From Piscinibacter lacus (GTDB lineage Bacteria > Pseudomonadota > Gammaproteobacteria > Burkholderiales > Burkholderiaceae_C), in NCBI RefSeq assembly GCF_016735685.1, contig NZ_JAERRA010000001.1, positions 992,001 to 1,056,000 of the forward strand: a DNA stretch of 64,000 nt, written 5' to 3'. This document shows, in pieces, positions 1 to 64,000 of the stretch (its first letter is position 1; every line of letters starts with the position of its first letter). The translations under genes and the position numbers were made by a program. The notes beneath the pieces are model-generated. The model saw nothing but the letters and a program-made list of their open reading frames with translations. It did no database searches and was not told the origin of the DNA.

Positions 1-685
1 GCAGGCGGTGGCCGCTGATCTCCGGCACCAGATCCAGCTCGCGCGGCAGGCGCAGGCGCAGCAGGTGGAAGCTCCGGTTCTGCGGCAGGCTCTGCTGGAA
101 GAGCCCGCCGGGTGCGGCCACCATCTGCGGGTGGCCCGCCTCGCGTATCAGGCGCAGGGCCAGGGTCAGGGCGTCGACCCAGGGCTCGAGCGGTCGGGTC
201 CAGTGTTGCAGGTCCTGCTGGCGACGCGTTGCCGGACCTTGCTGCCAGGCGTAGTAGGCCGGCAGGTCGAAGCTGCAAGTGCCGCCGGGGATGGTGATGC
301 GGCTGCGGATGCTCATCAGCCAGTCGTTCCCGCTCAGCCCCTGGCCGGCCTTGCCGACGGTCTGCTGCAGGGCGGCATGGCAGCCGTCGATGCGCTGGAT
401 GAAGGCTTCGAGCCGGCCCTCGGCGATGGCCGGGTTGCCGCGGAACTGCGCGAGCTGGGCGCGATGGCGGTCCAGCTCGCGCAGCAGGTCGGTCTTCAGG
501 TCGGCCCGGGCGGCGACGTCGACGATCTCAAACAGCGCCGCCAGGGCGTGATGATGGTCGAGCGCCTCCTCGCGCGCGATCAGCGTGGCGAGCCGGCCAC
601 AGAGGTGCTCCAGCCGCAGCAGGGTGCGGGTGCTCTCGTTGAACGGGTATTCGTACAGGATCAAGGCCGGCCACTCCGCGGACAT
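1..685 (-). CDS. zapD: Cell division protein ZapD, 3' end cut by window edge
   Basis: ZapD (formerly YacF, DUF1342) cross-links FtsZ filaments at the division site in the cytoplasm. Translation from the ATG at 683-685 gives MSAEWPALILYEYPFNESTR followed by a leucine/arginine-rich helical stretch; the LYEYPFNE segment and the all-helical character are typical of the family. About 228 codons are visible and no stop is reached before base 1, so roughly the last 20-25 residues lie outside the window. It lies at the end of the leftward pilB-pilC-pilD-coaE-zapD series, the usual order in Burkholderiales, and starts 32 bases after the coaE stop, so it is probably co-transcribed. Confidence 0.9.
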   Translation of the reverse strand, partial: MSAEWPALILYEYPFNESTRTLLRLEHLCGRLATLIAREEALDHHHALAALFEIVDVAARADLKTDLLRELDRHRAQLAQFRGNPAIAEGRLEAFIQRIDGCHAALQQTVGKAGQGLSGNDWLMSIRSRITIPGGTCSFDLPAYYAWQQGPATRRQQDLQHWTRPLEPWVDALTLALRLIREAGHPQMVAAPGGLFQQSLPQNRSFHLLRLRLPRELDLVPEISGHRL

Positions 686-717
686 GCGGCAGCGGATTGT
701 TCCACAGCGACCCGGGT

Positions 718-1359
718 TCACCCGGGGGCGTGCGCGCCTTCGCCGGGGGGGGATGTGCCGAGCCAGCGGGCCCACAGCGCCCGCACCGCGGCGTCGAGCG
801 CGGCCGGGTCGTCGCGGGCGTTGTCGATCACGGCATCGGCCACGTCCAGCCGCGCGGCCCGGCTGGCTTGCTGGGCGATGACGGCTTCCACTTGCGCGCG
901 CGGCCAGCCCGAGCGGGCCATCGTCCGCTCGATCTGCCGCTCGACCGGGCAGTCGATGACCAGGATGCGGTCGAGCAGCGGTCGCCACCGCGCATGCTGC
1001 TCGACCAGCAGCGGGATCTCGACCACCTGCACCGGGCCCGTCGCCGCGTCCAGGGCTGCGCGCAGCGCGGCGCCGATGCGCGGATGCAGCAGCGCTTCAA
1101 GCCGCAGCCGCACGGCCGGATCGGCAAAGGCGCGGGCCCGCATCGCGGCGCGGTCGAGACCGCCATCGGCCGCCAGGATGTCCGGCCCGAAGGCGGCTTG
1201 CAGATCCGCCAGCGCCGCCCCGCCCGGTGCGGTGAGCGAACGGGCCACCGCATCGGCATCGAGCCGCTGCGCGCCCAGTGCGGCCCAGGCCTCGGCGGCC
1301 CGGCTCTTGCCGCTGCCGATGCCGCCCGTCAGGCCGATGCGCAAGCCGCGCGGGTTCAT
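718..1359 (-). CDS. coaE: Dephospho-CoA kinase
   Basis: CoaE phosphorylates the 3'-hydroxyl of dephospho-CoA with ATP, the last step of coenzyme A synthesis. The 213-residue product starts MNPRGLRIGLTGGIGSGKS, with the P-loop GGIGSGKS at residues 12-19, followed by DADAVARSL (the DAD motif of the family) and the later segment VVEIPLLVE. Length fits the family (about 200). The start ATG at 1357-1359 overlaps the pilD stop by four bases, which indicates translational coupling with the prepilin peptidase gene. The longer open frame reaching 1728 runs through pilD and was not used. Confidence 0.95.
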   Translation of the reverse strand: MNPRGLRIGLTGGIGSGKSRAAEAWAALGAQRLDADAVARSLTAPGGAALADLQAAFGPDILAADGGLDRAAMRARAFADPAVRLRLEALLHPRIGAALRAALDAATGPVQVVEIPLLVEQHARWRPLLDRILVIDCPVERQIERTMARSGWPRAQVEAVIAQQASRAARLDVADAVIDNARDDPAALDAAVRALWARWLGTSPPGEGAHAPG

Positions 1360-2213
1360 GCCCAGCCCATCCAGGCGCTCACGCGCGCCGGCCCGGCATA
1401 AAGCACCAGCAGCCCCGCACCGGCCAGGAAGGGGCCGAAGGGCACGTAGCGGCCCTCGCGCAAATGGCCGGCGGATTTCAGCCCCAGGCCCACCGCAGCC
1501 CCGATCAGCGAGGCTGCCAGCAGCACCGGCAGCAGCATGGCCGGCCCCAGCCAGGCGCCCAGCGCGGCCAGCAGCTTGAAGTCGCCCGCGCCCATGCCGT
1601 CCTTGCCGGTAAGCAGCTTGAACAGCCAGAACACCGTCCACAGCACGCCGTAGCCGGCCACGGCGCCCCACAGGGCTTGGTCGAGCGGCAGCGTCCAGCC
1701 CAGGGCGGCGGCGATCAGGCCGGCCCACAGCAGGGGCTGGGTCAGGCTGTCGGGCAGCAGGGTGGTGTCCCAGTCGATGCCGGCCGCGGCGATCAGCACG
1801 GCCACGAAGCCGGCCCAGGCCAGCAGCACCGGATCGGCACCGAAGCGCCAGGCCAGGCCGGCGAAGAGCAGGCCCGTCAGGCCCTCGACCAGCGGGTAGC
1901 GCGGGCTGATCGGGCTGCGGCAGGCCGCGCAGCGGCCACGCAGCCGCAGCCAGCCGATCAGCGGCAGGTTCTCGTGCCAGCGCAGCGCATGGCCGCAGTG
2001 CGGGCAGCGCGAGCCGGGACGCAGCAGCGAGAGCGGCGGGCCCTCATCGGGCGCCGGCAGCTCGAGCAGCTCGGCGCTCTCGCGGCGCCAGTCGCGCTCC
2101 ATCATCTGCGGCAGGCGGTGGATGACGACATTGAGGAAGCTGCCGATCAACAGGCCCAGCAGGCCGAGGACCGGGGCGCTGAGCAGCAGGTCGAGGAAGA
2201 CGTCGAAGGGCAT
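1356..2213 (-). CDS. pilD: Type IV prepilin peptidase / N-methyltransferase PilD
   Basis: PilD cleaves the leader of type IV prepilins and methylates the new N-terminus in the inner membrane. The 285-residue protein has the cytoplasmic cysteine pairs CPHC (70-73) and CAAC (95-98) that bind zinc in the bifunctional enzyme, and the two aspartate motifs of the aspartic peptidase core: IDWDTTLLPD (D147/D149) and GMGAGD (D211). About seven to eight hydrophobic segments are visible. It lies between pilC and coaE on the same strand, 15 bases downstream of pilC, and belongs to the pilB-pilC-pilD assembly cluster. Confidence 0.96.
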   Translation of the reverse strand: MPFDVFLDLLLSAPVLGLLGLLIGSFLNVVIHRLPQMMERDWRRESAELLELPAPDEGPPLSLLRPGSRCPHCGHALRWHENLPLIGWLRLRGRCAACRSPISPRYPLVEGLTGLLFAGLAWRFGADPVLLAWAGFVAVLIAAAGIDWDTTLLPDSLTQPLLWAGLIAAALGWTLPLDQALWGAVAGYGVLWTVFWLFKLLTGKDGMGAGDFKLLAALGAWLGPAMLLPVLLAASLIGAAVGLGLKSAGHLREGRYVPFGPFLAGAGLLVLYAGPARVSAWMGWA

Positions 2214-2228
2214 CGGGAAGAGGAAGGG

Positions 2229-3461
2229 TCAGACCACCTGACCCAGCTTGAAGATCGGCAGGTACATCGCGACGACGATGCCGCCGATGATCGTACCCAG
2301 CACGACGATGATCACCGGTTCCAGCAGGCTGGACAGGGCCTTGACCGCCTCGTCGACTTCCTGCTCGTAGAACTCGGCGGCCTTGCCGAGCATGTGGTCG
2401 AGCGAGCCGGCCTCCTCGCCGATCGCGCTCATCTGCAGCACCATCACCGGGAACACGCCGGTGGCATGCATGGCCGGCGTCAGCGCGGTGCCGGCGGCCA
2501 CTTCGCGCTGGATCTGCTGGGTCGCCTCGCGGTAGACGGCATTGCCCGAGGCCCCGCCGACCGAATCCAGCGCCTCGACCAGCGGCACGCCGGCGGCGAA
2601 CATGGTCGAGAGCGTGCGCGTCCAGCGCGCGATGACCGACTTGGTGACCAGCGGCCCGAAGATCGGCAACTTGAGCAGCAGCCGGTCCATCACCCGCTGC
2701 ATGGCCGGCGAGCGCTTCCAGCTCTGCATGAAGAAGTAGCTGCCGAAGCCCAGCAGGCCGAAGATCAGGTACCAGGATTCGACGAAGACATCGGACATCG
2801 CCATCACCGCCAGCGTCGGCGCCGGCAGGTCGGCGCCGAAGTTGCCGAAGACTTCCTTGAAGGCCGGGATCACGAAGATCATGATCACCGCCACGACCAC
2901 GAAGGCCACCAGCAGCACGGCCAGCGGATAGACCAGGGCCGACTTGATCTTGGCCTGGATGGCGAGCGTCTTCTCCTGGTAGAGCGCGAGACGGTCCATC
3001 AGCGTGTCGAGGATGCCCGCCGCCTCGCCGGCCTCGACCAGGTTGCAGTACAGCGCATCGAAGTGCATCGGATGCTTGCGGAAGGCATCGGACAGGCTGG
3101 TGCCGGTCTCGATGTCGGACTTCAGCTCGGCCAGCAGCTTGCCGACCCGGGGCTTGGCGCTGCCGCGGCCGACGATCTCGAAGCTTTGCAGCAGCGGCAC
3201 GCCGGCGCGCATCATGGTGGCGATCTGGCGGGTGAAGATCGCGATGTCCTTGGCCTTGATGCGACCGCCCTGCGGGCTGCGCCGCCGCCGCAGCTTCTGC
3301 ACCAGGATGCCCTGGCGGCGCAGGCTGACCTGCACGGCCATGTCGCCGATGGCGCGCATCTCGCCGCGCACCAGCTTGCCGCTGCGGTCGCGGCCTTCCC
3401 ATTCGTAGAGGTGGTCCCGCTCCGCGGACTTGCGGGGGGCTGGGCGGGCAAGGGGGGGCAT
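2229..3461 (-). CDS. pilC: Type IV pilus inner-membrane platform protein PilC
   Basis: PilC (GspF family) is the polytopic platform that couples the PilB and PilT ATPases to pilin assembly. The 410-residue protein shows two repeated cytoplasmic GspF domains, each followed by hydrophobic segments (for example LAVLLVAFVVVAVIMIFVIP and, near the C-terminus, IIVVLGTIIGGIVVAMYLPI). Family markers include FTRQIATMMRAGVPLLQSFE in the first repeat and the matching RWTRTLSTMFAAGVPLVEAL in the second. The gene is preceded by pilB with 13 bases between them and followed by pilD. Confidence 0.96.
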   Translation of the reverse strand: MPPLARPAPRKSAERDHLYEWEGRDRSGKLVRGEMRAIGDMAVQVSLRRQGILVQKLRRRRSPQGGRIKAKDIAIFTRQIATMMRAGVPLLQSFEIVGRGSAKPRVGKLLAELKSDIETGTSLSDAFRKHPMHFDALYCNLVEAGEAAGILDTLMDRLALYQEKTLAIQAKIKSALVYPLAVLLVAFVVVAVIMIFVIPAFKEVFGNFGADLPAPTLAVMAMSDVFVESWYLIFGLLGFGSYFFMQSWKRSPAMQRVMDRLLLKLPIFGPLVTKSVIARWTRTLSTMFAAGVPLVEALDSVGGASGNAVYREATQQIQREVAAGTALTPAMHATGVFPVMVLQMSAIGEEAGSLDHMLGKAAEFYEQEVDEAVKALSSLLEPVIIVVLGTIIGGIVVAMYLPIFKLGQVV

Positions 3462-3474
3462 CGCGGCAGACCGG

Positions 3475-5217
<1,743 letters not shown>

Positions 5218-5428
5218 GGCGGGGCGATCATCGACCGTGGTCCCCACGGTGTAAGCCCGGAACAGCACGGGCGCATCCCCCCTGCTTGGCGGCTTGGCAT
5301 GGTCGCCCGGTGGCGGCAGCGGCCATGCGGCAGCGCGGCGCGGGGCCGGAAGGCGGACAAACGGGGGGAAGAATCCATCCGAGCCTTCACAGGCTGTCTC
5401 GGATCGCGTCATCGTCCTGCGATGATAG

Positions 5429-5505
5429 TGGTCGGGGTGAGAGGATTCGAACCTCCGGCCTCTACGTCCCGAACGTAGCGCTCTACCAGGCTAAGCTACA
5501 CCCCG
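5429..5505 (-). tRNA. tRNA-Pro (anticodon CGG)
   Basis: Read on the minus strand, the 77-base sequence folds as a cloverleaf: acceptor stem CGGGGTG pairing with CACCCCG, a D-arm with TAGCTTAGCCTGGTAGAGC, an anticodon stem CTACG / CGTAG around loop TTCGGGA (anticodon CGG, proline), and the T-arm GGTTCGAATCC. The 3' CCA is encoded. It lies between ispB and pilB, both on the same strand, a position I know from other Burkholderiales. Confidence 0.97.
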
Positions 5506-5625
5506 ATATTGGGTCTGCACGACCGGGCCCTCGGTGGGCCCCGCAAGGCGAATCACATCGCATTGCTTCGAGGATGCAAGGGCTTGTCGATGGAACGCCG
5601 GGTTGCGTTCAGGCCCTCATCCAGC

Positions 5626-6627
5626 TCAGAAGGTGCGTTGCACCGACTGAGCACAAAAGTATAACAGAGCTTCGTGAGCGTCCGAGGCCGGCAGTTGCGC
5701 GAGGCAGGACTGTGCCCGTCGCGCCTCGGCCTGGGCCGCTTCGCGGGTGGCCTGCAGCGCGCCCGTGCTGCGCACGATGGCGAGGACCTCGTCGAGCTTT
5801 TCGGTCTCGCCCTGTTCGATGGCCGTGCGCAGCAGGGCGCGTTCCTCGGGCGTGCAGCGCTGCATCGCGATCAGCAGCGGCAAGGTGGCCTTGCCTTCGC
5901 GCAGGTCGTCGCCGACGTTCTTGCCCAGCGCCGTGGCATCGCCCTCGTAGTCGAGCAGGTCGTCGACGAGCTGGAAAGCCGTGCCCAGAGCCTGGCCATA
6001 GGCGGCGCAGGCTTCCTCGACGGTCGGCGAGGCTTCCGCCAGCACCGCCCCCAGGCGGGCACTGGCCTCGAAGAGCTTGGCGGTCTTGCAGCGGATGACA
6101 CGCAGGTAATCCGCCTCGCTGAGGTCGGGGTCGTGCATGTTCATGAGCTGCAAGACCTCGCCCTCGGCGATCACATTGGTCGCATCGGCCAGCACGTCCA
6201 GCACGCGCAGCCGGTTGACCGAGACCATCATCTGGAAGGCCCGCGAGTACAGGAAGTCACCGACCAGCACGCTGGCCGCATTGCCGAAGCGGGCGTTCGC
6301 CGTCTCGCGGCCGCGGCGCAGCGAGGACTCGTCGACCACGTCGTCGTGCAGCAGGGTGGCGGTGTGGATGAACTCCACCGTCGCCGCCAGTTCATGCCGC
6401 TCGCTGCCCTGGAAGCCCAGCGCACGCGCGAACAGCAGCACCAGCATCGGCCGGATGCGCTTGCCGCCGGCGCTCACGATGTAGTGCGAGATCTGCTGGA
6501 TCAGCGCCACCTCGGAATGCAGGCGGCGATGGATCACGGCATCGACCGCAGCCATGTCCTCCGCAAGCAGTTCGGCGGGACTTCGGGCTTCAGCGGGACA
6601 GGCGGGGGCTTCTTCGGCGCAACTCAT
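5626..6627 (-). CDS. ispB: Octaprenyl diphosphate synthase (polyprenyl synthetase)
   Basis: IspB extends farnesyl diphosphate with isopentenyl diphosphate to the ubiquinone side chain. The 333-residue product contains the first aspartate-rich motif DDVVD (residues 95-99, within LLHDDVVDES), GGKRIRP near residue 54, and the second aspartate-rich motif DDLLDYEGD near residue 220, all diagnostic of trans-polyprenyl synthetases. Start ATG is at 6625-6627 (MSCAEEAPAC); the open frame reaches further upstream but into the promoter region. The gene is transcribed divergently from rplU-rpmA, the usual arrangement in betaproteobacteria, and has a consensus -10 box a short distance upstream. Confidence 0.95.
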   Translation of the reverse strand: MSCAEEAPACPAEARSPAELLAEDMAAVDAVIHRRLHSEVALIQQISHYIVSAGGKRIRPMLVLLFARALGFQGSERHELAATVEFIHTATLLHDDVVDESSLRRGRETANARFGNAASVLVGDFLYSRAFQMMVSVNRLRVLDVLADATNVIAEGEVLQLMNMHDPDLSEADYLRVIRCKTAKLFEASARLGAVLAEASPTVEEACAAYGQALGTAFQLVDDLLDYEGDATALGKNVGDDLREGKATLPLLIAMQRCTPEERALLRTAIEQGETEKLDEVLAIVRSTGALQATREAAQAEARRAQSCLAQLPASDAHEALLYFCAQSVQRTF

Positions 6628-6956
6628 GACGGACCGGGATTCGTTCCAGATTATAGGAAGGGGGTCTCTTGCCCCCGGCTTCCCTCCGGGATCCGGCGCT
6701 GCGTTGCCCGCAGGCAGGCTGAGGGCGGGATGGTCTGTGCTATCCTCGCGGGCTTCGCTTTTCATGTGGCCGGCCGAAATGCCTGGGCCGCGAGTGTGGG
6801 CGAGGATGTTCCCGTGCCACCGGGCAGGGGCTGAGGACGGGCTGAGCGCCCGTTCACGGCCCGCCTGGCATGCCGGCGCGGGGACCGGGACGGGAGCGTT
6901 TCGCCCCGCGGATCGTTCCCAAGTGTGTCGCGCGCAAGCGCGTGAGAAAGGCTGAT
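6628..6956. other. Divergent intergenic region ispB / rplU
   Basis: This 329-base stretch separates two divergent housekeeping transcripts. It holds the ispB -10 candidate (6650-6655, minus) and, for rplU on the plus strand, a weaker hexamer TATCCT at 6741-6746 without a clear -35 partner, implying a leader of about 200 bases for the L21 mRNA. I see no conserved ribosomal protein leader structure and no small gene. Confidence 0.5.
6650..6655 (-). promoter_or_regulatory. Candidate -10 box of the ispB promoter
   Basis: On the minus strand the hexamer reads TATAAT, a perfect sigma-70 -10 box, and it is one of very few AT-rich stretches in this region. A start site about seven bases downstream would leave a leader of roughly 16 bases before the ispB ATG. 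No convincing -35 hexamer is seen at 16-18 bases, so the assignment rests on the -10 box and position only. Confidence 0.5.
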
Positions 6957-7268
6957 ATGTACGCGGTCATAAAAACCGGTGGCAAGCAATACAAGGTTGC
7001 CGTCGGCGAGAAGATCAAGGTAGAACAGATTGCTGCGGACGTCGGCCAGGACATCGTGATCGACCAGGTGCTCGCCGTGGGTAGCGGCGCCGACCTGACG
7101 ATCGGGACCCCCCTGGTTGCCGGCGCGACGGTCCAGGCCACGGTTGTGGCCCACGGCCGTCATGACAAGGTGCGCATCTTCAAGATGCGTCGCCGCAAGC
7201 ACTATCAGAAGCGCCAGGGCCATCGGCAGAACTTCACCGAGCTGTCGATCAGCGCGGTGAACGTCTGA
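6957..7268 (+). CDS. rplU: 50S ribosomal protein L21
   Basis: L21 binds 23S rRNA in the large subunit. The 103-residue product starts [20 protein letters not shown], the typical L21 N-terminus, and includes the basic region [16 protein letters not shown] that contacts rRNA. An upstream open extension of 29 codons in the same frame is not family-like; the ATG at 6957 preceded by GAAAGG is chosen. It is followed 26 bases later by rpmA and then obgE, the conserved rplU-rpmA-obg order. Confidence 0.98.
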
Positions 7269-7294
7269 GGCCTCATTCCGCAAGGAGCTGAAAC

Positions 7295-8771
<1,477 letters not shown>

Positions 8772-8815
8772 GCGGCCCCGCCCCCTTCCCCTACGTCCCG
8801 AGACTGCCTGAGCCG

Positions 8816-9961
8816 ATGGTCGCCCCCACGTCCCCCCTTGCCCCCAGCCCGGTGCTGGCCGCTGCGCGGCGCATCGTCGTCAAGGTCGGTTCCAGCCTGG
8901 TGACCAACGAAGGCCGCGGCATCGACGCCGAGGCCATCGGCACCTGGTGTCGGCAACTGGCCGCGCTGGCACGCGAGGGCCGCGAGGTGGTGATGGTCTC
9001 CAGCGGCGCGATCGCCGAAGGCATGAAGCGACTGGGCTGGGCCACCCGGCCCACCGAACTGCACGAGCTGCAGGCCGCTGCCGCCGTGGGCCAGATGGGC
9101 CTGGCCCAGATGTACGAAACCCTGCTGCGCGAGCAGGGCCTGGCCAGTGCGCAGGTGCTGCTCACCCATGCCGACCTGGCCGACCGCGAGCGTTACCTGA
9201 ATGCGCGCTCGACCCTGCTGACCCTGCTGGGCCTGAAGGTCATCCCGGTCATCAACGAGAACGACACCGTCGTCACCGACGAGATCAAGTTCGGCGACAA
9301 CGACACCCTGGGTGCGCTGGTGGCCAACCTGATCGAGGCCGACCTGCTCGTCATCCTGACCGACCAGCCCGGCCTCTACGAGGCCGACCCGCGCAAGGTG
9401 CCCGATGCCGCCTTCGTGCACGAGGCCGCGGCCGGCACGCCCGAGCTGGAGCGGATGGCCGGTGGCGCGGGCAGCGCGATCGGCCGCGGCGGCATGCTGA
9501 CCAAGGTGCTGGCCGCCAAGCGCGCGGCCGGCAGCGGCGCCTCCACCGTGATCGCCTGGGGTCGCGAGCCGGATGCCCTGCTGCGCCTGATGCGCGGCGA
9601 GCGCATCGGCACCCTGCTCGTCGCGCAGACGGCCAAGCTCGCGGCCCGCAAGCAGTGGATGGCCGATCACTTGCAGCTCCGGGGCGCCGTCGTGGTGGAC
9701 AAGGGCGCGGCGGCCAAGCTGCGCGAAGAAGGCAAGAGCCTGCTGCCGATCGGCGTCGTCGAGGTGCAGGGCGAATTCGCGCGCGGCGACGTGATCGCCA
9801 TCAAGGCCCCGGACGGCCGCGACATCGCCCGCGGCCTGGCCAACTACGCCAGCAGCGAGGCGCGGCGCATCGCGCGCCAGCCCTCGGCCCGCATCGCCGA
9901 GCTGCTGGGCTACATGAACGAGGCCGAGCTGATCCACCGCGACAACCTCGTGCGCGTCTGA
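8816..9961 (+). CDS. proB: Glutamate 5-kinase
   Basis: ProB phosphorylates glutamate to glutamyl-5-phosphate, the first and feedback-inhibited step of proline synthesis. The 381-residue protein has the amino-acid kinase core ([16 protein letters not shown] at the N-terminus, [35 protein letters not shown]) and a C-terminal PUA domain, as in E. coli ProB. The first dozen residues ([12 protein letters not shown]) precede the conserved core and may be a slightly long N-terminus. It lies 44 bases behind obgE and converges on ffh. Confidence 0.96.
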
Positions 9962-9980
9962 AGCGCCGCACCGCGCGCCA

Positions 9981-10012
9981 ACAAGAAGGCCCGCATCGCG
10001 CGGGCCTTGTCG
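9981..10012. terminator. Hairpin between convergent proB and ffh
   Basis: AAGGCCCGC and GCGGGCCTT form a nine-pair stem with a five-base loop, and ACAAG / CTTGT can extend it with a small slip. There is no clear U-tract on either strand. The position between two converging genes suggests it serves as a shared end of transcription. Confidence 0.5.
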
Positions 10013-10029
10013 TTGGTGGGGGCCGGCGT

Positions 10030-11424
10030 TCAGCCGCCGAAGCCGCCGGGCAGGCCGCCCTTCAGGCCGCCCATGCGCTTCATCATCTTCATCAGGCCGC
10101 CGCCCTTCATCTTCTTCATCATGCCCTGCATCTGGTCGAACTGGTTCAGCAGGCGGTTGACTTCCTGCACCTGCACGCCGGCGCCGGTGGCGATGCGGCG
10201 CTTGCGGCTGGCCTTGATCAGCTCGGGCTTGCGGCGCTCCAGCGCGGTCATCGAATGGATGATGCCGACCATGCGGCGCATCTCGCGCTCGGCGCGGTCC
10301 ATGTCGGCGCCGCCGGCCTGGGCCTGCAACTGCGCCGGCAGCTTGTCCATCAGGGCGCCCAGGCCGCCCATCTTGCGCATCTGCAGCAGCTGGTCGGCGT
10401 AGTCGTTCAGGTCGAAGCCGCCCGTCTTGACCTTCTCGGCCAGCTTCTGTGCCTGGGCCAGGTCGACGCCCTTCTGCACCTCCTCGACCAGAGCAAGGAT
10501 GTCGCCCATGCCCAGCACCCGGCCGGCATGGCGTTCGGCGTCGAAGGCCTCCAGGCCGTCGATCTTCTCGGACACGCCGGCGAACTTGATCGGCGCACCG
10601 GTCACGCTGCGCACCGACAGCGCCGCGCCGCCGCGCGAATCGCCGTCGAGCTTGGTCAGCACGATGCCGCTGAGCGGCAGCGCCGCGCCGAAGGCCCGGG
10701 CGGTGTTGACCGCATCCTGGCCCTGCATGGCGTCGACGACGAAGAGCGTCTCGATGGGCTTGAGCGCGGCATGCAGGGCGCGGATCTCGGCCATCAGCGC
10801 CTCGTCGATCGCCAGCCGGCCGGCGGTGTCGACGATCAGCACATCGAAGTAATGGCGCTTCGCGTGGTCCAGCGCGGCCAAGGCGATGTCGACCGGCTTG
10901 TCGCTGGGCTGCGAGGGGAACCACTCGGCGCCAGCCTGGGCGGTGACGGTCTTGAGCTGCTCGATGGCCGCCGGGCGGTAGACGTCGCCCGAGACGGTCA
11001 GCACCTTCTTCTTGCGCTTCTCGATCAGGTGCTTGGCCAGCTTGGCGGTGGTCGTCGTCTTGCCGGCGCCTTGCAGGCCGGCCATCAGGATGACGGCCGG
11101 CGGCTGGGTGGCCAGGTTCAGCTCGCTGGGGCCGGCCTTGGGCTCGCCGTTCGCGTCCAGCTCGCCCATGGTCCGGGCCAGCTCCTTGTGCACCACGCCG
11201 ACCAGGGCCTGGCCGGGGGTGAGCGAGCCCACCACCTCCTGGCCCAGGGCCTTGAGCTTCACGCGGGCGATGAAGTCGCGCACCACCGGCAGGGCGACGT
11301 CGGCCTCCAGCAGGGCCATGCGCACCTCGCGCAGCATCTCGGCGACGTTGTCTTCGGTGATGCGGGCCTGGCCGCGCATCGTCTTGACGAGGCGACTCAG
11401 GCGGTCGGAAAGGGCGGAGGCCAT
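10030..11424 (-). CDS. ffh: Signal recognition particle protein Ffh
   Basis: Ffh binds 4.5S RNA and signal sequences and targets membrane proteins to FtsY. The 464-residue product has the N domain, the G domain with P-loop [20 protein letters not shown] and [10 protein letters not shown], and a methionine-rich M domain ending with clusters such as [10 protein letters not shown] and [10 protein letters not shown]. Length matches the family (about 450). It starts with ATG at 11422-11424 ([13 protein letters not shown]) and is transcribed divergently from the ypjD-like gene, 77 bases away. Confidence 0.98.
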
Positions 11425-11489
11425 GGGGTCGGGAGCCGGGGAGCGAAGGGGGCCAAGTCAGCGCGGCGCGGCATCCGCGGGGCGCTCAG

Positions 11490-11495
11490 TACACT
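11490..11495 (+). promoter_or_regulatory. Possible -10 box very close to the ypjD-like start codon
   Basis: TACACT ends six bases before the ATG at 11502. If used, transcription would start at or within a base or two of the start codon and the mRNA would be essentially leaderless; no ribosome-binding site is present in front of this ATG. No good -35 hexamer is seen, so this is tentative. Confidence 0.3.
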
Positions 11496-11501
11496 GGCTG
11501 C

Positions 11502-12314
11502 ATGAGTGTAATTCCCGGTCTTGCGAGCGCAGGGGGGGCCTGGCTGGCCACCGCCAGCCTAGTGGCGGTGCTGAGCTATGCCGCCGCCGTGCTGCGCCCG
11601 CGGCCGGGCTGGGGCGGACCGGCCCTGCTCACCGCCTGGCTGGCCCAAGCCGTGGCCCTGCTGGTCCATGCCCTGGGCCTGGGCCTGAGCGATCCGGGCA
11701 TGCGCTTCGGCTTTGCGCCGGCCCTGTCGCTCACCGTCTGGCTGGTGATCGCCGTCTATGCGGTCGAAAGCCGGGTGCTGCCACTGCCCGGTTTGCGGCG
11801 CGGCCTGGCCGGCCTGGGCGTGCTGAGCGTGCTGCTGGCCTGGGTCATTCCGGGCGATCTGCGGCCCGGCCTGTCCTCGCCCTGGGCGCCCTTGCACTGG
11901 CTGACCGGCATGGTGGCCTACAGCCTGTTCGCGATCGCGGTGCTGCACGGCATGCTCACCCGCCGCGCCGAGCGGGCCTTGCGCAGCCACGCCCGCCCCG
12001 CCAGCGTGGGCGGCCTGCCGCTGCTGCGGCTGGAGAAGCTGACCTTCCATTTCGTCGCGGCCGGCTTCGCGCTGCTGACGCTGACCCTGCTCTTCGGCGT
12101 GGCCTTCACCGACTGGCGCTGGGACCACAAGACCATCTTCTCGATGCTGGCCTGGGCGGTCTTCGCCGGCCTGCTGCTTGGCCGCCACACCCTCGGCTGG
12201 CGCGGCCGTGTCGCGCTGCGCTGGTTGCACGGCGGCGCGCTGCTGCTGCTGCTGGCCTATGCCGGCTCGCGCTTCGTGTCCGAGGTGCTGCTGGGCCGCG
12301 TCGGCGGCGCCTGA
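11502..12314 (+). CDS. YpjD-like inner-membrane protein (cytochrome c assembly family)
   Basis: The 270-residue protein has about eight hydrophobic segments and belongs by pattern to the CcmC/CcsA-related YpjD (CorE) family that lies next to ffh in many proteobacteria. The tryptophan-containing loop typical of heme-handling CcsA proteins (WG-rich WGxxW) is only weakly represented here (SSPWAPLHWLTG, FTDWRWDHKTIFSMLAW), but histidines at HWLTG and WDHKT are in the positions expected. Molecular function in this family is not established; involvement in heme or ion handling is inferred from homology. It begins with ATG directly behind a possible promoter, and the PP0621-type gene follows after 12 bases. 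Confidence 0.8.
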   Translation: MSVIPGLASAGGAWLATASLVAVLSYAAAVLRPRPGWGGPALLTAWLAQAVALLVHALGLGLSDPGMRFGFAPALSLTVWLVIAVYAVESRVLPLPGLRRGLAGLGVLSVLLAWVIPGDLRPGLSSPWAPLHWLTGMVAYSLFAIAVLHGMLTRRAERALRSHARPASVGGLPLLRLEKLTFHFVAAGFALLTLTLLFGVAFTDWRWDHKTIFSMLAWAVFAGLLLGRHTLGWRGRVALRWLHGGALLLLLAYAGSRFVSEVLLGRVGGA

Positions 12315-12326
12315 GGACCGCCGGCC

Positions 12327-12584
12327 ATGGGTGTCTTCCTGCGGGTCCTGCTGGTCGTCGGCGCGGTGCTGCTGGTGATCAAGCTGCTGAAGTCGCGGCG
12401 CAAGCCGCCTGAGCCGCCGCCGCCGGCCCCGGCCGCCCGCCCGGCGGTGAAGTCGCCGGCCGAGATCGTCGCCTGCGCCCACTGCGCCCTGCGCCTGCCG
12501 CAGGCCGAGGCGGTTCAGGCCGGGGACGGCCGCTATTTCTGCGGCGAGGCCCACCGCCGTGCGGCCGAGCAGCGCCTCGACTGA
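12327..12584 (+). CDS. Small PP0621-type membrane-anchored protein
   Basis: The 85-residue product starts MGVFLRVLLVVGAVLLVIKLL, a single N-terminal membrane segment, continues with a proline/alanine linker and ends with a small metal-binding-like module: CAHCALRLPQAEA, then YFCGEAHR. This CxxC...C...H arrangement is what I know from the PP0621 family that sits before PilS in Pseudomonas and Burkholderiales. Its function is unknown. The 3' end overlaps the pilS GTG start by 26 bases. Confidence 0.8.
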   Translation: MGVFLRVLLVVGAVLLVIKLLKSRRKPPEPPPPAPAARPAVKSPAEIVACAHCALRLPQAEAVQAGDGRYFCGEAHRRAAEQRLD

Positions 12585-14325
12585 GGCGGCCGGGCCCCCG
12601 ACCGGGGTCGATGCCTCGCGCTTCGACCGCGAGGTCTGGCGCGAAGGCCTGCCACCCGATTCGGGCTTCCTCGGCCGCCAAGCGCGCCGCATCGCCACCG
12701 GCGAGGGCAGCGGCTTCGAGCGGCTCTACCGCACCTTCGTCGCAGCGCGCGCCCTGCTCGGCCTCACCCTGCTGCTGACCGGCCTGCTGGCCACCGAGTT
12801 CGCCGGCGCCGATCCGCGCATCCTGGGTCTCTGCCTGGCCCATGCCCTGCTGGCCTGCGCGGTCTGGCTGCTGCCGGTGCGCTGGACCGGCCCCATGCTC
12901 GACCGCGGCGTGCGCCTGCGCCACCGCGCCTGGCTGGCCACCCTGGGCGTGGACTTGCTGCTCTTCGGCGCCCTGCATGCCGTGGCCGGGGCCAGCCTGA
13001 ACAGCGCCGCCCTGCTGGTGCTGCCGGCCTTGATGGCGGGTGTGCTGACGCCGCGCCGCCATGCCCTGGCGGTGGCCGCCGCCGCCTCGCTGATGCTGCT
13101 GGCCGAGGCCTTGCTGCGCGGCGGCGCCGAGCCGCTGATCGCCCTGAGTCGCGCCGGCCTGGCCGGCGGCGGGCTCTTCCTCGTCACCCTGCTCGTGCAC
13201 GAAATGGCCGGCCGCCTGGCGCGCGAGGAGCGCACCGCCCGCAGCGGCCTGGAGCTGGCCCGCCAGCAGGCCGAGCTGAACCGCATGGTGATCGAGGAGC
13301 TGGAGGTCGGCGTGCTGGTGCTCGACCCGCGCGGCCGCCTGCGCAGCGCCAACCCGGTCGCCCGCAAGCTGCTGCCCGAGTTGCCCGAGTTGCACGGCAG
13401 CGCCACCGAGCTGCCGCCGCGCCTGGCCCGGGCCCTGGAGGCTGCCCGCCACGAGGGCCCCTGGCCCGAGGCCGGCCGCGACCTGCTGCCCGCCGAGGGC
13501 GAGCCCGGCCCGGCCCTGCGCCTGCGCCTGCGGCCCAGCCGCAGCGGCCACCAGTTGCTGCTTCTGGAGGATCTGCGCGCCGTGCAGTCCCGGCTGCGCG
13601 ACGAGGGCCTGGCCGCGATGGGCCGCGTCACCGCCGGCATCGCCCACGAGATCCGCAACCCGCTGGCCGCGATCACCCAGGCCAATGCCCTGCTGGCCGA
13701 GGATCCGCCGCCCGGCCAGCGGGTGCGCCTGATCGGCATGATTGCCGACCATGCCGCGCGGCTGCGGCGCATCGTCGACGATGTGATGGAAGTGGCTGTC
13801 GTGCCGCCGACCGCGCCGCCGCCGCTGGAGGCCCGCGCCGCCTGCGCGGCCATTGCGCAGGACTGGCTGCAGCAGCAGCGCCTGCCGGCTGCGCCCGAGG
13901 GGCCGCTGCGGATCAGCCTGCCGGCGGGCCCGCTCTGGCTGCGCTTCGATGCCGAGCACCTGCGCCGCGTGCTGATCAACCTGCTCGACAACGCCCTGCG
14001 CCACAGCCGCCACGAGGCCGGCTCGCTCTGGCTGCAACTTCGCGAGGCGGACGCTGGCTGGGCCGAGCTGAGCCTGGCCAGCGACGGGCCGCCGATCACC
14101 CCCGAGGTGCAGGCCCATCTCTTCGAGCCCTTCCACTCCACCCGCAGCCGCGGCACCGGGCTCGGCCTGTACATTTGCCGCGAGCTTTGCGGCCGCTATG
14201 GCGCCCGCATCGACTACCAGGGCCGCCCCGCGACAGAGCGGCATCCCAAGGTCTTCCGCCTGCTGCTGCGCCGCCTGCCCCAGGCCCCGTCCAGCGCGGC
14301 GGCCCCGCCCGAAGCGCGTACCTGA
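12559..14325 (+). CDS. pilS: Sensor histidine kinase PilS
   Basis: PilS is the membrane kinase that senses pilin levels and phosphorylates PilR to control pilA transcription. The 588-residue protein has about six transmembrane segments in the first 200 residues, a PAS-like stretch (IEELEVGVLVLDPRGRLRSA), the H-box GIAHEIRNPLAAI with the phospho-accepting His near residue 363, the N-box NLLDNALRHS and G-box GTGLGLYICRELCG. The start is a GTG at 12559 inside the preceding gene; an internal start within the first 20 codons is also possible. pilR follows 8 bases later. Context with pilBCD elsewhere in the window supports the pilus assignment. Confidence 0.9.
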   Translation: MRPSSASTEAAGPPTGVDASRFDREVWREGLPPDSGFLGRQARRIATGEGSGFERLYRTFVAARALLGLTLLLTGLLATEFAGADPRILGLCLAHALLACAVWLLPVRWTGPMLDRGVRLRHRAWLATLGVDLLLFGALHAVAGASLNSAALLVLPALMAGVLTPRRHALAVAAAASLMLLAEALLRGGAEPLIALSRAGLAGGGLFLVTLLVHEMAGRLAREERTARSGLELARQQAELNRMVIEELEVGVLVLDPRGRLRSANPVARKLLPELPELHGSATELPPRLARALEAARHEGPWPEAGRDLLPAEGEPGPALRLRLRPSRSGHQLLLLEDLRAVQSRLRDEGLAAMGRVTAGIAHEIRNPLAAITQANALLAEDPPPGQRVRLIGMIADHAARLRRIVDDVMEVAVVPPTAPPPLEARAACAAIAQDWLQQQRLPAAPEGPLRISLPAGPLWLRFDAEHLRRVLINLLDNALRHSRHEAGSLWLQLREADAGWAELSLASDGPPITPEVQAHLFEPFHSTRSRGTGLGLYICRELCGRYGARIDYQGRPATERHPKVFRLLLRRLPQAPSSAAAPPEART

Positions 14326-14333
14326 CGCCGTCC

Positions 14334-15994
<1,661 letters not shown>

Positions 15995-15998
<4 letters not shown>

Positions 15999-16606
15999 GC
16001 GGCCCGCGCCTGGTCGAGGGCTGGTGGTCGGCAGCGGCCCGACGGCCCTCGCCGCACTGGAATGCCCGGCCGCCTGGCGCGGCCATCGAGCTGGCCCTGA
16101 TCCACTCGATTAGCCTGCCGGCCGGCGTCTATGGCGGGGATGCGATCGAGCGCCTGTTCGCCGGCACGCTGGACCCGGCCGCGCACCCCAGCTTCGAGCC
16201 GCTGCGCGGGCTGGAGGTGTCCGCCCACGTCCTGCTGCGGCGCGACGGCAGCCTGCTGCAGTTCGTGCCCCTGCATGAGCGTGCCTGGCATGCCGGCCGC
16301 TCCGTCTGGCGCGGTCGGCCGAATGTGAACGATGTCTCGGTCGGCATCGAGCTGGAGGGCCTGGAGGGCCTGGCCTTCGAGCCGGCCCAGTACGCTGCCC
16401 TGGCCGGCCTGCTGCGCGGCCTGGCGCGGGCCCTGCCGCTGCGCGAAGTCGTCGGTCACCAGCATGTGGCGCCGGTGCGCAAGGGCGATCCGGGGCCGGG
16501 CTTCGACTGGTTGCTGCTGCAGGGTCTGCTCGGTCCGAGCCTTCCGTGTTTACCCGCAATCTGGCCGGCGGGCGAGCTCCCGCCCGCCGGGCCGCCGAAG
16601 GCCTGA
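15995..16606 (+). CDS. ampD: 1,6-anhydro-N-acetylmuramyl-L-alanine amidase AmpD
   Basis: AmpD is a cytoplasmic zinc amidase that recycles anhydromuropeptides by removing the peptide from anhydro-MurNAc. The 203-residue product starts at a GTG that overlaps the pilR stop (GTGA). It contains the family pattern HWNARP, LIHSISLPAGVYGG with the first zinc His, the tract FVPLHERAWHAGRS, and VGHQHVAPVRKGDPGPGFDW, which supplies the second zinc His, the catalytic Lys and the Asp ligand. The pilS-pilR-ampD order is common in Burkholderiales. The last 30 residues are alanine/proline-rich and not conserved. Confidence 0.92.
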
Positions 16607-16666
16607 AGCCAGCGTTCATGCGGCCTGGCGGCCTGGAATCGGCCGCCAAGCCAGCATCCATGCGGC
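16606..16666 (+). repeat. Two 19-base direct repeats downstream of ampD
   Basis: The unit beginning AAGCCAGC at 16606-16624 recurs at 16648-16666 with 17 of 19 bases identical; the two copies start 42 bases apart, four helical turns. They begin at the ampD stop codon, overlapping its last base, and lie about 90 bases upstream of the NrdR-like boxes. A function as binding sites is possible but unsupported. Confidence 0.5.
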
Positions 16667-17064
16667 TTCATGGGCCCGGGGCCGCAGCCGGCGTGGCCTG
16701 GCCCGCAGGGGCCGGCCCGCGCGGCTTGCCGGGGTGGCGACTTGTGGCGGTCACAAACCACATATAGCGTGGTTGTGCGGGCTGGGGGCGCTAGCTATAG
16801 TGGGCTGCATGCTATCCTGCGCCGTATGTTCCCGGCACCCGGCGTCGACTTCGCCGCTTGCGGGGGCCCTTGTTCTTGCGGGTCCTGCGCCCTCTGGCCG
16901 GTCCCGCTGCCCGTCTGGCGATCGCCCCCGAGCGGCCGGTCCCCCCACCCCCAAGCTGCTGCGTGCTCGCCCGGGCTGCCTGCCCCGGTGAGGTCGCGGC
17001 GTCGGGGCGTTTCACCCCTGTCGTCCCGGCCCTGCGCCGTCCCGACTCCATGAGGATCCTGCCC
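16607..17064 (+). other. Long regulatory region and leader upstream of nrdA
   Basis: This 458-base gap holds, in order, a pair of 19-base direct repeats (16606-16624 and 16648-16666), two candidate NrdR boxes around a promoter (16757-16803), and a leader of about 255 bases before nrdA. The leader is very GC-rich and contains CG-rich self-complementary stretches, but I recognise no known riboswitch core. An in-frame open stretch extends upstream of nrdA without family similarity. Confidence 0.6.
16757..16803 (+). promoter_or_regulatory. nrdAB promoter with two candidate NrdR boxes
   Basis: Box 1 (16757-16772, ACCACATATAGCGTGG) and box 2 (16788-16803, GCGCTAGCTATAGTGG) each match about ten or eleven of sixteen positions of the NrdR consensus ACACWATATATWGTGT. 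Their starts are 31 bases apart, about three helical turns, the spacing characteristic of paired NrdR boxes. A sigma-70 promoter fits between them: -35 TTGTGC at 16773-16778, a 17-base spacer and -10 TATAGT at 16796-16801, so box 2 covers the -10. NrdR is the ATP/dATP-responsive repressor of ribonucleotide reductase genes; the assignment is by pattern, spacing and target gene. Confidence 0.7.
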
Positions 17065-19947
<2,883 letters not shown>

Positions 19948-20079
19948 GGCCTTGAAGCGGACATGCCCCGGTGCCGTGCGCGGACGACGGATCGGGGCCA
20001 CATTTCAGTCTGAATGCGGCCGACATCGCTTGTTGTTTTGAAGGCCGCAAACCGATAATTCGAGAACAGGAAGTCCATC

Positions 20080-21276
20080 ATGTTGGTCTGGGAAGACGAC
20101 AAGCGATCCACCCCCGCCGCGAAGCCTTCGACGATGCCGCCCTCGCTGCGCGATGGCCTCGCCGCAACGGCACCGATGAGCCCCATGGTCCGCCCGCTGG
20201 ATGCGGCCATCGACCGTGTCCTGGCCCCGCAAGCCTCGGCAAGCACCGGGGAATCGGCCCGCCGCGTGAACGTCGCCGACAAGCGCATCATCAACGGCCA
20301 GACCGACGTCAACCAGCTTGTGCCCTTCAAGTACAAGTGGGCCTGGGAGAAGTACCTCGCCACCTGCGCCAACCACTGGATGCCGCAGGAAGTGAACATG
20401 TCGCGCGACATCGCGACCTGGAAGGACCCCAAGGGCCTGACCGAGGACGAGCGCCGCATCGTCAAGCGCAACCTCGGCTTCTTCGTCACCGCCGACTCGC
20501 TGGCCGCCAACAACATTGTGCTGGGCACCTACCGCCACATCACGGCGCCCGAGTGCCGGCAGTTCCTGCTGCGCCAGGCCTTTGAAGAGGCGATCCACAC
20601 CCACGCCTACCAGTACATCGTCGAGTCGCTGGGCCTGGACGAGTCCGAGATCTTCAACGCCTACAACGAAGTCCAGTCCATCCGCGACAAGGACGAGTTC
20701 CTGATCCCCTTCATCGAGGCGATCATGGATCCGAACTTCCATACCGGCACGCCCGAGAACGACCAGCGCCTGCTCAAGAGCCTGATCGTCTTCGCCTGCC
20801 TGATGGAGGGCCTGTTCTTCTACGTCGGCTTCACGCAGATCCTCGCGCTGGGCCGGCAGAACAAGATGACCGGCGCGGCCGAGCAGTACCAATACATCCT
20901 GCGCGACGAGTCCATGCACTGCAACTTCGGCATCGACTTGATCAACGCGATCAAGCTCGAGAACCCGCAGCTCTGGACGGCAGCCTTCAAGGACGAGATC
21001 CGCGCGCTCTTCCTCAAGGCCGTCGATCTCGAGTACCGCTACGCCGAGGACACCATGCCGCGCGGCGTGCTGGGCCTCAATGCCTCGATGTTCAAGGGCT
21101 ACCTGCGCTACATCGCCAACCGTCGCGCCACCCAGATCGGCCTGGAGGAACTGTTCCCCAACGAGGACAACCCCTTCCCGTGGATGAGCGAGATGATCGA
21201 CCTGAAGAAGGAGCGCAACTTCTTCGAGACCCGGGTCATCGAGTACCAGACCGGCGGCGCCCTGTCCTGGGATTGA
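20080..21276 (+). CDS. nrdB: Ribonucleoside-diphosphate reductase, class Ia small subunit
   Basis: NrdB carries the diiron-tyrosyl radical cofactor. The 398-residue product contains the ligand motifs [27 protein letters not shown] (Glu, His and the radical Tyr in AYQYI), [10 protein letters not shown] and DESMHCNFG, which together give the expected Asp, Glu and His ligands. The first 60 residues are a non-conserved serine/alanine-rich extension. The gene starts with ATG after AACAGGAAG. A weak -10-like GATAAT at 20054-20059 lies in the nrdA-nrdB spacer and might give an extra start, but NrdR control of the pair from upstream of nrdA is more likely. Confidence 0.97.
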
Positions 21277-21474
21277 GATCGAGAGACACACCACGGCAGG
21301 CCCCACCGAATTCCGAGCCGGACTCCGCCGAGTCCCAAACCGCCCGTCCGGCTCGCTTCCCCATTCGCTGCAACGGAGCGCCCCGGGCCGAGCCCGCGGG
21401 CAGAACACCGGACGGCGAGTCGCTGCGGCCCCCTCGTGCCGTGGATGTTTGACCACCTGATCAAGGAGATTTCC

Positions 21475-21981
21475 ATGGCAACTGCGAAGAAGACGGCAAC
21501 CAAGAAGGCAGCCCCGGCCGACAAGAAGGTCGCGGTGAAGAAGACCGCGGTCAAGTCGGCCGCGCCGGTGGCAAAGAAGGCCGCTGCGAAGAAGACGGCC
21601 GTCAAGTCGGCTGCGCCGGTGGCGAAGAAGGTTGCGGCCAAGAAGACCGCGGTCAAGTCCGCTGCGCCGGTGGCGAAGAAGGCTTCCGCCAAGAAGACGG
21701 CGGTCAAGTCCGCTGCGCCGGTGGCGAAGAAGGCTGTGGCCAAGAAGGCTGCGGCGAAGAAGACGGCGGTCAAGTCGGCCGCGCCGGTGGCGAAGAAGGC
21801 TGCGGCGAAGAAGACGGTGGTCAAGTCGGCCGCGCCGGTTGCCAAGAAGGCCGCGGCCAAGAAGCCCGCTGCGAAGAAGGCTGCCGCCAAGAAGACCGCG
21901 ATCAAGAAGGCCGCGCCGGCCGCGAAGACCACGCTGAGCCCGCAGGCGGCCTGGCCCTTCCCGACCACGCCCAAGCCCTGA
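21475..21981 (+). CDS. Histone H1-like DNA-binding protein (Lys/Ala repeat)
   Basis: The 168-residue protein is almost entirely lysine, alanine, valine and proline and resembles the C-terminal tail of eukaryotic H1 and bacterial AlgP/Hc-type proteins that bind and condense DNA. After a 23-residue lead come six near-identical units of the form TAVKSAAPVAKKxxAKK; the fourth carries a five-residue insertion. The C-terminus AAWPFPTTPKP is a conserved tail in Burkholderiales homologues. The ATG at 21475 has a strong AAGGAGA site upstream; 39 bases before it in the same frame are not used. It follows nrdB, as in relatives, and ends at a strong bidirectional terminator. Confidence 0.9.
   Translation: MATAKKTATKKAAPADKKVAVKKTAVKSAAPVAKKAAAKKTAVKSAAPVAKKVAAKKTAVKSAAPVAKKASAKKTAVKSAAPVAKKAVAKKAAAKKTAVKSAAPVAKKAAAKKTVVKSAAPVAKKAAAKKPAAKKAAAKKTAIKKAAPAAKTTLSPQAAWPFPTTPKP
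21544..21864 (+). repeat. 51-base tandem coding repeat in the H1-like gene
   Basis: Six consecutive units begin at 21544, 21595, 21646, 21697, 21763 and 21814; five are 51 bases and the fourth is 66. Each encodes TAVKSAAPVAKK plus a short AKK-ending tail (TVVKS in the last). Copies are highly similar at the base level, so copy number is expected to vary by slippage or recombination. Confidence 0.9.
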
Positions 21982-22022
21982 GCCTAGGCTGCGCGCTTCA
22001 GGCCGGCCCGGGCGGGCTGCCT

Positions 22023-22066
22023 GAAAAAAGCAAGACCCGGCGAGCCCTGCTCGACCGGGTCTTTTT
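22023..22066. terminator. Bidirectional intrinsic terminator
   Basis: AAGACCCGGCGAG pairs with CTCG-A-CCGGGTCTT around loop CCCTG, with a single bulged A. The stem is flanked by GAAAAAAG on the left and TTTTTC on the right, so it gives a U-tract in both directions. It lies between the convergent H1-like gene and the PfkB-family kinase gene. Confidence 0.92.
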
Positions 22067-22101
22067 CATGGGGCCCGGCAGGGCCCCGCAGGCTCGCTGC
22101 C

Positions 22102-23016
22102 TCAGGCCGTGAGCCCGAGGGCGGCCGGGTCGAGGCTGTGGTTCTGCGGGCCGGCGCAGGCGATTTTGATCGCACCGACGCGGTTGCCCAGTTCGACGCA
22201 GCGGACCAGGTCCCAGCCGCGCTCCAGGCCGTAGAGCAGCGCGCCGCGGAAGGCATCGCCGCAGCCGGTCGGGTCGATCACGGCCTCGGCCTTGACGCCC
22301 GGCACCAGGGTGCGCACGCCCTGCTGCCAGATCTCGCAGCCTTCGGCGCCCAGGGTGACGATGAGGCCGCGCAAGTGGCCGCACGACAGCGCTTCCAGGC
22401 TCAGGCCGACGCGGTCGCTCAGCATCTTGGCCTCGTAGTCGTTCACCGCGACCCAGCTCGCCTGGGCGATGAAGCGCTTGAGGTCTTCGCCGTCGAACAT
22501 GGGCAGGCCCTGGCCCGGGTCGAAGATGAAGGGGATCTGCGCCTCGGCCAGTTGCTGGGCATGCTGGATCATCGCGTCGCGGCCGTCCGGCGCGACGATG
22601 GCCAGCGCGATGTCCCCGCGCTCGGCCGGCACCGCGATGCGGTGCGCGAAGTTCATCGCGCCCGGGTGGAAGGCGGTGATCTGGTTGTTGTCCTGGTCGG
22701 TGATGATGATGGCCTGGGCGGTGTAGCCCTCGCCCACCGTCAGCAGCAGGTCGGCCGGCACGCCCCAGCTTGCCATGCGCTCGCGGTAGCCGGCGCCGTC
22801 GGCCCCCAGGGCTGCCATCACCCGCGGCTGACCGCCGAGCTTGGCCAGGGTGTAGGCGATGTTGCCGGCGCATCCGCCGAACTCGCGCTTGAGCGTCGGC
22901 ACCAGGAAGCTGACGTTCAGGATGTGGATCTGCTCGGGCAGGATCTGCTGCGCGAAACGACCGGGGAAGGTCGTGATGGTGTCGAAGGCGAGCGAGCCGC
23001 AGATGAGGGCAGACAT
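22102..23016 (-). CDS. PfkB-family carbohydrate/nucleoside kinase
   Basis: The 304-residue cytoplasmic enzyme belongs to the ribokinase fold family. Visible are the N-terminal SALICGSLAFDTI, the glycine-rich GGCAGNIAYTLAKLGG, and the C-terminal signature DPTGCGDAFRGALLYGL with the catalytic Asp in GCGD. Burkholderiales proteins of this type are usually annotated as adenosine kinase-like; the substrate cannot be decided from the sequence. The ATG at 23014-23016 is used. The zinc-ribbon protein gene ends 26 bases upstream on the same strand, so the two are probably co-transcribed. Confidence 0.88.
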   Translation of the reverse strand: MSALICGSLAFDTITTFPGRFAQQILPEQIHILNVSFLVPTLKREFGGCAGNIAYTLAKLGGQPRVMAALGADGAGYRERMASWGVPADLLLTVGEGYTAQAIIITDQDNNQITAFHPGAMNFAHRIAVPAERGDIALAIVAPDGRDAMIQHAQQLAEAQIPFIFDPGQGLPMFDGEDLKRFIAQASWVAVNDYEAKMLSDRVGLSLEALSCGHLRGLIVTLGAEGCEIWQQGVRTLVPGVKAEAVIDPTGCGDAFRGALLYGLERGWDLVRCVELGNRVGAIKIACAGPQNHSLDPAALGLTA

Positions 23017-23042
23017 GGGCGCGTGGGGGCGCGGGGCCCCGT

Positions 23043-24071
23043 TCAGGGTTGGGGGGCGATCAGCACGCTGAAGCCGCCGGGGCGGGCGCCGTCGGGCAGA
23101 TCGAAATCGCGTTGCATGCTCAGGCGCTGGCCCGGCGCCAGGGTGGCCGGCAGCGGGGCCAGGCTGTCGCGCTGGCGCAGGTCCGAAGGTTGCAGCACGC
23201 GACGTGCCAGCACGCCGCCCAGGCTGTCGTTGAGCGTCAGTTCCAGGGCCGGCACCGGCCGCTCGACCTTGCCCTCGTTCAGCAGGTCGACGATCAGGCG
23301 CTGGCGGGTGCCGGTGCTCGCGCCCTCGATGGGCTGGAGCTGCGGCGGCGGGTCGAAGCTGAGGGTACCGCCCGCGGCGGCCGAGGCGCGGCTGGACTTG
23401 CCCGTGGCGCAGAACAGCACCGCGCAGACCCGGTCCATCGTCGGGGTCAGCGCGGGCAGGGCCGATTGCAGCGCCGGCCGGAAGGCCCCGGCGATCTGCA
23501 AGAGCAGCAGCAGGGCCAGGCCCGTCACGGCCATCCACAGGCTGCTGCGATCGGCCGGACCATCGAGCGGGCGGGCGGGCAGCGGCAGCGGCCGGGGCGG
23601 GGCCTGGCGGCGCAGCGCCGGTTCAGTCGCAGCCGCAGCGGGGGCGCCGGCTGCGGCACTGGCGGCCTCGGCAGCGCGCGCCCAGGCGGCTTCGACCTCG
23701 GGATCGGGGGTGTAGAGCGACTTCGGTCCGGGCGCCTCCGGATCGAGCCAGCGCGGCAGGCCGGCAGGCTCCGGCGGCACGGCGGGCAGGGGCTCGAGCG
23801 GCAGGTCAATCTCCGAGACGGGCGCAGGCGCAGCAGCCGGCTTGGGCGCCGGGATCTCCAGCGTCTGATCGTCGTCGTGGCCGAGCTGGGGCGTCCAGGC
23901 CACGGGCACCGGCGGCGGCACCTCATGGTCCAGGTCGAAGAGGCCGTCGAGCGCGTTGAAGACCTCGTGGCAGCGACCACAGCGCACCCAGCCCTCGGAG
24001 GGCTTGATCTGCTCCTGCGCAACGCGAAAAACCGTGCCGCAACTGCCGCAGCGGGTTGCCAGGCTGCTCAT
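23043..24071 (-). CDS. Zinc-ribbon membrane protein with DUF3426 domain
   Basis: The 342-residue protein opens with an MJ0042-type zinc ribbon (MSSLATRCGSCGTVFRVAQE, then VRCGRCHEVF), continues with a proline/alanine-rich cytoplasmic linker of about 130 residues, one membrane segment (WMAVTGLALLLLLQIAGAF) and a C-terminal DUF3426 domain predicted in the periplasm. Function is unknown; the family always accompanies prmA-accC in Burkholderiales. Its start codon overlaps the end of prmA by four bases, so translation is coupled. Confidence 0.85.
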   Translation of the reverse strand: MSSLATRCGSCGTVFRVAQEQIKPSEGWVRCGRCHEVFNALDGLFDLDHEVPPPVPVAWTPQLGHDDDQTLEIPAPKPAAAPAPVSEIDLPLEPLPAVPPEPAGLPRWLDPEAPGPKSLYTPDPEVEAAWARAAEAASAAAGAPAAAATEPALRRQAPPRPLPLPARPLDGPADRSSLWMAVTGLALLLLLQIAGAFRPALQSALPALTPTMDRVCAVLFCATGKSSRASAAAGGTLSFDPPPQLQPIEGASTGTRQRLIVDLLNEGKVERPVPALELTLNDSLGGVLARRVLQPSDLRQRDSLAPLPATLAPGQRLSMQRDFDLPDGARPGGFSVLIAPQP

Positions 24072-24976
24072 CGTCGATCGCTCCTTCGGGCGTGCATCAG
24101 GATCCAGCCGTCTTCTTCGTCGGCCACGCTCAGCGCGAGGCCATGGGCCGCATAGGCCGCTTGCAATTCCTCGGCCTGCCGGGCCAGGATGCCCGCGAGC
24201 ACGAGCTGCCCCCCGGGCGCCAGATGGGCCGCCAGCAGCGGGGCCAGCAGCTTGAGCGGCGAGGCCAGGATGTTGGCCAGCACCAGCGGGTAGCGGCCGC
24301 AGCCGGGGCCGGCCACATCGGGCAGACCGGGTCGCACGCTGACCCCGTTGGCCTCGGCATTCTGCGCGGTCGAGATGACGGCGGCGGGATCGATGTCCAC
24401 CGCCAGCGTCTCGCCCGCACCGAACTGCCGCGCAGCGATCGCCAGGATGCCCGAGCCGCAGCCGTAGTCCAGCACCGGCTGGCCCGCGAAGGCCTTGGCA
24501 TGGGTGGCGATCCAGCGCAGGCACATGCGGGTGGTCGGATGGGTGCCGGTGCCGAAGGCCAGGCCGGGGTCCAGGCGCATCACGGTGCGCGCGGCCGGCG
24601 GGGCCTCATGCCAGGTCGGTACGATCCAGAAGTCCGCCGTGATCGGCACCGGCGCGAACTGCGACTGGGTCAGCCGCACCCAGTCCTCGTCCGGCACCTC
24701 GACGATGGCCTGCAACTCCACGCCCTGCGGATGCTCGGCCAGCAGCCGGGTGGCGGCCTGGGTGGCTTCGGCCGTGTCGCCGAACAGGGCCTTGAGCACC
24801 GAGCGCTGCCAGGCCGGCCGGGGGGCGGGCATGTCCGGCTCGCCGAACAGGGCCTGCTCGGCCTCGGTGTCGGCGTCGGCGTCCTCGACCGAGACGGACA
24901 GGGCGTCCAGATCCATCAGCGTGTCGCTGAGGGCCTCGACCTCGTCTTCCGCCGCGATCAGTCGCAACTCGACCAT
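24068..24976 (-). CDS. prmA: Ribosomal protein L11 methyltransferase
   Basis: PrmA uses S-adenosylmethionine to trimethylate several amino groups of ribosomal protein L11. The 302-residue product starts MVELRLIAAEDEVEALSD and has the typical N-terminal L11-binding domain, then DPGLAFGTGTHPTTRMCLRW, the SAM-binding motif VLDYGCGSGILAIAA, and VLANILASPL (the NI-type motif IV). The open frame runs 28 codons further upstream into accC, but the ATG at 24974-24976 gives the family start. It lies 13 bases downstream of accC. Confidence 0.95.
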   Translation of the reverse strand: MVELRLIAAEDEVEALSDTLMDLDALSVSVEDADADTEAEQALFGEPDMPAPRPAWQRSVLKALFGDTAEATQAATRLLAEHPQGVELQAIVEVPDEDWVRLTQSQFAPVPITADFWIVPTWHEAPPAARTVMRLDPGLAFGTGTHPTTRMCLRWIATHAKAFAGQPVLDYGCGSGILAIAARQFGAGETLAVDIDPAAVISTAQNAEANGVSVRPGLPDVAGPGCGRYPLVLANILASPLKLLAPLLAAHLAPGGQLVLAGILARQAEELQAAYAAHGLALSVADEEDGWILMHARRSDRR

Positions 24977-24989
24977 GGGGTGCCTTCGT

Positions 24990-26339
24990 TCAGCGCTTGT
25001 GCTGCTGCATCCACTCTTCGAGGTAGTGGATGCTGGTGCCGCCCTCGATGAATTTGGCATCGGCCATCAGCTCGCGGTGCAGCGGGATGTTGGTCGAGAT
25101 GCCTTCGATGACGGTCTCATTGAGTGCCGTGCGCATGCGCGCCATGGCCTGCTCGCGGGTGTCGCCATAGGTGATGAGCTTGCCGATCATCGAGTCGTAG
25201 TTCGGCGGCACCACATAGTTGGTGTAGGCATGGCTGTCGACGCGCACGCCCGGGCCGCCCGGCGGGTGCCACATCGTGATGCGGCCCGGCGAGGGCGTGA
25301 ACTTGAAGGGGTCCTCGGCATTTACCCGGCACTCGATGGCGTGGCCGCGCATCTCGATCTGGCGCTGGGTGAAGGGCAGGCGCTCGCCCGCGGCGATGCG
25401 GATCTGCTGCTGCACGATGTCGATGCCGGTCACCAGCTCGGTCACCGGATGCTCGACCTGCACCCGGGTGTTCATCTCGATGAAGTAGAACTCGCCGTTC
25501 TCGTAGAGGAACTCGAAGGTGCCGGCGCCGCGGTAGCCGATCTTCTTGCAGGCCTCGGCGCAGCGCGCGCCCACCTTCTCGATCAGCCGGCGCGGGATGC
25601 CCGGCGCCGGGGCTTCCTCGATCACCTTCTGGTGGCGGCGCTGCATGGAGCAGTCGCGCTCGCCCAGCCAGACCGCATTGCGGTGCTGGTCGGCCAGCAC
25701 CTGGATCTCCACATGGCGTGGCTGCTCCAGGAACTTCTCCATGTAGACGGAGGGATTGTTGAAGGCCGCACCAGCCTCCGACCGCGTCATCTGCACGGCA
25801 TTGAGCAGGGCCGCCTCGGTGTGGACCACCCGCATGCCCCGCCCGCCGCCGCCGCCGGAGGCCTTGATGATCACCGGGTAGCCCAGGGCGCGGGCCTGGC
25901 GCACGATCTCCTTCGGGTCGTCGGGCAGCGCGCCCTCGGCACCCGGCACCGTCGGCACGCCCGCGCGGACCATCGCGGCCTTGGCCGAGACCTTGTCTCC
26001 CATCAGGCGGATCGACTCGGGCGTCGGGCCGATGAAGGCGAAGCCGCTCTGCTCGACGCGCTCGGCGAAGTCGGCGTTCTCGCTGAGGAAGCCGTAGCCG
26101 GGGTGGATGGCCTCGGCATCGGTCACCTCGGCGGCCGAGATGATGGCGGGCATGCTCAGGTAGCTCTGCGCCGAGGCGGCCGGGCCGATGCAGACCGACT
26201 CGTCGGCCAGGCGCACGTACTTGGCATCGCGGTCGGCCTGGGAGTAGACGATGACCGCGCGGATGCCCATCTCGCGGCAGGCGCGCTGAATCCGCAGGGC
26301 GATCTCCCCGCGGTTGGCGATCAGGATTTTCTTGAACAT
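24990..26339 (-). CDS. accC: Acetyl-CoA carboxylase, biotin carboxylase subunit
   Basis: AccC carboxylates the biotin of AccB using ATP and bicarbonate in the first step of fatty acid synthesis. The 449-residue product begins [20 protein letters not shown], has the ATP-grasp glycine loop [14 protein letters not shown], the [17 protein letters not shown] tract, [26 protein letters not shown] and the RINAEDP-type segment near the C-terminus. Full length for the family. accB lies 94 bases upstream, prmA 13 bases downstream. Confidence 0.98.
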
Positions 26340-26433
26340 GGGGTCCGGGAGGGCAGCGGGTCGGCGCCGCGCGCCGGAAGGGCGCACGGCGCGGGGACAG
26401 GACGGGGGTGGAAGCTCAGCCTGGGGGCCGGCC

Positions 26434-26895
26434 TCACTCGACGAGGAAGAGCGGCTGCCCGTACTCCACCGCCTGGCCGTTCTCGACCAGGATCTTGACG
26501 ATCCGGCCGGAAAACTCGGCTTCGATCTCGTTCATGATCTTCATCGCCTCGATGATGCAGATCGGCTGGCCTTCCTTGATCTCGTCGCCGAGGTCCGACA
26601 GCGGCTTGCCGCCCGGGCTGGACGAGCGGTAGAAAGTGCCCACCATGGGCGAGGTGATCTTGCGGCCGGTCTCGACCGGCGCGGCCGGCGCCTCGACGGC
26701 GACCGGCGCGGCCACCGCCACCGGCGCGGCCACGGCCACCGGGGCCGCAAGCGGCGCCGGTGCGGCCACCGGTGCCGCCGCGACCGGGCTGGCCTTGACG
26801 ATCCGTACCTTGCCGTCGGCCTCGGTGATCTCCAGCTCTGAGACGTTCGACTCGGACACCAGGTCGATCAGCGTTTTGAGTTTGCGCAGATCCAT
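26434..26895 (-). CDS. accB: Biotin carboxyl carrier protein of acetyl-CoA carboxylase
   Basis: AccB carries the biotin that shuttles carboxyl groups between AccC and the AccAD transferase. The 153-residue protein starts [20 protein letters not shown], has a long flexible alanine/proline/valine linker, and the C-terminal biotinyl domain with the biotinylation site EAMKIMNEI and a preceding thumb-like segment. It is the first gene of the accB-accC-prmA leftward run. Confidence 0.97.
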
Positions 26896-26967
26896 GTCGG
26901 GTTCACTCCAGCGTTTTGTGGTTTCGTGGGGCGCCAGGCCGCCGGCCCCTTGGGACCGGGCGCGGCT

Positions 26968-27411
26968 TCAGCGCGGCCGGGCGCCGCGTTCGAGCGCGGC
27001 GCTCAGGGCCAGCCGGTAGCCGGTGGCGCCAAGGCCGAGGATCACGCCCTCGGCGAGGTCTGAAAAATAGGAATGGTGCCGGAAGGGCTCCCGGCGGTGC
27101 ACATTGGACAGGTGCACCTCGATGAAAGGGATGGCCACCCCCGCCAGGGCATCGCGGATCGCGACGCTGGTGTGGGTGTAGGCGCCGGGGTTGATCAGGA
27201 TGAAGTCCACGCCCTCGGCGGCTGCGGCCTGCACCCGGTCGACCAGGGCCCCTTCGTGGTTGCTCTGGAAGCTCTGCAAGCGTGCGCCGGCCGCCCGGGC
27301 CTGCTCGGCCAGTCCGGCATCGATCTCCGCCAGCGTCGTGGCCCCGTAGACCGCCGGTTCACGGCGGCCGAGCAGGTTCAGATTGGGGCCGTGGAGGACG
27401 AGGATGTGCAT
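26968..27411 (-). CDS. aroQ: Type II 3-dehydroquinate dehydratase
   Basis: AroQ converts 3-dehydroquinate to 3-dehydroshikimate in the shikimate pathway. The 147-residue product has [18 protein letters not shown] with the catalytic Tyr, [31 protein letters not shown] and [20 protein letters not shown], all hallmark motifs of the dodecameric type II enzyme. It lies upstream of accB in the usual betaproteobacterial order (aroQ-accB-accC-prmA), 72 bases away, and could share its promoter. Confidence 0.97.
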
Positions 27412-27592
27412 GAGATCGTTGCGGATGGACGGAACTTGCCGCCCTTTGCCAGCGCGATTGTGCCAGCGAAGCCGCCAGCCACCGGGCCGGCCCGCCGCAT
27501 CGGCGTGGGCGGGAATGTACGCGCAAACCCGCGCTTCGCAAGCGCCGGCCGCCCCGGTCCGCCCGCCGCCAGCCCGCCCGGGGCCCGCTTGT

Positions 27593-28156
27593 TCAGCGCC
27601 CCAGCGTGGCCGCCCAGCCCTTCAGTTCGGCCAGCGTGGTCTCGCCGAGCTTGCGCCGCACGATGCGGCCGCTGGCGTCGAAGAGCACGGTGAAGGGCAG
27701 GGCGCCCTGGGTGTTGCCCAGCTCGCGCGACATCTCCGTGCCCTCCAGCCCCGCCAGCGCCACCGGAAAGCCCAGCGGCTGGCGCGCCAGGAAGCCGCGC
27801 ACCGGCGTCGGTGCGTCCACCGCCAGGCCGATCACGCCCCAGCCCTGCGGCCGCATGGCGGTGTGGAAGCGGTCGATCTCCGGCAGCTCCTTGATGCAGG
27901 GCGGGCACCAGGTCGCCCAGAAGTTCAGCAGCAGGGGCTGGCCGCGGAAGGTGGCGGTGCGCAGGGTGGCACCGTCGGGCTGAGGCAGCTCCAGCGTCCA
28001 GAAGCGCGCCTCGGCCTCGCCCAGGGCGGGGCCCTGCGCGCGCAGGAAGCTGAGGAGCCCGGCGCTGCCGGCGGCCAGCGCGGTCGCCGCGATCAGCAGG
28101 CGGCGGCGGCCGCTGCCGCTTGCAGGGGCTTCGGACAGGGGCGGGGTCGCGTTCAT
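27593..28156 (-). CDS. TlpA/ResA-like thiol-disulfide oxidoreductase
   Basis: The 187-residue protein has an N-terminal hydrophobic anchor ([21 protein letters not shown]) and a periplasmic thioredoxin fold with the active site [15 protein letters not shown] and a cis-proline loop GALPFTVLF. Such proteins reduce disulfides outside the membrane, for example in cytochrome c or oxidase maturation; the partner is not known here. Its 5' ATG overlaps the stop of the next upstream gene (28153) by four bases, so it is translationally coupled to it. A 181-base gap with no recognisable element separates it from aroQ. Confidence 0.9.
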
Positions 28157-28743
28157 GGCGCCGCAGTGTCGATCAGCCGGCGCAGCGCCGCCGCGTCGCC
28201 GCGGTCTGCCCGGCCCTGGCGGTCGGGGATCAGCGCGCCGCGCACATCGTCGCGGTCCAGGATGTGCAGTTGCAGCCCGACCCGCTCGCCCAGCGCCGGG
28301 CAGGGCAGCAGCAGCCGCAGCACGTCGACCGGCGTGCCGCGCGGCCCCTTGTGCTGGCCCAGCTCGTAGCGCAGGCCCTGGTTCATCAGCTCGATCTCGC
28401 AGGCCTTGCCGTCCTCGCAGTACAGGGCGAGCTGGATGTCCGACTGCCGGGTGGCCGTGCCGCGCCAGACGGCGCCCAGCAGCATGGGCCGGAAGGCGGC
28501 CAGGCGCTCCATCCAGACCAGGGCCAGCGCCCGCAGCGCGGCCAGCTCGGCCGGCTGGGTGTCGGCATGGAAGATCGCCAGGTGCTCTTCCACCGCGGCT
28601 TCGATCTGCGCCTCGCTGGGCAGGCCGGCATGCTCGGCGCCCAGGCTGCGGGCGGCCTTGCGCTTGGCGCGGGCATGGTCGAGGTCTTCCTCGACGATGT
28701 AGCGCGCGGCCAGGGCGGCGATCGCGTCCAGGGCGTCGTCCAT
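28153..28743 (-). CDS. Conserved hypothetical protein, 196 residues
   Basis: I do not recognise the family with confidence. The product starts MDDALDAIAALAARYIVEED, is mainly helical in the first half with a basic patch (RAKRKAARSLG), and has in its centre WRGTATRQSDIQLALYCED followed by EIELMNQGLRYE. The spacing of Gly, Ser-Asp and a second acidic residue recalls the active-site strand of nucleotidyltransferases (G-S ... D-x-D), but the motif is not exact. The gene is wedged between mtgA (10 bases upstream) and the TlpA-like gene (4-base overlap), so it is part of one transcript with aroE-mtgA. Confidence 0.75.
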   Translation of the reverse strand: MDDALDAIAALAARYIVEEDLDHARAKRKAARSLGAEHAGLPSEAQIEAAVEEHLAIFHADTQPAELAALRALALVWMERLAAFRPMLLGAVWRGTATRQSDIQLALYCEDGKACEIELMNQGLRYELGQHKGPRGTPVDVLRLLLPCPALGERVGLQLHILDRDDVRGALIPDRQGRADRGDAAALRRLIDTAAP

Positions 28744-28753
28744 CAGGGGCTCC

Positions 28754-29506
28754 TCAGGGCAGCTCGACCGCGCCCATGCGCGCGGCGACGGTGGCGGCGC
28801 GGCCGGCCACATAGGGCGAGCTAGGCCGCTTCTCGAAGCGCTTGGGCGCCGGCAGCATCACCGCCAGCCGTGCGGCCTGGCCCGGGCCCAGGCGGTCGGC
28901 CGTGCTGCGAAAGTAATGGCCGGCGGCGGCCTCGGCGCCGAACACGCCTTCGCCCCATTCCACATGGTTCAGGTAGATCGCCAGGATGCGGCGCTTATCG
29001 AGCAGGGCTTCGAGCATCAGCGTCAGCACCGCCTCCTGCGCCTTGCGCGGCAGGGTGCGTTCGCCGCTCAGGAAGAGGTTCTTGGCGAGCTGCTGGGTGA
29101 TGGTCGAGCCGCCGACAACCTTGGGCGGCCGGGCCGTCGCCTGGCTGGGCCGGCGGGCCTCGGCCCGGGCCTGCGCACGCTGGTTGCGTTCCCAGGCCTT
29201 CTCGATCGCGTCCCAGTCGATGCCGTCGTGCTGAACGAAGCTCGCGTCCTCGGCGGCGATCACCGCGCGCTTGAGGTGCACGCTGATCTCGTCCGCATCG
29301 CGCCAGCTCTGGCGCCAGGGCAGCTCGCCGCGGGTCGACAGCAGGCGCCAGGCCTCGCTGCGCTGGAAGGCGGTGGAGGCCGGGTCGATCCAGGCCATGG
29401 CCGCGATCCGCAGCGCGAACACGAGCTGCAGCATCAGCCCCGCCAGCAGCAGCAGGCCGGCCAGGCGCAGCAGCGCGCGCGGCGGGCGCCAGCGGATCGT
29501 CCTCAT
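28754..29506 (-). CDS. mtgA: Monofunctional peptidoglycan glycosyltransferase MtgA
   Basis: MtgA polymerises lipid II into glycan strands at the inner membrane. The 250-residue product starts [15 protein letters not shown] with one membrane segment ([20 protein letters not shown]) and then the GT51 motifs: [18 protein letters not shown] with the catalytic Glu, [42 protein letters not shown] and [18 protein letters not shown]. Start at 29504-29506 overlaps the aroE stop by four bases; the longer frame is not used. The aroE-mtgA pair is typical of Burkholderiales. Confidence 0.96.
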
Positions 29507-30402
29507 GCCGCGTCCACACGCGCCCGCAGCACTTGCAGCACCGGGGCAGTGAGCGGCCGTTGACCGCGCCACAGCAGGAAGGCCTCGGCCGCCTGCTCGA
29601 CCAGCATGCCCAGGCCGTCGCGGCCCTGCGCGCCGTGGGCGGCGGCCCAGTCCAGGAAGGGCCGGGCGGCCGGGCCGTACATCATGTCCAGGGCCAGCGC
29701 GCCGGGCCGCAGCACGCTGGCGGCCACCGGCACCGCCGCGCCGGCCAGGCTGGCGGCGCTGCCGTTGAGCACCAGGTCATGGCCCTGGCCGCAGTCGTCC
29801 AGCGGCGCGGCCTGCAGGCTCACGCCGTGGGCGGCGGCCCAGTCGGCATGGCTTTCGACCAGGGCCTGGGCCTTGGCCACCGTGCGATTGGCCAGCACCA
29901 GGCGGGCCGGCCGGGTCTCGATCAGCGGGCCCAGCACGCCCGCGCTGGCGCCCCCGGCGCCGATCAGCAGCAGCGATCGGCCGGCCGGGTCGAAGCCCGC
30001 ATTCATGCAGACATCGCGGACCAGGCCGATGCCGTCGGTGTTGTCGCCCAGCCAGCCGCCCGCGTCGAAGCGCAGGGTGTTGACCGCGCCGGCCCGCGCC
30101 GCGCGCGGCGTGGTCTGCGCGGCCAGGCGCAGGGCCTCGAACTTGAAGGGCACGGTGATGTTGCAGCCGCCGGCCGGGCCGGGCGCCGGGCCGGCTTCGG
30201 CCTCGCCGGGCTCGGCCGGGGCCTGCAGGCGGCCGGCGGCGAAGGCGCGCAGCGTGTCGGCGAAGGCCTCGGGCGCGCAGTCCAGCCGGCCGTAGCGCAG
30301 CGCCTCGCCGGTCTGCGCGGCAAAGGCCGCATGGATGAAGGGCGAGCGGCTGTGCGCAACCGGGTGGCCGATCACCGCATAGCGGCCGGGCGCGGCACTC
30401 AC
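29503..30402 (-). CDS. aroE: Shikimate dehydrogenase
   Basis: AroE reduces 3-dehydroshikimate to shikimate with NADPH. The 299-residue protein shows the N-terminal [21 protein letters not shown], the catalytic-Lys region [25 protein letters not shown], the dinucleotide-binding loop [16 protein letters not shown] and [11 protein letters not shown] glycine/proline/alanine-rich insertion of about 20 residues follows the [12 protein letters not shown] segment. It overlaps the RNase gene start-stop by four bases (30399-30402) and mtgA by four, so rnb-like, aroE, mtgA and the following genes form one tightly coupled operon. Confidence 0.95.
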
Positions 30403-32480
30403 GCCGCAGCCTCCGGCGTCGGCGCCGGGGCCGGCTCCGCCTCGTCCAGGTCGATGGCCAGGGCGAGGTGGGTGGGCGCGGCATCCAGTTCCTCGCCAGC
30501 GTCCTCGCCGGCCTCGTCGGCGGCCGGGGCGGCTTCGGTGTCCAGGCGGGCGACCAGGCTGGCATGCAGCTCCAGGGTCAGCAGTTCGCTGCCGGTGATG
30601 CGCACCCGCACGCGGGCGCCGCGCGGCAGCGGCTCGCAGCCCAGGGCGCGGAAGACCAGGGGCAGGGTGTCGGCCCGCACCAGCCCGTCCTTGAGCACGG
30701 TCGCTTCAAGCTCGGTGATCCCGGCCTGCTCCAGGTGGCGCATCGTCCAGTAGCGTTCCAGCCCGTTCTGGAACTGGTTGTAGGCGGCATGCGCGGCCTC
30801 GAAGCCGCTGACGATGGCGAACAGCGCGGCATCCTTGGGCTTGAAGGGCGCTTGCAGCGGCGCCATCGTGCCGTGCCGCGCGGCGGCGACGATCTGCCAC
30901 TGGTTCACCAGGTCCACATAGCGGCGCAGCGGCGAGGTCGCCCAGCTGTACTGCTTGACCCCCATGCCCGCATGCGGCGCCGGCTTGGTGCCCATGCGCA
31001 CCTTGATGCCCGGCGCCAGGCTGGCCTGGCTGCGGTAGATGGCCGGCAGGCCCATCTCGGCCAGCCAGCCGCCCCAATGGCTGTTGGCCAGGATCATGGC
31101 CTCGGCGACGATCAGGTCCAGCGGCGCGCCGCGGCGCCGCTCGCCGATCAGCACCGTCTCGCTGCCGTCGGGCAGGTGCTCGGGGTCCGGCGCCTCGGCA
31201 CCGGCCGGGATCAGCTTGAAGCTGTAGTCCGGCCGGTTGAAGTTCTCGGGCTTGCCGCGCACTTGCTCGCGCTGCGCCTTCAGGTGCCGGGCCAGGCGCC
31301 AGCCGAAGGCCAGCTCGGGACCGAAGGGCAGGCCCTCGGGCGGGCTGCCCGCCGCGGCGGCGTCCAGCGCGGCTTCGGTCACCACCGCGTCCAGCCGGTC
31401 GTGGCGCAGGTTGGCGGCGATCGGCACCTGTTCCACCCGGGTCTCGGCGCCCAGCAGCGTCAGCGTGGCCTCGTCGAAGCGGAAGTAGACCGAGACGGCC
31501 GCGCAGTCGCGGCCTTCCTGCAGGGTGCAGGCCGCGACCACCGCATCGGGCAGCATGGTGATCTTGTGCCCGGGCATGTAGACCGTCGACAGGCGCTGGC
31601 GCGCCACCGCGTCCAGCGCACCGTTCGGCGCGATCGCCAGCGCCGGCGCCGCGATGTGCACGCCGAAGGTGATGGTGCCGCTGCCCAGGCCCTGCACCGA
31701 GAGCGCATCGTCGATCTCGGTCGTCGAGGAATCGTCGATCGAGAAGGCCGCCACCGCCGCGCGCGGCAGCGTCTCGGCCAGGGGCTGCGGCTGCAGCTCG
31801 GCGGCGAAGCCCGTGCCCTTGGGGAAGTGCTCGAAGAGGAAGCGCTGCCAGTGGAACTGGTAGGGGCTGGCGATCGCCCCGGCGGCGGTCAGCAAGTCCA
31901 GCGGCGCGCGCTGCGCCTGCTTGGCCGCGGCGACCACGGCCTTGTACTCGGGGCCGTTCTTGTCGGGCTTGAAGAGGATGCGGAAGAGCTGCTCCTGCAC
32001 CGGCGCCGGGCAGCGGCCGGCGACCAGCTCGGCCGTCCAGGCCTCGATCTGCGCGGCCTGCGCGGCCTTGCGCTCGATCGCGGCCAGGGCCTGCTGCAAG
32101 ACCTCGGCCGGCGCCTTGCGGAAGCGGCCCTTGCCACGGCGGTGAAAGTAGTGCGGCGCTTCATAGAGCCGCATCAGCATGGCCGCGCGCTGCACGGCAT
32201 CGGCCGTGGCGCCGAAGTACTCGGTGGCCAGGGCCTCGAAACCGAATTCCTCCTCGGGTGCGGTTTCCCAGACCAGGTCCAGGTCGATCTCGGCGGCCTG
32301 CGGCGGAGCGGCGGCCATCAGCTCGGCCGGCTGCGGCTTGGCAAAGCGCAGCAGCACGTTGGCGGTCTTGACCTTGACCCGTTTGCCGGAATCCAGCTCG
32401 ACTTGCATCGAGCTGTCGGCTTCGGACATCACACGGCCGGCGAGGAATTTGCCGGCCTCATCGAATAGGGCGTAGTTCAC
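30399..32480 (-). CDS. RNase II/RNase R family exoribonuclease
   Basis: This 693-residue protein is a 3'-5' exoribonuclease of the RNB family. The start is a GTG at 32478-32480 (product [20 protein letters not shown]); the open frame runs further upstream without similarity. The RNB core is marked by [17 protein letters not shown] with the metal-binding aspartates, [16 protein letters not shown], and [14 protein letters not shown], plus a C-terminal S1-like segment. The N-terminal part is the shorter variant found in Burkholderiales rather than full RNase R. It is the first gene of the leftward aroE-mtgA operon. Confidence 0.92.
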
Positions 32481-32552
32481 CGCCCGGATTGTCCCATCCG
32501 GCCGCCCCCGGGCCGGCCGGGGCGGCGCCGGGCCGCCCAGGGCTTGTTCCCG

Positions 32553-32581
32553 TTGGATCGGCTTCACGGCTGCGGCATAGT
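32553..32581 (+). promoter_or_regulatory. Weak promoter candidate for the secreted protein gene
   Basis: TTGGAT at 32553-32558 and CATAGT at 32576-32581 are separated by 17 bases and lie 77 bases before the start codon of the next gene. Both hexamers are poor matches, so this is only a suggestion based on spacing in a GC-rich background. Confidence 0.28.
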
Positions 32582-32658
32582 CCAGCGACCTCGCCCCGGC
32601 TGCGGAGGTCGGACCCCGCCGTCCCCCCGCCTGCCAGAACCTTCTCCGCCCTTTGCCC

Positions 32659-33723
32659 ATGCACACCCCTGCCCGCTGCCTCGCCCCGTCCCTGCTCGTC
32701 GCCATGCTGGCGCTGCCCGTTCTGGGCGCGGCGGCCCCGGTGGCCGTGGATGCGCAGTTCAAGCCGGCCGAAGCTGCACCGCGGGTCTTCAAGGTCGGCA
32801 GCGGCAGCGCGCTCAAGGGCCTGCAGAAAGTGGCCCTGACCCAGCTCGCGGTCGAGTTCCTGACTTACGACACCCAGTCGGCCAGCACCTCGCGCTTTGC
32901 CACCAGCAACGTGGCCCATGCCCACACCTATTTCCACCTGGGCGGGGTCGGCGAGACCCAGTTCCAGGCCCTGGCCGAGCGCGCCCAGGCCGCTGTGATC
33001 GACAGCTTGAAGGCGGCCGGCCTGGAGGTGCTGCCGCCGGCCGAGTTGCACGCCGCCCCCGGCTACCGCAAGCTGGCCGATGCCGGCCAGGCCCTGCCGA
33101 TGCGCGAATCGGGCCGCGTCGTCGTCGGCCCCGCCGGCACCGCCGTTTATGGCCTGAATCGCGGGCAGATCACCGCGCCCACTGCCCAGCGCAGCAATGC
33201 CCTGGGCGCGCTCGGCAACTTGGCCAACATCGGCAGCGGCTTGGGCTCCATGTCGGCCATTCCGGATTCGATGGCGCTGCAGAAGGAGCTGGGCGTCAAC
33301 GGCTTGATCGAGATCCACCTGCGCGTGCACTTCGTCGAGCTGACGAACGAGAACAAAGGCTTCTTCGGTCGCAACGACGCCGCGGTGGTCAGCGCGCGGG
33401 CCTATCCGGTGATCACCGCCACCCATGTCGGCATCCTGACCGGCACCACCTACGCCACGATGACGCTCAAGGACCCGCTGGTGCTTGACCCCGCGGTCTT
33501 CGTCGAGGTCAAGGAGCGGCCGACGACCACCGGCGAGGCGGCGGCCGGCGTGCTCGGTGCGGTGCTCAATGCGGCAGCGGCCCTGGCCGGCGGCACCACC
33601 AACGCCAGCAAGAGCGCCACCTACGATGCCATCGCCGACCCGGCGCGCTACGAGGAGGTCGTCGGCCAGGGCCTGAAGGCCGTGGCCGAGATGGTGGCGC
33701 TGCAGGTCCAGTCCAACCGCTGA
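32659..33723 (+). CDS. Secreted protein of unknown function, 354 residues
   Basis: I do not recognise the family. From the ATG at 32659 the product begins MHTPARCLAPSLLVAMLALP and has a clear Sec signal peptide, probably cut near GAAA-PVAV. The mature part is predicted alpha/beta with no cysteine except in the signal region. It contains tyrosine/threonine-rich strands (FLTYDTQSASTSRF, HAHTYFHLGG), the hydrophobic strand IEIHLRVHFVEL and a small-residue-rich helical stretch (AAAGVLGAVLNAAAALAGGT) near the C-terminus that could insert in or associate with a membrane. It is a single gene, divergent from the RNase gene and convergent with the SDR gene. Confidence 0.8.
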   Translation: MHTPARCLAPSLLVAMLALPVLGAAAPVAVDAQFKPAEAAPRVFKVGSGSALKGLQKVALTQLAVEFLTYDTQSASTSRFATSNVAHAHTYFHLGGVGETQFQALAERAQAAVIDSLKAAGLEVLPPAELHAAPGYRKLADAGQALPMRESGRVVVGPAGTAVYGLNRGQITAPTAQRSNALGALGNLANIGSGLGSMSAIPDSMALQKELGVNGLIEIHLRVHFVELTNENKGFFGRNDAAVVSARAYPVITATHVGILTGTTYATMTLKDPLVLDPAVFVEVKERPTTTGEAAAGVLGAVLNAAAALAGGTTNASKSATYDAIADPARYEEVVGQGLKAVAEMVALQVQSNR

Positions 33724-33734
33724 GGCGGCGGGCG

Positions 33735-33758
33735 CCGACCCGGCCGGTACCGGGTCGG
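33735..33758. terminator. Hairpin in the convergent gap
   Basis: CCGACCCGG and CCGGGTCGG form a nine-pair stem around loop CCGGTA. It fills most of the 42-base gap between two convergent genes and probably ends both transcripts, though neither strand has a U-tract. Confidence 0.5.
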
Positions 33759-33765
33759 GTCGGGC

Positions 33766-34524
33766 TCAGACGGTCAGGCCGCCGCCCACCTCGATGACCG
33801 TGCCGTGGATGTAGCTGGCCTCGTCGCTGGCCAGGAAGGCATAGACGTTGGCGATCTCCTCCGGCTGACCCAGGCGGCGCAGCGGCACGTCGGCGCGCAT
33901 GCTGTCGAGCACCTTCTCGGGCACGGTGGCGAGGATGGGCGTCTCGACGAAGCCCGGCGCCACGGCATTCACGCGCACGCCCTTGGGGCCCAGCTCGCGG
34001 CTCCAGGTCTTGGTGAAGCCGATCACGCCGAACTTGGCCGCCGCGTAATTGGTCTGGCCGAAGTTGCCGTAAAGGCCGACCACGCTGGAGGCATTGAGGA
34101 TCACGCCCGAACCCTGGGCCACCATGGTGTCGGCCACGGCCTGCGCGCAGTGGAAGACGCCGCGCAGGTTCACGTCGATCACCGCGTCGAACTGGGCCAG
34201 CGTCATCTTCTGCAGCCGGGCGTCCTGGGTGATGCCGGCGTTGTTGACCAGCACGTCAATGCGCCCGAAGCGCGCCAGCACCGCCGCCACGGCGGCATCG
34301 ACCTGGGCGCGGTCGGTCACGTTCACGCTGTGGCCCAGCACCTGCGAGGCGCTGCCGGCGGCCTGGGCCGCCGCCAGGCACTGGGCCACGGCGGCATCGA
34401 CGGCCGCTGGCTTCAGGTCGGCCACGACCACATGGGCGCCCTCGCGGACGAATTTCAGCGCGGTGGCCAGGCCGATGCCCTGGGCGGCACCGGTGATGAG
34501 GCAGATCTTGTTCAGCAGTCGCAT
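33766..34524 (-). CDS. Short-chain dehydrogenase/reductase, FabG-like
   Basis: The 252-residue protein is a classical NAD(P)-dependent SDR. It has the cofactor loop [14 protein letters not shown], the NNAG motif ([12 protein letters not shown]), the catalytic Ser in [13 protein letters not shown], the YxxxK motif in [14 protein letters not shown] and [10 protein letters not shown]. The overall pattern is closest to 3-oxoacyl-ACP reductase or acetoacetyl-CoA reductase; the substrate is not determinable. It is followed upstream on the same strand by the YqiA-like hydrolase gene after 78 bases, but the two need not be co-transcribed. Confidence 0.9.
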
Positions 34525-34602
34525 GGCAGGCAGGTCGGGGAGGCGTCCGGCGGGGCGGACGTCGTCGGGGAAGGGAAGGCCCGCCCCAGCCGGCGCTCGG
34601 CC

Positions 34603-35376
34603 TCAGGGCAGGCCCGGAGGGTCGCCATCGCCCCGGACGACGTCAAGCCCGAGGAAATGCTGCACCGCGGCGAACACCGTGTCGAAATCGCTCAGCGCAT
34701 GGTCGCCGCCCTCGCCGATCCAGCAGCGCGCGCCGGCGCAGTGGGCCTGCATCTCGGCGGCGTCCAGCACCTCGTCGCCGGTGGCGATCACGGCCAGGGT
34801 CTGCGCGCCCGGCCGGCCGCGGGCCGCCTGCATGGCGGCCAGGTCGGCCACGTCGGCGGCGGTGAAGACGATCTGGGTCGCCGGGTCGTGCCAGGACGGG
34901 TGGCTGCCGATGTGGCGCGCCAGGTCGCGGGCCGGGTTCACGGCCGGATTCAGCAGCACCGCGCGGCAGCCGCGCTCCTGGGCGATCAGGTCGGCATAGA
35001 AGCCGCCCAAGGAGCTGCCGATCACCGCCATCGAGGCCGCAGGCCAGGCGGCGACGGCATCGCGCACCTGCCGCAGCGCCTGCGCCGGCGTGCCGGGCAA
35101 CTGCGGGCAGGCCCAGACCAGCGGCCGGCCGGCGGCCTGGAGCGCCTGCACCCGCGCCGCCACCCGCTGCGCCTTGAAAGAGGCCGGCGAGGACCGGAAG
35201 CCATGCAGGTAGAGCAGGTGGGTGATCGCCGGGCCGGCCGCGCGCGGCGGTACTTCGGCCGGCCAGCGGGCGGGGCGCGGGGCGGACGCTTCGGCCGGGG
35301 CGGGCGAGGCGGACGCTGAGGCTGAGGCAGCCGAGGCGGAAGCTTCGGCTGGGGCGGGCGAGGCGGGGGGCTTCAT
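34603..35376 (-). CDS. YqiA/YcfP-family alpha/beta hydrolase
   Basis: The 257-residue product has an alpha/beta hydrolase core with LLYLHGFRSSPASFKAQ, the nucleophile elbow AVIGSSLGGFYADLIAQE, LNPAVNPARDL and the acid/His end IGEGGDHALSDFD, which match the YqiA esterase family. It carries an unusual N-terminal extension of about 50 residues made of alanine, serine and proline with the unit SPAPAEASA twice; the family normally starts right before the HGF strand. The extension comes from a 25-base imperfect DNA repeat. No alternative start codon lies between it and the core. Confidence 0.85.
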   Translation of the reverse strand: MKPPASPAPAEASASAASASASASPAPAEASAPRPARWPAEVPPRAAGPAITHLLYLHGFRSSPASFKAQRVAARVQALQAAGRPLVWACPQLPGTPAQALRQVRDAVAAWPAASMAVIGSSLGGFYADLIAQERGCRAVLLNPAVNPARDLARHIGSHPSWHDPATQIVFTAADVADLAAMQAARGRPGAQTLAVIATGDEVLDAAEMQAHCAGARCWIGEGGDHALSDFDTVFAAVQHFLGLDVVRGDGDPPGLP

Positions 35377-35470
35377 CGGGGCTGCGTTTCAGCTTGCACT
35401 GCGGGAGGCCCGGGGCCCTCGGCGGCGCGAGGGGCGCCCGGGCCGGCCGCGAACGGCGCTTCACACCCTC

Positions 35471-35830
35471 TCAGGCTTCGGGCCGCGTCGCGATCCACAG
35501 GCCGACCGTGGCGCAGGCCAGCGGCGGCAGCACGGCCCAGGCGCCGCGCTCGCGCAGCATCCAGGCGCCCAGCAGGGCGCTGCTCAGCAGCAGGCCCAGG
35601 GCCAGGCGCTTGGCCGGCCGGGCGATGGCGCCGCGCTCGCGCCAGCGGCGCAGGTTGGGGCCCAGGCGGGGATGGTCCAGCAGCCACTGCTCCCAGACCG
35701 GGTTGGCCTTGGCGAAGCAGGCGGCGGCCAGCAGCACGAAGGGCGTGGTCGGCAGCAGGGGCAGCACCAGGCCGACGAGGCCCAGGGCCAGCGCGATCAG
35801 GCCGACGGCGAGCAGCAGGCCGCGCTTCAT
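35471..35830 (-). CDS. YbaN-family (DUF454) inner-membrane protein
   Basis: The 119-residue protein has three to four membrane segments and the family signature VLPLLPTTPFVLLAAACFAK followed by LLDHPRLGPNLRRWRERGAI, typical of DUF454/YbaN. Function is unknown in all members I know of. It begins with ATG at 35828-35830, 57 bases downstream of the mpl stop on the same strand, and may be the last gene of that transcript. Confidence 0.88.
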   Translation of the reverse strand: MKRGLLLAVGLIALALGLVGLVLPLLPTTPFVLLAAACFAKANPVWEQWLLDHPRLGPNLRRWRERGAIARPAKRLALGLLLSSALLGAWMLRERGAWAVLPPLACATVGLWIATRPEA

Positions 35831-35887
35831 TGCAGCACCGGCGCGGCCGACCTGCGCTGCGCCCGGCCGGCCGGCCGGCCGCGCCGC

Positions 35888-37282
35888 TCAGGCCGCGCCA
35901 TCGCGCGCCAGGGCCTGCAGCAGCAGGCCGTGGATGCCGCCGAAGCCGCCGTTGCTCATGCACAGCAGGTGGTCGCCGGGCCGTGCGGCGCGCGCGATGC
36001 GCTGCACCAGGCCCGGCACGTCGCCGACGACGAGGGCGCGATCGCCCAGCGGCGCCAGCGCCTCGGCCGCATCCCAGTCCAGGCCGCCGCTGTGGCAGAA
36101 GGCCAGGTCGGCTTCCTCCAGCGCCCAGGGCAGTTGGGATTTCATGGTGCCGAGCTTCATGGTGTTCGAGCGCGGCTCGAAGATGGCCAGGATGCGGGCC
36201 TCGCCGACCTTGCGGCGCAAGCCGTCCAGCGTGGTGCGGATGGCCGTGGGGTGGTGCGCGAAGTCGTCGTAGACGGCAATCTCGCCGCCGCCGCGCGGCA
36301 CCGTGCCGCGCAGCTCCAGGCGGCGCTTCACGCTCTGGAAGCTGCCGAGCGCGGCGCAGGCCGCCTCGGGCGCCACACCGGCGGCCTCGGCCGCGGCGAT
36401 GGCGGCCAGGGCATTGAGCTGGTTGTGCTCGCCCAGCAGGCCCCATTCGACCCGGCCGGTCTGGCGGCCCGAGCGCAGCACGTCGAAGGCATGCGGCTCG
36501 CCGCGGGCGCGCCAGCCGGGCGCGTCGCCGCGCACGCCGAAGCGCTGCACCTCGCTCCAGCAGCCGCGCGCCAGCACGCGCTCCAGTCCGGCTTCGCGCG
36601 CATTCACCACCAGCCGGCCGCTGGCGGGCACGGTACGCACCAGGTGGTGGAACTGGGTCTCGATGGCGGCCAGGTCCGGGAAGATGTCGGCGTGGTCGAA
36701 CTCCAGGTTGTTCAGCACCGCGGTGCGCGGCCGGTAGTGCACGAACTTGCTGCGCTTGTCGAAGAAGGCGGTGTCGTACTCGTCGGCCTCGATCACGAAG
36801 GGCGTCTGCGGGCCGACCGTGCCCAGCCTGGCGGAGACGCCGAAGTTCTGCGGCACGCCGCCGACCAGGAAGCCAGGCGCCATGCCGGCCTGCTCCAGGA
36901 TCCAGGCCAGCATCGAGGTGGTGGTGGTCTTGCCATGGGTGCCCGCCACGGCCATCACATGGCGGCCGGCCAGCACCTCTTCGGCCAGCCACTGCGGGCC
37001 GCTGGTGTAGCGGGCGCCGGCATCGAGGATGGCTTCCATCAGCGGGAAGGCCCCCGGCCGGGCGCGCGAGACCACATTGCCGATGACGAAGACATCGGGC
37101 TTCAGGTCGAGTTGCTCGGCGCCATAGCCCTCGATCAGGCCGATGCCCAGGGCACGGAGCTGTTCGCTCATCGGCGGGTAGACGCCGGCGTCGCAGCCGG
37201 TCACGCGGTGGCCGGCCTCGCGGGCCAGGGCGGCCAGGCCGCCCATGAAGCTGCCGCAGATGCCGAGGATGTGGAGATGCAT
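35888..37282 (-). CDS. mpl: UDP-MurNAc:L-Ala-gamma-D-Glu-meso-DAP ligase
   Basis: Mpl attaches recycled tripeptide to UDP-MurNAc in the cytoplasm, bypassing de novo steps of peptidoglycan synthesis; it acts downstream of AmpD, which is also in this window. The 464-residue protein has MHLHILGICGSFMGGLAALA, the ATP loop AGTHGKTTTTSMLAWIL, NLEFDHADIF and the C-terminal Mur ligase part with DFAHHPTAI. The start at 37280-37282 is chosen over the longer frame. A -10-like TAGAAT (37293-37298 on the minus strand) lies ten bases before the ATG and would give a leader of only a few bases. Confidence 0.95.
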   Translation of the reverse strand: MHLHILGICGSFMGGLAALAREAGHRVTGCDAGVYPPMSEQLRALGIGLIEGYGAEQLDLKPDVFVIGNVVSRARPGAFPLMEAILDAGARYTSGPQWLAEEVLAGRHVMAVAGTHGKTTTTSMLAWILEQAGMAPGFLVGGVPQNFGVSARLGTVGPQTPFVIEADEYDTAFFDKRSKFVHYRPRTAVLNNLEFDHADIFPDLAAIETQFHHLVRTVPASGRLVVNAREAGLERVLARGCWSEVQRFGVRGDAPGWRARGEPHAFDVLRSGRQTGRVEWGLLGEHNQLNALAAIAAAEAAGVAPEAACAALGSFQSVKRRLELRGTVPRGGGEIAVYDDFAHHPTAIRTTLDGLRRKVGEARILAIFEPRSNTMKLGTMKSQLPWALEEADLAFCHSGGLDWDAAEALAPLGDRALVVGDVPGLVQRIARAARPGDHLLCMSNGGFGGIHGLLLQALARDGAA

Positions 37283-37394
37283 GGTGCGAAAGATTCTAGG
37301 AGTCGGCCCCGTCCGGCCCGGCGGGCACCGCCCGGTGCAGCCCTCCCCCCATGCAAAGCCCGGGCCGCGCGCAGGCGGCCCGGCGGCGGCGCGC

Positions 37395-38723
37395 TCAGCC
37401 GCGCAGCGCCTCGCCCGCGGCGGCCACGGTGGCGGCGATGTCCCCGGCCGTGTGGGCCGCGCTGACGAAGCCGGCCTCGTAGAGCGCGGGCGCCAGGTAG
37501 ACGCCGCGGTCCAGCATGCCGTGGAAGAAGGCATTGAAGCGCGGGCCGTCGGTGGCCATCACCTCGGTGTAGTTCTGCGGCAGGCCGCCGGGGTGGGCGC
37601 TGAAGTCCTGCTCGGGCTTGGGGAAGAAGAAGCCGAACATGCCGCCTTCGCAGTCGCCGACCATGGGCACGCCGGCCGCGCGGGCCGCGCCCGTCAGGCC
37701 TTCGACCAGCTCGCGCGTGCGCGCCGTCAGCGCCTCGAAGAAGCCCGGGCGCTGGATCAGCTTCAGCGTCGCCAGGCCGCAGGCGGTGGCCACCGGGTTG
37801 CCGCTGAGCGTGCCGGCCTGGTAGACCGGGCCCAGCGGCGCCAGCTTGCCCATCACCTCTTTCGAGCCCGCGAAGGCCGCCAGCGGCATGCCGCCGCCGA
37901 TGACCTTGCCGAAGACGCTCACATCCGGCGCGAAGCCGGGCAGGGCCTTGGCATAGATCGACTGGGCGCTGCCGAGCGCCACGCGGAAGCCGCTCATCAC
38001 CTCGTCGAAGACCAGCAGCGCGCCGTGCTGCGTGCACAGCCGCCGCATGGCCTGCACGAAGGGCAGGCTGGCGCGGACGAAGTTCATGTTGCCGGCGATG
38101 GGCTCGACCATCACGCAGGCGATCTCGGCGCCGTGCGCGGCGAAGGCGGCTTCCAGCGCGGCCACGTCGTTGTAGGGCAGCACGAGGGTGTGCTGCACCA
38201 CCTCGGCCGGCACGCCGGCGCTGGTCGGGAAGCCGAAGGTCGCCAGGCCCGAGCCGGCCTTGACCAGCAGCGCATCGGCATGGCCGTGGTAGCAGCCCTC
38301 GAACTTGATCAGCTTGCTGCGGCCGGTGGCGCCGCGCGCCAGGCGGATGGCGGTCATCGCCGCCTCGGTGCCGCTGGAGACCAGGCGCACCTGCTCGGCG
38401 CTGGGCACGAGCTTGAGGATTTCCTCGGCCAGTTCGATCTCGCGCTCGGTCGGCGCGCCGTAGCTGAAGCCCTCCAGCACGGCGCGCTGCACGGCCTCGA
38501 CCACCTCGGGGTGGCCGTGGCCCAGGATCATCGGACCCCAGGAGCCTATGTAGTCGATGTAGCGCTTGCCGTCGGCGTCGAAGATGTAGGCGCCCTGGGC
38601 CCGCTGGATGAAGCGCGGCGTGCCGCCCACCGCGCGGAAGGCGCGCACGGGCGAGTTCACGCCGCCGGGGATGACGCGCTGGGCGCGTTCGAAGAGTTCG
38701 GTGTTGCGGCTCATCGGATCCAT
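37395..38723 (-). CDS. hemL: Glutamate-1-semialdehyde 2,1-aminomutase
   Basis: HemL makes 5-aminolevulinate from glutamate-1-semialdehyde using PLP, an early step of heme synthesis. The 442-residue product has [70 protein letters not shown] and the PLP-lysine motif [14 protein letters not shown]. Two in-frame ATG codons, at 38723 and 38714, are possible; the second gives the more typical MSRNTEL start. It lies 59 bases downstream of the thiD-like gene on the same strand. Confidence 0.96.
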
Positions 38724-38782
38724 CGGTTCAGAAGGGGCAGCGCGGCCGGTGGCATGCGGCGCCGCCGGCCGGCTGCTCGGTC

Positions 38783-39808
38783 TCAGTGCATGCGGCGCTT
38801 GGGCGGCGGCTCGCCATCGGCCGGCAGGCCGGGGCCTCGTGCGGGGGCAGTGTCTTCGCCCTCGGCCCCGGCTTCGCCTTCGGGGTCTTCCTCGGGCAGG
38901 GCCCAGAAGAAGCGGTCGGGCACGACGCCGCCCATGCCGGGGCGGAAGCCGGCATCGAGCGACTGGTCGAGGAAGTTCAGCGCCTCGCCCACCGCCAGGT
39001 GCAGGTCCTGGCCGGCGGCCAGCAGCGAGGCCAGGGCGGCCGACAGGGTGTCGCCGGCGCCGACGAAGCTGGTGTCGAAGCGCTCGAACTTCTCGCCGGT
39101 GATCGCGCCCTGCGGCGAGGCCAGCACGTTGTCCATCCAGCCTTCGCTGCCGGGCTCGCCGGGCTGGGCGCCGCGGCTGGGCGGCAGCGCGATGCCGGTC
39201 ACCAGCACATAGGGCGTGCCCTTCTCGGCGGCGGCCACGGCCAGTTCGCGGGCCGAGGGCGCGCGCTCGTTGTCCCAGTCGGGCAGCAGCAGCTCGCCCA
39301 GGGCCTGCTGGCTGCCGACCAGCACCTCGGCGGCCGGCAGGATCAGGTCGCGGAAGCTCTCCAGGTAGGCCTGCAAGTCATCCTCGTCATCGAACCAGGT
39401 GATGGCCGGCAGGTGGGCGACCAGGGGCACGTCCGGGTAGTCGCTCAGCACCTCGGCGACAGCCGAGACGCCCTCGGCGCTGCCGAGGAAGCCGACCTTC
39501 CAGGCCGAGATCGTCACGTCCTCCAGGATGCTGCGGGCCTGCTCGACGATGGTGTCGGGCTCCAGGGCCTGGGATTCGAAGACCTCGGCCGTGTCGCGCA
39601 TCAGGATGGCGGTGATCACCGGCAGCGGGTGCGCGCCCATGGCGGTGATGGTCGCGACGTCGCCGCCGCTGCCGCCGGCACCGCTGGCATCGGCGGCGTT
39701 GAAGCTCATCACGCAGGCCGGCGGGGCGTCGGGATCGGTCTCCCCCGGTGCGCCCGGCGCGTCGGGGGCCTCCGGGCTCGGGGGGGCCTCGAACTTGGGT
39801 CGGCTCAT
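38783..39808 (-). CDS. ThiD-like hydroxymethylpyrimidine kinase
   Basis: The 341-residue protein belongs to the ribokinase fold group and is the variant usually called bifunctional hydroxymethylpyrimidine / phosphomethylpyrimidine kinase next to rubredoxin and hemL in Burkholderiales. It shows [19 protein letters not shown] in place of the canonical ThiD start, [11 protein letters not shown], and the catalytic C-terminal motif [16 protein letters not shown]. It diverges strongly from E. coli ThiD: there is a proline-rich N-terminal tail, an acidic DDEDD insertion and an acidic C-terminal tail, so the true substrate should be regarded as open. Start ATG is at 39806-39808. Its leader contains a strong intrinsic terminator. 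Confidence 0.8.
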
Positions 39809-39842
39809 GGTGGACAGCGCGCCACGGGGCGCTTCAGGCAAG

Positions 39843-39866
39843 AAAAAAGCCGGCCTTGGGGCCGGC
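39843..39866 (-). terminator. Intrinsic terminator inside the leader of the thiD-like gene
   Basis: On the minus strand GCCGGCC-CCAA-GGCCGGC is followed directly by TTTTTT, a textbook intrinsic terminator. It lies 34 bases before the thiD-like ATG and about 60 bases downstream of a minus-strand -10 box (TACAAT, 39934-39939). No gene on this strand lies between promoter and terminator, so it is either an attenuator or the end of a small RNA of about 85 bases. Confidence 0.8.
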
Positions 39867-39915
39867 GGACAGGAAGACGGGCCGGCGGGCCGGAAGCCGG
39901 TCGAGGGGCCGTCGA

Positions 39916-39939
39916 TACAATCAGGTTCGATTCATTGTA
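39916..39939. promoter_or_regulatory. Divergent -10 boxes rubredoxin / thiD-like
   Basis: TACAAT occurs on the plus strand at 39916-39921 and on the minus strand at 39939-39934, as the arms of a dyad with 12 bases between. The plus copy would start rubredoxin mRNA near 39928 with a leader of about 29 bases; the minus copy would start the thiD-like leader near 39927. -35 hexamers are weak on both sides. Confidence 0.5.
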
Positions 39940-39956
39940 GTGAGCGACCAAGCGCC

Positions 39957-40130
39957 GTGAGCGACCCTCAAACCTGGATGTGCCTGATCTGCGGCTGGAT
40001 GTACGACGAAGCCGCCGGTGACCCCGACCATGGCATTCCCCCCGGCACGCGCTGGGCCGATGTGCCGATGAACTGGGTCTGCCCCGAATGCGGGGCGCGC
40101 AAGGAAGATTTCGAGATGGTCCAGATCTGA
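39957..40130 (+). CDS. Rubredoxin
   Basis: Rubredoxin is a small cytoplasmic iron-cysteine electron carrier. The 57-residue product (GTG start, SDPQTWMCLICGWMYDEAA) has both metal-binding knuckles, CLICG and CPECG, and ends KEDFEMVQI as in other Burkholderiales. The ATG at 39978 would remove seven residues and is less likely. A six-codon reading frame starting at the GTG at 39940 ends in a TGA that overlaps the rubredoxin GTG. In relatives this gene precedes pilG-pilH-pilI-pilJ-pilL; here only divergent pilI/J/L-type genes follow. Confidence 0.93.
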   Translation: MSDPQTWMCLICGWMYDEAAGDPDHGIPPGTRWADVPMNWVCPECGARKEDFEMVQI

Positions 40131-40229
40131 GCGATCTCGGTCCCGCCGCAGCCTGAAGGTGCCGCGGCCCCGCCGGAGCGCGCCCCGCCCGGGCGCCTTC
40201 CTTCCCTCCCCCCGTCCCTCCGCCCGCCC

Positions 40230-40724
40230 ATGAGCGGTTCGCCGCCGTCCGACGCCGTGCCGAATCCGGTCGATGCCCCCTGCTGGCTGGCGGTCGAGGC
40301 CGGTGGCCATGGCCTGCTGCTGCCTGTCGAGCAAGTGACGGCCGTCCACCGCTGGCAGGCGCCGCAGCCCCTGCCCTGGGGGCTGGCGACGGCCTGGCTG
40401 GGCCTCGTCGAGCTGGACGGCCAAGCCTGCCTGGGGCTGGACCTGGGCGCCTGGCTGGGCGGCCCGCCGCTGGCCGGCCGGGTGGCCGAGCCGGTCTGGC
40501 TGAGCCTGCGGGCGGCCGGCTCCGACGCGCGCTGTGCCTGGGCGCTGGACCGCGTGGCGGGCCTGCGCAGCGCCCCTGAGCTGCCCCTGGCCGCGCAGGC
40601 CGCACCCGGCCCCTGGCCGCCCTTTGCCGGCCCCTGCCATCGCGATGCCCAGGGCCGCGGCTGGCAGGTGATCTGGCCCGAACGCATGCTGACCGACCCC
40701 CGCTACCTGGAGATCGCCGCGTGA
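40230..40724 (+). CDS. Divergent CheW-like (PilI-type) protein
   Basis: The 164-residue product resembles a single CheW domain. It has the expected beta-rich pattern: CWLAVEAGGHGLLLPVEQV, then WLGLVELDGQACLGLDLGAWL, which aligns with the GxxxLRGxxxPVxDLxxxLG core of CheW proteins, then a strand pair WLSLRAAGSDARCAWALDRV. The arginine and proline of the conserved LRG..IPV stretch are replaced (LDG..CLG). CheW proteins link receptors to CheA. Position after rubredoxin and before a PilJ-like gene supports a PilI origin. The 99 bases before it contain no response regulator gene. Its stop overlaps the next start (GTGA). Confidence 0.65.
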   Translation: MSGSPPSDAVPNPVDAPCWLAVEAGGHGLLLPVEQVTAVHRWQAPQPLPWGLATAWLGLVELDGQACLGLDLGAWLGGPPLAGRVAEPVWLSLRAAGSDARCAWALDRVAGLRSAPELPLAAQAAPGPWPPFAGPCHRDAQGRGWQVIWPERMLTDPRYLEIAA

Positions 40725-42460
40725 GCGAGCGTACGTCCCCCGCCGCAAGCCCGGGCATCCGTCGCCTGCCGCCGCCGCCGCGTCGCGCCCCGCGGCGCTT
40801 CTTCATGGGCCTGGCCGCCCTGGGCCTGATCGGCCTGCTGCTCTGCGCGGCCTTCGCGCTCAAGGGCCTGAACCTGCATGCCGACCTGCGGGTCGGCCTG
40901 GCCGAGTTGAGCGGCCGGGCCGAGGCCCTGCGCCTGCGCGTCGAGCGCGGCGAGGAAGAGGCCGCGCGGGCGGCCCTGGCCGAGCTGGGCCAGACCCTGG
41001 ACCCGCTGCTGCGCCTGGGCCTGCGCGGCCCGCAGGCCCAGGCGCTGGAGCGCCTGCGCGGCCGCGCCGACCGGCTCTTTCCCGTGGCGCAAGCCGCGTC
41101 CGCCCCCGCCGTGCAGGCCGAGCCGGCGGCCTCCGATCCGCCGGCCGAGGCAGCCGCTGCCCCGGCACCGGCCAGCGGCGAGGCCGCCGCCAGCAGCCCG
41201 CTTGAGCCGCCGGCCCGCGTCGCCGAGACCAGCCCCCCGCCCGCCCGCGCCGAAGCGGCCTTGCCGCCTGCGCGGTCCATGGCGGACTTCCTCGCCGTGC
41301 TGCGCGCCGAGCGCTTGCGTGTGGAGGCCATGCCGCCGCTGCCCTCCGAGCTGCTGGCGCTGGCCCTGATCTCGTTGCTGCTCGTGCTGGGCGGCCTGGG
41401 CGGCCGCGGCGCCGCCATCGGCCGCGAGCAGACCGAGCGGGCCGACCGTGCCGAGGCCTTGCAGGTCGAAGCCGAGGACCGCGCCCTGGCCCTGCGCCAG
41501 TCCGCCCATGAAAACGATCTGGCCCTGCGCCGCCTGGCGCCGCTGCTTCAGGCCCTGGGTGAGGGCGACCTGAGCCGGGTTCCGCCCCGAGAAACCGAAG
41601 ACCTGGCCAGCCGCCATGGGGCCCTGCTGGGCGAGGCCCTGGCCGAGCTGCGCCACCTGATCGCCCAGGTGCAGGAGGCGGCCGAGCGCGTGCTGCAGGG
41701 CCAGAGCCGCCTTCAGGCTGCGGTGGGCGGCTTGAAGGCGGGCGCCGACGAGCTGCACGCACTGCGCGCGGCGCAGGCCGCGCTGCATGCCCTGGACGGC
41801 CCGCTTGCCGCCCTGGGCGGCCCGGCCCGGGCCCTGCGCGAGTTGGTCCAGGCCTGGCCCGACACCCTGGCCGCCCTGCGTGCCCTGCTGGCGCGGCAGC
41901 AGGCGGCGGGCGAGCCGGCGCAGGCCCTGGTCCTGGCCCTGGAGGGTCTGCACGCCAGGCTGCAAGTGCTTCAGGCCGACCAGCAGGCGCTGAACGACTG
42001 GCGGGCCGAGGCCGGCCGGCTGGGCCTGAACGCCGCCCTGCAGATGGCCCAAGCCGCCGGGCGCCCTCCGGCCGCCCTGGCCCAGGACCTGCTCGAGGCC
42101 CTGGGCCGGGCCGACCGCCTGCTGCAACCCTGGCTGGACGCCCGCTCGGCCTTGAGCGCGCAAGTCGAGGCCCAGCTCGACCTGGCCCGCCGCCAGGCCC
42201 GCGCCCTGGGCGCCGAGCTGCCGGCGGACTTGCAGGCCCGGCTGCTCGCCAGCGAGGCCCTGGTCGCCGGCCTGCCCACCGATCTGGCCGAAGCCGCCAG
42301 CCCGGCGCAGCTTGAGCCGCTGCGCGAGGCCCTGGCCCGCAGCCTGCACGGCGCCGAGGCCCGCCAAGCCGAGCTGGACCAGGGCCTGCGCCTGATCCAG
42401 GACCTGGCCACCCAGGCTGAAGGCCTGCGGGCCGCAGTGACCCGCTTCCGGGCCCCCTGA
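40721..42460 (+). CDS. Divergent PilJ-like chemoreceptor with degraded signalling tip
   Basis: The 579-residue protein starts at a GTG overlapping the previous stop. It has two membrane segments (about residues 28-48 and 210-230), an extracytoplasmic part with a helical stretch and an alanine/proline-rich linker, and a long helical cytoplasmic domain. Residues 424-470 (LNDWRAEAGRLGLNAALQMA and onward) align with the receptor hairpin tip whose consensus is NxLALNAAIxAAxAGExGRGFAVVA: LGLNAAL is kept but AGE-GRGF is replaced by AAGRPPAAL. It is about 100 residues shorter than Pseudomonas PilJ (682). Likely a receptor that no longer controls a kinase in the usual way. Confidence 0.6.
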   Translation: MSERTSPAASPGIRRLPPPPRRAPRRFFMGLAALGLIGLLLCAAFALKGLNLHADLRVGLAELSGRAEALRLRVERGEEEAARAALAELGQTLDPLLRLGLRGPQAQALERLRGRADRLFPVAQAASAPAVQAEPAASDPPAEAAAAPAPASGEAAASSPLEPPARVAETSPPPARAEAALPPARSMADFLAVLRAERLRVEAMPPLPSELLALALISLLLVLGGLGGRGAAIGREQTERADRAEALQVEAEDRALALRQSAHENDLALRRLAPLLQALGEGDLSRVPPRETEDLASRHGALLGEALAELRHLIAQVQEAAERVLQGQSRLQAAVGGLKAGADELHALRAAQAALHALDGPLAALGGPARALRELVQAWPDTLAALRALLARQQAAGEPAQALVLALEGLHARLQVLQADQQALNDWRAEAGRLGLNAALQMAQAAGRPPAALAQDLLEALGRADRLLQPWLDARSALSAQVEAQLDLARRQARALGAELPADLQARLLASEALVAGLPTDLAEAASPAQLEPLREALARSLHGAEARQAELDQGLRLIQDLATQAEGLRAAVTRFRAP

Positions 42461-42480
42461 AGCCGGTCGGCCCCGAGCCC

Positions 42481-45400
42481 ATGATTCCCCGCCCCCCTGG
42501 CCTGCGCAGCCCGGAAGGTCACGAGCTTCAACAGGCGCTCGAACCGCTGTTCGAGCGCCTGCACGATCTGCTGGCCGGCTCGCTCGCCGGGCTCGACCCG
42601 GTCGAAGCGGCCTTGCTCTCGGCTGCCTTCGCCGAGCATGTGCAGCCCCTGCGCGAAGCGGGTGTTCCGGTGGCGGCCCGGCTGCTGGCCCTCCTGCCGC
42701 CCCTGCTCGACCCGGGCCTGCCGGCCGAGGCCCTGCCGCGCGCGGCCATGCAGCGCCTGGCCGAAGCCATCGACACTGGCTTGCTGCGCGAGGCGGCGGG
42801 CGACCCGCCGGCCAGCATCTGGCCGGCACTGGCCGAGGACGCGCTGCTGCGCGAGCTGCTGGCCCGCGCCGGCCAGGCCCTGCCCAGCCCGGCCGAATGG
42901 TGGTGCCCGCCGGAATCGGCCGATTGGCAGGCCCTGCCGACCCCCGCCGCAGCCCGGCCCCTGAAGCTGGATGCGACCACCTTGCAGGCCTTCGAGACGG
43001 CCGTGCTCGACGGCCTGCACCCCGGTGGCGCCCGCGCCGCGGCGGCCCCGCAGCGCTTGCAGGCCCTGTGTGCCGGCCTGGCCGCCGCCGCGCCCGAAGC
43101 GGCGGTGGGAAGCTGGCGCATGGCGGCCGCCACGATCGAGGCCGAGCGCTGCGGCCTGCTGGCGCCCGAAGCCCTGCCGCCGCGCCTGCCCTCGCGCCTG
43201 CTGTCGCAACTGCGCGCGGCGCTGCGCGGCCAGGGCGACACCGCGCCCGTGCCGGCCCTGCCGCCGGCCCTGGCCATCGAGCTGGGCTGGGCCTGCGTCA
43301 GCGCGGCCGATCCGCTGGGCGATGAGGCGCCCGAGCTTCAGGCCCTGCGCCGCGCGGCCGGCTGGTTGCCCTGGCACCCGGCCTTCCGGCCCTTGCCGAC
43401 GATCCGGTCGGTGGCCGACTGGCTGCCGGCCGAGGCGCTCGACCTTCCCGCCCTGGCGCCGCAGGATGCCGCGGACGGCGACGCCTGGCCGGACGACACC
43501 CTGCCCATGCCGCTGGCCGAGGCCCCGGCCTTCGCCCCGGCCGTCGCACCCGCGCCGTCGGCCTGGGCCGAGGTGGACCTGGGCTTCGACCCCGAGCCCG
43601 AAGCCCCTGCCGAGTCGGACGAGGCGCTGGACGAGGCACTGCTCAAGCCCCTGCCGCGCGCTGCCGCGCTGCCGCCGCCCGCCTTCGGCTCGGCCTTGCC
43701 TGAGCTGAGCCTGGACCTGTCCGACCCGCTGCCCGAGGCGCAGGCCGAGCCGCCGGTGCCCCCGGCCGTCGCCGAGCCCCTGCCGGTCGCCCCGACGGCC
43801 GACGCGCCGCCGCCCGAAGCGCCGCAGGATGCGCCGCCCGAGGCGCTGGACGACGCGCCGAACCACGCACCGCCCGCGGCCCCAGCCGAAGCGCCGAATG
43901 ACGCACTGCCCCAGGCCCCGGACGAAGCGCCGCCCCAGGCGCCGGACGATGCCGAAGCCCACCGCCAGATCGGCCCGCTGCGCCTGCCCATCGTCCGCTT
44001 CAACCAGTTCCTGCATGAGGCGGACGAATCCTCGCGCCGGCTGAACATGGCCCTGGCCGAGTGGGCCCATGCCGGCTGCGGGGCGCCGGGCGAGGAGGCT
44101 TTGCTGGCCGCCCGGCAGCTCGCCGACGAATCGGCCGCCCTGGGCCTGGACGAGCTGGCCGGCCTGGCCGCGCAACTGCTGGCCCTGGGCAGGCAGCTCG
44201 CCAGCCTGCCCGCCGACCGGGCCGGGCCGCGCGCCGAAGCCCTGGGCACGCCGGCCTTGCTGGTCGAGGCCGGCGAGCAGCTTCGCCATCTGCTGCATCA
44301 GTTCGCGGCCGGCTTCCTGCGCCATCCGCCGGCCGAGATGCGCGAGCGGCTGGACCGGCATCTCGCCGAGCTGCAAGCGCCCCTGCCGCCTGAGCTGCCG
44401 GCGGCCGAGGCCGGCCCCTCGGCCGAGGCGGGCGCTGTCTCTGCGGTCGAAGTGCGCCAGGACTGGATCGACTGGCCTACCTGGGCGGCCCGGGCCGGCA
44501 CGCCGCAGCCCGCGGCCCCGGCCCTGGGTGCGGCACCCGCGCACGGCCCCCTGCTTGCCCTGGCGGCGCCCTTCGATGGCGTCGCCGCCGCCACCCAGGC
44601 CCTGGCGGCGGCCCAGCGGCAACTGGCCGGGCTGCTGGCCGGGCCGGGCTCGGTCCTGGATCCCGCCTTGCGCCAGCCGATCCAAGCCGCCTTGCAAGCC
44701 AGTCAGCGCGCCCTGCACGCCCAGGCCGGTGCGATCGAGCGCCTGGAGCAGGCCCTGGACACCGCCCGTCGCATGCCCTTCGCCGAATGGGCCGAGGCCT
44801 TGCGCGCGCCGGTCGAGGCCGCGGCCCAGGCCCTGGGCAAGCCGATGCGCTTCAGCATCGACGGCGGATCGGACCGGGTCGAGCCCCAGGCCCTGGCCCG
44901 CTGGCAAGCTTGGGTCCAGCGCCTGCTGCTGCAAGCGCTGGAGACCGGCCTCGAAGCGCCCCTGGTGCGTGCAGCCGCCGGCAAGCCGCCGGTCGGCACG
45001 GTGCTGCTGAGCTGGAGCCGCCGCGGCGCGCACGAGGCCGAGCTGATGGTGGGCGACGACGGCGCCGGCCTGCCCGATCCGGCGCTTGACGCCCTGGCCG
45101 ACCCGATCCGGGCCCTGGGCCTGAGCCTGCATGTCGAGACCCTGCGCGGCGCCGGCCGCCGCATGACGCTGCGCGGGCCTTGCAGCTTGCCGACCGGGCC
45201 CTGGCTGGGCCTGCGCCTGGCGGGCGGGTTGCGGCTGGCGCTGCCCGCGGACCGGATGTCAGCGGCCCAGGATGCCGTGCCGGCCGCCTGGCGCCTGCTT
45301 GCCTCGGGCTGCCCGCTGATGTGGCAGGGGCGGCGGCTGCCGGCCCTGGGCCTGGGCGAGGTGGTCCCGGCGGACCGGCTGACGCTTCCCGATCGGCCGC

Positions 45401-45609
45401 AGATGCTGGCCGTGCAGGCCCCGGTCGGCGAGGGCCTGCTGGCCCTGGAGGTCGCGCCGGTGGCGGTGCAGGCCCTGCAGCAGCCGCTGCCGGCGGGGCT
45501 GTCGCGCTGGCCCGAGGCCCTGGGCCTGGGCCGCGATGCCGAGGGCGGCCTGTGGCTGCGGCTCGACCCCGCCGCCATGCGGCGGCTGGATCAGCCCCCG
45601 CCGGCGTAA
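42481..45609 (+). CDS. CheA/PilL-like protein lacking phosphotransfer residues
   Basis: The 1042-residue protein has a large helical N-terminal part, a long proline/alanine/glutamate linker (about residues 360-500), an Hpt-like bundle starting LPIVRFNQFLHEADESSRRL (502 on), an ATPase-like segment and a CheW-like C-terminus (about 905 on). The Hpt motif of PilL, AHSLAGSS, reads AARQLADES here, putting Arg545 at the phospho-His position. In the ATPase region WVQRLLLQALETGLE (811-825) keeps the frame of the N-box but has Gln and Thr for the Asn and His; DDGAGLP (859-865) keeps the G1 box, and the following F/G2 region (GRGVGMDVV in CheA) is missing. No receiver domain follows. Probably catalytically dead. 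Confidence 0.6.
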   Translation: MIPRPPGLRSPEGHELQQALEPLFERLHDLLAGSLAGLDPVEAALLSAAFAEHVQPLREAGVPVAARLLALLPPLLDPGLPAEALPRAAMQRLAEAIDTGLLREAAGDPPASIWPALAEDALLRELLARAGQALPSPAEWWCPPESADWQALPTPAAARPLKLDATTLQAFETAVLDGLHPGGARAAAAPQRLQALCAGLAAAAPEAAVGSWRMAAATIEAERCGLLAPEALPPRLPSRLLSQLRAALRGQGDTAPVPALPPALAIELGWACVSAADPLGDEAPELQALRRAAGWLPWHPAFRPLPTIRSVADWLPAEALDLPALAPQDAADGDAWPDDTLPMPLAEAPAFAPAVAPAPSAWAEVDLGFDPEPEAPAESDEALDEALLKPLPRAAALPPPAFGSALPELSLDLSDPLPEAQAEPPVPPAVAEPLPVAPTADAPPPEAPQDAPPEALDDAPNHAPPAAPAEAPNDALPQAPDEAPPQAPDDAEAHRQIGPLRLPIVRFNQFLHEADESSRRLNMALAEWAHAGCGAPGEEALLAARQLADESAALGLDELAGLAAQLLALGRQLASLPADRAGPRAEALGTPALLVEAGEQLRHLLHQFAAGFLRHPPAEMRERLDRHLAELQAPLPPELPAAEAGPSAEAGAVSAVEVRQDWIDWPTWAARAGTPQPAAPALGAAPAHGPLLALAAPFDGVAAATQALAAAQRQLAGLLAGPGSVLDPALRQPIQAALQASQRALHAQAGAIERLEQALDTARRMPFAEWAEALRAPVEAAAQALGKPMRFSIDGGSDRVEPQALARWQAWVQRLLLQALETGLEAPLVRAAAGKPPVGTVLLSWSRRGAHEAELMVGDDGAGLPDPALDALADPIRALGLSLHVETLRGAGRRMTLRGPCSLPTGPWLGLRLAGGLRLALPADRMSAAQDAVPAAWRLLASGCPLMWQGRRLPALGLGEVVPADRLTLPDRPQMLAVQAPVGEGLLALEVAPVAVQALQQPLPAGLSRWPEALGLGRDAEGGLWLRLDPAAMRRLDQPPPA

Positions 45610-46061
45610 TCCAGGCTGCGCCAGGCGTTGAAGACAGCCACCGCCACGGCATTGCTCAGGTTCAGGCTGCGCTGGCCGGGCCTCATCGGCAGCCGCAGGC
45701 GCTGATCGGCCGGCAGGCTGTCGCGCAGGGCGGGCGGCAGGCCGGCGCTTTCGCTGCCGAAGACGAGGCAGTCGCCCGCCTGCCAGCGCGGCGCGTCGAA
45801 GCGCCGTTGCGCGCGGGTGGTGAAGGCGAAGAGCCGGTCCGGGTCGGGTTGCTCGGCGGTCAGGAAGGCGGCCCAGTCGCGGTGCACCTGCACGGGCGCG
45901 TACTCGTGGTAATCCAGGCCGGCGCGCTGAAGCTGGCGGTCGTCCATCGAAAAGCCCAGTGGCTCGATCAGGTGCAGCGCGCAGCCGGTGTTGGCCGCCA
46001 GGCGGATGACATTGCCGGTGTTCGGGGGAATCTCCGGCGCGACGAGGACGATGCGGAACAT
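45591..46061 (-). CDS. trmL: tRNA (cytidine(34)-2'-O)-methyltransferase TrmL
   Basis: TrmL 2'-O-methylates the wobble base of certain leucine tRNAs. The 156-residue SPOUT protein has PEIPPNTGNVIRLAANTGC, the knot motifs LVFGSESAGLP and LRLPMRPGQRSLNLSNAVAV, and is full length for the family. Its 3' end overlaps the end of the convergent CheA-like gene by 19 bases. comF lies 21 bases upstream on the same strand. Confidence 0.95.
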   Translation of the reverse strand: MFRIVLVAPEIPPNTGNVIRLAANTGCALHLIEPLGFSMDDRQLQRAGLDYHEYAPVQVHRDWAAFLTAEQPDPDRLFAFTTRAQRRFDAPRWQAGDCLVFGSESAGLPPALRDSLPADQRLRLPMRPGQRSLNLSNAVAVAVFNAWRSLDYAGGG

Positions 46062-46082
46062 GGCCGGAGTGTCGCCGCCGCT

Positions 46083-46850
46083 TCAGGCCGGGCCGCCTGC
46101 GCCGGGCTCGGGCGTGCGTGCCAGCACCCAGGCCTGCACCGGCTCCAGGCCGGCGGCGTGCAGGCTGCGGCAGGCCTCGGCCAGGGTGGCGCCGGTGGTG
46201 ATGACATCGTCGACCAGCACCGGCAGGTGCCGGCGCAGCCGGGGCAGGGCCTCGGGCCGGACGAGGAAGGCGCCGCGCACATTGGCCGCCCGGGCGGCGC
46301 GGTCCAGGCCGCGCTGCGAGGGATGGTCGATCACCCGTAGCAGCAGGTCCTCGCCCAGCGCCAGGCCGAAGCGCCGCGCCAGGCCGCGCGCCAGCAGGCT
46401 GGCCTGGTTGTAGCCGCGCTCGCGCAGGCGGGCGGCCGAAAGCGGCATGGGCAGCAGCAGCGGCGGCGCCGGCCCGGGGAGGGGCTGGCCGTCGAGCACC
46501 CCGGCCAGGGCGTCGACCAGGGTGGGCGCCAGGTCCAGCGCGGCCTCGAACTTGAAGGCGGCGATCAGCCGGTCCCAGGGCGGCGCATAGTCCACCGCCA
46601 CGTGCAGCCCGGCCCAGGGCGGCGGCTGGCGCAGGCAGCTTCCACAGCGCGCGGCCTGCGGCGTCACCGTACCCGCACCCGGACGGCCGCAGCCGGCGCA
46701 GCGCCACGCCGGCCGCCCCTGCGCCGCCCGGCAGGCCGGGCAGAGCCGGCCGCAGCGCCCCAGGGCCGCCCCGCGGCAGACGGCGCAGCGCGTGGGCCAG
46801 CCCGCCAGGCGCAGGCCCGGGGCTTGCTGGAGCAGGGGGGTGTCGGGCAT
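46083..46850 (-). CDS. comF: ComF-family phosphoribosyltransferase-like protein
   Basis: The 255-residue product has an N-terminal double zinc-ribbon (CAVCRGAALGRC, CPAC, CAGCGRPGAG, CGSC) and a type I phosphoribosyltransferase fold with PMPLSAARLRERGYNQASLLA and the PRPP loop VLVDDVITTGATLAEA. ComF proteins support DNA uptake in competent bacteria, with uncertain biochemistry. The ATG at 46848-46850 is used rather than the long frame. It is divergent from the methyltransferase gene with 135 bases between, in which TATACT (46878-46883) may be the -10 box for that gene. Confidence 0.92.
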   Translation of the reverse strand: MPDTPLLQQAPGLRLAGWPTRCAVCRGAALGRCGRLCPACRAAQGRPAWRCAGCGRPGAGTVTPQAARCGSCLRQPPPWAGLHVAVDYAPPWDRLIAAFKFEAALDLAPTLVDALAGVLDGQPLPGPAPPLLLPMPLSAARLRERGYNQASLLARGLARRFGLALGEDLLLRVIDHPSQRGLDRAARAANVRGAFLVRPEALPRLRRHLPVLVDDVITTGATLAEACRSLHAAGLEPVQAWVLARTPEPGAGGPA

Positions 46851-46985
46851 GGCCGGCGGGGCGGAAGGGGGGCTTCCTATACTGCGCCGCCTTGCGCTGC
46901 CCGGGGGTCCCGCATCGGAGCGGGGCACTGGCCACATCCCGCCGCCGTCCCGGCCCTGCCGCGCCTGTCCTGCCTGCCGTCCTCG

Positions 46986-47921
46986 ATGTCTCCCGCCCCG
47001 TCCCCCGCGCTTCCCGATCCGGCTTCGCCCGATCCGCTGGCCGTGCAGGCGCACTGGCGGCGCGCTGCGCGCCAGGCCGAGGCGCCCTGGCTGCATGGCG
47101 AGGTGGCCCGCCGCATGGGCGAGCGCCTGGGCTGGATCAAGCGCCAGCCGGCCCAGGTGCTGGAGATCGGCGGCTGGCTGGGCGCCGGCCGCGCGGTGCT
47201 GCGCGGGGCCTATCCCAAGGCGCGGCTGACGGCGGTGGAGCCGACCGAAGCGCTGCGCGCGCGCCGCGCCGCCCTCATCGAGCGCCGCTGGTGGCGCTGG
47301 CTGGACCGCGGGCCCGAGGAAACCGTGCACCGGATCGCGGCCGATGCGCCCCTGCCAGGCCCGGTGGACCTGGTCTGGTCCAACCTGGGCCTGCACTGGT
47401 CGGCCGACCCGCAGGCGGACTTCAGCCGCTGGCGGGCCGCGCTGGCGCCCGAGGGCTTCCTGATGTTCTCCGCCTTCGGCCCGGACACCTTGCGCGAGCT
47501 GAGCGCCCTCTACCGCAGCCTGGGCTGGGCGCCGCCCGCGCACCGCTACATCGACATGCACGATCTCGGCGACGCGCTGCTGCACGCCGGCCTGGCCGAT
47601 CCGGTCATGGACATGGACACCCTGAGCCTGGCCTGGCGCGAACCCGCCGACCTGCTGCGCGAGCTGCGCAGCCTGGGCGGCAACGCCTGCCGCGAGCGAC
47701 CGGCCGGCTGCCGCACGCCACGCTGGCGGGCGCGGCTCGAAGCCCTGCTCGCCGAGCGGCTGCGCGGGCCGGACGGCCGGCTGCAACTGAGCTTCGAGAT
47801 CGTCCAGGGCCATGCCTTCCAGGCCTTGCCGCGGCCGGTTCGTGGCGCGCTTGCGACGGTCTCCGTCGATCAGCTCCGTGCGAGCGCCCGGCGGACCGGC
47901 CGGCCGCCGGGCAGCGATTGA
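46986..47921 (+). CDS. BioC-like SAM-dependent methyltransferase
   Basis: The 311-residue protein resembles malonyl-ACP O-methyltransferase BioC in overall plan: a class I SAM fold with LEIGGWLGAGRAVLR as motif I (an unusual GGWLGAG instead of DLGCGTG), VDLVWSNLGLHWSADPQ, which matches the SNLALQW segment of BioC, LAPEGFLMFSAFGPDTLREL and RYIDMHDLGDALLHAG. BioC starts biotin synthesis; whether this enzyme does so is uncertain because motif I is atypical. It starts with ATG at 46986 and lies upstream of the cytochrome oxidase cluster. Confidence 0.75.
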   Translation: MSPAPSPALPDPASPDPLAVQAHWRRAARQAEAPWLHGEVARRMGERLGWIKRQPAQVLEIGGWLGAGRAVLRGAYPKARLTAVEPTEALRARRAALIERRWWRWLDRGPEETVHRIAADAPLPGPVDLVWSNLGLHWSADPQADFSRWRAALAPEGFLMFSAFGPDTLRELSALYRSLGWAPPAHRYIDMHDLGDALLHAGLADPVMDMDTLSLAWREPADLLRELRSLGGNACRERPAGCRTPRWRARLEALLAERLRGPDGRLQLSFEIVQGHAFQALPRPVRGALATVSVDQLRASARRTGRPPGSD

Positions 47922-47947
47922 GTCTGGCAAACAGGCTCGGCTAGAAT
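47918..47947 (+). promoter_or_regulatory. Promoter candidate of the cytochrome oxidase cluster
   Basis: TTGAGT at 47918-47923, an 18-base spacer and TAGAAT at 47942-47947 form a plausible sigma-70 promoter that overlaps the end of the preceding gene. The predicted start near 47954 gives a leader of about 65 bases before the DUF2244 gene. Confidence 0.5.
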
Positions 47948-48017
47948 CCGCGCGCCTTTGAACTAGGGGTGGGTTTGACCCCAGCCACGAGGCTGCTGTG
48001 CAGAGGAGTGGTTGGAG

Positions 48018-48590
48018 ATGTCGTCAGCGTCGGGTCCTGCAAGCGTGCCGCCGAAGTCCTTGCGATTCGGTCGCCTCTACACCGGAAGCGGGCCTGCTGG
48101 CGAAGAATCGGGGACCGCGTCGGGCTGGGCGGCCGAGTGGGTGCTGAAGCGGAATTGCTCTTTGCGGCCGGGCCAGTTGCTGGTGTTCTACCTGTCGCTG
48201 TGCCTGGTGTCCCTGCTGATCGCCGGCTACTTCTGGCGGCAGGGCGCCCGGCCGGTGATGGTGTTTGCCGGCATAGAGTTGCTGGTGGTGGGTCTGGCGA
48301 TGCTGGCCTATGCGCGACATGCGGGCGACCGCGAGCGTGTGGAGCTGGCCGCGGGACGCCTGACGGTCGAGTGGCAGCACGGTGCCCGGTCGGGGCGCAT
48401 GGAATTTGCCGCGGAGTCGGTGCGGATCGACGATGGCGGGCCCGGTCGGGCCCTGATCGGTCTCTCGGCCCTGGGGCGTGAAGTGAAGGTGGGGCGTCAT
48501 GTGCGCCCCGAGCTGCGCAGGCAGCTTGCAGAAGAGCTGAAAGCCACACTTCGGTGGGGCACGGGTTGGTCCGGTGCAAACTTGGGCTGA
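48018..48590 (+). CDS. DUF2244 membrane protein upstream of coxB
   Basis: The 190-residue product (ATG at 48018, MSSASGPASVPPK) has two adjacent membrane segments (LLVFYLSLCLVSLLIAGYFW and MVFAGIELLVVGLAMLAYA) followed by a cytoplasmic beta-rich part. This is the DUF2244 architecture; such genes lie next to aa3 oxidase genes in many proteobacteria, and a role in oxidase assembly has been suggested but is not known to me as proven. An in-frame TTG at 48012 is an alternative start. Confidence 0.82.
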   Translation: MSSASGPASVPPKSLRFGRLYTGSGPAGEESGTASGWAAEWVLKRNCSLRPGQLLVFYLSLCLVSLLIAGYFWRQGARPVMVFAGIELLVVGLAMLAYARHAGDRERVELAAGRLTVEWQHGARSGRMEFAAESVRIDDGGPGRALIGLSALGREVKVGRHVRPELRRQLAEELKATLRWGTGWSGANLG

Positions 48591-48624
48591 GGTCGTGGGT
48601 GGGACAGTGGAAGCGAGCAGGAAG

Positions 48625-49806
48625 ATGACGATCGAAGCGATGTGGGATGCCGCGCGTCGGCAGATGGTCCGGGCCACGGTCGGGGCGTCGATGGCCCTGG
48701 GCAGCGGCATGGCGATGGCCCAGGCCGGTGACCTGCCGGGCGGACCCAAGGTCAATCAGCTTGACCTGCATGAGCCGGTCACCTCGATCGCCTCGCAGCA
48801 GTACGACCTGCACATCCTGATGCTGATCATCTGTTCGGTGATCTTCATCGCGGTCTTCGGCGTGATGTTCTATTCGGTGTTCAAGCACCGCAAGAGCCTG
48901 GGCGCCAAGCCGGCCAACTTCCACGAGAGCACCACGGTCGAGATCATCTGGACGATCGTGCCCTTCCTGATCGTGATCGGCATGGCCCTGCCGGCCACCA
49001 AGATCGTGGTCGCGATGAAGGACACCACCAATGCCGACCTGACCATCAAGGCCACCGGCTACCAGTGGAAGTGGGGCTACGACTACCTCAAGGGCGAAGG
49101 TGAAGGCATCAGCTTCCTGTCGACCCTGGACAACCGCCAGCGCGTGATGTCCGACACCGGCAAGCCGGAGGGCGACAACTACCTGCTGCAAGTCGACAAC
49201 CCGCTGGTCGTGCCGGTCAACAAGAAGGTCCGCATCGTCACCACGGCCAATGACGTGATCCATGCCTGGATGGTGCCGGCCTTCGGCGTCAAGCAAGACG
49301 CGATCCCCGGCTTTGTGCGCGACACCTGGTTCAAGGCTGAAAAGACCGGCGACTTCTACGGTCAGTGCGCCGAGCTGTGCGGCAAGGAACACGCTTACAT
49401 GCCGATCCACGTCAAGGTGGTCAGCGAAGAGGAATACACCGCCTGGGTCGACGGCAAGATGAAGGCCGCTGCGGCCAAGGCCGACGATCCGGCCAAGGTC
49501 TGGGAAATCGCCGACCTGGCGGCCCGTGGCGAGAAGATCTACGCCGCCAACTGCGTCGCCTGCCACGGTGCCGGCGGTGAGGGCGGTGTCGGCAAGAAGC
49601 TTGATGGCTCTGCCCTGGTCCTGGATGCAGACGCTGCCAAGCAGATCGAGGTGATGCTTAAGGGTGCAGGCAACGGCTTGATGCCGGCGTGGCCGCAGCT
49701 CTCGGACACTGAGATTGCCGCCGTGATCACCTACACCAAGAACAAATGGTCGAACCAGACTGGCCAGGTTGTCCAACCTGCTGCCATCCTGGCCGCCCGT
49801 CAGTAA
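48625..49806 (+). CDS. coxB: Cytochrome c oxidase subunit II fused to cytochrome c
   Basis: Subunit II accepts electrons at the periplasmic CuA centre. The 393-residue product (MTIEAMWDAARRQ) has a signal-like N-terminus, two membrane helices (LHILMLIICSVIFIAVFG and IIWTIVPFLIVIGMAL), the CuA domain with DVIHAWMVPAFG and the ligand cluster QCAELCGKEHAYM, and a C-terminal cytochrome c domain with the heme site CVACH (residues 310-314). The fusion is of the caa3 type and common in Burkholderiales. An in-frame GTG at 48574 overlaps the previous gene and is less likely than the ATG behind AGGAAG. Confidence 0.95.
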   Translation: MTIEAMWDAARRQMVRATVGASMALGSGMAMAQAGDLPGGPKVNQLDLHEPVTSIASQQYDLHILMLIICSVIFIAVFGVMFYSVFKHRKSLGAKPANFHESTTVEIIWTIVPFLIVIGMALPATKIVVAMKDTTNADLTIKATGYQWKWGYDYLKGEGEGISFLSTLDNRQRVMSDTGKPEGDNYLLQVDNPLVVPVNKKVRIVTTANDVIHAWMVPAFGVKQDAIPGFVRDTWFKAEKTGDFYGQCAELCGKEHAYMPIHVKVVSEEEYTAWVDGKMKAAAAKADDPAKVWEIADLAARGEKIYAANCVACHGAGGEGGVGKKLDGSALVLDADAAKQIEVMLKGAGNGLMPAWPQLSDTEIAAVITYTKNKWSNQTGQVVQPAAILAARQ

Positions 49807-49833
49807 TCCCGCCCGCCGTTAGAGAGGTATTCG

Positions 49834-51459
49834 ATGAGCGCAGTACTCGATTCCCACGGTCACGCCCACGGGCATGATGACCATGCCCACGACCATCCGC
49901 ACGGCTGGCGGCGCTGGGTCTTCGCGACCAACCACAAGGACATCGGCACCCTGTACCTGCTGTTCAGCTTCACGATGCTGATGATCGGCGGCGTGCTGGC
50001 CCTGGGCATCCGCGCCGAGCTGTTCCAGCCCGGCCTGCAACTGGTGAACCCCGAGCTGTTCAACCAGTTCACCACCATGCACGGCCTGATCATGGTGTTC
50101 GGCGCGATCATGCCGGCCTTCGTCGGCTTCGCGAACTGGATGATTCCGCTGCAGATCGGCGCCTCCGACATGGCCTTCGCGCGGATGAACAACTTCAGCT
50201 TCTGGCTGATGATCCCCGCAGCGCTGATGCTGGTTGGCTCCTTCTTCATGCCGGGCGGCGCCCCGGCGGCCGGCTGGACGCTGTATGCCCCGCTGACCCT
50301 CCAGATGGGCCCCTCGATGGATGCCGGCATCTTCGCGATGCACATCCTCGGTGCCTCGTCGATCATGGGTTCGATCAACATCATCGTCACCATCCTCAAT
50401 ATGCGTGCCCCCGGCATGACGCTGATGAAGATGCCGATGTTTGCCTGGACCTGGCTGATCACCGCCTACCTGCTGATCGCGGTCATGCCCGTGCTGGCTG
50501 GCGCGATCACCATGACGCTGACGGATCGCCACTTCGGCACCAGCTTCTTCAACCCGGCGGGCGGCGGCGACCCGGTGATGTACCAGCACATCTTCTGGTT
50601 CTTCGGTCACCCCGAGGTCTACATCATGATCCTGCCGGCCTTCGGCATCGTGAGCCAGATCGTCCCGGCCTTCGCCCGCAAGAAGCTGTTCGGCTACACC
50701 TCGATGGTCTACGCGACCGCGTCGATCGCCATCCTGTCCTTCATCGTGTGGGCCCACCACATGTTCACGACGGGCATGCCGGTCACCGGCCAGCTGTTCT
50801 TCATGTACGCGACCATGCTGATCTCCATCCCGACCGGGGTGAAGGTCTTCAACTGGATCGCGACGATGTGGAAGGGCTCGATGACCTTCGAGACCCCGAT
50901 GCTGTTCGCCGTCGGCTTCATCTTCGTGTTCACGATGGGCGGCTTCACCGGCCTGATCCTCTCGGTCGCGCCGATCGACATCCAGCTGCAGGACACCTAC
51001 TACGTCGTGGCCCACTTCCACTACGTGCTGGTCGCCGGTTCGCTGTACGCGATGTTCGCCGGCTATTACTACTGGGCGCCCAAGTGGACGGGTGTGATGT
51101 ATTCGGAGACGCGCGGCAAGATCCACTTCTGGGGCTCGCTGATCTTCTTCAACGTCACCTTCTTCCCGATGCACTTCCTGGGTCTGGCCGGCATGCCGCG
51201 TCGCTACGCCGACTACCCCATGCAGTTCGCCGACTTCAACATGCTGGCTTCGATCGGCGCCTTCGGCTTCGGTCTGATGCAGGTCTACTTCTTCATCTTC
51301 ATCGTGCTGCCCGGCATGATGGGTAAGGGTGAGAAGGCGCCGCAGAAGCCCTGGGAAGCCGCTGAAGGCCTGGAGTGGGAAGTGCCGTCGCCGGCCCCCT
51401 TCCACACCTTCGAGAACCCGCCGAAGCTGGACGCCACCGCGACCCGCGTGATCGGCTGA
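49834..51459 (+). CDS. coxA: Cytochrome c oxidase subunit I
   Basis: Subunit I carries heme a and the heme a3-CuB site that reduces oxygen and pumps protons. The 541-residue protein has twelve membrane helices and the ligand motifs [28 protein letters not shown] (CuB His and cross-linked Tyr), [10 protein letters not shown] and [12 protein letters not shown]. The N-terminal tail is histidine-rich ([17 protein letters not shown]) before the first helix. A ribosome-binding AGAGAGG lies upstream. It is followed at once by a 41-residue protein and cox11. Confidence 0.97.
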
Positions 51460-51487
51460 TCTGCACACGATCCCGAGGACCGATCCG

Positions 51488-51613
51488 ATGGCTGCCGCTC
51501 CGCAGGACCCCAGGCAACGCAAGAGCAATCTGCGTCTGGGCTTGATCCTCGCCTCCGTGGCGGCGGCCTTCGCGATCGGCTTCGCAGCCAAGATCGTGAT
51601 GCTCGGGGGCTGA
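51488..51613 (+). CDS. Small single-helix protein of the oxidase cluster, 41 residues
   Basis: The frame from ATG at 51488 encodes MAAAPQDPRQRKSNLRLGLI and then one membrane helix (ASVAAAFAIGFAAKIVMLGG), ending at 51613, six bases before cox11. The position and layout match the small assembly proteins annotated between coxA and cox11 in Burkholderiales. It is below the usual gene-finder cut-off, but the spacing, basic-then-hydrophobic composition and conserved location make it real in my view. Confidence 0.8.
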   Translation: MAAAPQDPRQRKSNLRLGLILASVAAAFAIGFAAKIVMLGG

Positions 51614-51619
51614 CGCAGC

Positions 51620-52306
51620 ATGGCCTCCGACAAGACACCGGCCCGCGCGGGCTTCCTGGCCGCGCTGCGCGCGGACAACCTGCGCATGCTGGGCAAGCTC
51701 GCCCTCGTGGCCGGCCTGATGTTCGGTTTCGGCTATGCGCTGGTGCCGGTCTACAAGGCCATCTGCACGGCGCTCGGCATCAACGTGCTGACCCTGGCCG
51801 AGCAGAATGCGGCGGGCCACCGGGCCAAGGCGCCTCCGCCCAACAGCCAGATCGACCGCGCCCGTACCATCACGGTCGAGTTCGACGCCAACGCCCGCGG
51901 GCCCTGGGAGTTCAAGCCGGCCATCCGCTCGATGGACGTGCATCCGGGTGAACTCGTCACGGTGATGTACGAGTTCCAGAATGTGCAGAACCGGACCATG
52001 GCCGCCCAGGCCATCCCCAGCTACGCGCCCAAGCAGGCCACCGCGCATTTCAACAAGCTGGAGTGCTTCTGCTTCAGCGAATACGTCCTGAAGCCGGGCG
52101 AGCGCAAGCAGTGGCCGGTGGTGTTCTACATCGATCCCAAGCTGCCGCGCGACGTCCGCACCATCACGCTGAGCTACACCTTCTTCGAAGTGGGCGGCAA
52201 GGTCCCGGCCGCGCCCGCGGGCGGTGGTCTTCAAGGTCGTGCACCGGCTCAGGCCCTGAGCCTGCTGGCCCTCGCGTCCGAACACCTGGACGTGCAGCCG
52301 TGGTGA
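51620..52306 (+). CDS. ctaG: Cytochrome c oxidase assembly protein Cox11/CtaG
   Basis: Cox11 delivers copper to the CuB site of subunit I. The 228-residue product has one N-terminal membrane helix (LGKLALVAGLMFGFGYALVP), a periplasmic immunoglobulin-like domain, the copper motif LECFCFSEYVLKPGE and the conserved strand TITLSYTFFEVGG. The last 30 residues (after KVPAAPAGG) are not conserved and end in SEHLDVQPW. The stop overlaps the GTG of the next gene. Confidence 0.95.
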   Translation: MASDKTPARAGFLAALRADNLRMLGKLALVAGLMFGFGYALVPVYKAICTALGINVLTLAEQNAAGHRAKAPPPNSQIDRARTITVEFDANARGPWEFKPAIRSMDVHPGELVTVMYEFQNVQNRTMAAQAIPSYAPKQATAHFNKLECFCFSEYVLKPGERKQWPVVFYIDPKLPRDVRTITLSYTFFEVGGKVPAAPAGGGLQGRAPAQALSLLALASEHLDVQPW

Positions 52307-52554
52307 AGCCCGAAGACACCCTCCCGGACCGTTCGCTGCGCGCCGCGGCCCAGCGCCGGGGTTCCTTCGTCCAGACGGCCAAGGCCGTGGCCTGGTCCTT
52401 CTTCGGTGTTCGCCGTTCCAAGGACCAGGAGCAGGACCTGAGTACGATCAATCCCCTGCATGTCATCGTCGCTGGCATCGTCGGCGGGCTGATCTTCGTG
52501 ATCGCCCTTGTGGTGCTGGTGCGCGCCATCGTCGGCAGCGGTGCAGCGGCTTGA
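52303..52554 (+). CDS. DUF2970 small membrane protein
   Basis: The 83-residue protein starts at GTG 52303, overlapping the cox11 stop (GTGA). It has an amphipathic AVAWSFFGVRR segment typical of DUF2970 and one C-terminal membrane helix (VIVAGIVGGLIFVIALVVLV). Members occur between cox11 and coxC in betaproteobacteria; function is unknown, presumably in oxidase assembly or stability. Confidence 0.82.
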   Translation: MKPEDTLPDRSLRAAAQRRGSFVQTAKAVAWSFFGVRRSKDQEQDLSTINPLHVIVAGIVGGLIFVIALVVLVRAIVGSGAAA

Positions 52555-52635
52555 TCGGAGAGAGATTGTTTGAGAGGAAGAGCGTCAAGCGGCAGCCGCC
52601 GCTGACGGGGAAAGAAGACTGAGTCAGGAGAAAAG

Positions 52636-53517
52636 ATGTCGGCAAGCAGCCACGGGCAGACGCCCTACTACTACGTGCCCGGACCGTCGCGCCATCCGGC
52701 GATGGCCGCGTTCGGCCTGTTCTTCGTGATCCTCGGCGCAGGCCAGTGGGTCAACGGCTCGTCCTGGGCGCCGTATGCGGTGGCCTTCGGCCTGCTGTGG
52801 TGGGCCGTCGTGCTCAAGCAGTGGTTCGGCGACGCGATCCGCGAGAGCCAGGGCGGCCTCTACAGCGACCGCATCGACGTGTCCTTCCGCTGGAGCATGA
52901 GCTGGTTCATCTTCAGCGAGGTGATGTTCTTCGCGGCCTTCTTCGGTGCGCTGTACTGGGCTCGCATGCACGCCCTGCCCAACCTGGGCAGTTTGGAGGG
53001 TGCGCTGCTGTGGCCCGACTTCAAGGCCGCCTGGCCGAGCGCGGTTCCCGGCGCCACCGGCGCGCCGGCCGATCTGGTCGAGCCCTTCAAGACCATGGGC
53101 CCGTGGCCGATCCCGACGATCAACACCGCGCTGCTGCTGACCTCCGGCGTGACGCTGACTATCGCCCACCACGCGCTGCGCGAAGGCCACCGTGCCAAGA
53201 CCATCCTGTGGATGTGGGCCACCGTGCTGCTGGGCATCGTGTTCCTGGGCTTCCAGGCCTACGAATACATGCACGCCTATGCCGACCTGAACCTCAAGCT
53301 CACCAGCGGCGTCTACGGCTCGACCTTCTTCATGCTGACCGGCTTCCATGGCTTCCACGTCTTCGTGGGCATGCTGATGCTGCTGTTCATCACCCTGCGC
53401 TTGCAGAAGGGTCATTTCACGCCCGATCGTCACTTCGGCTTTGAAGGCGCGGCCTGGTACTGGCACTTCGTCGACGTCGTCTGGCTCGGCCTGTACATCG
53501 TCATCTACTGGTTCTGA
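52636..53517 (+). CDS. coxC: Cytochrome c oxidase subunit III
   Basis: Subunit III stabilises the aa3 oxidase core. The 293-residue membrane protein has seven hydrophobic helices, the early motif YYYVPGPSRHP, FRWSMSWFIFSEVMFFAAFF, and the conserved end HFGFEGAAWYWHFVDVVWLG. A GAG-rich ribosome-binding site (CAGGAG) precedes the ATG. A perfect-stem terminator follows, marking the end of the structural oxidase operon. Confidence 0.97.
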   Translation: MSASSHGQTPYYYVPGPSRHPAMAAFGLFFVILGAGQWVNGSSWAPYAVAFGLLWWAVVLKQWFGDAIRESQGGLYSDRIDVSFRWSMSWFIFSEVMFFAAFFGALYWARMHALPNLGSLEGALLWPDFKAAWPSAVPGATGAPADLVEPFKTMGPWPIPTINTALLLTSGVTLTIAHHALREGHRAKTILWMWATVLLGIVFLGFQAYEYMHAYADLNLKLTSGVYGSTFFMLTGFHGFHVFVGMLMLLFITLRLQKGHFTPDRHFGFEGAAWYWHFVDVVWLGLYIVIYWF

Positions 53518-53563
53518 GGCGGCTTGCGGATCGCGTCCTGCGCGATTCCGCCGCAGCAGCAAG

Positions 53564-53592
53564 AAGGGGCGCCGCGCGGCGCCCCTTTTTCT
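53564..53592 (+). terminator. Intrinsic terminator after coxC
   Basis: AAGGGGCGCCGC and its exact complement GCGGCGCCCCTT form an uninterrupted palindrome of 24 bases, followed by further T residues (CCCCTTTTTCTTG). It lies 47 bases behind coxC and is one of the strongest terminators of the window. Confidence 0.92.
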
Positions 53593-53631
53593 TGCAGACC
53601 CGTGGCCCAAGCCACGGAACCTGCTGCGGTT

Positions 53632-53853
53632 TCAGGGACTCAGGGGCAAGCCGGTCGGGCGGATCCAGCCCATCTGGTAGCCGATGAGGATGCACAGGAA
53701 GAGCGCCACCGACAGGCCGATGCGCCACGTGAGCGCACGGGCCATGCGGCTGGTCTTGGGCTTGCCGTCCCGCCCCTCCCGGAGCATGGCGTGACCGGCG
53801 CTGGCCAGCGCGATGAGGATGCCGATGAAGGCGACGACGATCAGGAATTTCAT
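53632..53853 (-). CDS. DUF2909 twin transmembrane protein
   Basis: The 73-residue product has two membrane helices (FLIVVAFIGILIALASAG and ALTWRIGLSVALFLCILIGY) separated by a basic loop with MLREGRDGKPKTSRMARALT, the layout of DUF2909. Genes of this family lie on the opposite strand between coxC and surf1 in Burkholderiales, as here. No function is known. Confidence 0.85.
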   Translation of the reverse strand: MKFLIVVAFIGILIALASAGHAMLREGRDGKPKTSRMARALTWRIGLSVALFLCILIGYQMGWIRPTGLPLSP

Positions 53854-53953
53854 GCCGGCACTTTAGGCCATCGCCCCGCTACCTGCCGGCGGCTCCCTCC
53901 ATCAGCCCCGAGCGATCACGCCCCTGCTTCCTTCCGTCGCCGCGCTTCGACCC

Positions 53954-54697
53954 ATGTCCGCCCCGTCCGCTCCGCCTGCCTCCCGTCGCGCGCGCCTCGT
54001 CGTCACCGTGGCGGCGGTGCTGGCTTTTGCCCTGACGGCCCGACTCGGCGTCTGGCAGCTCGACCGCGCCGATCAGAAGCTCGCCCTGCGCACCGCCGTC
54101 GAGCAAGCCGAGGCCCAGCCGCCGCTGGATGCAGCCGGCCTGCTGCCCGGCCCGGACGCGCTGGCCACGCAGTTGCACCGCCACGTGGTGGTCGAGGGCC
54201 GCTGGTTGCCCGAGCACACCGTCTTCCTGGAAAACCGGCAGATGGACGGCCAGCCCGGTTTCTTCGTGCTGACGCCGCTGCTGCTGCCGTCTGGCGACGC
54301 GCTCGTCATCCAGCGCGGCTGGGCGCCGCGGCACCGCCTCGACCGCAGCCTCACACCCGAAGCGCCGCTGCCCGAAGGCCCCGTCCGCCTGCTGGGACGC
54401 ATGGCCCCGCCCCCGGCCCGGTTGGTCAGCCTGGGCGACGAGGCCGGCGGGGCGCTTCGGCAGAATCTCGACCTTGCCGAGCATGCCCGCGCCACCGGCC
54501 TCGCCCTGCGGCCCTACACCCTTTACCAGCTTGACGAGGCAGCCTCGCCCCAGGACGGCCTGCGCCGCGACTGGCCCCGACCGGCGGTCGGCGTCGACAA
54601 GCATCACGGCTATGCCTTCCAGTGGTTTGCGCTGGCAGGTCTCATTTGGGTTCTCTATGTCTGGTTCCAGATCCTCCGACCCCGCCGCCGCCGCTGA
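53954..54697 (+). CDS. SURF1-family oxidase assembly protein
   Basis: SURF1 proteins help insert heme a into subunit I. The 247-residue protein has one helix at each end (LVVTVAAVLAFALTARLGVW and FALAGLIWVLYVWFQIL) and the conserved elements GVWQLDRADQK, VEGRWLPEHTVFLENRQMDG, GFFVLTPL, VIQRGWAPR and KHHGYAFQWFALA. It begins 100 bases behind the divergent DUF2909 gene, and the next gene starts inside its last codons. Confidence 0.93.
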   Translation: MSAPSAPPASRRARLVVTVAAVLAFALTARLGVWQLDRADQKLALRTAVEQAEAQPPLDAAGLLPGPDALATQLHRHVVVEGRWLPEHTVFLENRQMDGQPGFFVLTPLLLPSGDALVIQRGWAPRHRLDRSLTPEAPLPEGPVRLLGRMAPPPARLVSLGDEAGGALRQNLDLAEHARATGLALRPYTLYQLDEAASPQDGLRRDWPRPAVGVDKHHGYAFQWFALAGLIWVLYVWFQILRPRRRR

Positions 54698-55361
54698 GTC
54701 GCCCCGGCCCGAGCCCCTGAGCTTCGCCGTGCATGCCCTGGACGTGCCCCAGGCAGAGGCCGCGCGGGCGCGCAGCGGCCGACTCAAGATGCTGGCTGTG
54801 CTGCTCGTCTGCGCGGCGCCGGTCATCGCGTCCTACCTCACCTACTACGTCATCCGGCCCGAGGGGCGGATGAACACGGGCGAGCTGATCGAGCCGCAGC
54901 GGCCCATCCCGCCGGCAGCCGACCTGCCCCTGAGCACCCTGGCCGGCGAGCCGGTACGGCCCGAGTCGCTGCAGCAGCAATGGTTGCTGATCGCCGTCGG
55001 CGGCGGCGCCTGCGATGCACGCTGCGAGCGCCAGCTCTACTTGCAGCGCCAGTTGCGCGAGACCCTGGGCCGCGACAAGGACCGGGTCGACCGCGTCTGG
55101 CTGATCGACGATGCCGAGCCGGCCCGCGAGGTGCTGCTGCCTGCGCTGGAGGGCGCCCATGTGCTGCGCGCGCCGGCCGAAGCCCTGAACACCTGGCTGC
55201 CGGCCGCTGCCGGCCAGTCGCCCCGCGCGCACTTCTTCCTGGTCGACCCGCTGGGCAACCTGATGCTGCGCTTCCCGGTCGATGCCGACCCGTCCAAGGT
55301 CAAGCGCGACCTGGAGCGCCTGCTGCGCGCCTCCAAGAGCTGGGACCGCGCCGGTCGCTGA
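54657..55361 (+). CDS. Membrane-anchored Sco-like thioredoxin-fold protein
   Basis: The 234-residue product starts at ATG 54657, overlapping surf1 by 41 bases. It has one membrane helix (LKMLAVLLVCAAPVIASYLT) and a periplasmic thioredoxin-like domain with CDARC (Cys119 and Cys123, the CxxxC spacing of Sco copper chaperones) and a histidine near residue 192 in AHFFLVDPLGNLMLRFP, where Sco proteins have their copper His. Overall similarity to Sco is low. It is a standard member of the surf1-ctaA interval in Burkholderiales and probably acts in copper or thiol handling of the oxidase. Confidence 0.8.
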   Translation: MSGSRSSDPAAAAESPRPEPLSFAVHALDVPQAEAARARSGRLKMLAVLLVCAAPVIASYLTYYVIRPEGRMNTGELIEPQRPIPPAADLPLSTLAGEPVRPESLQQQWLLIAVGGGACDARCERQLYLQRQLRETLGRDKDRVDRVWLIDDAEPAREVLLPALEGAHVLRAPAEALNTWLPAAAGQSPRAHFFLVDPLGNLMLRFPVDADPSKVKRDLERLLRASKSWDRAGR

Positions 55362-55377
55362 GCCGCAGGAGCCACGC

Positions 55378-56571
55378 ATGGACACCGTCGATCTCGTGAA
55401 CTGGTCGCCGCTGGCGCAGATGGCCGGCCTCGGCTTGCTGATTGCCGGCCTGCCGCTCGCCTGGGTGGCCTGGCGTCACCGCAAGGGCGGTCCGGAGGCC
55501 CGGCGCCGCGCCCTGGTCTGGGTCACCCTCTTCCTGACCTTCGACCTGGTGCTGTTCGGCGCCTTCACCCGACTGACCGATTCCGGCCTGGGTTGCCCCG
55601 ACTGGCCGGGTTGCTATGGCGAGGCCAGCCCCCTTGGCGCACGCGCCGAAATCGATGCCGAGCAGAGCCTGCGGCCCGATGGCCCGGTCACCCTCCGCAA
55701 GGCCTGGATCGAGATGATCCATCGCTACCTGGCCACCGGCGTCGGCGTGCTGATCATCGCGATCACCGTGGGCCAGGTCCGCGCCTGGCGCGCACAGCGT
55801 GGCCGCGGCGGGCCGGCTGAGGGCGAGACCGCCGCCCAGCCCCTGCTGGCGCTTTTCACCCTGGCTTGGGTCTGCCTGCAGGGTGCCTTCGGCGCCTGGA
55901 CGGTCACGCTCAAGCTCTACCCCGCGATCGTCACCGCCCACCTGCTCGGTGGCCTGACCCTGCTCGGCCTGCTGACCGCGCTGGCGGCCGGGCCGGAGCG
56001 CGCCCGCTGGCTGCCGCTGGCTAGCCCGGGCCTGCGGGCCGCCCTGTGGGGCCTGCTGGCCCTGGCCGTGGTCCAGATCAGCCTGGGCGGGTGGGTCAGC
56101 ACCAACTACGCCGTGCTGGCCTGCACCGACTTCCCGACCTGCCAGGGACGCTGGTGGCCGGCCATGGATTTCGAGCACGGCTTCGCGATCTTCCGGCCGC
56201 TGGGCACCGGCAAGGACGGCGATTGGCTGCCCTTCGAGGCCCTGACCGCCATCCACGTCACCCACCGCCTGGGTGCCCTGGTGGTGCTGGGCGCCATGCT
56301 GGCAACGGCCCTGATGCTGTTCCGGCGCGGTCCTGAACTGCGCCCGGCGGCGGCCAGCCTGGCCGGCCTGGCGGCCTGGCAGCTCGCGTCCGGCGTGTCC
56401 AATGTCGTGCTCGGCTGGCCGCTGCTGGCGGCGGTGGCCCACACCGGGGGCGCGGCGGTGCTCATCATGGTGCTGCTGCGGACCTTGTTGCGCCTGAGCC
56501 CGGGCCGCTCGCCGGCTGAAGTGGCCGGGCCTGCGGTCCATCCGGTCCGGGATATGGCCCGCGCTCCCTAG
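55378..56571 (+). CDS. ctaA: Heme A synthase CtaA/Cox15
   Basis: CtaA oxidises the C8 methyl of heme O to give heme A for the aa3 oxidase. The 397-residue protein has eight membrane helices in two similar halves and the motifs [69 protein letters not shown] and [11 protein letters not shown], with the four heme-binding histidines. It lies 16 bases behind the Sco-like gene; a -10-like TAGAAT overlaps its stop (56569-56574) and could serve ctaB. Confidence 0.95.
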
Positions 56572-56650
56572 AATCGCGGGTTCGCTCCTGTCCCATCGGC
56601 CTGCTGCCGGCGGGGCGCCCCCGGCCCTGCATCGACCTCCCCGAGTCCCT

Positions 56651-57574
56651 GTGTCCACCCCGCTTTCCGCATCTGCGCTGCCGGCGCCTCCGGCCCGCTG
56701 GCGCCAGTTCATGGCGCTGACCAAGCCGCGGGTGGTGCAGCTCATCGTCTTCTGCGCGCTGATCGGCATGCTGCTGGCCATCCCGGGCTGGCCCGGCGCC
56801 CGGGGCTGGCAGCGCGTGCTGCTGGCTTCGGTCGGCATCTGGCTGGTGGCCAGCGCGGCGGCCGTCTTCAACTGCATGGTCGAGCAGACCATCGATTCGA
56901 AGATGAAGCGCACCGCCTGGCGTGCGACCGCCAAGGGCGAGCTGGGCGTGGCCCAGACCCTCAGCTTCGCCACCGTGCTGTGCGCGGCCGGCATGGCCCT
57001 GCTGTGGTTCGAGGTGAATCCCCTGACCGCCTGGCTGACCTTCGCCACCTTCGTCGGCTACGCCATCGTCTACACAGTGGTGCTCAAGCCCATGACGCCG
57101 CAGAACATCGTGATCGGCGGCGCCTCGGGCGCGATGCCGCCGGTGCTGGGTTGGGCGGCAATCCGCGGCGAAGTCGGCCCCGAGTCGCTCATCCTCTGCC
57201 TGATCATCTTCCTCTGGACGCCGCCGCACTTCTGGGCCCTGGCCCTCTACCGGGTCGAGGACTACGCCCGCGCCGGCCTGCCCATGCTGCCGGTCACCCA
57301 TGGCAGCGAGTTCACCCGGCTGCAAATCTGGCTCTACACCCTGGTGCTGTTCGCGGCCACGCTGCTGCCCTTCGTCTCGCGCATGAGCAGTTGGCTCTAC
57401 CTGGCGGCGGCCGTCGCGCTGGGCCTGCGTTTCTGCCAGTACGCCTGGCGCCTGAAGCAGGCCTACAGCGAGCCGCTGGCCCGCGCCACCTTCCGCTTCT
57501 CGATCTGGCACCTGTCGCTGCTGTTCGCCGCGTTGCTGCTCGATCACTACCTCAAGCCGCTCTGGCTGGCTTGA
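56651..57574 (+). CDS. ctaB: Heme O synthase (protoheme IX farnesyltransferase)
   Basis: CtaB/CyoE adds a farnesyl group to heme B, the step before CtaA. The 307-residue polytopic protein starts at a GTG and has the UbiA-family motifs [40 protein letters not shown] with the Asp-rich N/D motif, [13 protein letters not shown] and [20 protein letters not shown]. It sits between ctaA and sco, completing the heme A branch of the cluster. Confidence 0.96.
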
Positions 57575-57611
57575 GCGGCCTGTGCCCTTGCCTGTTCCGA
57601 AAGCCCCCCGC

Positions 57612-58265
57612 ATGAAGCTGTCCGTCGCCTGCCATCCCCGCCTGCGCCTTCTGGCTGCCGGCCTGCTGATCGCGCTGGGCGCCAGCCTGGCGGGCTGCGA
57701 CGATGCGGGCGGCCCGGGCTCGGCGGCGCCCCAGGCCGGCTCGTCGAGCTTCAAGGCAGTCGACATCACCGGGCTGGACTACGGCAAGTCGCTCAAGCTC
57801 AGCGATCCGGAGGGCCAGCTCCGCAGCCTGGCCGACTACGCCGGCAAGCTGGTCGTCGTCTTCTTCGGCTACACCCAGTGCCCCGACGTCTGCCCCACGA
57901 CCATGGCCGAGCTGGCGCAGGTCAAGAAGCAGCTCGGTGCCGAGGGCGACAAGCTGCAAGCCATCTTCGTCACCGTCGACCCGGAGCGGGACAGCGCCGA
58001 ATTGCTCAAGGCCTACATGGCCTCCTTCGACCCGGCCTTCGTCGCGCTGCGCGGCACGCTGGACGAGACCAAGGCCGTGGCCCAGGGCTTCAAGGTTTTC
58101 TACCAGAAGGTGCCGAACAAGGACGGCAACGAGGGCTACACCCTGGACCACACCGCCGGCGCCTATGTGTTCGACATGCAGGGCCGCACGCGGCTCTTCG
58201 TGCGCTACGGCACGCCGATCGAAGCCTGGCTGGCCGATCTGCGCATCCTGCTGGCAGGCGGCTGA
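57612..58265 (+). CDS. Sco-family copper chaperone lipoprotein
   Basis: Sco proteins deliver copper to, or reduce, the CuA site of CoxB. The 217-residue product (ATG at 57612) has a lipoprotein signal with lipobox LAGC, a thioredoxin fold with the copper motif GYTQCPDVCPTTM (CxxxC), VTVDPERDSAELL and the distal His in TLDHTAGAYVFD. An in-frame GTG at 57582 is a less likely start. This is the canonical Sco of the cluster, in addition to the divergent Sco-like protein upstream of ctaA. Confidence 0.94.
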   Translation: MKLSVACHPRLRLLAAGLLIALGASLAGCDDAGGPGSAAPQAGSSSFKAVDITGLDYGKSLKLSDPEGQLRSLADYAGKLVVVFFGYTQCPDVCPTTMAELAQVKKQLGAEGDKLQAIFVTVDPERDSAELLKAYMASFDPAFVALRGTLDETKAVAQGFKVFYQKVPNKDGNEGYTLDHTAGAYVFDMQGRTRLFVRYGTPIEAWLADLRILLAGG

Positions 58266-58319
58266 GCGGCGCGGCCGTCGCGCCGCGCCCGTCCCGGGGC
58301 GGCGGCGGACGCTGAAGGT

Positions 58320-59261
58320 TCAGACCCCGGCCAGGGCCTTGCGCATCTTCTTCAGCGCAGCCACCTCGATCTGGCGGATGCGCTCGGCGCTGACGCCGTA
58401 CTCGGCCGCAAGCTCGTGCAGCGTGGCGCCGCCCGAGCCATCGTCGGCCACGTGCAGCCAGCGCGATTCGACGATGCGGCGGCTGCGCGCATCCAGGCCC
58501 GACAGGGCTTCGCGCAGGCCGTCGCTCGCCAAGTGGTCGCGATGCGCCAGCTCCAGCATGCGGCTGGGCTCGCTGTGCTCGTCGGCCAGCCAGGCAATCG
58601 GCGCGGCGGGGCCGTCCTCGTCGCCTTCCGACGGCTCCAGCGCGACCTCGCCGCCGGCCATGCGGGTTTCCATCTCGATCACGTCCTCGCGCTTGACTTG
58701 CAGCGTCTCGGCGACCTGATCGATCTCGGCCTCGCTCAGGCCCTGGCGGTGGCTGTCCCCCAGCTCGGCCCGGGCCCGCAGGCCCTGCTTGATCGAGCGC
58801 AGGTTGAAGAAGAGCTTGCGCTGCGCCTTGGTCGTGGCCACCTTGACCAGGCGCCAGTTGCGCAGGATGTAATCGTGGATCTCGGCCTTGATCCAGTGCA
58901 GCGCGTAGCTGACCAGGCGCACGCCCTGCTCGGGGTCGTAGCGCTTGACGGCCTTCATCAGGCCGACATTGCCTTCCTGGATCAGATCGCCCTGCGGCAG
59001 GCCGTAGCCCAGGTACTGGCGCGAGACGGAGACGACCAGCCGCAGGTGCGAAAGCACGAGCCGGCCGGCCGCAGCGAGGTCGCCGTGGTCGCGCAGGCGG
59101 CGGCCGCAGTCCTGCTCTTCCTCGGCACTGAGCATCGGAAGCTGGTTCACCGCGCGGATGTAGGCCTCGAGGTTGCCCAGCGAGGGCACCATGGCCCAGG
59201 GGTCGCGCAGGCTCAGCGCGGCGGCGCTGGCAGATGTCGGAATCGGCGTCAGGGGGTTCAT
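58320..59261 (-). CDS. rpoH: Heat-shock sigma factor RpoH (sigma-32)
   Basis: RpoH directs RNA polymerase to heat-shock promoters. The 313-residue protein has region 1.2/2 (LGNLEAYIRAVNQLPMLSAE, LRLVVSVSRQYLGYGLPQGD, LIQEGNVGLMKAVKRYDPEQ), the RpoH box QRKLFFNLRS that binds core polymerase and DnaK, and region 4 ending in YGVSAERIRQIEVAALKKMR. The ATG at 59259-59261 with GAGGAGA seven bases upstream is used. A perfect CIRCE operator lies 22 bases upstream, so repression by HrcA is expected. It converges with the sco gene. Confidence 0.97.
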   Translation of the reverse strand: MNPLTPIPTSASAAALSLRDPWAMVPSLGNLEAYIRAVNQLPMLSAEEEQDCGRRLRDHGDLAAAGRLVLSHLRLVVSVSRQYLGYGLPQGDLIQEGNVGLMKAVKRYDPEQGVRLVSYALHWIKAEIHDYILRNWRLVKVATTKAQRKLFFNLRSIKQGLRARAELGDSHRQGLSEAEIDQVAETLQVKREDVIEMETRMAGGEVALEPSEGDEDGPAAPIAWLADEHSEPSRMLELAHRDHLASDGLREALSGLDARSRRIVESRWLHVADDGSGGATLHELAAEYGVSAERIRQIEVAALKKMRKALAGV

Positions 59262-59283
59262 CGGCAGTCTCCTCGCCAAGATG

Positions 59284-59310
59284 TTAGCACTCGGACTTTT
59301 TGAGTGCTAA
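59284..59310. promoter_or_regulatory. CIRCE operator (HrcA site) upstream of rpoH
   Basis: TTAGCACTC, exactly nine bases, then GAGTGCTAA: all 18 consensus positions of the CIRCE element match. The operator lies 22 bases upstream of the rpoH ATG and so within or next to its promoter or leader. HrcA, the heat-sensitive repressor of groESL and dnaK operons, binds CIRCE. The promoter hexamers themselves are not clear. Confidence 0.95.
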
Positions 59311-59371
59311 GGCGCGGCAAGCGTTCCGCTGTGCCTGCCCTGGAGAGGTCAATCCAGGCCGGCGGCCCGGG

Positions 59372-59438
59372 GGACAAGTACTTGGCGCGCGCATCCCGGC
59401 TCCGCCCACAGACTTGTCCACAGTTTCCGGGGACAAGT
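59372..59438. repeat. Three copies of an eight-base motif behind the glycosyltransferase gene
   Basis: GGACAAGT occurs at 59372-59379 and 59431-59438 and in reverse at 59412-59419 (ACTTGTCC). The last two form an inverted repeat with an 11-base loop. They lie in the 197-base gap between rpoH and the GT2 gene, close to the end of that gene. They may be a weak terminator or protein binding sites; there is no U-tract. Confidence 0.45.
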
Positions 59439-59458
59439 TCCCGGCCCGCGCTGCCGCT

Positions 59459-60364
59459 TCAGGCGATGCCCTTGGCCCGGTGGATTTCCTCGATGGCCCG
59501 CCGCTTGCCGACCAGCAGCGCGCGCATCTGGTAGGCGCGCAGGAAGCGGCGGAACTCAGGGTCCTCGTAGCGCGGCTTGCCGGCAAGCGCGCTGCGCAGC
59601 CAGCCCCAGATCACGGCCAGGCTGCCCAGCAGGAAGGGCTTCTCACCGATCCGGCTCAGCGCGCTGGCGCTGAGGTAGAGCAGGCCGGTGCCCATGAAGT
59701 ACTGGCCGAAGCCGTGGCGCATGCGGCCGGTGTAGATGCTCTGCTGGCTGGACCCCATCGGCCGCAGGTGGATGAAGCGAAGCTCCGGTTCATTCCAACT
59801 GCAGGCGATCCAGCCCTTCATCCGGCAACGGTGGCAGTCGATGCCGTCCCACATCACCTCGCGCACGAAGCCGCCGATGTCCTTGAAAGCGCTGACGCGG
59901 TAGAACTTGGTCATGCCCAGCGAGGTCTCGTCGCCGTGGTTCTCGTCGCGCAGCGTGCCGTGTTCCTCGACATAGGCCTTGCCGCTGCAGGTGGCGATGC
60001 GCGGATTCGCCTCCATGCGCTCGACCAGGATCTCGAAGTAGCGCAGCGGCAGGCGCAGGTCCAGGTCGAGCTTGCAGACGTAATCGAAGTCCTCCGGCAC
60101 GATGGTTTCGTAGCCGGCGTAGAAAGCCTCGATCACCCCGGGGCCGACGGCGCGACGGCCTCGGTCCTGGCGGGTGACGATGCGGATCCAGGGATGGCGC
60201 GCGGCGTACTCGGCCAGGATCTGTGGCGTCTCGTCACTTGAACCGTCGTCGACGATCACCCAGAGCGCCGGCGTGAGCGACTGCCCGACCACGGTGTCCA
60301 GGGTCTGCCGCATGTACTTGGATTCATTGCGGCAGGGCGAAATCAGGGCATAGCGGCGGCTCAT
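59459..60364 (-). CDS. Family 2 glycosyltransferase
   Basis: The 301-residue protein has a GT-A fold: YALISPCRNESKYMRQTLDT and VIVDDGSSDETPQIL at the N-terminus, then KLDLDLRLPLRYFE as the DxD metal site, and the acceptor-side segment GFVREVMWDGIDCHRCRMKG. Near the C-terminus a hydrophobic stretch (FLLGSLAVIWGWLRSAL) suggests membrane association. Such enzymes make surface polysaccharides or glycolipids. The GT4 gene ends 25 bases upstream on the same strand, so the pair likely works together. Confidence 0.88.
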   Translation of the reverse strand: MSRRYALISPCRNESKYMRQTLDTVVGQSLTPALWVIVDDGSSDETPQILAEYAARHPWIRIVTRQDRGRRAVGPGVIEAFYAGYETIVPEDFDYVCKLDLDLRLPLRYFEILVERMEANPRIATCSGKAYVEEHGTLRDENHGDETSLGMTKFYRVSAFKDIGGFVREVMWDGIDCHRCRMKGWIACSWNEPELRFIHLRPMGSSQQSIYTGRMRHGFGQYFMGTGLLYLSASALSRIGEKPFLLGSLAVIWGWLRSALAGKPRYEDPEFRRFLRAYQMRALLVGKRRAIEEIHRAKGIA

Positions 60365-60389
60365 GGGGGGGCGTCCTGTGGATCAAGGT

Positions 60390-61646
60390 TCAGCCGTGCC
60401 GGGGCAGCGCGAAGGCGGCCAGCAGGCGGTCGATGTTTTGGGCCATGCCGAACTCGGCCATCACATGCTGGCAGCCGTCCCGGCCCAACTGCGCACGCAG
60501 TGCGTCGGAATCGATCAGGCGCGCGATCTGCCGCGCCAGGTCGGCCGCGTCGGCCGGTTCGGCCAGCAGGCCGCTTTGCTCGTGCATGACCAGCTCGGGA
60601 ATGCCCGAAAGCCGGGTCGAAACCACCGGCAACGACTGCGACATGGCCTCCATCAGCACGACGGGGATGCCGTCCATGTCGCCGTTGCGGTCTTCCTTGC
60701 AGGCCAGCACGAAGCTGTCGAGCGCGTTCATCCAGTCGGCCACCTGCTCGTGCGAGAGGCTGCCGTCGAAGCGCACGGCCTCGCCCAGGCCGAGGGCAGC
60801 CGCCTGGGCCTCCAGCGCCGGCCGCAGCGGGCCGTCGCCGGCCAGGCGCAGGACGACGGCTCGACCCTCGGCGCGCAGCCGCGCAAGCGTCTCGATCAGC
60901 ACGTCGAAGCCCTTCTTCTCGACCATGCGTCCCAGCGAGCCCAGCACGAAGGGCTGGCCGGCGGCACCTGCCGGCCGCGACCGCGGGCTGAAACTCACGC
61001 CGCAGCGCACCAGGCTCAGTTGTGCCGGGGGAATGCCGAGCGCGCGCAAATACTTCAGGTTGTGCTCGGAAATCGTCAGGAAGCGCTTGGCGCGCGCTGC
61101 CTTGCGCTGCAGCAGCAAGCCCCGCTCGAAGATGTCGTTGGCATGCGCTGTCACCGTGAAGGGAAGCCCGGACAGCGCCGCGGCATACATCGCAATCTGC
61201 GCCGGGACATGCGCGAAGTGCACGTGGAGGTGGTGACAGCCCTCGTCTTGCATCAGCCGAGCCAGACGGGCACCGGCCAGGAACTGGTAGGCCAGCTTCC
61301 AACTGGCCGGCTTGAGCAGGCCGCAGGCCACGAGATCGCCCGCCAGTTGCCCGAGCGCGCCGAACAGGCCTGGGCCAAAGCGCGGCAGGCTCAGCAAAGC
61401 GCCCAGGGCGAACCGGGCGGGGTGGGTGTCGTACAGAACACGGACCCGCTCGCTCAGGCGGGCCTGGTCGGCAGCCGGGCGCGCCGGCCGGTGCACGGAA
61501 ATGGGCACAACGCGCAGGCCGCGCCGCTCCACCGCGTGAAGTTCCTCGTAAACAAAGGTGGCGGAGAGCGAGGGAATCTCGGGCGCGAGATAAGCGACGA
61601 CCTGCTTCAATTCGGTAGCGACAGGGCAGGAGGGGGAGGACACCAT
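60390..61646 (-). CDS. Family 4 glycosyltransferase
   Basis: The 418-residue protein has a GT-B fold with N-terminal VVAYLAPEIPSLSATFVYEE, HVHFAHVPAQIAMYAAALSG, TAHANDIF, and the C-terminal donor domain with LGRMVEKKGFDVLIETLA, LAGDGPLRPAL and the E-x7-E region IPVVLMEAMSQSLPVVSTRL. These features fit retaining sugar transferases of capsule or exopolysaccharide synthesis. ATG at 61644-61646 is used; GGGGGAGG-type purines lie on the coding strand only weakly, so the start is less certain. It is divergent from the response regulator gene. Confidence 0.88.
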   Translation of the reverse strand: MVSSPSCPVATELKQVVAYLAPEIPSLSATFVYEELHAVERRGLRVVPISVHRPARPAADQARLSERVRVLYDTHPARFALGALLSLPRFGPGLFGALGQLAGDLVACGLLKPASWKLAYQFLAGARLARLMQDEGCHHLHVHFAHVPAQIAMYAAALSGLPFTVTAHANDIFERGLLLQRKAARAKRFLTISEHNLKYLRALGIPPAQLSLVRCGVSFSPRSRPAGAAGQPFVLGSLGRMVEKKGFDVLIETLARLRAEGRAVVLRLAGDGPLRPALEAQAAALGLGEAVRFDGSLSHEQVADWMNALDSFVLACKEDRNGDMDGIPVVLMEAMSQSLPVVSTRLSGIPELVMHEQSGLLAEPADAADLARQIARLIDSDALRAQLGRDGCQHVMAEFGMAQNIDRLLAAFALPRHG

Positions 61647-62036
61647 GGTGACTCGGTCTGTTTCTGCCTGACACGCATGTGCTGGACACGGGGCATGGCC
61701 GGACCCGGAAGCGGCTTGCAGGCCCACGCCCGCTTGGCATGTCATTCGTCGGTCCGTGCAAACCCTCGGGCGATGGTAGCTTGACCGCATTCGGCGTTCG
61801 GTGGGATCCGCAGGCGGGTCGACCTGCGACCCGCACAAGCGTGCCGGATGCAGCACATCACATGCCACCACGGGGCCCACGCCGCTTCGGCAGCCCTTGG
61901 GCCCATGCGACCCGGCCCTGGCCACCCAGCCAGGTCGCAGGCTTGCAAGCGGTTGACGCCCCGGTCCCGGGCCGCCGCAAGGCCGGCTTGGGACCGGGAG
62001 GGCGCTGCTAGAGTGCCGGCTCCCTCACGCGCCCGA
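61647..62036. other. Divergent region between GT4 and response regulator genes
   Basis: This 390-base stretch contains an inverted repeat, CCCGGTCCC at 61960-61968 and GGGACCGGG at 61990-61998, upstream of the regulator, and a weak promoter-like pair TTGGGA / TAGAGT around 61989-62014 on the plus strand. I see no gene, RNA or terminator in it. Codon-like bias is absent compared with the flanking genes. Confidence 0.45.
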
Positions 62037-62798
62037 ATGGGCGCCCGAGACGGCCCGTCCCCAACCCAGCCTGCCGTGACCTCTACGCCCCCCTCGTCTG
62101 CTGGCGCCCTGCACATCCTGCTTGCGGAGGACGATCCGGCCGTGGCCGACACCACCTCCCGCGCGCTGCGCTCCCAGGGCTGGTCGGTGGACACCACCGC
62201 GCGCGGCGAGCCAGTGCCGGCCTCGCTCAAGTCCGACCCCTACGACCTGCTGATCCTCGACATCGGCCTGGCCGGCATCGACGGTTTCGAGACCCTGCGC
62301 CGGGTGCGCGAGGCCGGCATCGAGACCCCGGTGCTGGTGCTGACCGCCCGCGATGCCATCGAGGACCGCGTGCACGGCCTGGAGACCGGCGCCGACGACT
62401 ACATGGTCAAGCCCTTCTCGCTGGCCGAGCTGGTGGCGCGCGTGCGTGTGCTGACCCGCCGCCACCGCAGCCGCCGCGACAGCGAGCTGACCATGGGCTC
62501 GCTGCGCATGGACCTGGTCGCCCAGCGCGCCTGGATCGGCAGCCAGCCGGTCGAGCTGTCGGTGCGCGAATGGGCGGTGCTCGAGTACCTGCTCGGCCGC
62601 GTCGGCCACGTGGTCGCGAAGGAGCAGATCCTTCAGTCGATCAGCGGCTGGGGCGAGCAGCTCTCCGAGAACGCCGTCGAGGTCTATGTCTCGCGCCTGC
62701 GGCCGAAGATCGAGCCGGCCGGCCTGCGCATCCGCGCCGTGCGCGGCTTCGGCTACCTCGTCGAGGAACAGCCCGAGCTGTTGCCGCCGCTGACCTGA
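62037..62798 (+). CDS. OmpR/TctD-type response regulator
   Basis: The 253-residue protein has a receiver domain (ALHILLAEDDPAVADTTS, phospho-Asp in LLILDIGLAGIDG, VLTARDAIEDRVHGLETGAD, conserved Lys in YMVKPFSLAEL) and a C-terminal winged helix (SVREWAVLEYLLGRVGHVVA, ENAVEVYVSRLRPKIEPAGL, RAVRGFGYLVE). Such proteins bind DNA when phosphorylated. The ATG at 62037 is used; a GTG at 62076 would give a more typical short N-terminus. The sensor kinase gene follows after 48 bases. The signal is unknown. Confidence 0.92.
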   Translation: MGARDGPSPTQPAVTSTPPSSAGALHILLAEDDPAVADTTSRALRSQGWSVDTTARGEPVPASLKSDPYDLLILDIGLAGIDGFETLRRVREAGIETPVLVLTARDAIEDRVHGLETGADDYMVKPFSLAELVARVRVLTRRHRSRRDSELTMGSLRMDLVAQRAWIGSQPVELSVREWAVLEYLLGRVGHVVAKEQILQSISGWGEQLSENAVEVYVSRLRPKIEPAGLRIRAVRGFGYLVEEQPELLPPLT

Positions 62799-62846
62799 TC
62801 GCGCCTGCGGGCCGCCGGGCATCCCGCGCGACCCCGCCCGCCTGCC

Positions 62847-64000
62847 ATGTCGCTCAGCCTGCGCGCCCGATTGCTGCTTGGCACCCTGACCCTCACGGCC
62901 ATGGTGGTGCCGCTGCGGGTGATCATCGACCTGCGCGCCGGCACCCATGCCAGCGAAAGCGCGGCGGATGCCGCCCTGGTCGATCTCGGCCGGGCCCTGG
63001 CCGCCATCGTGCCGATGGCGGATGCGCCGCCCCCTGCCAGCGAACCGGGCAGCAGCCAGGCCTTCGAGCGCCTGCTGCGCTCGCACAGCCCCGAGCGCAT
63101 CTGGTGGGCCTTGAGCGACGCGCAGTCGCGCTGGATGCAGGGCGATGTCGCCATCCGCAGCCTGCGCCTGCCGGGGCCCTGGCCGCCCGAGGCGCCGCGC
63201 TGGGGCGATGCCATGCTGGATGGCCAGACCCTGCGCCTGGCCGAGCTGCCGGTCGACTGCATGCAGGCCCAGCCCTGCGTCCTGCGTCTGGCGCAGACCA
63301 CCCAGCGCCGCCATGCCGCCCGGCGCGAGGCCCTGCACGTCGCGCTCATCCAGGGCCTGGCCACGGCCGTGCTGCTGGGGGGCGGCCTGATCGCCGTCAT
63401 CGCCTGGACGCTGCGGCCCCTGCGCCGCCTGCGCGCCGACCTGGCGCTGCGCCCCCTGCATGCGCCCCAGCCGGTCGACCGCGAAGGCCTGCCCGACGAG
63501 CTCAACCCCCTGCTCGACGGGGTCGACCAGCTCATGCAGCGCGCCGCCGCCGAGCATGAGCGCCAGCGCCACTTCATCGCCGACGCCGCCCACCAGCTTC
63601 GCACCCCGCTGACCGCCCTGCGCACCGAGGCCGAGCTGGCCCTGCTCGCCGCTCCCCGGGACCAGGAGGCCGGCGGCGGCCTGGTGCGCCTGCACCGCTC
63701 CGCCCTGCGTGCCGCGCGCCTGGCCGACCAGCTCCTGCTGCTGGCCCGCACCGAGGCCAGCCAGGGCGAGCCCGGCGGCGACGAACGCTTCGACCTTCGC
63801 GCCGTCGTCCACGATGCCGCGCGCGACTGGGTGCCGCGCGCCCTCGAACGCCATGCCGACCTCGGCTTCCACCTGGAGGAGGCGCAGGTGCTGGGCCGGG
63901 CCTACCAGGTGCGCGAGCTGCTCGCCAACCTCATCCACAACGCGCTGGAATACGCCCAGCCCGCCGACGGCTCGCCGCTGCGCATCACCGTGCGCTGCAT
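62847..64000 (+). CDS. Sensor histidine kinase, 3' end cut by window edge
   Basis: About 384 codons are visible. The protein starts MSLSLRARLLLGTLTLTAMV with one membrane helix, has a periplasmic domain of about 130 residues, a second helix (GLATAVLLGGGLIAVIAWTL), a HAMP-like linker and the H-box FIADAAHQLRTPLTALRTEA, followed by the N-box LLANLIHNALEY at the edge. The AAHQLRTPL form of the H-box is typical of TctE/QseC-type kinases. It is paired with the response regulator upstream; the ATP-binding G-boxes lie outside the window. Confidence 0.9.
   Translation, partial: MSLSLRARLLLGTLTLTAMVVPLRVIIDLRAGTHASESAADAALVDLGRALAAIVPMADAPPPASEPGSSQAFERLLRSHSPERIWWALSDAQSRWMQGDVAIRSLRLPGPWPPEAPRWGDAMLDGQTLRLAELPVDCMQAQPCVLRLAQTTQRRHAARREALHVALIQGLATAVLLGGGLIAVIAWTLRPLRRLRADLALRPLHAPQPVDREGLPDELNPLLDGVDQLMQRAAAEHERQRHFIADAAHQLRTPLTALRTEAELALLAAPRDQEAGGGLVRLHRSALRAARLADQLLLLARTEASQGEPGGDERFDLRAVVHDAARDWVPRALERHADLGFHLEEAQVLGRAYQVRELLANLIHNALEYAQPADGSPLRITVRC

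Follow-up and report, generated by a model that had tools for sequence, protein, structure and literature searches.

The window analysed here (64,000 nucleotides of Piscinibacter lacus DNA) carries an open reading frame (ORF) that alignments and gene order identify as a reduced ChpA, the CheA of the pilus class, at its ancestral locus. In two Aquariibacter genomes, this one and that of A. albus, ChpA has lost the known parts for phosphotransfer signalling, and the gene is under purifying selection between the two species; neutral decay does not account for it. On balance, we think that ChpA here probably serves as a phosphorelay-free, FimL-like type IV pilus scaffold that is kept by selection.

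Domain layout of the reduced ChpA

The ORF (42481..45606 on the + strand, stop codon at 45607-45609) encodes 1042 amino acids from an ATG start, about half the length of full-length ChpA, for which seven proteins of the same family served as the comparison set (mechanical ORFs of 1934-2254 amino acids). The profile search that an earlier note on this DNA had proposed as a check agrees with a reduced protein: Pfam found no Hpt, HATPase_c, CheW or receiver domain at E≤1, and profile–profile alignment (hhalign) places residues ~1-310, 490-640 and 700-1042 on the corresponding parts of full-length ChpA with probabilities of 96.0, 99.6 and 98.4%. In the one full-length relative scanned (G002), all four Pfam domains were found. 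NCBIfam CheA models match only residues 765-865 (best E 9.9e-7) and CheA structures in the PDB only residues 754-868 (best E 6.7e-6).

The N-terminal domain (residues ~15-297; 42523..43371) shares ancestry with the N-terminus of ChpA, the region that FimL resembles, and matches ChpA N-termini in tblastn searches (for example, residues 39-291 in G061, E 4.9e-17). The Hpt-like (Xpt) bundle (residues ~490-630; 43948..44370), recovered by alignment and hhalign, includes the block FNxFLxEADExSRRL and is the site of nearly invariant columns in an alignment of 23 proteins. At the C-terminal end lies a divergent CheW-like (P5) domain (residues ~906-1042; 45196..45606), a weak match below Pfam detection that is nevertheless spanned by the alignment to full-length ChpA. 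A search of its own genome with the window protein returned itself alone at E≤0.001.

Shared loss of kinase motifs

Against the seven full-length ChpA proteins, the phospho-accepting His of A-H-[SA]-L-A-G (S-H-S-L-A-G in G002) is replaced by Arg545 (44113..44115). The N box (44932..44946) reads LLLQALETG instead of LLRNxxxHG, with Gln818 for the Asn and Thr822 for the His, and the H-box His is replaced too. The G1 box DDGAGLP (residues 859-865; 45055..45075) is retained, but a gap of ~47 residues, sited approximately at 45076..45087, takes out the ATP lid, the F box (GFSTA; GLSTA in G026) and the G2 box (GRG[IV]GMD). The protein ends after P5, with neither a VDDS motif nor a Pfam receiver. The earlier note had read Arg545, Gln818 and Thr822, the kept G1 box, the absent G2 box and the receiver-less C-terminus in the same way, and these readings hold in the alignments; the F box is a further loss.

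Motif counts draw the same line, with H[TS]x[KA]G, LLRN, GRGxGMD and VDDS each present in 7/7 full-length ChpA proteins and in 0/3 of the window protein and its orthologues P0003 and P0004, whereas DDGAGL occurs in 7/7 and 3/3. Because a scan of all 1042 residues found no H[TS]x[KA]G phosphorylation site anywhere, and no GRGxGMD, the counter-evidence that the earlier note had named, an intact His elsewhere or an intact G2 box, is absent from the sequence. A loose Hpt-like DNA pattern was no more frequent in the window than expected by chance.

The comparison of residues 545 and 818 across orthologues, also suggested earlier, gave Arg and Gln in both P0003 and P0004, the only other orthologues found, which also share the deletion and the same C-terminus with the window protein. 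Thr822 is peculiar to the window protein, the other two having Glu at that position. P0003 is 99.3% identical to the A. albus protein, and P0004 is 82% identical to it over the last 542 residues of P0004; a scan of genomes for related loci returned A. albus alone.

The Chp locus without PilG and PilH

Relatives have the gene order (hemL)-thiD-rubredoxin-pilG-pilH-pilI-pilJ-chpA. The flanks and order are conserved in the window, where pilI, pilJ and chpA are still collinear, and we conclude from this sequence context that the window ChpA descends from the Chp locus. The left landmark, a rubredoxin gene identified by Pfam (39966..40127, +; start codon approximate), adjoins pilG in 5/6 relatives; here, comparison of the loci reveals a gap of 99 bp (40131..40229, +) at the position of pilG and pilH. 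PilG (81-99% identity) and PilH (70-100%) occur in 6/6 relatives with full-length ChpA, the query genome G002 included; in 2/2 Aquariibacter genomes, no match exceeded 37% for PilG or 39% for PilH, and none was of orthologue grade.

The retained neighbours are themselves altered. PilI, the CheW-like linker (40230..40721, +), is weakly recognisable (Pfam CheW, 28.6 bits; cut-off, 23.5). PilJ (40721..42457, +; 579 amino acids) is degenerate: alignment with seven PilJ proteins indicates that the MCP signalling tip is lost and the C-terminal RF motif kept, Pfam gave no MCPsignal match at pilJ, and the N-terminal half has two hydrophobic stretches (read by eye) with a shortened periplasmic part. 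The losses therefore go beyond those in the earlier note and, because the PilJ tip is lost and neither PilG nor PilH was found, beyond kinase activity alone: the whole phosphorelay is absent. The suggestion in that note of a pseudokinase scaffold fits as far as the scaffold is concerned, but the coupling of a working receptor to CheW that it envisaged is improbable. A 1053-amino-acid antisense ORF overlaps the Chp locus, where local GC is ~71%.

Elsewhere in the window lie genes for PilB, the type IV pilus extension ATPase (3478..5412, −; TIGR02538, 793 bits; cut-off, 675.65), and for a PilC/GspF-type pilus platform protein (2232..3461, −), matched by NCBIfam PilC and GspF models with E values of 1e-104 to 1e-117, all below the models' own cut-offs. 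PilT-family ATPases and a FimV gene are present in the genome; no NCBIfam model named FimL was matched.

Selection and alternative explanations

Divergence and ω were estimated from the DNA of the two species, the window genome and A. albus. For chpA, ω is 0.43 (0.37-0.50), compared with means of 1.07-1.49 in neutral simulations and 0.89 in the lowest single neutral run, and the proteins are 60% identical, compared with means of 20-25% under simulated neutral drift. Blocks of conservation remain in three places: the N-terminus, the Xpt bundle and the surroundings of G1. The check on dN/dS proposed in the earlier note thus turned against one of its own suggestions, erosion with the frame still open: the gene is under purifying selection between two species that both carry the losses, and simple erosion gains no support. 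Because Arg545, Gln818 and the deletion are common to the window protein, P0003 and P0004, the measured divergence probably postdates the loss.

Constraint is nonetheless far from uniform, and part of the pattern would fit a slowly and incompletely decaying locus, in which the Chp system no longer functions, the three genes are gradually being lost, and whatever constraint is left acts only against products that would misfold or be toxic. Of the 47 window ORFs properly matched in A. albus, pilJ (46%) and chpA (55%) show the lowest conservation and pilI ranks fifth from the bottom, most ORFs being 85-99% identical; chpA evolves far faster than its neighbouring genes. ω rises to 0.68 (0.57-0.85) in pilJ and to 0.82 in chpA segment 701-765. 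The nucleotide alignments contain gaps that are not multiples of three (6/13 in chpA, 7/11 in pilJ, 0/2 in pilI), and short shifts of frame may thus have been tolerated locally. dS is raised in the cluster as well. We nevertheless regard decay as unlikely, given a chpA ω below every neutral run, an identity well above the neutral means, the conserved blocks and the C-terminus common to the three orthologues. The raised divergence in all three genes could instead reflect adaptation to a non-pilus partner, such as another CheA/CheW system or another membrane process, and the genome does hold a second CheW-containing cluster (a 756-amino-acid CheA-like frame, CheW and an MCP) as well as further MCPs. 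That cluster carries its own CheW, however, the PilJ receptor tip and the CheW/P5 parts are degenerate, and the retained operon order, FimV and PilB point to pili, which makes repurposing of this kind quite improbable.

Continued kinase or phosphotransfer activity, through non-canonical residues or another CheA in trans, has a precedent in the split CheA pair described for Rhodobacter sphaeroides, CheA3/CheA4, and nucleotide contact is conceivable because G1 is kept in all three orthologues. Against the loss of the N, F and G2 boxes, of all H[TS]x[KA]G sites and of the receiver, with neither PilG nor PilH found, we consider such activity very improbable. Long spurious ORFs are common in the window, and an open frame alone is weak evidence at ~71% GC, with the long antisense ORF and with some neutral runs at 90% equilibrium GC remaining stop-free. 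But an artefact of GC-rich sequence or of assembly is refuted by a full-length orthologue, 60% identical from start to stop, in an independent assembly and by a gene-like codon-position pattern.

A probable FimL-like scaffold

The scaffold reading that we favour would start from an ancestral Aquariibacter Pil-Chp kinase. The shared losses suggest that the phosphotransfer sites, pilG, pilH and the PilJ tip had most likely disappeared by the time the sampled lineages diverged. Selection has probably retained the remainder as a protein-binding scaffold: a FimL-like N-terminal domain, a single Xpt bundle that lacks the His, the first half of the ATPase domain including G1, and a CheW-like domain. 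ChpA would most likely sit with PilI and membrane-bound PilJ at sites marked by FimV, and would anchor or position parts of the type IV pilus independently of phosphorylation, in the way that FimL does alongside ChpA in Pseudomonas. We count the retention of PilI, PilJ, FimV, PilB and PilT-family ATPases in favour of a pilus scaffold; FimV, PilI and PilJ as partners, and any pilus phenotype, are predictions.

In locus, pilI-pilJ-chpA order, N-terminal domain, Xpt bundle, ATPase remnant and CheW-like domain, the window protein resembles ChpA/PilL of the Pil-Chp system, from which it differs in its half length, in the missing phospho-His, N, F and G2 boxes and receiver, and in a genome in which PilG and PilH were not found. 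Its likeness to FimL of Pseudomonas and Acinetobacter, drawn through published descriptions of FimL, lies in homology to the ChpA N-terminus and in replaced acceptor His residues. In those descriptions, Pseudomonas aeruginosa FimL has Gln at the acceptor sites, is a pilus-associated scaffold that interacts with FimV and localises to the pole, and is tied to PilG in both Pseudomonas and Acinetobacter, which counts against a FimL-like role here; for Aquariibacter, the genes tell us that FimV is present and that PilG was not found. FimL is, moreover, described as a separate protein alongside ChpA and PilG, whereas the Aquariibacter protein is the ChpA orthologue itself, with remnants of the kinase core and a CheW-like domain. 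R. sphaeroides CheA3 is described as carrying, internally, a kinase domain that does not function, along with Hpt domains that lack the His; it keeps one working Hpt with CheA4 as its kinase, whereas no recognisable phosphorylation site is left in the window ChpA.

A ChpA maintained without recognisable phosphotransfer chemistry is a natural experiment that splits scaffold from signalling functions. We tentatively raise the possibility, doubtful as it still is, that a selectable, phosphorylation-independent pilus job of the N-terminal and Xpt domains outlives the kinase and response regulators, and that FimL-like scaffolds were therefore derived repeatedly by stripping ChpA; Aquariibacter might then be an intermediate in which an entire PilI-PilJ-ChpA complex has become a non-signalling structural assembly.

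ChpA remnants in other genomes lacking PilG

His-less ChpA remnants also lie beside hemL in the Brachymonas-like G027 (582 amino acids) and in G066 (418 amino acids), both genomes without a PilG match; in these respects, and in lacking a phospho-His motif, they are like the window ChpA, and they direct attention to the same N-terminal domain. Neither a kinase core nor a CheW-like part was seen in them, and the stretches fetched from the two genomes gave no PilI or PilJ match. The window N-terminal domain aligns to the G027 protein with an hhalign probability of 0.2% and P0025 had no match in G000; the link runs via full-length ChpA. A HemL tree places Aquariibacter apart from both genomes.

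Searches with the G027 protein found nothing in five further PilG-less genomes (G023, G025, G038, G039 and G052), which suggests that a remnant is not always kept. Diverged remnants could be overlooked, however, because the G027 query missed the window's own genome and the window protein (P0001) missed G066. G052, listed with four internal stops, was rejected as a broken chpA: an ordinary CheA ORF there had been matched across frames. Two genomes were excluded from the count of pilG losses. In G007 (ChpA frame of 1934 amino acids), the contig ends just past pilJ, and the missing PilG match is therefore likely to be an assembly gap; a gap is likewise presumed in G010 (open ChpA frame, 2315; genome 89% complete). 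Counting itself, the G027 protein has 32 relatives in the database, which are 73-100% identical to it, and P0001 has weak matches in G025 (4.8e-4) and G039 (6.0e-7).

A ChpA-like protein stripped of signalling residues

The chpA-like ORF of the window (42481–45609), in a genome of 3.03 Mb, translates to 1,042 residues, which we aligned with seven full-length ChpA sequences of the same family. The position of the Hpt histidine is Arg545, the N box has Gln818 and Thr822, the H box is altered and DDGAGLP is intact; a gap of about 47 residues takes in the lid together with the F and G2 boxes, and the CheW-like domain forms the C-terminal end. The earlier note, made from the sequence, had claimed the substitutions at 545, 818 and 822, a kept G1 box, an absent G2 box and an end after the CheW-like domain with no receiver, and its reading was accurate. 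By motif count, 7/7 full-length ChpA proteins contain H[TS]x[KA]G, LLRN, GRGxGMD and VDDS, versus 0/3 for the window protein and two orthologues, P0003 and P0004; DDGAGL occurs in all ten (7/7 and 3/3). Profile comparison places the window protein on full-length ChpA along the N terminus (96.0%), the Hpt-like bundle that we call Xpt (99.6%), and the core with the CheW-like domain (98.4%).

Comparing residues 545 and 818 across orthologues, as the note proposed, gave Arg and Gln again in P0003 and P0004, which also share the gap; residue 822 is Glu in both and Thr in the window protein. P0003 is 99.3% identical to the protein of Aquariibacter albus, the sole same-genus genome in our sample, with a matching locus; the window itself most probably comes from a different species of Aquariibacter, a genus that NCBI places in the family Sphaerotilaceae. 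P0004 (590 amino acids) is 82% identical to the A. albus protein across 542 residues, and most of the N-terminal half is missing from its record, either in reality or as an artefact of gene calling.

The Chp locus lacks pilG and pilH

We compared the locus with seven relatives that carry full-length ChpA. Six of them (G002, G003, G005, G018, G026 and G060) allowed a direct reading of pilG and pilH; in the seventh, G007, the locus is cut by a contig end. The order in relatives is hemL-thiD-rubredoxin-pilG-pilH-pilI-pilJ-chpA, with hemL in five of the six fetched stretches (the exception is G018) and rubredoxin, by motif search, in five of six (the exception is G005). The rubredoxin stop lies 99 bp from pilI in the window and 98 bp in A. 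albus. With the G002 proteins as queries, PilG (81–99% identity) and PilH (70–100%) were found in these six relatives, G002 included; in both Aquariibacter genomes, matches at E ≤ 1e-10 reach only 27–39% identity. A search of 120 genomes gave PilG at E ≤ 1e-35 in 61 of the 72 that belong to the family (a tally made by hand from the search listing, with the genome of the window counted in) and no match at that threshold in the other 11; for G007 and G010, an assembly gap may be the cause.

The tip of PilJ reads EQTNVLALNAAIQAASAGEAGRGF in 7/7 aligned PilJ proteins versus AEAGRLGLNAALQMAQAAGRPP in the window PilJ, the periplasmic part of which is much shorter. No MCPsignal match falls at pilJ in the window, although each Aquariibacter genome gave seven matches (E ≤ 0.1) at six distinct places. 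Pfam CheW recognizes the window PilI (28.6 bits); the A. albus PilI scores 17.4 bits, below the cut-off. A CheA-like frame of 756 amino acids, a CheW and an MCP are grouped elsewhere in the genome; PilB, a PilC/GspF-type protein and FimV are present, as are three PilT-family matches above cut-off.

Two glycosyltransferase-like ORFs (59459–61925, minus strand) are unmatched in the fetched A. albus stretches, but the A. albus contig ends just past the preceding gene, so this is uninformative about absence.

Selection on the remaining genes

The note had also raised erosion that keeps its frame. Between the window and A. albus (NG86, 300-fold bootstrap), omega is 0.43 for chpA (0.37–0.50), 0.68 for pilJ (0.57–0.85) and 0.43 for pilI (0.29–0.66), beside 0.04–0.16 for hemL, thiD, trmL and coxB; rubredoxin has zero replacements in 54 codons. 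Neutral evolution simulated from the window chpA (three equilibrium GC values, two kappa values, 30 runs each) gave mean omega values of 1.07–1.49, with 0.89 in the lowest run, and mean identities of 20–25% versus the 60% observed. Internal stops averaged 2.6–16.5 versus none in chpA, although some runs at 90% GC were also stop-free. Within chpA, omega is lowest at residues 1–60 (0.22) and 181–240 (0.25) and highest at 701–765 (0.82). Because the losses are shared, the measured divergence of chpA seems to be younger than they are.

Several observations count against selective maintenance. dS is also elevated in the chpA cluster; gaps other than multiples of three make up 6/13 in chpA and 7/11 in pilJ; and among window ORFs picked by a codon-position GC rule (51, of which 47 were properly matched in A. 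albus, three had no match and one a partial match of 27%), pilJ and chpA are the least conserved of the 47 and pilI is fifth lowest. The omega of chpA lies below every neutral run, and the window protein is more than a mere ghost. The best reading is that of a ChpA which has lost its signalling parts and, retained alongside PilI and PilJ, would serve as a FimL-like type IV pilus scaffold, a function that we infer.

As a separate observation (37395–39841 against the A. albus stretch L049), dS between the species is only 0.15–0.18 for hemL and thiD versus 0.34–0.37 for trmL and coxB, which lie on the opposite flank, possibly through recombination or codon-usage constraint.

FimL and other reduced ChpA proteins

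According to three papers, FimL is homologous to the ChpA N terminus, has Gln in place of each of its two putative phosphoacceptors and connects FimV with PilG (PMC3019171, PMC10519157, PMC9596432). In a CheA survey, all surveyed homologues have four core domains, some Hpt domains lack the His and have an undetermined role, and CheA3 contains a non-functional kinase domain (PMC10782961). Literature searches, mainly of open-access papers, on degenerate or pseudokinase CheA and on Pil–Chp loss in Burkholderiales gave no listing that describes this case.

Two further remnants adjoin hemL. In G027, the sole match to the window protein is a His-less ChpA remnant of 582 amino acids with an Xpt (L055:6759–8507); the label Brachymonas-like that we give this genome reflects 86% identity between the remnant and a named protein of Brachymonas denitrificans, and 32 of 34 database proteins found, itself included, are at 73–100% identity. 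In G066, a 418-amino-acid ORF (L088:3911–5167) has the ChpA N-terminal domain only. PilG and PilH had no matches in the G027 genome, nor PilG in the G066 genome, nor PilI or PilJ in either fetched stretch.

A HemL tree (ten rows, one gene) has one supported split (100/99), of Aquariibacter, G018 and G060 versus G027, G066, G002, G003, G005 and G026; the only other supported fork is the Aquariibacter pair. Full-length ChpA occurs on both sides (G018 and G060; G002, G003, G005 and G026), and, if ChpA was never regained, this one-gene tree would imply at least two independent reductions. In direct profile comparison the Aquariibacter and G027 proteins share the Xpt (97.3%) and show no match between their N termini (0.2%), each of which matches full-length ChpA. 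Two database proteins, P0008 and P0023 (610 and 689 amino acids), combine a ChpA N terminus with an Xpt that has Gln at the His site, and are possibly further FimL-like reductions of ChpA.
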